Of a stretch of 22,938 nt of DNA, positions 1-22,938 are shown piece by piece (the stretch's first letter is position 1; every line of letters starts with the position of its first letter). Both the position numbers and the translations under genes were made by a program. This DNA is from a virus, in IMG/VR virus record IMGVR_UViG_3300009149_000304, positions 1 to 22,938 of that record. The stretch is one strand, 5' to 3'. The notes beneath the pieces are model-generated. The model did not search any database. It saw only the letters and a program-made list of their open reading frames with translations, and had not been told where the DNA came from.

Positions 1-39
1 GCAATAGGATTAGTATATTGGTTATACTTCTTCGGATAA
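1..39 (+). CDS. 3' end of an upstream gene (partial)
   Basis: The first 12 codons of the window are open and end at TAA (37-39). They encode the tail A-I-G-L-V-Y-W-L-Y-F-F-G. The residues are strongly hydrophobic and could be the end of a membrane segment. The stop lies 15 nt before the next start, which fits the tight packing of this strand. Too little is visible to name it, and a chance open stretch cannot be excluded. Confidence 0.4.
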   Translation, partial: AIGLVYWLYFFG

Positions 40-54
40 AAATATTAATTTAAA

Positions 55-657
55 ATGATAACTAAATTTAATACATATAATGAATCATTAAGAAGTAAAA
101 TGACACCTAAAACAACTAAGGAAATTGAATTAGCTATAAAGGGTTATGATAAATTAGGACAAGCTAATTTATTATTAACATTTATCAGCAATTCAATAGA
201 AAATAAAGATTTAGATTTATTAAAGTTAGTAATTACTTTTATTAAAAATAATAATTATTTTTTATTACAAATAGATAAGTATGTCAAACTCGCTGAAAGA
301 TCAGGTGATAAAGAAATTATTGATTTAGTGAACCAATTAAAAACGGGTATGAATGAATCATTAAGGAGTAAGATGACACCTAAATCCAAATTCGAAATTG
401 ATAAAAAAATTGATAAAGCATTTCGAAAGTTAGCTAATCTATTAGTAGTTAATGGACATACAAAAAATAAAGAAGAAGCAGAGGAATTTTGGTATAGTTA
501 TTATAACGATATAATTGATGCTTTAACTGATGGGTATAAAGCAAGAGATATTTATGATTCATATGATGAAATAATATTAAACACATTCGGATATTTTGAA
601 GAAGATGACGAAGATGATTATGAAGATGAATACGATACTTATAATCAACCATTTTAA
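55..657 (+). CDS. Two-module protein with capsid-targeting-like leader and ankyrin-like segment
   Basis: Not assignable to a named family. The 200 residues start M-I-T-K-F-N-T-Y-N-E-S, a leader shared with several other genes here, followed by the block S-L-R-S-K-M-T-P-K. The same block (N-E-S-L-R-S-K-M-T-P-K) returns at residues 100-110, splitting the protein into two modules of about 100 residues. In module 1, residues about 45-95 (D-L-D-L-L-K-L-V and A-E-R-S-G-D-K-E-I-I-D-L-V) resemble degenerate ankyrin repeats. Module 2 is helical and ends in a strongly acidic tail (residues about 180-194). No catalytic motif is seen. By analogy with T4 internal head proteins I infer packaging in the capsid and cleavage after Asn-Glu, possibly at both blocks. 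The ATG at 55 is the start that preserves the leader. Confidence 0.8.
   Translation: MITKFNTYNESLRSKMTPKTTKEIELAIKGYDKLGQANLLLTFISNSIENKDLDLLKLVITFIKNNNYFLLQIDKYVKLAERSGDKEIIDLVNQLKTGMNESLRSKMTPKSKFEIDKKIDKAFRKLANLLVVNGHTKNKEEAEEFWYSYYNDIIDALTDGYKARDIYDSYDEIILNTFGYFEEDDEDDYEDEYDTYNQPF
79..129 (+). repeat. N-E-S-x-R block, copy 1 of 7
   Basis: Encodes residues 9-25 of the gene at 55 (N-E-S-L-R-S-K-M-T-P-K, then T-T-K-E-I-E). It directly follows the leader. The DNA resembles copy 2 closely, suggesting duplication within the gene. Confidence 0.85.
352..402 (+). repeat. N-E-S-x-R block, copy 2 of 7 (internal)
   Basis: Encodes residues 100-116 of the gene at 55 (N-E-S-L-R-S-K-M-T-P-K-S, then K-F-E-I-D). 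The first eleven residues match copy 1 exactly. It sits in the middle of the protein, preceded by T-G-M, so it cannot be an N-terminal signal in the intact product. Confidence 0.85.
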
Positions 658-677
658 ACAAACTACATATTATTAAA

Positions 678-685
678 TATAAATA
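678..685 (+). promoter_or_regulatory. T4-late-like promoter box TATAAATA
   Basis: An exact match to the T4 late promoter consensus TATAAATA, 17 nt before the ATG at 703. It is one of about a dozen similar boxes in this window at comparable distances. Promoter activity is inferred. Confidence 0.5.
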
Positions 686-702
686 GTAAAAAAATAGATA
701 TT

Positions 703-1041
703 ATGAAAAAATTTACTAACTTTGTAAATGAATCCCAAGAAGATTTTGGTAGGATTCTTACTTTAACTATGAAAGGTGAATGGTTTAAGATGATCGCTTC
801 AGGTGAAAAGAAAGAAGAATACAGAATAATAAAACCATATTGGGATGTGAGATTAGATAACCGTGAATATGATACTGTTAAATTCAAACAAGGTTATAGA
901 AAAGATTCCCCGGTTATGTGGGTAGAATGGAAAGGAACACAAAAAGGTGGTAAAGGTAATCCAGCTTGGGGATGGGATGAAGAATGTTACATTATTAGTT
1001 TAGAAAAGATATTGAAGATTGAAAATTATGAGCAGAATTAA
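703..1041 (+). CDS. ASCH-domain protein with capsid-targeting-like leader
   Basis: This 112-residue protein has an N-terminal leader M-K-K-F-T-N-F-V-N-E, the same length and pattern as the T4 internal-protein leader. An ASCH (PUA-like) fold follows: residues 34-41 read G-E-K-K-E-E-Y-R, matching the family signature G-x-K-x-x-E-x-R, preceded by the usual strand-helix (L-T-M-K-G-E-W-F-K-M-I). ASCH domains are RNA-binding modules, and some members act on RNA or modified nucleosides. A role here in binding host RNA after injection is only inference. The gene overlaps the next ORF by 14 nt, so the two are probably co-translated. The start at 703 is fixed by the leader and by the TATAAATA box 17 nt upstream. 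Confidence 0.85.
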   Translation: MKKFTNFVNESQEDFGRILTLTMKGEWFKMIASGEKKEEYRIIKPYWDVRLDNREYDTVKFKQGYRKDSPVMWVEWKGTQKGGKGNPAWGWDEECYIISLEKILKIENYEQN

Positions 1042-1807
1042 AAAATATACAGGATTTATAAATGAGAATTCATATGTAGATGAATTTAAATTACTATATG
1101 ATAAAGCACCACAAGATTTAAAAGATATTGTGGACGCTACTAAAGCTATTGAACAAAGTAAAAAATGGCATCCTGAAGGTAATGTTCATACACACACTCG
1201 TTTAGTAACTAACAGATTACATAACTGTTACAACGATATAAATCTTGACTTAGGTGGATTTTTCCACGATTTAGGTAAAATAAAAGCTACTGATTGGGAT
1301 GATGAAAATCAAAATTGGACAGCATATGGTCACGAAGATGATTCAACATCTATTGTTCAGTCTTATGGAAATTGGATTGAAAGTTTAGGTGGTGATCCAA
1401 TAATTGTTAAATTTATTGTTAAAAATCATATGAGAATTAAATTTTTAGATGAATTTAGATTACAACAAAAAATAAGTTTTGTTAGTAACCCATATTTTGA
1501 ATATGTTCATAAATTTACGACTGCTGATTATGGTGGAACTGAACTTGATTGTAAACCTTTAATGGATTTATCTAAATTAGAACAAGAAATTTCTGAATAT
1601 AACGAAAGAGAAGAAAAGAAAAAAATAATTTCTTCGAAGTTTAATGGTAGAATACTAATGGAACTTTACCCTGAATTAAAAGGTGAAAAATTAGATAATG
1701 CAATCACCGGATTTAAAAGATACATAGGTGAAGATTTTGAAGAATATGCTATTACTACAAGTAAAGAAAATATTTTAAAAGATTTTACAGAATTTTATTT
1801 AAACTAA
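1028..1807 (+). CDS. HD-domain phosphohydrolase with capsid-targeting-like leader
   Basis: The product is a 259-residue metal-dependent HD hydrolase. From the ATG, His54/His56 (V-H-T-H-T), His80-Asp81 (F-F-H-D-L-G-K), His102 (A-Y-G-H-E-D), His134 (K-N-H-M) and Asp167 (T-T-A-D-Y) form the expected ligand set. The order H-D-L-G-K, then G-H-E, then N-H resembles the HD domain attached to bacterial CCA-adding enzymes, which has 2',3'-cyclic phosphodiesterase and phosphatase activity. A nucleotide or RNA-end phosphohydrolase is therefore likely, substrate unknown. The N-terminus M-S-R-I-K-K-Y-T-G-F-I-N-E carries the shared leader. I chose the ATG at 1028 over the in-frame TTG at 1019 because it is the canonical start and keeps the leader short. 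It overlaps the upstream gene by 14 nt. Confidence 0.85.
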   Translation: MSRIKKYTGFINENSYVDEFKLLYDKAPQDLKDIVDATKAIEQSKKWHPEGNVHTHTRLVTNRLHNCYNDINLDLGGFFHDLGKIKATDWDDENQNWTAYGHEDDSTSIVQSYGNWIESLGGDPIIVKFIVKNHMRIKFLDEFRLQQKISFVSNPYFEYVHKFTTADYGGTELDCKPLMDLSKLEQEISEYNEREEKKKIISSKFNGRILMELYPELKGEKLDNAITGFKRYIGEDFEEYAITTSKENILKDFTEFYLN

Positions 1808-1808
1808 A

Positions 1809-1816
1809 TATAAATA
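1809..1816 (+). promoter_or_regulatory. T4-late-like promoter box TATAAATA
   Basis: An exact TATAAATA, 18 nt before the ATG of the deformylase gene at 1835. The box begins just after the preceding stop codon. Promoter activity is inferred from the consensus and spacing. Confidence 0.5.
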
Positions 1817-1834
1817 ATTACATATAATAGACAA

Positions 1835-2371
1835 ATGATACTACCGATACATTTATATGGTGATCCTATTTTAAGGAAGAAAGGTATTTTTATTAAGGAA
1901 AGAACTAAAGAAGTTGAAGAATTAATAGAAAATATGTATACTACTTTAGAAAAAGCTGAAGGTGTAGGTTTAGCCGCACACCAGGTAGGTAGACCGTATA
2001 AGTTATTTATCGTTGATTATTTAACATCTGCTATAGAAAGTGGTGGATTACAAGAAGTTTTTATTAACCCTGTAATTACTGAACATTCAAAAGAAACAGA
2101 ATACTTTGAAGAAGGATGTTTAAGTTTACCTGGTATATTAGAAGAAGTAAAAAGACCAATCAAAATAAAAGTTAAATATTTAGATGCTAATTTTACTGAA
2201 CAGGAAAAAGAATTTACTGGTTTTTTAGCAAGGGTGATACAACACGAATACGATCATACTGATGGAACATTTTTCGTGGATAGATTACCACCAATTAAAA
2301 AGAAAATGATTGCTAAAAAATTAGGTTTAATATTGAAAAGAAAAGTACCAATCTCATATAAGCACAAATAA
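1835..2371 (+). CDS. def: Peptide deformylase
   Basis: This enzyme removes the formyl group from the N-terminal Met of new proteins, in the cytoplasm at the ribosome exit. All three family motifs are intact in the 178 residues: G-V-G-L-A-A-H-Q (43-50, motif G-x-G-L-A-A-x-Q), E-G-C-L-S (93-97, with metal-binding Cys95) and Q-H-E-Y-D-H (136-141, His137 and His141 as metal ligands, Glu138 catalytic). The length is normal. The N-terminus M-I-L-P-I-x-x-Y-G-D-P-I-L-R is typical of Bacteroidota deformylases, which suggests acquisition from a host. Phage deformylases are known from marine myoviruses, where they are thought to help process phage or organelle-type proteins. The stop codon overlaps the next start (TAATG). 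It lacks the capsid-targeting-like leader of its neighbours, as expected for an enzyme made and used in the infected cell. Confidence 0.95.
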   Translation: MILPIHLYGDPILRKKGIFIKERTKEVEELIENMYTTLEKAEGVGLAAHQVGRPYKLFIVDYLTSAIESGGLQEVFINPVITEHSKETEYFEEGCLSLPGILEEVKRPIKIKVKYLDANFTEQEKEFTGFLARVIQHEYDHTDGTFFVDRLPPIKKKMIAKKLGLILKRKVPISYKHK

Positions 2372-2733
2372 TGAAAAAGTATACAGATTATAATAAACAT
2401 AAAAAAGTATTATTAGATAAATATAAAAATGTAACATTTTCAGATGATTTTTATAAAAGATTTGATAGTCCTGATTATGATTATACTATAGAAGGTATGA
2501 AATTAGTATTTTTTGATAAATTAAATAACTTCGATATCTTTTTTGAAAAATATAATCCAATTGGTATTCGTATAATAAATGATATTGATGTATACGAAAA
2601 AGCAAAAAAAATATATGATGATATTATTAAGGGGGATTTATTTGTGGATAAAACATTACACGACCCTGATAATACATTAAAAAATGCATTACAATTAATG
2701 CATATTGACGAAATTAATTTAAAGAATAAATAA
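2371..2733 (+). CDS. Hypothetical protein with partial leader
   Basis: A 120-residue protein I do not recognise. It begins M-K-K-Y-T-D-Y-N-K-H, resembling the shared leader but without the Asn-Glu cleavage-like end, so it may be a decayed or uncut member of that set. The rest is rich in Asp, Lys, Tyr and Phe, mixed alpha/beta in appearance, with no signal peptide or membrane segment. Its ATG overlaps the deformylase stop, indicating coupled translation, and the HAD-like gene follows after 1 nt. Confidence 0.75.
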   Translation: MKKYTDYNKHKKVLLDKYKNVTFSDDFYKRFDSPDYDYTIEGMKLVFFDKLNNFDIFFEKYNPIGIRIINDIDVYEKAKKIYDDIIKGDLFVDKTLHDPDNTLKNALQLMHIDEINLKNK

Positions 2734-2734
2734 T

Positions 2735-3226
2735 ATGTACGACAAATTTTTAACAACATCTTGGACTAAATTTATTCATAAAATGTTTTTACATTCATTT
2801 TCAAAAGAATGGTATGAAACATATTGGGTAATTGATATGCACAGAACATTAATTAAACCGACATATGATTTAAATGATAAGTCCTTACATTTTTATCCTT
2901 ATGCAATGGAAACAATGCAACTATTAACCAAAAGGGATGATATTAAGACTATAATGTGGACTTCTTCATATCCGCAAGAAATATATGAATATGTAAGACA
3001 ATTAATGAAGCACGATATTAGATTTGATAATATAAATGAAAATAAAGATATATCATCTAATAATGGAAACTTTGGTTATTATGAAAAGAAGTTTTATTTC
3101 AATATTTTAATTGATGATAAAGCAGCATTTGACCCCGAAACAGATTGGGAACCACTTTATAAATTATTCAAAGAATACGAAGAAAATAATTTCTTCCCTG
3201 ACCCAAATTGGACTACCAAATATTAA
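2735..3226 (+). CDS. HAD-like hydrolase with variant motif I (D-x-H-x-T)
   Basis: A 163-residue HAD-superfamily protein. Motif I lies at residues 32-38 (V-I-D-M-H-R-T), motif II at 73-78 (I-M-W-T-S-S), a candidate motif III Lys at 118/119, and motif IV at 125-128 (L-I-D-D). The nucleophile Asp34 is present. Position +2, usually the general acid Asp of phosphatases, is His36. Either the chemistry is altered or the protein binds rather than hydrolyses. The cap is minimal. The second HAD gene in the window, at 14893, has the canonical D-L-D-R-T, so this is not a phage-wide oddity. The substrate is unknown. Its ATG lies 1 nt after the preceding stop. Confidence 0.7.
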   Translation: MYDKFLTTSWTKFIHKMFLHSFSKEWYETYWVIDMHRTLIKPTYDLNDKSLHFYPYAMETMQLLTKRDDIKTIMWTSSYPQEIYEYVRQLMKHDIRFDNINENKDISSNNGNFGYYEKKFYFNILIDDKAAFDPETDWEPLYKLFKEYEENNFFPDPNWTTKY

Positions 3227-3232
3227 TTTTAA

Positions 3233-3240
3233 TATATAAT
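3233..3240 (+). promoter_or_regulatory. Late-like promoter box TATATAAT
   Basis: Lies within TTTTAATATATAAT, 19 nt before the ATG at 3260. The same core recurs before the sheath, tube, HAD and other genes. Confidence 0.45.
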
Positions 3241-3259
3241 TTAAACACAACATCATAAT

Positions 3260-4723
3260 ATGAATATTAGAGAAAAATTTATACAGTTAACACAGTATAC
3301 TGAAGTAATAGGTCAGGAATATATGTTAGAAAAACATTTACCTGAAGGTATTAATGAAGATCATATTGGTAATTACTGGATTAAGATAGGTGAAAGTGAT
3401 ACTATGTTTACATCCCACCTGGATACAGCAGCACACGCTAGAAGAAAGGTGAAGCACCAATTTGATTCCATTAAAACTAAAAGGGGTACTGAAGAACACT
3501 TTATTGAAACTGATGGAACTACAGTATTAGGAGCTGATGATAGAGCGGGTGTTGTGTTGATGTTAAATATGATTGAACATAAAATACCAGGTCTTTATTA
3601 TTTCTTTATGGGTGAAGAAAGTGGTACAATTGGATCAAGTAATATTCTATTAGATAATCCTGAAATTTTTGAACCATATAATAAATGTATTTCTTTTGAT
3701 AGAAAAGGTTATGATTCAATTATAACAGTACAGATGGGTGGAAGATGTTGTTCACCAGCATTTTCATCAGCATTAGCAAAAGATATAAATAATGTATCAG
3801 ATTATTCATTTAAAGCTGACCCAACAGGTATTTATACTGACTCAGCAGTATTTATGGACGATATTGCAGAATGTACTAATATATCAGTTGGTTATTTTAA
3901 TGAACACAGCACACAAGAATTTCAAAATATCACATTTCTTGAAGATTTATGTGAAGCTGTTCTTAAAGTAAAATGGGAAGAATTACCGATTGAAAGAAAA
4001 CCAGGTCCAATAGAAACACCAAATCCAATAAGAAAACCAAAGAAAGAAGGTGATTTAAATGATCAAGAATTAGGTTATATCTTTATGATGATTGAAGATA
4101 TCTTTGAAGAAACCCAACAAAAAGAATGTGCAAACGGTGAAAATTTCATACCAGAAAAAGAAATGTTATTTGTAAGTTGGTATGATGATTCACAAATTGT
4201 TTCTGTTTGGATACACGAAGATGGTTCTATTACAATAGGTAAAGATAAATTTGAAACCTTTGGTGATTTAGAAGATCAAATAGAAGCAGTTTATGGGTAT
4301 AGAACTGATTGGGGTAAATTAACAGATGATGACGATGATGAAGAAGATAACGATGGTTTACCATTTGATCCTGATGAACCCGAAGAAGAACACGGTATCG
4401 AGCTTGGTGATAATATTGATTTAAGCAACAACACATTTGAAGATGGTATTGATATTGATAAATTCATAAAAGATATTGATAATTTAAAAATCAAAAAGAT
4501 ATCAGCACCAAAAATTAATAGTGTTTTAAACAAGTATAATAAAACGATTGAAAGTCTTGTTATATGGTTATATCATAATCATAATGACCCATTTAAAACA
4601 CAAGGATTAACCTGGGATGATGAATCAGATAACTTTGAATTTGATACTGATTATTTCGAAGGGGAATTTAGTGAATCTAAATCATCCGGTACTGATACAC
4701 ACGGTGCAAGAACATTTAATTAA
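3260..4723 (+). CDS. M20/M28/M42-type zinc peptidase-like protein with extra C-terminal half
   Basis: Residues about 1-235 form a di-zinc aminopeptidase/carboxypeptidase-type domain. Visible motifs are S-H-L-D-T (His53, Asp55), G-A-D-D-R-A-G (bridging Asp93/94), M-G-E-E-S-G (Glu119 catalytic, Glu120 metal), S-F-D-R (Asp147) and N-E-H-S-T (His216). The full metal set is present, so activity is likely; the substrate cannot be read from sequence. A Pro-rich linker (about 243-262) leads to a C-terminal half unique to this protein. It contains a globular part (about 265-345), a very acidic stretch (about 353-380) and a helical part, with an Asp/Glu/Ser-rich end. Whether this half targets a virion or host partner is unknown. 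The gene ends 10 nt before a strong terminator. It lacks the capsid-targeting-like leader. Confidence 0.8.
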   Translation: MNIREKFIQLTQYTEVIGQEYMLEKHLPEGINEDHIGNYWIKIGESDTMFTSHLDTAAHARRKVKHQFDSIKTKRGTEEHFIETDGTTVLGADDRAGVVLMLNMIEHKIPGLYYFFMGEESGTIGSSNILLDNPEIFEPYNKCISFDRKGYDSIITVQMGGRCCSPAFSSALAKDINNVSDYSFKADPTGIYTDSAVFMDDIAECTNISVGYFNEHSTQEFQNITFLEDLCEAVLKVKWEELPIERKPGPIETPNPIRKPKKEGDLNDQELGYIFMMIEDIFEETQQKECANGENFIPEKEMLFVSWYDDSQIVSVWIHEDGSITIGKDKFETFGDLEDQIEAVYGYRTDWGKLTDDDDDEEDNDGLPFDPDEPEEEHGIELGDNIDLSNNTFEDGIDIDKFIKDIDNLKIKKISAPKINSVLNKYNKTIESLVIWLYHNHNDPFKTQGLTWDDESDNFEFDTDYFEGEFSESKSSGTDTHGARTFN

Positions 4724-4733
4724 ATTATATACC

Positions 4734-4770
4734 AAAAAAAAGGGGATGAAAAAATTCATCCCCTTTTTTT
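4734..4770. terminator. Bidirectional intrinsic terminator
   Basis: A-tract, then GGGGATGAA, loop AAAA, TTCATCCCC, then T-tract. The stem is perfect and flanked by A8 and T7, so it works in both directions. It sits between the convergent genes ending at 4723 (+) and 4781 (-). Confidence 0.9.
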
Positions 4771-4780
4771 ATATCTTTTT

Positions 4781-5338
4781 TTATATCTTATCTTTTAATT
4801 CTTTTATTTTATCTCGCATTTCAGCAGCCATTATATAATCTTCAATTACTACTGATTCATTCATCTTATCTTTTAAGACACCAATTTGTACCTGGATATA
4901 TTCTTCTCTATTTGAATTATAATTATTTACTAATTCAAATAAACAGGTTTTAAATGTTTCAACTGAATCTTCAAGAAAGTCATCATATTTCATATCACCT
5001 AATTGTTGAGCTATTTGTTCTTTCATCATTGGATCAACACTATAATTCATATCATCTATTTCCTGGTAAAAATCATATGCTTCCTGAATTATAGGATGTA
5101 ATATATTAGATGGTATATTCATATGTTCTTTACTTACATCATCTCTACTTACAACTTTCTTACCCACCCCTAACGAGAACATCATTTCACCCATAGGAAA
5201 CATATCACCCATTAATATTTTCATAAAATATATAGCAAATGGGTTATCCTGTTCAAGTGCAATTCCTTGTAATCCATGTAAAGTAATATAATGCATTACC
5301 ATACTATTTAACGCTTCTATGTTTTTTGGGTCTTTCAT
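4781..5338 (-). CDS. Hypothetical protein with C-terminal UVR motif
   Basis: A 185-residue, mostly helical, Met- and Asp-rich protein. The last 33 residues (about 153-185) fit the UVR helical-hairpin motif: L-K-D-K-M, a spacer, then E-D-Y-I-M-A-A-E-M-R-D-K-I-K-E-L. That motif mediates protein contacts in UvrB, UvrC, McsA and Clp-type ATPases. The rest matches nothing I know. A role as an adaptor to a host repair or protease complex is possible but unproven. It forms a two-gene minus-strand unit with the gene at 5372-5653, convergent with the peptidase gene across a shared terminator. Confidence 0.75.
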   Translation of the reverse strand: MKDPKNIEALNSMVMHYITLHGLQGIALEQDNPFAIYFMKILMGDMFPMGEMMFSLGVGKKVVSRDDVSKEHMNIPSNILHPIIQEAYDFYQEIDDMNYSVDPMMKEQIAQQLGDMKYDDFLEDSVETFKTCLFELVNNYNSNREEYIQVQIGVLKDKMNESVVIEDYIMAAEMRDKIKELKDKI

Positions 5339-5371
5339 ATAATATATTTATTAAAAATTTAATTATTATTT

Positions 5372-5653
5372 TTATCCATTTTTCAGCATATCCCTTATAA
5401 ATTCATCTGTTCTGTCGTTTCTTATTTCTTTTGGGAGATCACTTAAAAATGCTTCAGCGTTATTTGAACTCGTTTGTCTAACTAGTCTTTGAGCTTCTTC
5501 ATCAGATATATTTTCAGCAATAATATCTGTTGAACTATTTTCTTTTTGAACAATAGGTTCTCTCCACCCTGTGATAAATCTACACCCCCTGTAATTTGGG
5601 GAAGCTTTCTCGTTGTATTCATATACTACATAACGGTTTTTTACTTTTGACAT
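5372..5653 (-). CDS. Small hypothetical protein
   Basis: 93 residues. The first half looks beta-rich (R-Y-V-V-Y-E-Y-N-E, G-C-R-F-I-T-G-W-R-E-P). The second half is helical and charged (S-D-E-E-A-Q-R-L-V-R-Q, then D-E-F-I-R-D-M-L-K). No known motif is seen. It is the first gene of the short minus-strand unit, and a TATAAACA box lies 16 nt upstream. It diverges from the tail sheath gene across 192 bases of promoter-bearing sequence. Confidence 0.65.
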   Translation of the reverse strand: MSKVKNRYVVYEYNEKASPNYRGCRFITGWREPIVQKENSSTDIIAENISDEEAQRLVRQTSSNNAEAFLSDLPKEIRNDRTDEFIRDMLKNG

Positions 5654-5669
5654 AATTTAAATTTTAAGT

Positions 5670-5677
5670 TGTTTATA
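5670..5677 (-). promoter_or_regulatory. Late-like promoter box TATAAACA (minus strand)
   Basis: Reads TATAAACA on the minus strand, one base from TATAAATA, 16 nt before the ATG that begins at 5653. The spacing matches the plus-strand boxes. Confidence 0.4.
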
Positions 5678-5807
5678 CTTAATATATCTACTTTTTTTGA
5701 TATTGTTGTAAAGATAATTAAAAATATCGGAAAATTCAAATTAAATCTATTATATATATACATAGAATAAAGAAAATGTTTACAAAAAACTGAATAAGAA
5801 TATTTAA

Positions 5808-5815
5808 TATATAAT
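5808..5815 (+). promoter_or_regulatory. Late-like promoter box TATATAAT for the sheath gene
   Basis: Lies within TATTTAATATATAATG, 30 nt before the sheath ATG. It gives one of the longer leaders in the set. Confidence 0.5.
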
Positions 5816-5845
5816 GTAAATACGCAAAAAATAAAGCTAAATAAA

Positions 5846-8800
5846 ATGCCAATACAAGAAAAAGACTTAGGTAAATACAACAGACCAGGAATTTATATTG
5901 AGGAGATCGACAATTCAATAGTTGAAGCACCTATCCAAAACGTACTAATCAATTTAGTACCAGGGTTTTCTAAAAAAGGTCCATTTAACAATCCGGTATA
6001 TGTTGAAAACAAAATAGATTTCGAAAAAATCTTCGGTGGAATTGATTACCAATTAGAAAGAAAAGGTTCTTTCTTCCACAGAACTTGTTTAAAGATAATA
6101 GAGACTGGTCCAATATGGGCTCTTAATCTTCTTGACACAGAACCAAATAGAGACCAATTAAGTTGGGTTTCTGTATCTTGTTCTGCTAAATATTCAAGTG
6201 ATGACTTCAGTAATCCAAACACAGATGATTATGAAAAGTTCTTCAACAGACAAGATTTTTGGGAAAGAGATTCAGAATCATTCTTGGATTTAGTAAACGA
6301 TCCTACAGAAGATACAGAAAGACTTTTACACTTAACTAATATGGGTGATAAAACTATTACAGTTTTCTTATTCAAATCAACTGCAACTAACTTTGATGTT
6401 ACTGCTGAATCATGGTATGAAGGTGTAAATAATGTTCCTCAATACATTAGACCTAAATCACTTATTTCTGATTATTTAATTGACGTTTTAATATTAGCTG
6501 GTGATTGGACAGATTATAAAACATTAGCAGTAGACACAACCTGGAGTAATTATTTCTCTACAGATGGTCTATTAGTTGATGGGGTTGAAGATTTTGTTAA
6601 TGAATATGGTGTAGACGTATTGGCTAACTACGATGTTTCATTAATACCTAACTTTAAAGATTTAAATGGTAGAGACCTTTATGTTGAAACAGTTATCAAC
6701 AATGATACTGATACAACTAATTTATTCTGTACTTATTCTGAAGATTTATTATTAGATGCCGATTATCCAACAGATTTAATGGACTTAGTTGGTGATACTA
6801 TCGTTGGTACAAGTTACGAATCTATTAACTTCCTTTCATATGATCAAAATATTAAAGAAGATATAGAATATCCTAATGTAGCACTCGATGCAGCAAATAA
6901 TGTATTTGCACCAAATATTTCTGGTTATGGTTTAGGTTATGGTTCAACGTGGATGAACTGGTCAACAAACGGTACAGGTATTGTAGCAGGAACATTTAAT
7001 ACTACTACAATCCAACAACCTTTCACACTTTCTTCAGCATCTTATATTATTAATGGTGTAAATTATGAATTAAGTGGTTCTACTTATAATGTTCAATTAG
7101 AAGTAGTAGCAGATGGATACGAAAGAACAGATATTATTTATCTTGATTCTGATGGTTTCCAAGTTGAAAAAGGTGTTGAAACAGTATCCGGAACAACAAC
7201 TTTAAGAGCAATTAATTTCACTAATACAAATGCAATTATATTAGGTACAGTAAATATGGTTAACACTGGTGGTTCTTACACAGGTAGTGCAGGTTATGAT
7301 GCTGAAACAGTAGATGGTTCAGGTTTCGTAGCATTACCAGTAACAATGACTGCTGTAACAGGTACAACCGATTACTTAGAAATTGAATTCCTTGGTACAT
7401 CAGGTTTAACTATTAGTAATACAGAATATGAAAGATTAAGAAGTATTAAATATTTTACTGAACTTTCAACTAATCTTGAAGCTAATAAAGGTGTGATTGT
7501 TAAAAATAGTGGTGTAGATGAAAAACAAGAAATTATTGATCCTGTTAGTACAACTTACACAAGCACAGCAAACGCAACGGTTAAAATTTATATTGATACA
7601 CCAGCAAATTATACAACTGGTGCAATCTATTATATCAATAACGAATTTAGTTTCAATAGTGGTATAGTTATGACTACAACTTTAGATTCTAATTTAAATG
7701 TTGTTGCTAAATATTCAGATTTCTATCTTGATTTCTTCAACGGGGAAATTAATAATGGTGATTTTGTAGGTGATGACGAAGATAATAAATTAACTATGTA
7801 TCTTGATGTAGATGGTATTTTAACAGTTAACTTTACAACTGCACCAACTGCACCAATCATTGTTACAACTGATATTGGAAATTGGAAACAAACTTTAGAA
7901 ATTGAAGGTACAATTACTGATGATACAAATACAGTAGCAATATCTGTTGATAAAACAAGATATGCTGAAGTTAAAAGAGGTGATTACTTAGAAGCGTATT
8001 ATGTAGCAGGTGATCTTGAAATTGGTGAACAACCAAGAACATTAACAAGAATTATTAATATTACTAATGATGCTGACGGTATTAACAAAACTCTTAAAAC
8101 TGATGCAGCTATTAAAATATCTTACACAGATTCAAACGAACCTTATACAACTGTTTATCCAGCAATTTGGAAATATGCTACACACTTAAAGGGTGTTAGT
8201 TTAGTACCATTTAAGATTCATTCTGAATCATTACCAAACGGAACAGAAACAAGACAAAGTAACATCTTAGATGTAATGAGTTCTGGAACTGCAATGTTTA
8301 AAGGATTAACAAACAAGAATAAAATTTCTTGGAGATATTTAATTGACTCATTCGGTCTTGGTTTAAGTAATACATCAAAACAACAATATGTTGATTTATG
8401 TGGTGAAAAGCTTAACTGTTTAGGTTTCATTAATATGCCAAGTGCAAAACAATTCAAGAAATCAGATAACCCAAGTTATACAAATGATGACGGTTCTTTA
8501 AGTACTGAATATATTGCAGACGGTGCTAACCAGGACAAGAACCCAGATTTCTTATATACTTTTGGAACTGGTTCAGGTCGTTCAACAGTTGGTTATTTCT
8601 TCCCATATGTTAAGTCAACTTATGATGGAATAACTAAAGAAGTACCACCTGCACCTTATGTAGCTGCAGCTTATATGAGAAAGCAACTTTCTAATGTAGC
8701 GGGTACATATCCTTGGACAATAGTTGCTGGTATCAATTCAGGTAGAGTACCTGATATCGGTGGAACTGAAATAGACTTTACTTATGATGATTTAAGTAAC

Positions 8801-9229
8801 TTAGCTGGAATGGGTGCAAACCCAATCACATTCATCAGAAACGTTGGTTATACAATCAATGATGAAAACACAGCACAAGTTTATCCTGTATCTTCATTAA
8901 GCTACATGCACTCTAGAGAAGTTCTTATTGAGCTTGAAAACGAGCTTTATGATATGCTTCTTAGATACCAATGGAAATTTAATACCCCTGCAATTCGTTC
9001 AGAAATTAAATATAGAGCTGATAGGATTTGTCAACGTTATGTTGATTCCAATGCACTTTATGCTTATAGAAACATATGTGATACTACAAACAACACAAAT
9101 TATATTATCGACCTTCAAGGTGGTGTACTTGATACATTCGTTGAAATCGTTAAAGGTATGGGTTGGATTGTTAATAACATTACAATCGAAAGAACAGGTG
9201 CTATTAATTCAACTGGTTTCCAAGAATAA
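5846..9229 (+). CDS. Tail sheath protein (T4 gp18-like), greatly enlarged
   Basis: The contractile sheath protein that surrounds the tail tube. The N-terminus has the family look (Y-N-R-P-G-I-Y-I-E-E-I, later L-V-P-G-F-S-K-K-G-P-F and I-W-A-L-N-L-L). The last ~360 residues carry the conserved assembly core: P-Y-V-A-A-A-Y-M-R, P-W-T-I-V-A-G-I-N-S-G, G-A-N-P-I-T-F-I-R-N-V-G-Y, Y-M-H-S-R-E-V-L-I-E-L-E, ending with a strand near V-N-N-I-T-I-E-R-T. At 1127 residues it is far longer than T4 gp18 (659). The extra material lies roughly at residues 340-770, is Thr/Ser/Gly/Asn-rich and beta-like, and is probably surface-exposed decoration. A late-like box precedes the gene, a terminator follows it, and the tube gene is next, the usual sheath-tube order. 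Confidence 0.95.
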   Translation: MPIQEKDLGKYNRPGIYIEEIDNSIVEAPIQNVLINLVPGFSKKGPFNNPVYVENKIDFEKIFGGIDYQLERKGSFFHRTCLKIIETGPIWALNLLDTEPNRDQLSWVSVSCSAKYSSDDFSNPNTDDYEKFFNRQDFWERDSESFLDLVNDPTEDTERLLHLTNMGDKTITVFLFKSTATNFDVTAESWYEGVNNVPQYIRPKSLISDYLIDVLILAGDWTDYKTLAVDTTWSNYFSTDGLLVDGVEDFVNEYGVDVLANYDVSLIPNFKDLNGRDLYVETVINNDTDTTNLFCTYSEDLLLDADYPTDLMDLVGDTIVGTSYESINFLSYDQNIKEDIEYPNVALDAANNVFAPNISGYGLGYGSTWMNWSTNGTGIVAGTFNTTTIQQPFTLSSASYIINGVNYELSGSTYNVQLEVVADGYERTDIIYLDSDGFQVEKGVETVSGTTTLRAINFTNTNAIILGTVNMVNTGGSYTGSAGYDAETVDGSGFVALPVTMTAVTGTTDYLEIEFLGTSGLTISNTEYERLRSIKYFTELSTNLEANKGVIVKNSGVDEKQEIIDPVSTTYTSTANATVKIYIDTPANYTTGAIYYINNEFSFNSGIVMTTTLDSNLNVVAKYSDFYLDFFNGEINNGDFVGDDEDNKLTMYLDVDGILTVNFTTAPTAPIIVTTDIGNWKQTLEIEGTITDDTNTVAISVDKTRYAEVKRGDYLEAYYVAGDLEIGEQPRTLTRIINITNDADGINKTLKTDAAIKISYTDSNEPYTTVYPAIWKYATHLKGVSLVPFKIHSESLPNGTETRQSNILDVMSSGTAMFKGLTNKNKISWRYLIDSFGLGLSNTSKQQYVDLCGEKLNCLGFINMPSAKQFKKSDNPSYTNDDGSLSTEYIADGANQDKNPDFLYTFGTGSGRSTVGYFFPYVKSTYDGITKEVPPAPYVAAAYMRKQLSNVAGTYPWTIVAGINSGRVPDIGGTEIDFTYDDLSNLAGMGANPITFIRNVGYTINDENTAQVYPVSSLSYMHSREVLIELENELYDMLLRYQWKFNTPAIRSEIKYRADRICQRYVDSNALYAYRNICDTTNNTNYIIDLQGGVLDTFVEIVKGMGWIVNNITIERTGAINSTGFQE

Positions 9230-9248
9230 TAATTATTCTATAATAAAC

Positions 9249-9280
9249 AAAAACCCCATCTTTATTAAGGTGGGGTTTTT
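9249..9280 (+). terminator. Intrinsic terminator after the sheath gene
   Basis: Stem AAAAACCCCATCTT, loop TATT, AAGGTGGGGTTTTT, with one G-T wobble, ending in a T-run. It starts 19 nt after the sheath stop codon and separates sheath from tube transcription. Confidence 0.85.
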
Positions 9281-9365
9281 ATTTGTGTAAAAAATATGAC
9301 ATTATTAATTTAATATATAAACTAAGAACGAAAAGATATGAATTATTTGAGAAAAATAATTTTTA

Positions 9366-9373
9366 TATATAAT
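9366..9373 (+). promoter_or_regulatory. Late-like promoter box TATATAAT for the tube gene
   Basis: 21 nt before the tube ATG at 9395. A second similar stretch (TATATAAA, 9314-9321) lies further upstream, so the tube gene may have two start sites. Confidence 0.45.
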
Positions 9374-9394
9374 AAAAAAAAATGAAATATAATT

Positions 9395-9958
9395 ATGCCT
9401 CTACCACACTTTACACAGATAAGTAGTCACAATGAAAATTGGGAGCCTGCATATAAGAATTTATTTGAGGTTGAAATTTTTCTTCCTGATGCTATTCGTG
9501 ATAGACATCCTAATGGAACAAATCTATTATTAGAAAATGCGATAAGTACGTCTATGCCTACATATCCAACATTAGCTACTATAACACAAAAATATAAGTA
9601 TTCAACTAGATTATTCCTTGGATTCCCAGAATCAACATCAAGAACTGATCTTAGTATTGCTTTTAACATTAACCAAAACGAAGCTAAACAATTATTCACA
9701 TTTAGAATGGTTAAAGATTGGTATGATTTAGCTTGGAACAACGAAGATGGTTCTTCTAACTATAAAGCTAATATGTTAGGTGAGATTATAGTTTATCATC
9801 ACGATAGAGAAGGTGAAATTATAAGAAGAGTATCTTATCACAACTGTCAAATAACAAATTGGTCAGGTGTTGAAGATTTACAATGGTCTGATACTGCAGC
9901 TATCCACGAACTTACAGGAACTTGGGCTGCTGACTGGTGGGAAGATTATTACTTTTAA
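9395..9958 (+). CDS. Tail tube protein (T4 gp19-like)
   Basis: Polymerises into the inner tail tube through which DNA passes. The 187 residues fit the gp19 size and pattern: N-L-F-E-V-E-I-F-L-P near the start, then P-T-L-A-T-I-T-Q-K-Y-K-Y, F-N-I-N-Q-N-E-A-K-Q-L-F, D-W-Y-D-L-A-W-N-N-E-D-G, and Y-H-N-C-Q-I-T-N-W-S-G-V-E-D-L-Q-W-S near the end. The fold is predicted as a mostly beta tube protomer. It lies directly after the sheath gene but has its own box and terminator, so tube and sheath levels can be set independently. The start at 9395 is the only ATG that gives the full family N-terminus. Confidence 0.93.
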   Translation: MPLPHFTQISSHNENWEPAYKNLFEVEIFLPDAIRDRHPNGTNLLLENAISTSMPTYPTLATITQKYKYSTRLFLGFPESTSRTDLSIAFNINQNEAKQLFTFRMVKDWYDLAWNNEDGSSNYKANMLGEIIVYHHDREGEIIRRVSYHNCQITNWSGVEDLQWSDTAAIHELTGTWAADWWEDYYF

Positions 9959-9983
9959 TATAAAAACAAAGTTAATATATTTT

Positions 9984-10010
9984 AAAACCTCTAAGAAATT
10001 AGGGGTTTTT
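9984..10010 (+). terminator. Intrinsic terminator after the tube gene
   Basis: Stem AAAACCTCTAA, loop GAAA, TTAGGGGTTTT, with one wobble pair, then a T. It lies 25 nt after the tube stop and insulates the accessory island downstream. Confidence 0.85.
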
Positions 10011-10048
10011 GTTATTTAGAACGATTCTATGTATTATCACAAAAATGC

Positions 10049-10135
10049 GAATATATTCCTCAAAATAACCATAAAATAAGAATATATTCTTCAAAGATGC
10101 GAATATATTCTAATCTTTGGCCCAATATATTGGGC
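10049..10135. promoter_or_regulatory. Phased array of four palindromes, operator-like
   Basis: Three copies of the perfect 10-bp palindrome GAATATATTC (10049-10058, 10080-10089, 10101-10110) are followed by the perfect 16-bp palindrome GCCCAATATATTGGGC (10120-10135). All share the core AATATATT. The centres are 31, 21 and 22 bp apart, close to 3, 2 and 2 helical turns, so bound proteins would line up on one face of the DNA. The array ends 37 bp before a host-type promoter driving the GHKL ATPase gene. A repressor or activator site is likely; the binding protein is unknown. The rest of the 285-base gap holds the terminator and promoter. Confidence 0.6.
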
Positions 10136-10172
10136 TAAACAACGGTGTATCAGAGATTTAAAATGGACTTTT

Positions 10173-10204
10173 TTTGGAAAATAAGATAATTATTATTATA
10201 TTTG
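10173..10204 (+). promoter_or_regulatory. Bacteroidota-type host promoter TTTG-N20-TATATTTG
   Basis: TTTG at 10173-10176 and TATATTTG at 10197-10204, spaced 20 bp, match the Bacteroidota housekeeping consensus TTTG-N19-21-TAnnTTTG. The ATG of the ATPase gene follows 39 nt later. It implies transcription by unmodified host RNA polymerase, in contrast with the structural genes around it. Confidence 0.6.
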
Positions 10205-10243
10205 TAGAGAATTTATATTAATAACACTAAAACAATTTATATT

Positions 10244-12646
10244 ATGGAAAATTTAAATGCACTAAAATTATTTAACGAATTACAGGCTGTTGATGATTAT
10301 AAAAAAGTCAATGAAATTTTGTTAAAATACAATTTCATTACTAATAAAGGTAAAATCCAACCCGTTAAGAAAAATTGGAAAGTTCTTGGGGGTGATAAAC
10401 ATATACAAATAGCATCTGTTCACAATCAACAAAGTGATTCAAAAGGTGCTATTGTAGAAAAAATTACTAATTGTATTGATGCTATTGTTAAAAATGATGT
10501 TAAATCAAAACAAATAAAAGCAAAATCTTTTAATGATGCTGTTCAAACTGCTTGTAATGATAAAATTATAAAAAACAAAATCATTGGTATACAAAATTTT
10601 GAAAAACAATATGATTTATTTTTAGTTGCAACAGGTGATAAAGATGATACCGAAAATACTGCTTTATCTTTTATAGATAGGGGAATTGGTCAACCTAATT
10701 CTGATTTTGAAAAAACATTTTTATCAATAAACCAAGGATATAAAATGGAACAACCAGATCAACATGGACAATTTCATATGGGTGGTTTAGGTGCATTAAC
10801 ACATAGTGTTGGTGGAACACAATTAATAATATCAAAGAGGAATCCTGAATTTAATGAATATCAAGATGAAAAAAATATGTGGTCTTTTACTATAATTAAA
10901 GAATTTACTGGTGATGATGGTATGCCAATCTTTTATTATCTAATTATAGATAACAAAATTCCTAATTTTAATGTAGGGAGTTTACCCATTATACCAAAAA
11001 AACACTCACAAAAAGATATTAGACGAAACGGAACATATTTGGAATATGGCACTTTAGTAAAAAACTATAGTTATAAGTTACCTTGGGGATGTGGAACAGT
11101 TATCACATCCAATTTAAAATATAATTTAAATCATTTATTACCATCTATCCCATTTCCTATAAATTTTCTTGAATTAAGAAAAGGGTATAATGATGGTAAA
11201 AATCGAAATAGTAAATTTATTGGACTAGAAGAACAATTGGTATCTAGTGATTTAGTTGAATGGGAAGATGAACCATTTAATGTGGGTGGTGTAAAAGTGA
11301 AAGTAATTGTAACCAAACGATTCACCAAAAAAAATGCAGATAAAGATGATAAAGAAACAAGGGTTTTAAACGAAGCAAGAAGATGTATTCACAAAATAAA
11401 TTATCAAACACATTATATCGAATCAACAACGGTAAATAAGTACATAGATAATCATGGTTTAAGTTTTATTAAAAACTCAATAATATTTATTGTAGATTAT
11501 TCAAATTTATCTATGGGTGAAAAATTATCTGTTTTCCAAGCAAATAGAGAATCTGTTAAAAAAACATCAGATATTTACAATAAAGTAATGTATCAAATTG
11601 ATGATTATTTAAGAGATAGTAAGGAATTAAAAAGGATTAAAAATAAAAGAAAAAATGAAATGGATTCATCTGAACCCGAATCATTAGAAAAAATGTTTAC
11701 TGAAGATTTTTTTGTTGGTGAAAATACACTATCATCATTAAATTGTGATAATTTAATAAGTAATTTTAAAAATTCTGATATGTTTGTTGGTGGTATGAAT
11801 GATGAAAATGGTGATGAAAATGAATCAAAGACAGAGCCAACATATTTAGATATTAAAGATTTTATTAATAAGTATAAAGAAACCCCGAAATTAGTAAAAT
11901 CACAAGGAAAATTTAGTTTAAAATTTTTAATGGATAATGATGATTATGTACCAACATTTGTTTTAAATGGTCAAACTATTACATCTTCAAGAACAAAAGC
12001 ATTATATGAAGGGCAGAACAAAGGAAAATATTTATATACTCTTGTTTTCGATAATAAAAAAATTAAAATGATTGATGATCAAATTTATGATATGATAATT
12101 GTTTTAACCGAACAAAAAACGAGTAAAACTATTGCAGGTAATATTAAAATAAAATATGACTCAACACCAGGTATAGGTTCAAGTTCGTCTAAAAAAGGGA
12201 AAAATGATAAAAAAGACAAACAAAAATTTGATATACGTTCATTATTTGAATATAAAATCAAATCATTAAAAGAATTAAAAGAAATGTTTTTTGATGATGA
12301 AAGCTTTGACGAAAAATCTTTTACACATAATGTAAAAGATGATAATAAGTTAATTATTTATTTTAACAAGGATTATATATCTTATAAAAATGCATTGAGT
12401 CAAGTCAAAAACCCTAAAACACTTGAAACAGTTCAACAAAACATATTATGGGATCATATTCGTACTTCAATCAATGGGTGGAATGTTTTTTCAGGAAAAA
12501 TCAAAGAAATTGAAGAAACATCAAAAAATGAAATTGAAGAAGTAATAAGAGTTTCTAATTTATCTGATGATATTAATACATCATCAAAAATTAGTTCAAA
12601 TATTCTTATTGCTAACACACTTAAATATTATTTATCTAAAAATTAA
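10244..12646 (+). CDS. GHKL (Hsp90/MutL-like) ATPase-fold protein, likely conflict-related
   Basis: An 800-residue protein with an N-terminal GHKL ATP-binding fold. The N box is at residues 72-80 (E-K-I-T-N-C-I-D-A; Glu72, Asn76, Asp79), the G1 box at 145-149 (D-R-G-I-G), the G2 lid at 175-185 (G-Q-F-H-M-G-G-L-G-A-L), and a following R-N-G-T at 261-264. A transducer-like middle region is plausible. The second half (about 460-800) has a Lys-rich linker near 675 and no nuclease motif that I can see. It has its own host-type promoter and palindrome array, and sits tail-to-tail with a DNA methyltransferase with overlapping stop codons. I infer a defence, anti-restriction or superinfection-exclusion role. 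MutL-like ATPases in bacterial defence operons are the nearest known concept, but I cannot place it in a named system. Confidence 0.75.
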   Translation: MENLNALKLFNELQAVDDYKKVNEILLKYNFITNKGKIQPVKKNWKVLGGDKHIQIASVHNQQSDSKGAIVEKITNCIDAIVKNDVKSKQIKAKSFNDAVQTACNDKIIKNKIIGIQNFEKQYDLFLVATGDKDDTENTALSFIDRGIGQPNSDFEKTFLSINQGYKMEQPDQHGQFHMGGLGALTHSVGGTQLIISKRNPEFNEYQDEKNMWSFTIIKEFTGDDGMPIFYYLIIDNKIPNFNVGSLPIIPKKHSQKDIRRNGTYLEYGTLVKNYSYKLPWGCGTVITSNLKYNLNHLLPSIPFPINFLELRKGYNDGKNRNSKFIGLEEQLVSSDLVEWEDEPFNVGGVKVKVIVTKRFTKKNADKDDKETRVLNEARRCIHKINYQTHYIESTTVNKYIDNHGLSFIKNSIIFIVDYSNLSMGEKLSVFQANRESVKKTSDIYNKVMYQIDDYLRDSKELKRIKNKRKNEMDSSEPESLEKMFTEDFFVGENTLSSLNCDNLISNFKNSDMFVGGMNDENGDENESKTEPTYLDIKDFINKYKETPKLVKSQGKFSLKFLMDNDDYVPTFVLNGQTITSSRTKALYEGQNKGKYLYTLVFDNKKIKMIDDQIYDMIIVLTEQKTSKTIAGNIKIKYDSTPGIGSSSSKKGKNDKKDKQKFDIRSLFEYKIKSLKELKEMFFDDESFDEKSFTHNVKDDNKLIIYFNKDYISYKNALSQVKNPKTLETVQQNILWDHIRTSINGWNVFSGKIKEIEETSKNEIEEVIRVSNLSDDINTSSKISSNILIANTLKYYLSKN

Positions 12647-13347
12647 TTTATTTTAACAACCTTATCAATGGTTAGGTCACAGAATTCTTTATCTAATTCT
12701 ATACCTAACCATTTTTTATTGAGCTGTTCTGATGCTAATGCAACTGTACCACTTCCCATAAATGGGTCTAATATAATTTCCGATTCAGGAAAACAACTAA
12801 TAATATCCAGGGGCATCTGTAAAGGGAATGCCCTTGTGTGTTTATTTTTAGTTCCAACTGGTTTCCATTCAGTTCTATCAAATACATCGTGTTTGCTTAG
12901 TGTGTTTATTAATTTAGTTTTTGGTGATTTAGTCATCCAATATATCCTTTCAGTAAAAGGATAAAATCTAATTTTATCAAAATTATAACTACCATTGACC
13001 CAAACAATTTCTTGTTTTATTATCATATTTGTTTTTAATAACCATTCATAGGGTGTTATTTGAATTCCTTTTCTTATTCTATTCTTATGATTATAAAACA
13101 TACTACCGTTATCCTTCAATATTCGATAACATTCATTTATAATTTCAATTTGCCATTGTTGATATTCATCTTCAGGAAGATTATCATCATAGCATTGTGT
13201 TTTCTTTGTGTTTGTATGGTGATTATTACCTAAATTATAAGGTGGTGAAGTTATTATTAAATCAACAGTACTATTACCTATTTTTCTTATTTCTTCTAAA
13301 ATATCTCCTTTATATAATATCCCATTATCATTTTCGTAATATATCAA
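12643..13347 (-). CDS. Beta-class DNA methyltransferase (N4-cytosine or N6-adenine)
   Basis: Transfers a methyl group from S-adenosylmethionine to an exocyclic amino group in DNA. Catalytic motif IV is T-S-P-P-Y-N at residues 33-38. The AdoMet-binding motif I is D-P-F-M-G-S-G-T at 194-201, near the C-terminus, followed by W-L-G-I-E-L-D. The order IV before I defines the beta class. T-S-P-P-Y is most typical of N4-cytosine enzymes but also occurs in some N6-adenine ones. The 234 residues form a compact enzyme with little room for a target-recognition domain. The start is TTG at 13345-13347, because no ATG or GTG lies between the in-frame upstream stop (13384-13386) and motif IV. Its stop overlaps the ATPase stop. 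No restriction nuclease is adjacent, so it may protect phage DNA or pair with the ATPase. Confidence 0.88.
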   Translation of the reverse strand: MIYYENDNGILYKGDILEEIRKIGNSTVDLIITSPPYNLGNNHHTNTKKTQCYDDNLPEDEYQQWQIEIINECYRILKDNGSMFYNHKNRIRKGIQITPYEWLLKTNMIIKQEIVWVNGSYNFDKIRFYPFTERIYWMTKSPKTKLINTLSKHDVFDRTEWKPVGTKNKHTRAFPLQMPLDIISCFPESEIILDPFMGSGTVALASEQLNKKWLGIELDKEFCDLTIDKVVKIN

Positions 13348-13374
13348 AATTTCATAGTTATTTTTTACACTAAT

Positions 13375-13382
13375 ATTATATA
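13375..13382 (-). promoter_or_regulatory. Late-like promoter box TATATAAT (minus strand) for the methyltransferase
   Basis: Reads TATATAAT on the minus strand, 27 nt before the TTG start at 13347. If used, the methyltransferase is expressed late while its convergent partner is expressed from a host promoter. Confidence 0.35.
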
Positions 13383-13501
13383 TTTATTATACATGGTCTT
13401 ATTTCATAATAACAGTTTAAATTATTAATATATAGTAGTATAGTTTTTTATTAATTTTTAGAATCAATTTTTTAAACAAATTACGTATTTTTTTATCAAT
13501 T

Positions 13502-13520
13502 TAACGACATTAGTTCGTTA
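13502..13520. repeat. Short inverted repeat TAACGA-N7-TCGTTA
   Basis: A perfect 6-bp inverted repeat (13502-13507 and 13515-13520) in the 219-base divergent gap between the methyltransferase and gp26-like genes. No T-run follows, so it is not a terminator. It could be an operator. The rest of the gap is AT-rich and holds only the promoter-like boxes. Confidence 0.3.
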
Positions 13521-13537
13521 GACCCACCATTCTATAA

Positions 13538-13545
13538 TATATAGA
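13538..13545 (+). promoter_or_regulatory. Late-like promoter box TATATAGA
   Basis: 21 nt before the ATG of the gp26-like gene, the usual spacing, but two bases off TATATAAT. It lies within the inverted repeat TTCTAT-AATAT-ATAGAA (13530-13546). Confidence 0.3.
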
Positions 13546-13566
13546 AATAAAAATAATTGTTTTACA

Positions 13567-14508
13567 ATGAACGACAAAGAAAAAAAGAATGAAGAATATC
13601 TTAAAAGTCTTTTGGATGATAAGGATCAAAAAGCACCCACTACACCAAAAGAAGCATTAGCAACGGATAATTATATTCCACCTACTACTGAATATTCTTT
13701 AGTTGATATTAATCTATTACCAGCTTCTAGATTTTACAAACCAGGTATAAAGATTAGTATCAGAGCAGCAAAAGTATCAGAAATACAAGCATATTCTGTA
13801 GTAGATGATGAAAATTTTGTTGATATAACTGAAAAAATGAATGAATTACTTTCAAGAAATGTATTATTCGTTCATCCAGATGGAAAAAAAGGAACTTATA
13901 GAGATGTAAAAGATGCAGATAGAATGTTTCTTGTCTTTATGATTCGTGAAATGACATTTCAAGGTGGTAATACCTTGACAAAAGAAGTTCAATGTAAATG
14001 TGGACACGAATTTTCAATTCCATTTAGAGCAACAGCTAACAATTTTGGACCAGCTACATTTGAAATACAAGAACCAAATGAAAAAATTGAAAAATTTTGG
14101 AAAAAAGAAAACCAATGTTATGAATTAATTCATGAAGGTGTATCTTGGAAAATGGGTCCACCATCAATAGGTATTCAAGAAGATTTCTATGATGAAATAA
14201 AAAGAGATGTTCAAGCTGATAAAAAACCTAATGTATCTTTTATGAAGATTATGCCATTCTTATTGTATGATAGAAGTTCTATCACACCTGAAGGTATGAA
14301 AGCTAAATTAAAAGAATATGTTAATATGAATGATTTAAAATTATTCAATGGATTAAATTCAGTAGTTAATAACATGAATCTTGGAATAAAGGGATTGACA
14401 GCAATTTGCGGTGAGTGTGGCGAGGAGGTCCACGCTGAATTGACGTTTCCCGGCGGAGCATCTACTTTATTCGAACTCCCAGATATCTTGGACAGTTTTA
14501 CTGGATAA
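13567..14508 (+). CDS. Baseplate hub protein, T4 gp26-like (zinc-ribbon type)
   Basis: Resembles the T4 baseplate family that includes gp26, which acts in hub and tape-measure assembly. The 313 residues have a charged, disordered N-terminal ~40 residues, then L-L-P-A-S-R-F-Y-K-P-G, typical of this family. Two cysteine pairs follow: C-K-C-G-H at 143-147 and C-G-E-C at 281-284. These can form one zinc site. It is longer than T4 gp26 (208 residues). The last 36 codons contain a 60-base stretch (14401-14460) that is 60% GC, unlike everything around it, with a hairpin and AGGAGGT. In the +1 frame this region is open into the next gene, so a small fraction of ribosomes might make a fusion. A late-like box lies 21 nt upstream. 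Confidence 0.75.
   Translation: MNDKEKKNEEYLKSLLDDKDQKAPTTPKEALATDNYIPPTTEYSLVDINLLPASRFYKPGIKISIRAAKVSEIQAYSVVDDENFVDITEKMNELLSRNVLFVHPDGKKGTYRDVKDADRMFLVFMIREMTFQGGNTLTKEVQCKCGHEFSIPFRATANNFGPATFEIQEPNEKIEKFWKKENQCYELIHEGVSWKMGPPSIGIQEDFYDEIKRDVQADKKPNVSFMKIMPFLLYDRSSITPEGMKAKLKEYVNMNDLKLFNGLNSVVNNMNLGIKGLTAICGECGEEVHAELTFPGGASTLFELPDILDSFTG
14414..14436 (+). promoter_or_regulatory. Hairpin presenting AGGAGGT inside the gp26-like gene
   Basis: AGTGTGG (14414-14420) pairs with CCACGCT (14430-14436) with one G-T wobble. The 9-nt loop CGAGGAGGT contains a perfect Shine-Dalgarno core (14423-14429). Internal Shine-Dalgarno sequences stimulate programmed frameshifting in genes such as prfB and dnaX. 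No start codon at a usable distance opens a frame, since the +1 frame has a TGA at 14441-14443. Confidence 0.4.
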
Positions 14509-14539
14509 CATTGATCAATTTACTAAGAGATTATTATCA

Positions 14540-14830
14540 ATGTTTCAAGTTGATATTACCGATCTCCTTACAAATAAATTTCAATTAATGTGTCAAGATA
14601 CCAATGCACAATCTACTGTTATTGATAGTTGGTATTATTGGGAATATGAACTTTATATTAAGTTATTAAACCAAAAAAACAAAGAAGAAAAAGAACAACA
14701 GGAAAAACAAGACAAAGAACAAGGTTCTCAAACAGGGAATATGTCAAGTTTTAACCCAAGTAAAATGATGTCAAATTTTAATCCATCTAATCTTGGAGGA
14801 AGTGATGCAAGTAAATTCCCTAGATTCTAA
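14540..14830 (+). CDS. Small hub or tape-measure chaperone-like protein (gp51 position)
   Basis: 96 residues from the ATG at 14540. Residues 1-60 look helical (F-Q-V-D-I-T-D-L-L-T-N-K-F, then W-Y-Y-W-E-Y-E-L-Y-I-K-L-L-N). A Gln/Glu/Lys coiled stretch follows, with a low-complexity tail holding the near repeat S-F-N-P-S-K-M-M / N-F-N-P-S-N-L. In T4, gene 51 follows gene 26, and this gene holds that slot, but I see no convincing sequence match. The frame remains open upstream to 14444 (stop at 14441). The extra residues (W-T-V-L-L-D-N-I-D-Q-F-T-K-R-L-L-S) read like a natural helix extension. The true N-terminus may therefore come from a frameshift or a non-ATG start. A terminator follows 3 nt after the stop. 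Confidence 0.65.
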   Translation: MFQVDITDLLTNKFQLMCQDTNAQSTVIDSWYYWEYELYIKLLNQKNKEEKEQQEKQDKEQGSQTGNMSSFNPSKMMSNFNPSNLGGSDASKFPRF

Positions 14831-14833
14831 AAC

Positions 14834-14863
14834 AAAACCATATCATTTGATATGGTTTTTTTT
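14834..14863 (+). terminator. Intrinsic terminator
   Basis: Stem AAAACCATATC, loop ATTT, GATATGGTTTT, followed by a T-run. It ends 1 nt before the next late-like box, so termination and re-initiation are packed together. Confidence 0.85.
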
Positions 14864-14864
14864 A

Positions 14865-14872
14865 TATATAAT
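14865..14872 (+). promoter_or_regulatory. Late-like promoter box TATATAAT
   Basis: 20 nt before the ATG at 14893 and immediately after a terminator, which strongly suggests a transcription restart. Confidence 0.5.
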
Positions 14873-14892
14873 ACAAATATTTAATTTATACT

Positions 14893-15765
14893 ATGAATAA
14901 AGCAATTCACTTTTTCGATTTAGACAGAACACTATGGTCAATTGATACAACAATATGGATTATTGAAAAAAGTAATCCTAGTAAACCTTTAATTAAATTA
15001 TCTAAAAAGGATACAACTTATATTTTAGCAGGTATTTATAAGAATGATGAACACACGATAGAATATAATGGTAAATCATTTTGGATTAGTGAAGATATGT
15101 TTGGAAAGATTCAGAAAAAAAGAAAGAACATCGAGCTTGAAGATTTAGGTGTTTCGTTTATCGAAAAAACAAACCCTGAATATTATAATAATGTTAAGTT
15201 CTTTATAGAAAATATAAGACATTTATCAGGTGTAGAAGATATTGATATTGGTATATTATCAGCAAGATATAGTGTAGATAATGATAATGAAGTATTAAAG
15301 GTTCTTAAAGACAAATTATCTGAATTAGGATTAGAAATAAAAAAATTCTATTATACAGGTGATTCATTTGATTTAAAAAATACAACTAAAGCACCTATTG
15401 ATAAAATGAAAATCCTTCTTGAACATATGGCAGGATTTCATATAGAAGATGATAAGTTTATACCAATAAAACAAAATTTTTATCAAGAAGTTCATTTTTA
15501 TGATGATGAAAATCAAAATATCAATGTAGCAAATGATGTCCAAGAATTTTTTGAAGAATATCTAAAAAAGACAGAAGATGAAGTTTTTAATAGAATATCT
15601 AAAAGAGTTGGTGAACAATCCCCTACTTTATTTACACATTTAATTACAAACAATCAACTCAATAGATTTGAAACTACTGAAATAACATTAAGTCAACCTA
15701 TTAAATTCTCTATTAAATTAGATGAAAGTAATATTATGAAAAGATTTAATGATTTTAAGAATTAA
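14893..15765 (+). CDS. HAD-superfamily phosphatase
   Basis: A 290-residue protein. Motif I is H-F-F-D-L-D-R-T-L-W near residues 6-15, with canonical Asp nucleophile and Asp acid. Motif II is I-L-S-A-R near 118-122, a motif III Lys lies in P-I-D-K-M-K, and motif IV is V-H-F-Y-D-D-E near 197-203. A small cap lies between motifs I and II. The C-terminal ~75 residues are an extra, partly helical and beta segment ending K-R-F-N-D-F-K-N. A nucleotide or polynucleotide-end phosphatase is reasonable for a T4-like phage, but the substrate is not readable. It lies between the gp26/gp51-like pair and the tape-measure candidate, and its stop is 8 nt from the next start. Confidence 0.8.
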   Translation: MNKAIHFFDLDRTLWSIDTTIWIIEKSNPSKPLIKLSKKDTTYILAGIYKNDEHTIEYNGKSFWISEDMFGKIQKKRKNIELEDLGVSFIEKTNPEYYNNVKFFIENIRHLSGVEDIDIGILSARYSVDNDNEVLKVLKDKLSELGLEIKKFYYTGDSFDLKNTTKAPIDKMKILLEHMAGFHIEDDKFIPIKQNFYQEVHFYDDENQNINVANDVQEFFEEYLKKTEDEVFNRISKRVGEQSPTLFTHLITNNQLNRFETTEITLSQPIKFSIKLDESNIMKRFNDFKN

Positions 15766-15773
15766 TAATTATA

Positions 15774-17408
15774 ATGGCAATACCTAAAAAAACTGAAGAT
15801 GTTGGATACAACCAAGCTACTGTTAGTATGGATGTAGATGCTCTCACAAGAGAAGCTATGATTCGTCTATTTAGTTTAGTAGATGATGTGGGTGAACCAT
15901 TAGGAGAATATGATGAAGCATATTTAGATAAGATGAAAACCAACACTGGATTAAATCCAGATGATTCAGGTGCAGCTTCTTTAGTAAAACAATTTATTCT
16001 TTTAGAAGGTAAAATTCTTGGGTTTTTATTCCAACAATTCTTATCAATGGTTAAACCAATACAGACAGCATTAGAATTACCAAAGTTATTAACTAACCCA
16101 CCCCAACTCATACAGAAAATAAAGGACATTATAGAGGGTATTAAGGACTTAATAGAAGATGTGGTAACATTCTTCACCGATACCCTAAACTGGTTCCTGG
16201 GGCTCTTATTAGGGGAAATAATGGACGTTAACATACCTATCCCATCTTTGGAATTTAGTATATTAGGAATTACCATACCAATACCATCAATTGATACATT
16301 AGGGAAGATTGGAAAAGAACCATATATCGAAAATTTAACCGATAATGTGAAAGGTTTAAAAGATAAAATTGAAACTTCAAGAAGTAAGATTCAAAATTTA
16401 ACTGATAAAATAAACCCAAACATTGAAGCATATCAAGTAGGGATGGTTGCTCTATTAACAGAACAAATAATTAAGTTAATATCAGTAGATTATCAATTAA
16501 CAAATGAATTTTGGGATAAAGCATATCAAATCCACGAAGAAGTATTATTAAAAAAAGATAAAATTGTTAGAGATAAATTAAATGACAAACAAGAAGAAAA
16601 TTATAAGTTTGTCAATAGAACTGATGAATTGGATGCAATGAAAAAATATCTTGAAGATAATGCAGAAGAAAAGAATTATATTTTCAATTACACAGGTAAT
16701 GAAACTACATTATTAAATATGGCTGATAGTATTTTAGAAATATTAGAAAAAGAAGAAAAAGAAATAGAAGATACTGTTAATAATTATAAGATGGAATCTA
16801 ATTCAGATTTAAAAACAAAATTTGATGCATTAGATGTAATATTAAATGAATATACAGAAGAACTATTAATACTTAAAAATGATTTAAATGAAACTTCATC
16901 AGATATAGATGATTCTAAAGAAAATAGACAGAAGATATATGATAATGAAAGAGCTATGTTAATGGCAGGTGGTGCGACAGCAGCAGTAGCAACTATTAAA
17001 GCATTAAGGGATAGTATTAAAGAAGATACTGCAAAAATTGCAGAAGAAAGTCCAGCTTCAGCTTATGCAGAAGCAATAAAGGATTTAATAATCGGTGTTA
17101 TCAAATCACCTATTGATATGATAATTAATATAATTTCTAAAATCATTGAAGGTATAGTTGAATTTATTACAGAATTACCTATACCAACATTTACTAAAAT
17201 AAAAGAATTCTTTTCTGATATAATAGGTTTAGCAAATCCAGAAAAAATGGAAGAAATTATATCAGCAATGATAATTGATATAACTGGTGCGGGTGAACAA
17301 TTCCTTCCCGTTGTAGAAAATGTTGTAAGTTTCCTTCCCTGGTTATTTGTCGAAATAGCAAAAACATTCATAACAAGTGTAGTCGAACCACTACCAATTC
17401 CTATCTAA
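15774..17408 (+). CDS. Probable tape measure or baseplate hub protein (T4 gp29 position)
   Basis: A 544-residue protein, not clearly recognised by motif. It has a hydrophobic and amphipathic stretch at about 105-180 (F-F-T-D-T-L-N-W-F-L-G-L-L-L-G-E-I-M and I-P-I-P-S-L-E-F-S-I-L-G-I). Long coiled coils lie at about 195-220 and 280-395. A second series of hydrophobic helices runs from about 430 to the end, which reads L-P-I-P-I. This helical, coiled-coil and hydrophobic composition is usual for tape measures. The size is close to T4 gp29 (590), and the position after gp26/gp51-like genes matches. The segment at about 16090-16260 uses more GC-rich codons than the rest. An alternative is a baseplate or internal membrane-active protein. 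Confidence 0.6.
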   Translation: MAIPKKTEDVGYNQATVSMDVDALTREAMIRLFSLVDDVGEPLGEYDEAYLDKMKTNTGLNPDDSGAASLVKQFILLEGKILGFLFQQFLSMVKPIQTALELPKLLTNPPQLIQKIKDIIEGIKDLIEDVVTFFTDTLNWFLGLLLGEIMDVNIPIPSLEFSILGITIPIPSIDTLGKIGKEPYIENLTDNVKGLKDKIETSRSKIQNLTDKINPNIEAYQVGMVALLTEQIIKLISVDYQLTNEFWDKAYQIHEEVLLKKDKIVRDKLNDKQEENYKFVNRTDELDAMKKYLEDNAEEKNYIFNYTGNETTLLNMADSILEILEKEEKEIEDTVNNYKMESNSDLKTKFDALDVILNEYTEELLILKNDLNETSSDIDDSKENRQKIYDNERAMLMAGGATAAVATIKALRDSIKEDTAKIAEESPASAYAEAIKDLIIGVIKSPIDMIINIISKIIEGIVEFITELPIPTFTKIKEFFSDIIGLANPEKMEEIISAMIIDITGAGEQFLPVVENVVSFLPWLFVEIAKTFITSVVEPLPIPI

Positions 17409-17416
17409 GATTTTAA

Positions 17417-17424
17417 TATATAAT
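17417..17424 (+). promoter_or_regulatory. Late-like box TATATAAT only 3 nt before a start codon
   Basis: Lies within TTTTAATATATAAT, ending 3 nt before the ATG at 17428. A promoter here would start transcription at about the ATG itself, implying a leaderless mRNA or a different role for the box. Confidence 0.35.
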
Positions 17425-17427
17425 CTT

Positions 17428-17844
17428 ATGAAATACATTAAACCATATAATGAATCTATAAGGGATGAAATGAAACCTAAATCTGATGAAGAATTACCAA
17501 AGGAACATAGTAAATTAATAGAATTACTAAAATATATTCAAAATAATTCAGAATTAGAACCAGAATTAAATATGATAGATGGTATTGATGATGATTATCC
17601 AGCAATAAAAATTCATTTAAAATTTAATGATGATGAATATTTGTGGTTTGAAATTACATATAATATGTATGGTAATGATGAATATAATCTATCAATAGAA
17701 AATGAAGTTGAAAGTTTTAAAACTATAGAAGAAGTGTATAATACCATGATAATTGAAATCAAAGAATTTATCAACGGGGAATTAGAGAAAATAATATCCA
17801 AGAAAGATAAAATAGAAAAAATATTAAAAAGTATAGAAAATTAA
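17428..17844 (+). CDS. Leader-tagged hypothetical protein (single N-E-S-x-R block)
   Basis: 138 residues. The leader M-K-Y-I-K-P-Y-N-E is followed by the block S-I-R-D-E-M-K-P-K-S-D-E-E-L. The remainder is acidic, with a beta region (A-I-K-I-H-L-K-F-N-D-D-E-Y-L-W-F-E-I-T-Y) and a C-terminal charged helix (E-L-E-K-I-I-S-K-K-D-K-I-E-K-I-L). No enzymatic motif is seen. It is first of three tandem block-bearing genes separated by 1 nt each, so they are co-transcribed and translationally coupled. I infer a packaged internal protein whose leader is cut after Glu9. Confidence 0.8.
   Translation: MKYIKPYNESIRDEMKPKSDEELPKEHSKLIELLKYIQNNSELEPELNMIDGIDDDYPAIKIHLKFNDDEYLWFEITYNMYGNDEYNLSIENEVESFKTIEEVYNTMIIEIKEFINGELEKIISKKDKIEKILKSIEN
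17449..17496 (+). repeat. N-E-S-x-R block, copy 3 of 7
   Basis: Residues 8-23 of the gene at 17428: N-E-S-I-R-D-E-M-K-P-K-S-D-E-E-L. Confidence 0.85.
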
Positions 17845-17845
17845 A

Positions 17846-18307
17846 ATGATACACAAATTTAATCAATATAATGAATCTATAAGGGATAAAATGTCACCTA
17901 AGTCTGAAGAAGAAATAGATGATGTAATAAAGAATTTAAACCCCCAAGAATTATTAATGAAAGCAATATTTGATTTACAAGATATATCTTTAGTTAAAGA
18001 AGCCCTTAAAAGGGGTGCAGACCCATCCAAAGATAAAAATCAAATCTTAAAGGATATAATTTTAACTTGGCATTATGATGAAGCTATACTCGAAATTTTA
18101 GAAGGTGATGTTTTAGGAGATGCTGGACCATATCTTGTTGATAATTGGTTTATTGGTCATTGTTTAGATGATTCCGAAGAAGTGCAAAAAGAAACTATGG
18201 AATTTTTTACTGAAACACTTAAACTATTACTTAAAAACGAAAGGGTAAAAGATCATCTAACTGCATTAGATGTATTAGGATATAGAACAATATTAGGAGT
18301 AAAATAA
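17846..18307 (+). CDS. Leader-tagged ankyrin-like protein
   Basis: 153 residues. The leader M-I-H-K-F-N-Q-Y-N-E is followed by the block S-I-R-D-K-M-S-P-K-S-E-E-E-I-D. Residues about 36-62 (L-L-M-K-A-I-F-D-L-Q-D-I-S-L-V-K-E-A-L-K-R-G-A-D-P) fit one ankyrin repeat well, and degenerate repeat-like helices follow. Ankyrin repeats bind proteins and are common in injected or secreted effectors, so host-protein binding after entry is a reasonable inference. It lies 1 nt after the upstream gene and 1 nt before the next. It is similar in design to module 1 of the gene at 55. Confidence 0.8.
   Translation: MIHKFNQYNESIRDKMSPKSEEEIDDVIKNLNPQELLMKAIFDLQDISLVKEALKRGADPSKDKNQILKDIILTWHYDEAILEILEGDVLGDAGPYLVDNWFIGHCLDDSEEVQKETMEFFTETLKLLLKNERVKDHLTALDVLGYRTILGVK
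17870..17920 (+). repeat. N-E-S-x-R block, copy 4 of 7
   Basis: Residues 9-25 of the gene at 17846: N-E-S-I-R-D-K-M-S-P-K-S-E-E-E-I-D. Confidence 0.85.
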
Positions 18308-18308
18308 T

Positions 18309-19250
18309 ATGAAATATTTACAAACATATAATGAGTCTTTAAGAGATCAAATGTCACCTAAATCTGATGAAGAAATAGATGAATTATGGAAAGATATATC
18401 TGATCAAGCTGCAAAAAATGTAATGGAATGGGATACATTATCATATGTAGATGCATTAAATCTTGTTAGAAAGAATAAGAAGAAAGTAATTATTATGAAG
18501 AATGATGGATGGCCATATGATTTAATTGGTCACGAATTATTATGGCCTGATAAAATAGAAGAATCATTAAGGGATGAAATGAAACCTAAAAGTGATGAAG
18601 AAATGAAAAACATAGTTAAGAATTATAATCTTAAACAAAAGAAACAATTTCTTTTTAAATTATATAAAAGTGGATTTAGTAATGATAAATATAAATTTTA
18701 TAATTATATCAGATTAATGTTAGGTATATCAGTTTGGAATAGAATTTTGAAACAAATTAAATTAAATCCAAGTAAAGTTAACGTGTTACATGTTCACCCT
18801 ATGGAATTTATTGACGTTTTTAATAAATATGAAGTAGATAAGCTAATAGAATTATTATTAAATATGGATAAAAAGACTAATGAATCTATAAGAGATCGAA
18901 TGTCACCTAAATCAAAAGAAGAAATTTTAAGTTCATTAGATGGTGATCCAAATGCTACATTTAAAAAAGTTAATAGAGATATGCTTAGTTCTTGGATGAT
19001 AGGTGAAATAAATACTACATACGATGATCTTGTAAAATTATTTGGTAAACCAAAAGAAGATGATTGGATTGGTAATAATTTTATATGGGTTCTTAAAACA
19101 AATAATAATAGACTTATAAGTATATATGACAATAATTCAGGTTTAGATAAAGATGAAATGAAGGATATATCATACAAATGGCATATCGGTGGTACAGTTA
19201 ACCAGGATGCAAATGATTTGGTAGCTTATATTATGAAAAACACAATTTAA
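18309..19250 (+). CDS. Three-module leader-tagged protein, candidate cleaved polyprotein
   Basis: 313 residues made of three unrelated modules, each opened by the same block. Module 1 (1-83) has the leader M-K-Y-L-Q-T-Y-N-E, then S-L-R-D-Q-M-S-P-K. Module 2 (84-190) opens I-E-E-S-L-R-D-E-M-K-P-K and is helical and basic. Module 3 (191-313) opens T-N-E-S-I-R-D-R-M-S-P-K and contains a compact domain (T-T-Y-D-D-L-V-K-L-F-G-K-P, then I-S-I-Y-D and W-H-I-G-G). I have seen that domain as a stand-alone small protein in other phages; its function is unknown to me. If the prohead protease cuts after Glu as in T4 ((I/L)-x-E), module 2 has a perfect site, I-E-E. I infer release of three mini-proteins. 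The stop overlaps the AT-rich lead-in to the next box. Confidence 0.8.
   Translation: MKYLQTYNESLRDQMSPKSDEEIDELWKDISDQAAKNVMEWDTLSYVDALNLVRKNKKKVIIMKNDGWPYDLIGHELLWPDKIEESLRDEMKPKSDEEMKNIVKNYNLKQKKQFLFKLYKSGFSNDKYKFYNYIRLMLGISVWNRILKQIKLNPSKVNVLHVHPMEFIDVFNKYEVDKLIELLLNMDKKTNESIRDRMSPKSKEEILSSLDGDPNATFKKVNRDMLSSWMIGEINTTYDDLVKLFGKPKEDDWIGNNFIWVLKTNNNRLISIYDNNSGLDKDEMKDISYKWHIGGTVNQDANDLVAYIMKNTI
18330..18380 (+). repeat. N-E-S-x-R block, copy 5 of 7
   Basis: Residues 8-24 of the gene at 18309: N-E-S-L-R-D-Q-M-S-P-K-S-D-E-E-I-D. Confidence 0.85.
18558..18605 (+). repeat. N-E-S-x-R block, copy 6 of 7 (internal)
   Basis: Residues 84-99 of the gene at 18309: E-E-S-L-R-D-E-M-K-P-K-S-D-E-E-M. 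It is preceded by Ile, giving I-E-E before Ser, the T4-type cleavage pattern. Confidence 0.85.
18879..18929 (+). repeat. N-E-S-x-R block, copy 7 of 7 (internal)
   Basis: Residues 191-207 of the gene at 18309: N-E-S-I-R-D-R-M-S-P-K-S-K-E-E-I-L. Confidence 0.85.
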
Positions 19251-19258
19251 TATATAAT
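19251..19258 (+). promoter_or_regulatory. Late-like box TATATAAT 4 nt before a start codon
   Basis: It begins directly after the stop codon (19248-19250) of the previous gene and ends 4 nt before the ATG at 19263. As at 17417, use as a promoter would give a leaderless transcript. Confidence 0.35.
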
Positions 19259-19262
19259 AATT

Positions 19263-20153
19263 ATGGTAAAGAATTACACAGATTTTATAAAGATGAATGA
19301 AGCACAAGATGAATTTGGTGGTACTAAAGCAGCTAAAGGGATTGGTGGTTTATTTAAAAACTTATTAGGTGGTTTACTTAAAGATGTTAAAGATGAACTT
19401 AAAAAACCTTTAGAAGAATTTAATAAGAAGTTAGGTAATCAAAAAGGTTTTGATGATAAGATTGATGTAGCAAATAAGTACTTTCTTCAACATAGAGATA
19501 TATTAGTTAATAGCTTTACCGAAGCAACAACATTACCTACTATTTTAACAACAGTAGAAGATAATATAAGAACTGCTTATGCATCTATCGGTTCAACTAT
19601 TAAAAATTTAAATACTGATAATTACACTTTAGAAAAACTTTATGGTGATTCTCCAGAAAGAACTAAAAAATTGTTTAGTAATGATGCAAAACTTTTTGAT
19701 AAAAATGTTGAACAATTTTCAAGAGATTTAATTTTAAATCTTGGTAAACCTTATGACATTACTGAAGAAGATTTAGATGGAACACCAGAAGAAGCACAAG
19801 ATCAACAACAAAAAGGTGAAATAGCACAAGCACAAGGTGAAACTGAAACACCACAAGAAGAAGCTGAAAGTCCAAAAGATTTAACTAAGCTAAAAGAAGC
19901 TATTACAAATTGGTTCGATGCAACTATTTATAAAATCAATAAGAAGAAATTAGAAGAAGTTAAAAAAGAAGGTGCTAAAAAACCAAAAGAAGGTGGTAAT
20001 ATTGATGCTAAATTAGAAGCTATCCCAGATGATGTAACACGAAATAAAGATAGTGTTAAAAATATGGCTAATAAATTAGCTGATCTTGATAAACAAACAC
20101 TAATGAAAGTAAGAGATTTAATGGGAATGGATAAAAACGATACACCATTATAA
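19263..20153 (+). CDS. Leader-tagged helical protein, probable internal or structural head protein
   Basis: 296 residues. The leader M-V-K-N-Y-T-D-F-I-K-M-N-E is followed directly by A-Q-D-E, without the S-x-R block. A Gly-rich amphipathic segment comes next (about 24-50, G-I-G-G-L-F-K-N-L-L-G-G-L-L-K-D), which could contact membranes. A long helical region with Thr/Leu-rich stretches follows, then a Gln/Glu/Pro-rich low-complexity linker (about 178-205) and a Lys-rich helical C-terminus. No enzyme motif is seen. Abundant charged helices plus the leader fit a packaged internal protein or a scaffold-like component. It ends the leader-tagged cluster. Confidence 0.75.
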   Translation: MVKNYTDFIKMNEAQDEFGGTKAAKGIGGLFKNLLGGLLKDVKDELKKPLEEFNKKLGNQKGFDDKIDVANKYFLQHRDILVNSFTEATTLPTILTTVEDNIRTAYASIGSTIKNLNTDNYTLEKLYGDSPERTKKLFSNDAKLFDKNVEQFSRDLILNLGKPYDITEEDLDGTPEEAQDQQQKGEIAQAQGETETPQEEAESPKDLTKLKEAITNWFDATIYKINKKKLEEVKKEGAKKPKEGGNIDAKLEAIPDDVTRNKDSVKNMANKLADLDKQTLMKVRDLMGMDKNDTPL

Positions 20154-20158
20154 TTTTT

Positions 20159-20190
20159 TTTGTTAATTCATATTTTTTTTACTATATTTG
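20159..20190 (+). promoter_or_regulatory. Bacteroidota-type host promoter TTTG-N20-TATATTTG
   Basis: TTTG at 20159-20162 and TATATTTG at 20183-20190, with the same 20-bp spacing as the promoter at 10173. The ATG lies only 4 nt further on, so the transcript would begin at or very near the start codon. Confidence 0.5.
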
Positions 20191-20194
20191 TAAA

Positions 20195-20779
20195 ATGGAA
20201 CAAATAAAGAAAAAAGATTTATCGGAACTTATTGACGAAGTATTAGATAGTCTATCTAAAAAAGGTGGTCTTTCTAAATCAGAAACAGAATTCATGGAAG
20301 CAGCAAGTAAAAAAGAAGTACAAGCTGTTACTATTCCTAATCCAACAGGTAATTTTTGGGCAGATATGGCTAATCCACATAACATTGGTACAATGTGGCA
20401 AGATGGGAAAGGTGTGTGGAATAGACTGATTGATATCGAAGAAGAAGATGAAGAAAAATACGGTGATGGTGAAGATGAAAATGGTGATGATTCATTCGAA
20501 AGAAAAAGGAAAAGAACTGCAAAAAAATATTTAGATGATCACCCAGGTTTAAGGGAAGAATTACAAGAATATATTGAAATGTTAAAAGCTGTAGGTTTAA
20601 AAGCTCACGAAATAGATAAAAAATTTAAAAAATCCCACAATTCACAGAGTTCGTATGATTATAATTTCAACCAAAAATTAGATTATGCTACTAATGGAAC
20701 ATTAGATAGCTTGGTAAATCAATTTGGTTATTATGATTATGATGATGAGAGTGGAGAATCAATCGAAAAATTATTATAA
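20195..20779 (+). CDS. Hypothetical acidic protein under a host-type promoter
   Basis: 194 residues I do not recognise. It starts M-E-Q-I-K-K-K-D-L-S-E-L-I-D-E-V-L-D. A middle region has several Trp (F-W-A-D-M-A-N-P-H-N-I-G-T-M-W, V-W-N-R-L-I-D), then an acidic run (about 82-100) and a basic cluster (R-K-R-K-R-T-A-K-K). A Tyr/Asp-rich C-terminus follows. No membrane segment or catalytic motif is visible. The separate promoter and terminator make it a single-gene unit. Early expression is inferred from the promoter type. Confidence 0.7.
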   Translation: MEQIKKKDLSELIDEVLDSLSKKGGLSKSETEFMEAASKKEVQAVTIPNPTGNFWADMANPHNIGTMWQDGKGVWNRLIDIEEEDEEKYGDGEDENGDDSFERKRKRTAKKYLDDHPGLREELQEYIEMLKAVGLKAHEIDKKFKKSHNSQSSYDYNFNQKLDYATNGTLDSLVNQFGYYDYDDESGESIEKLL

Positions 20780-20799
20780 AAATAAATCAAACTTTTATT

Positions 20800-20832
20800 A
20801 ACCCATTGGATAGAATATTCAATGGGTTTTTT
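20800..20832 (+). terminator. Intrinsic terminator
   Basis: Stem ACCCATTG, loop of 11-12 nt, CAATGGGT, then a T-run. The loop holds the short palindrome GAATATTC. It lies 20 nt after the stop at 20779. Confidence 0.85.
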
Positions 20833-20889
20833 GTGTTTAGACCCTTCCAAAATAATAAATACAAGTAGATAAAAAATAATAACATTCAA

Positions 20890-21918
20890 TTGAATAGATC
20901 AATAATAATTTCTTACAGGGAAAGTTCTGAAGAAAGAAGAAAGAATCTCCGACACGTATTAGATTATTTATCCATTTTACAAGATGGTAAAACAGAAATA
21001 ATAATAGTTGAACAAGACGAATCACCAAAAATAGATTGGATAGGTGAAATAAAGAACAGTCAATTTATTAAACATATCTTTGTTCAAAATGATGGTATTT
21101 TTAATAAAGGTTGGGGATATAATATTGGTGCTAAAGTTGCAGAAGGTGATATCCTTATGTTTAGTGATTCCGATATTTTTATTAAACCACAAACAATAAA
21201 TATAGGATTTGCAAAATTGGCTAATTTTGATATAATTAACCCTTATCATTCCGTTGTTTTCTTAGATGAAGAATCTAGTAAATTATTTGTTGAACATAAG
21301 TATAGTTTTGCAATAGCAAATAGATCAAAACCAATTAAGCACACAATTATAACAGGTGGAATTTTCTTTATAAGAAAAGAAACATTCCTTAATCTTAAAG
21401 GTTTTGATGAAGATTGTTATGGTTATGGACACGAAGATGATATATTAGATGAAAAAATTAGAAAAATGGGATTAAGTGTTCATACTATAAATGATATTTC
21501 AATTCATATTTATCACGAAACTGCAACAGATAATGATAGTTTGTATTATTCTTTTATTGAAATCAATAAACAATTGTTTTCTGAATATAAAGATATGACA
21601 AGAGAACAAATAACAAACAAACTAGAAAGTATAACTGAATGGGGTGATATAAGTAATCCATTAGCAAGGGATACTTCAATGAGACATATTAAAAGAGCTC
21701 TATATGAACAAACATCGGAAAAGATAATTGAATATGTATTGTCAAAATTTACTGATGATTTTTTAGATGAAATTGTAAATGAAATTTCAACTAAAATATA
21801 TAACGATATTGTTGATGTAATGGGTGAAAAAGTTAAGACTGAATTAAATAACATTAGCTATTCACAAACGGATAAGAAGAATATGTTACAGCAAATAATG
21901 AAAAAATTTAGATTATAA
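20890..21918 (+). CDS. GT-A glycosyltransferase, galactosyltransferase-like
   Basis: Transfers a sugar from a nucleotide donor. In 342 residues, residues 86-97 (G-D-I-L-M-F-S-D-S-D-I-F) hold the D-x-D metal/nucleotide motif (Asp93, Asp95). Residues 156-184 (G-G-I-F-F-I-R-K-E-T-F, G-F-D-E-D, Y-G-Y-G-H-E-D-D) match the galactosyltransferase/GalNAc-transferase acceptor region, usually G-G-x-x-x-x-x-R-x-x-F and W-G-x-E-D. The C-terminal ~120 residues are a helical extension of unknown role. The start is TTG at 20890: the in-frame upstream stop is at 20866-20868 and there is no ATG between. Another glycosyltransferase follows after 2 nt, so the pair probably acts in sequence on one acceptor (virion protein, DNA base or host glycan). 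Confidence 0.85.
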   Translation: MNRSIIISYRESSEERRKNLRHVLDYLSILQDGKTEIIIVEQDESPKIDWIGEIKNSQFIKHIFVQNDGIFNKGWGYNIGAKVAEGDILMFSDSDIFIKPQTINIGFAKLANFDIINPYHSVVFLDEESSKLFVEHKYSFAIANRSKPIKHTIITGGIFFIRKETFLNLKGFDEDCYGYGHEDDILDEKIRKMGLSVHTINDISIHIYHETATDNDSLYYSFIEINKQLFSEYKDMTREQITNKLESITEWGDISNPLARDTSMRHIKRALYEQTSEKIIEYVLSKFTDDFLDEIVNEISTKIYNDIVDVMGEKVKTELNNISYSQTDKKNMLQQIMKKFRL

Positions 21919-21920
21919 AA

Positions 21921-22628
21921 ATGGATGCAAGACCAGTAGTTAATATACTAACCAGAACATCGGGTAGACCTAAATATTTTGAAAAATGTATAGAAAGTAT
22001 TAGAAATCAAAGTTATTCTAATATTAATCATTTAATATCTGTTGATGATGATGCTTCAGAAGAATATGTAAAAAAATATACAAATAATTATATAAGGGTA
22101 GAAAAATATACAGGTAAAATTTTAAAAGTTCCTAGTGGAAGGCGACCTGCACCATATAATTTATACCTAAATGACCTAAGAGATCAGGTTAAAGAAGGTT
22201 GGATAATGTTTTTGGATGATGATGATGCTTTCTTAGAAGATAATGCAATTGAAGAAATAATTAATCAATTAAATAACGAAGATGATTTAGCATTATGGAA
22301 AGTTAAATTTCCAGAACGAATTATACCAGGTAATTTATTATTTAATAAAAGAATGATTGCATTAAATCATTTTAGTATGATAGGTTTTATGTATAATAAA
22401 AAATACGATGATGAAGCAAAATTTGATTACTATAGTGGTGGTGATTTCTTCTTTATTAGTCAACTAGCACCTAAGATACCTAATTCAGTATGGATAGATA
22501 AAATTTATACGGGAATACAACGAAATGATAGTATGGGTGGTTTTGGTAGAAAAGATGATTTAGGAAAAGAAAACCCAAAAAAACAAAATCCAAAAAACCA
22601 AAAACCAAGAAATACAAGAGAAAATTAA
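21921..22628 (+). CDS. Family-2-like GT-A glycosyltransferase
   Basis: 235 residues. The N-terminal Rossmann-like half reads V-V-N-I-L-T-R-T-S-G-R-P-K-Y-F, C-I-E-S-I-R-N-Q-S-Y, then I-S-V-D-D-D, typical of glycosyltransferase family 2. The metal-binding motif is F-L-D-D-D-D-A-F at residues 97-104. The P-S-G-R-R-P-A-P-Y-N segment (71-80) may contact the donor or acceptor. The C-terminal ~25 residues are a Lys/Asn/Pro low-complexity tail (N-P-K-K-Q-N-P-K-N-Q-K-P), possibly disordered. It lies 2 nt after the preceding glycosyltransferase gene and is surely co-expressed with it. Confidence 0.85.
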   Translation: MDARPVVNILTRTSGRPKYFEKCIESIRNQSYSNINHLISVDDDASEEYVKKYTNNYIRVEKYTGKILKVPSGRRPAPYNLYLNDLRDQVKEGWIMFLDDDDAFLEDNAIEEIINQLNNEDDLALWKVKFPERIIPGNLLFNKRMIALNHFSMIGFMYNKKYDDEAKFDYYSGGDFFFISQLAPKIPNSVWIDKIYTGIQRNDSMGGFGRKDDLGKENPKKQNPKNQKPRNTREN

Positions 22629-22663
22629 AAAATATATATAACAACAATTTAATTTATTTACAC

Positions 22664-22671
22664 TATATAAT
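22664..22671 (+). promoter_or_regulatory. Late-like promoter box TATATAAT
   Basis: 27 nt before the ATG at 22699, after the glycosyltransferase pair. Confidence 0.4.
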
Positions 22672-22698
22672 TAAATAAAAATAAAGAGAATAAAATAT

Positions 22699-22938
22699 AT
22701 GAATAATATAAGAAGATTACCCTTTGGGGAAGAAAGTGTTATAAACGTGTTGAGAGCAAATGGTAGAAGTAAGCACCCCGAAGATATCAATATCTTAGAA
22801 GTGTTTTATAATAAATATGCTAAAACACCATCACTATACAGATTTGAAATTGAAAATAATGATTATTTCTATTGGTCACAGTTGATAGGTAATCTTAAAA
22901 AGTTATATCCTGATATGGAAGAATTTTTTAAGGAAGAA
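22699..22938 (+). CDS. Hypothetical protein, cut by the window end
   Basis: 80 codons open to the last base. It starts M-N-N-I-R-R-L-P-F-G-E-E-S-V and contains N-G-R-S-K-H-P-E-D-I-N-I-L-E-V-F-Y-N and Y-W-S-Q-L-I-G-N-L-K-K-L-Y-P-D. It looks soluble and helical. I recognise no family. A late-like box upstream and neighbour-like codon use support a real gene. Confidence 0.7.
   Translation, partial: MNNIRRLPFGEESVINVLRANGRSKHPEDINILEVFYNKYAKTPSLYRFEIENNDYFYWSQLIGNLKKLYPDMEEFFKEE

Follow-up and report, generated by a model that had tools for sequence, protein, structure and literature searches.

The internal proteins of phage T4 (IPI, IPII and IPIII) and Alt are built from a short, conserved targeting and processing leader with diverse bodies behind it (PMC3012670, PMC9026906). 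The targeting sequence is exchangeable, and IPI has a known anti-restriction role (PMC3012670, PMC9026906). In IPIII a stretch of ten N-terminal residues is enough for incorporation, positions 4 and 7 acting in targeting and positions 8 and 10 in processing (PMC9026906). In SPN3US and phiKZ, head and ejection proteins are cut after Glu at a short motif by a gp21-like protease, with Ser preferred at P1' and several cuts per chain, but these cuts fragment a discarded propeptide and do not yield several kept modules (PMC10052503, PMC5694885). The polyvalent proteins of phages and conjugative elements are multidomain and shuffled, and are proposed to be packaged and injected, some of them being released proteolytically; they have been compared to the polyproteins of RNA viruses. 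They carry large known effector domains, often with a peptidase of their own, and the parts of the source available to us describe no repeated border tag (PMC5512222).

The locus described here lies in a 22.9-kb virus record, a genome fragment, the whole of which is called the window below. Its tagged genes follow the T4 plan of a short leader ahead of diverse bodies, and one ORF carries the tag at the start of each of three modules. To our knowledge, T4 internal proteins are single-module and have neither an RDxMxPK extension nor internal copies of a tag. Five huge phages that are the nearest relatives of the window by their tail sheath possess the same leader type together with gp21 and gp23 homologues, and the exact block pattern of the window, ESxRxxMxPK, is absent from all five.

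Layout of the ORF and its neighbours

The ORF at 18309-19250 (plus strand) is intact, starts with ATG and encodes 313 aa. It opens with MKYLQTYNE (18309-18335), which resembles a capsid-targeting leader, with a putative cut after E9 by the logic of T4 IPIII (PMC9026906). A sequence-only reading of this DNA had placed copies of one block at residues 8, 84 and 191, and all three are present in the open frame, both in the translation and by DNA pattern: block 1, NESLRDQMSPK (18330-18362; Ser10), block 2, EESLRDEMKPK (18558-18590; I-E-E↓S with Ser86, the arrow marking the putative cut), and block 3, NESIRDRMSPK (18879-18911; T-N-E↓S with Ser193). They precede, respectively, module A (18363-18557), for which a relative was not found, the all-helical module B (18591-18878) and the alpha/beta module C (18912-19247). 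None of the modules matches a Pfam or PHROG family over threshold. The ORF has distinct modules, and no known effector or embedded peptidase domain of the kind seen in polyvalent proteins (Pfam, PHROG).

An AlphaFold2 model of the ORF, built from five sequences, is of modest confidence (mean pLDDT 60.3). Module B is helical and C alpha/beta in this model, confidence is low over A, block 2 and the B-C junction (pLDDT <50 at residues 188-195), and the PDB matches of C start after block 3. The model is in weak agreement with domains that are separate and borders that are exposed; a continuous fold with the blocks buried inside it, which the sequence-only reading had named as contrary to its proposal, is not seen at this modest confidence. 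The model of a cousin with a similar architecture (L006:3631-4683, minus strand) was too poor for use (mean pLDDT 51.8). In a fold search, module C matched best to a PDB entry with a widespread alpha/beta arrangement (Z 10.1, 106 residues), followed by adaptin appendage folds, and no function was inferred for C from these matches.

Written as a degenerate DNA pattern, ESxRxxMxPK occurs seven times in the window and not once in 100 dinucleotide-preserving shuffles. Codons vary between blocks (Ser TCT/TCA/AGT, Leu TTA/CTA/CTT/CTC, Pro CCT/CCC/CCG), which argues that the peptide is conserved and not a DNA word. Two single-module genes with the block right behind an N-terminal leader, as had been claimed for the neighbourhood, lie on the same strand at 17428-17844 (MKYIKPYNE↓SIRDEMKPK) and at 17846-18307, directly upstream of the three-module ORF (MIHKFNQYNE↓SIRDKMSPK). 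An ORF with two blocks (55-657, plus strand; blocks at 79-111 and 352-384) had escaped the earlier reading. Further plus-strand genes have the leader without the full block: an ASCH-like protein (PHROG 625) at 703-1041 with the leader MKKFTNFVNE↓S and no RDxMxPK, an HD-domain protein at 1019-1807 with the leader MSRIKKYTGFINE↓N, and the gene that follows the three-module ORF (19263-20153), with the leader-like start MVKNYTDFIKMNE↓A. A peptide deformylase-like gene (1835-2371, recognised by eye) adjoins the tagged ASCH and HD genes.

The sequence TTTAATATATA at 17412-17422 (plus strand), ending just 5' of an ATG, is a candidate promoter of the tagged operon. It occurs at window positions 3228, 5803, 9309, 17412 and 19246, shortly 5' of genes that include those of sheath (5803) and tube (9309), and sits at -16 of several tagged genes; the sequence or its variants lie no more than 60 nt from 14 of the 35 tagged genes, compared with 0.7% of random 60-mers. 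Being common to tagged, sheath and tube genes, it fits late expression and is a candidate late promoter. Also set among the tail genes, window 10244-13347 contains an 800-aa GHKL-type ATPase-like protein (by eye), whose gene is convergent with and adjoins a DNA methyltransferase-like gene (12643-13347, minus strand); the two form a possible defence or anti-defence pair.

The Met of the block could in principle be a start codon, the modules being made by internal initiation, and the underlying AGRGAT-NNN-ATG faintly resembles a Shine-Dalgarno sequence with its ATG. The true starts of tagged genes, however, lack Shine-Dalgarno sequences (3% compared with 9% in the control), and conservation at the peptide level extends on both sides of the Met. 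We rejected internal translation start on this test, and give it next to no credence.

Tagged genes and module exchange in related contigs

Relatives were retrieved through the block as DNA among viral contigs and through module alignments. The full-length protein has no relative in IMG/VR (single-sequence scan), and annotated phages gave one weak match. The block-DNA search returned roughly a dozen genuine relatives that share the AT-rich composition of the window; GC-rich contigs (L102-L104, L106, L108-L110) were discarded as chance pattern matches, and L101, L105 and the sole bacterial match, L112, were also excluded. A looser scan gave 48 blocks in 35 ORFs on 14 contigs, 31 of them near the ORF start and 17 deeper, the latter distributed over thirteen ORFs. 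As the seeds were chosen by block pattern, overall residue counts are partly ascertained, an effect that bears less on comparisons between start-proximal and deep blocks or between blocks and their modules. The commonest recognisable cargo behind the tag is ankyrin-repeat modules (L005, L008, L012, L013, L053, L057, L116).

Three separable modules with a block at each border had been proposed from the window alone, and module swaps and stand-alone versions in relatives bear this out. The window chain reads A-B-C and that of L006 reads B-D-C, so that module B (64% identical) is N-terminal in the cousin and C is last in both. Module C is 78% identical to the third module of L006, block excluded, and 42% identical to the last module of L012, where it follows ankyrin repeats. 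The search for modules as separate tagged genes that the earlier reading had suggested found C alone as a complete gene with the leader MKTFNQFINE↓S (L115:4097-4558, plus strand), among others. Module D is internal in L006, stands alone in L056 and lies ahead of a poly(A)-polymerase-type nucleotidyltransferase in L054; the HD protein, alone in the window, has a counterpart in L012 that runs on into a block and an ankyrin module. One internal module of the L111 chain forms an entire gene in L053; this gene ends in TDEWMQ and a stop at the point where the L111 chain reads TDDWMTESLRD, into its next block. Relatives of module C that have no tag occur in MW202796 and, weakly, in Flavobacterium phage immuto, the better of which adjoins an antirestriction gene, so the block is something added to a domain that also occurs without it. 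C was not found in the five huge phages (LR756500, LR756501, LR756502, LR756504, LR745206).

One exchange can be followed in detail, since L111 is syntenic with L009 and L053. In L009 the order is ankyrin module, block and module F, then E as a tagged gene of its own; in L111 the same ankyrin module leads directly into E. Query positions 14-572 of the L111 gene align with L009 at 77% identity and query positions 506-748 with the separate L009 gene at 91%, and the two alignments overlap at the block only, which places the crossover inside the block. Recombination from block to block would explain how fused copies lost stop, start and leader yet kept the tag. The sequence-only reading, right about the block as a module border, had overlooked that it is also the joint of module shuffling. 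From these comparisons, we regard shuffled modules carrying a repeated tag as very likely.

Such a crossover raises the question of whether the internal blocks are simply its functionless leftovers, and a deletion between direct repeats would yield exactly the structure observed. However, the blocks have changed much less than the modules behind them: in eight module pairs, 59 of 64 block positions are identical compared with 33.7 expected from module divergence, a pairwise conservation that could partly stem from gene conversion between blocks, and their codons change synonymously. The alignment counts suggest that the internal blocks are more than mere scars, and we find a recombination scar alone very improbable.

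Head context in huge phages

Near-identical DNA to the window was not found among annotated phages. The tail sheath of the window (1127 aa, PHROG 34521) is 35-47% identical to those of five huge phages of 462-735 kb (LR756500, LR756501, LR756502, LR756504, LR745206), and 33% identical to that of Flavobacterium phage MaF61. We take the five to be the huge phages of Al-Shayeb et al. 2020 (PMC7162821). The sheath relatives, together with AT-rich starts that lack Shine-Dalgarno sequences, make a Bacteroidota host likely.

All five huge phages have matches to PF03420 (Peptidase_S77) and PF07068 (gp23), which exceed the curated cut-off in one phage for the former and in all five for the latter. At its N-terminus gp23 has H-x-(I/M)-N-E-N in three of the phages and IHEN or LYEN in the other two, and gp23 of this clade and dozens of leaders have sites resembling x-N-E↓(A/S/G/N). 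N-terminal leaders were counted in 48 of 825 genes of LR756501, compared with 3.5-4.2 expected (L064-L100), in 17 genes in 400 kb of LR745206, compared with about two, and in nine in 400 kb of LR756500, compared with about three, a weak enrichment. The absence of the block pattern from all five makes RDxMxPK look like an addition of the window's lineage. Protease and capsid genes are absent from the window and from the block-bearing contigs (G001-G008), all of them fragments, and we therefore infer the protease from the cousins, which are themselves without RDxMxPK. In LR756504, LR756501, LR756502 and LR745206 (L035-L038), the ORF of the gp21-type protease extends into 10-13 YSEYIAE repeats, mostly 14 residues apart. 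The likeness of this repeat to the capsid-targeting leader suggests mimicry of a scaffold repeat as a possible route of leaders into the core.

Leader and block might instead signal a destination other than the head, for instance as a localisation tag within the infected cell, given that none of the ankyrin, HD and nucleotidyltransferase domains is specific to the head and that the role in the virion is a proposed one. Against this, the leader matches the T4 capsid-targeting sequence in spacing and in the cut-site residue, N-E stands at the same place in the gp23 of the cousins, scaffold-like repeats lie beside the protease, and the promoter-like motif is shared with tail genes. We thus hold a non-head destination to be very unlikely, and head targeting to be likely.

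Leader and internal blocks

The T4-like pair of aromatic residues or Leu (spacing i, i+3) just before the Glu, as in the leaders MKTFNQFINE↓S and MKYLKSFNE↓S, is present at 28 of 31 start-proximal blocks and at none of the 17 deep ones, the two classes being set by position only; E↓S is kept in all deep blocks. In terms of the residue roles in IPIII, deep blocks have therefore lost the residues of targeting and retain most of those of processing. Tags that otherwise agree differ in having Ser or Gly behind the Glu, and the leaders of LR756501 have Asn, Ala, Ser or Gly there, a variation that a P1' site would be expected to show; Ser at P1' is also the preference of the SPN3US protease (PMC10052503).

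The fit to the T4 rule (I/L)-x-E, on which the earlier proposal of internal cutting leaned, holds for I83-E-E↓S, but neither for the other internal site, T-N-E↓S, nor for the N-terminal one, Y-N-E↓S. Among 18 non-leader blocks, a class set partly by the leader regex, Thr is the commonest residue at P3 (8/18) and (I/L)-x-E is found at only five, making Thr at P3 a weak point for cutting of the T4 type; LR756501 leaders favour I/L/F/V/Y at this position.

These residues bear on a further explanation, in which head targeting is followed by removal of the leader alone, the modules staying on one chain as in some polyvalent proteins, and the internal blocks are docking or structural segments such as a helix N-cap. 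The frequent Thr at P3 would suit an uncut chain, as would the reach of RDxMxPKSxEEI well beyond any known protease site and into a predicted helix, and the parts of the source on polyvalent-type proteins available to us include some that are packaged or transferred unprocessed (PMC5512222). What such a chain would not call for is the internal retention of NE↓S itself, beyond RDxMxPK alone, nor the occurrence of its modules in turn as separate genes, which would have this very Ser as their mature start. We judge the uncut chain unlikely, if the most serious competitor to internal cutting, which remains a plausible reading of these sites. RDxMxPK is dispensable for cleavage in known systems, and its conservation may therefore mean a second function.

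Discussion

The comparisons presented here make a shuffled multi-module head-cargo protein a well-supported interpretation of the window ORF. We propose that it is a late-expressed cargo of a huge T4-related phage, whose leader MKYLQTYNE would, as in T4 internal proteins, direct the whole chain to the core of the prohead, and in which a portable tag, NE↓S(L/I/V)RDxMxPKS, opens every module. A gp21-type prohead protease would cut after Glu in the leader and might also do so at the internal blocks, the more tentative part of the proposal, and three small proteins, all starting SxRDxMxPK, would be freed and injected with the DNA, probably to serve early host takeover or anti-defence. The shared tag would let recombination join modules block to block, removing the downstream stop, start and leader and keeping the tag. 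Modular borders, the difference between leader and internal blocks, shuffling and block conservation are read directly from aligned genes; packaging, internal cleavage, injection and function are what we infer from them. We lean moderately towards the full model, internal cutting included.

The sequence-only reading had held that no known phage cargo system is organised in this way. That was too strong in view of the T4 internal proteins and, as far as the available parts of their description go, of the polyvalent proteins, but the repeated-tag architecture and block-to-block shuffling do appear to be undescribed, and we found no description of repeated targeting or processing tags at module borders in the open-access papers that we searched.

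Taken further, the tagged genes may form a cassette system with one leader and any number of tag-started, cut modules that are swapped by recombination at the tag, separate genes and cut polyproteins being interchangeable ways of delivering the same effectors; on this generalisation our judgement is evenly balanced. If cutting is confirmed, the ORF would be the phage equivalent, for injected effectors, of the polyproteins of viruses, and an example from nature of loading by tagging and cutting, and it would account for the shuffling of cargo. It would also provide a sequence rule to find head cargo in huge phages, whose genes mostly have no known function; even by itself, the leader marks dozens of proteins of the 735-kb phage LR756501 as candidates for head cargo.
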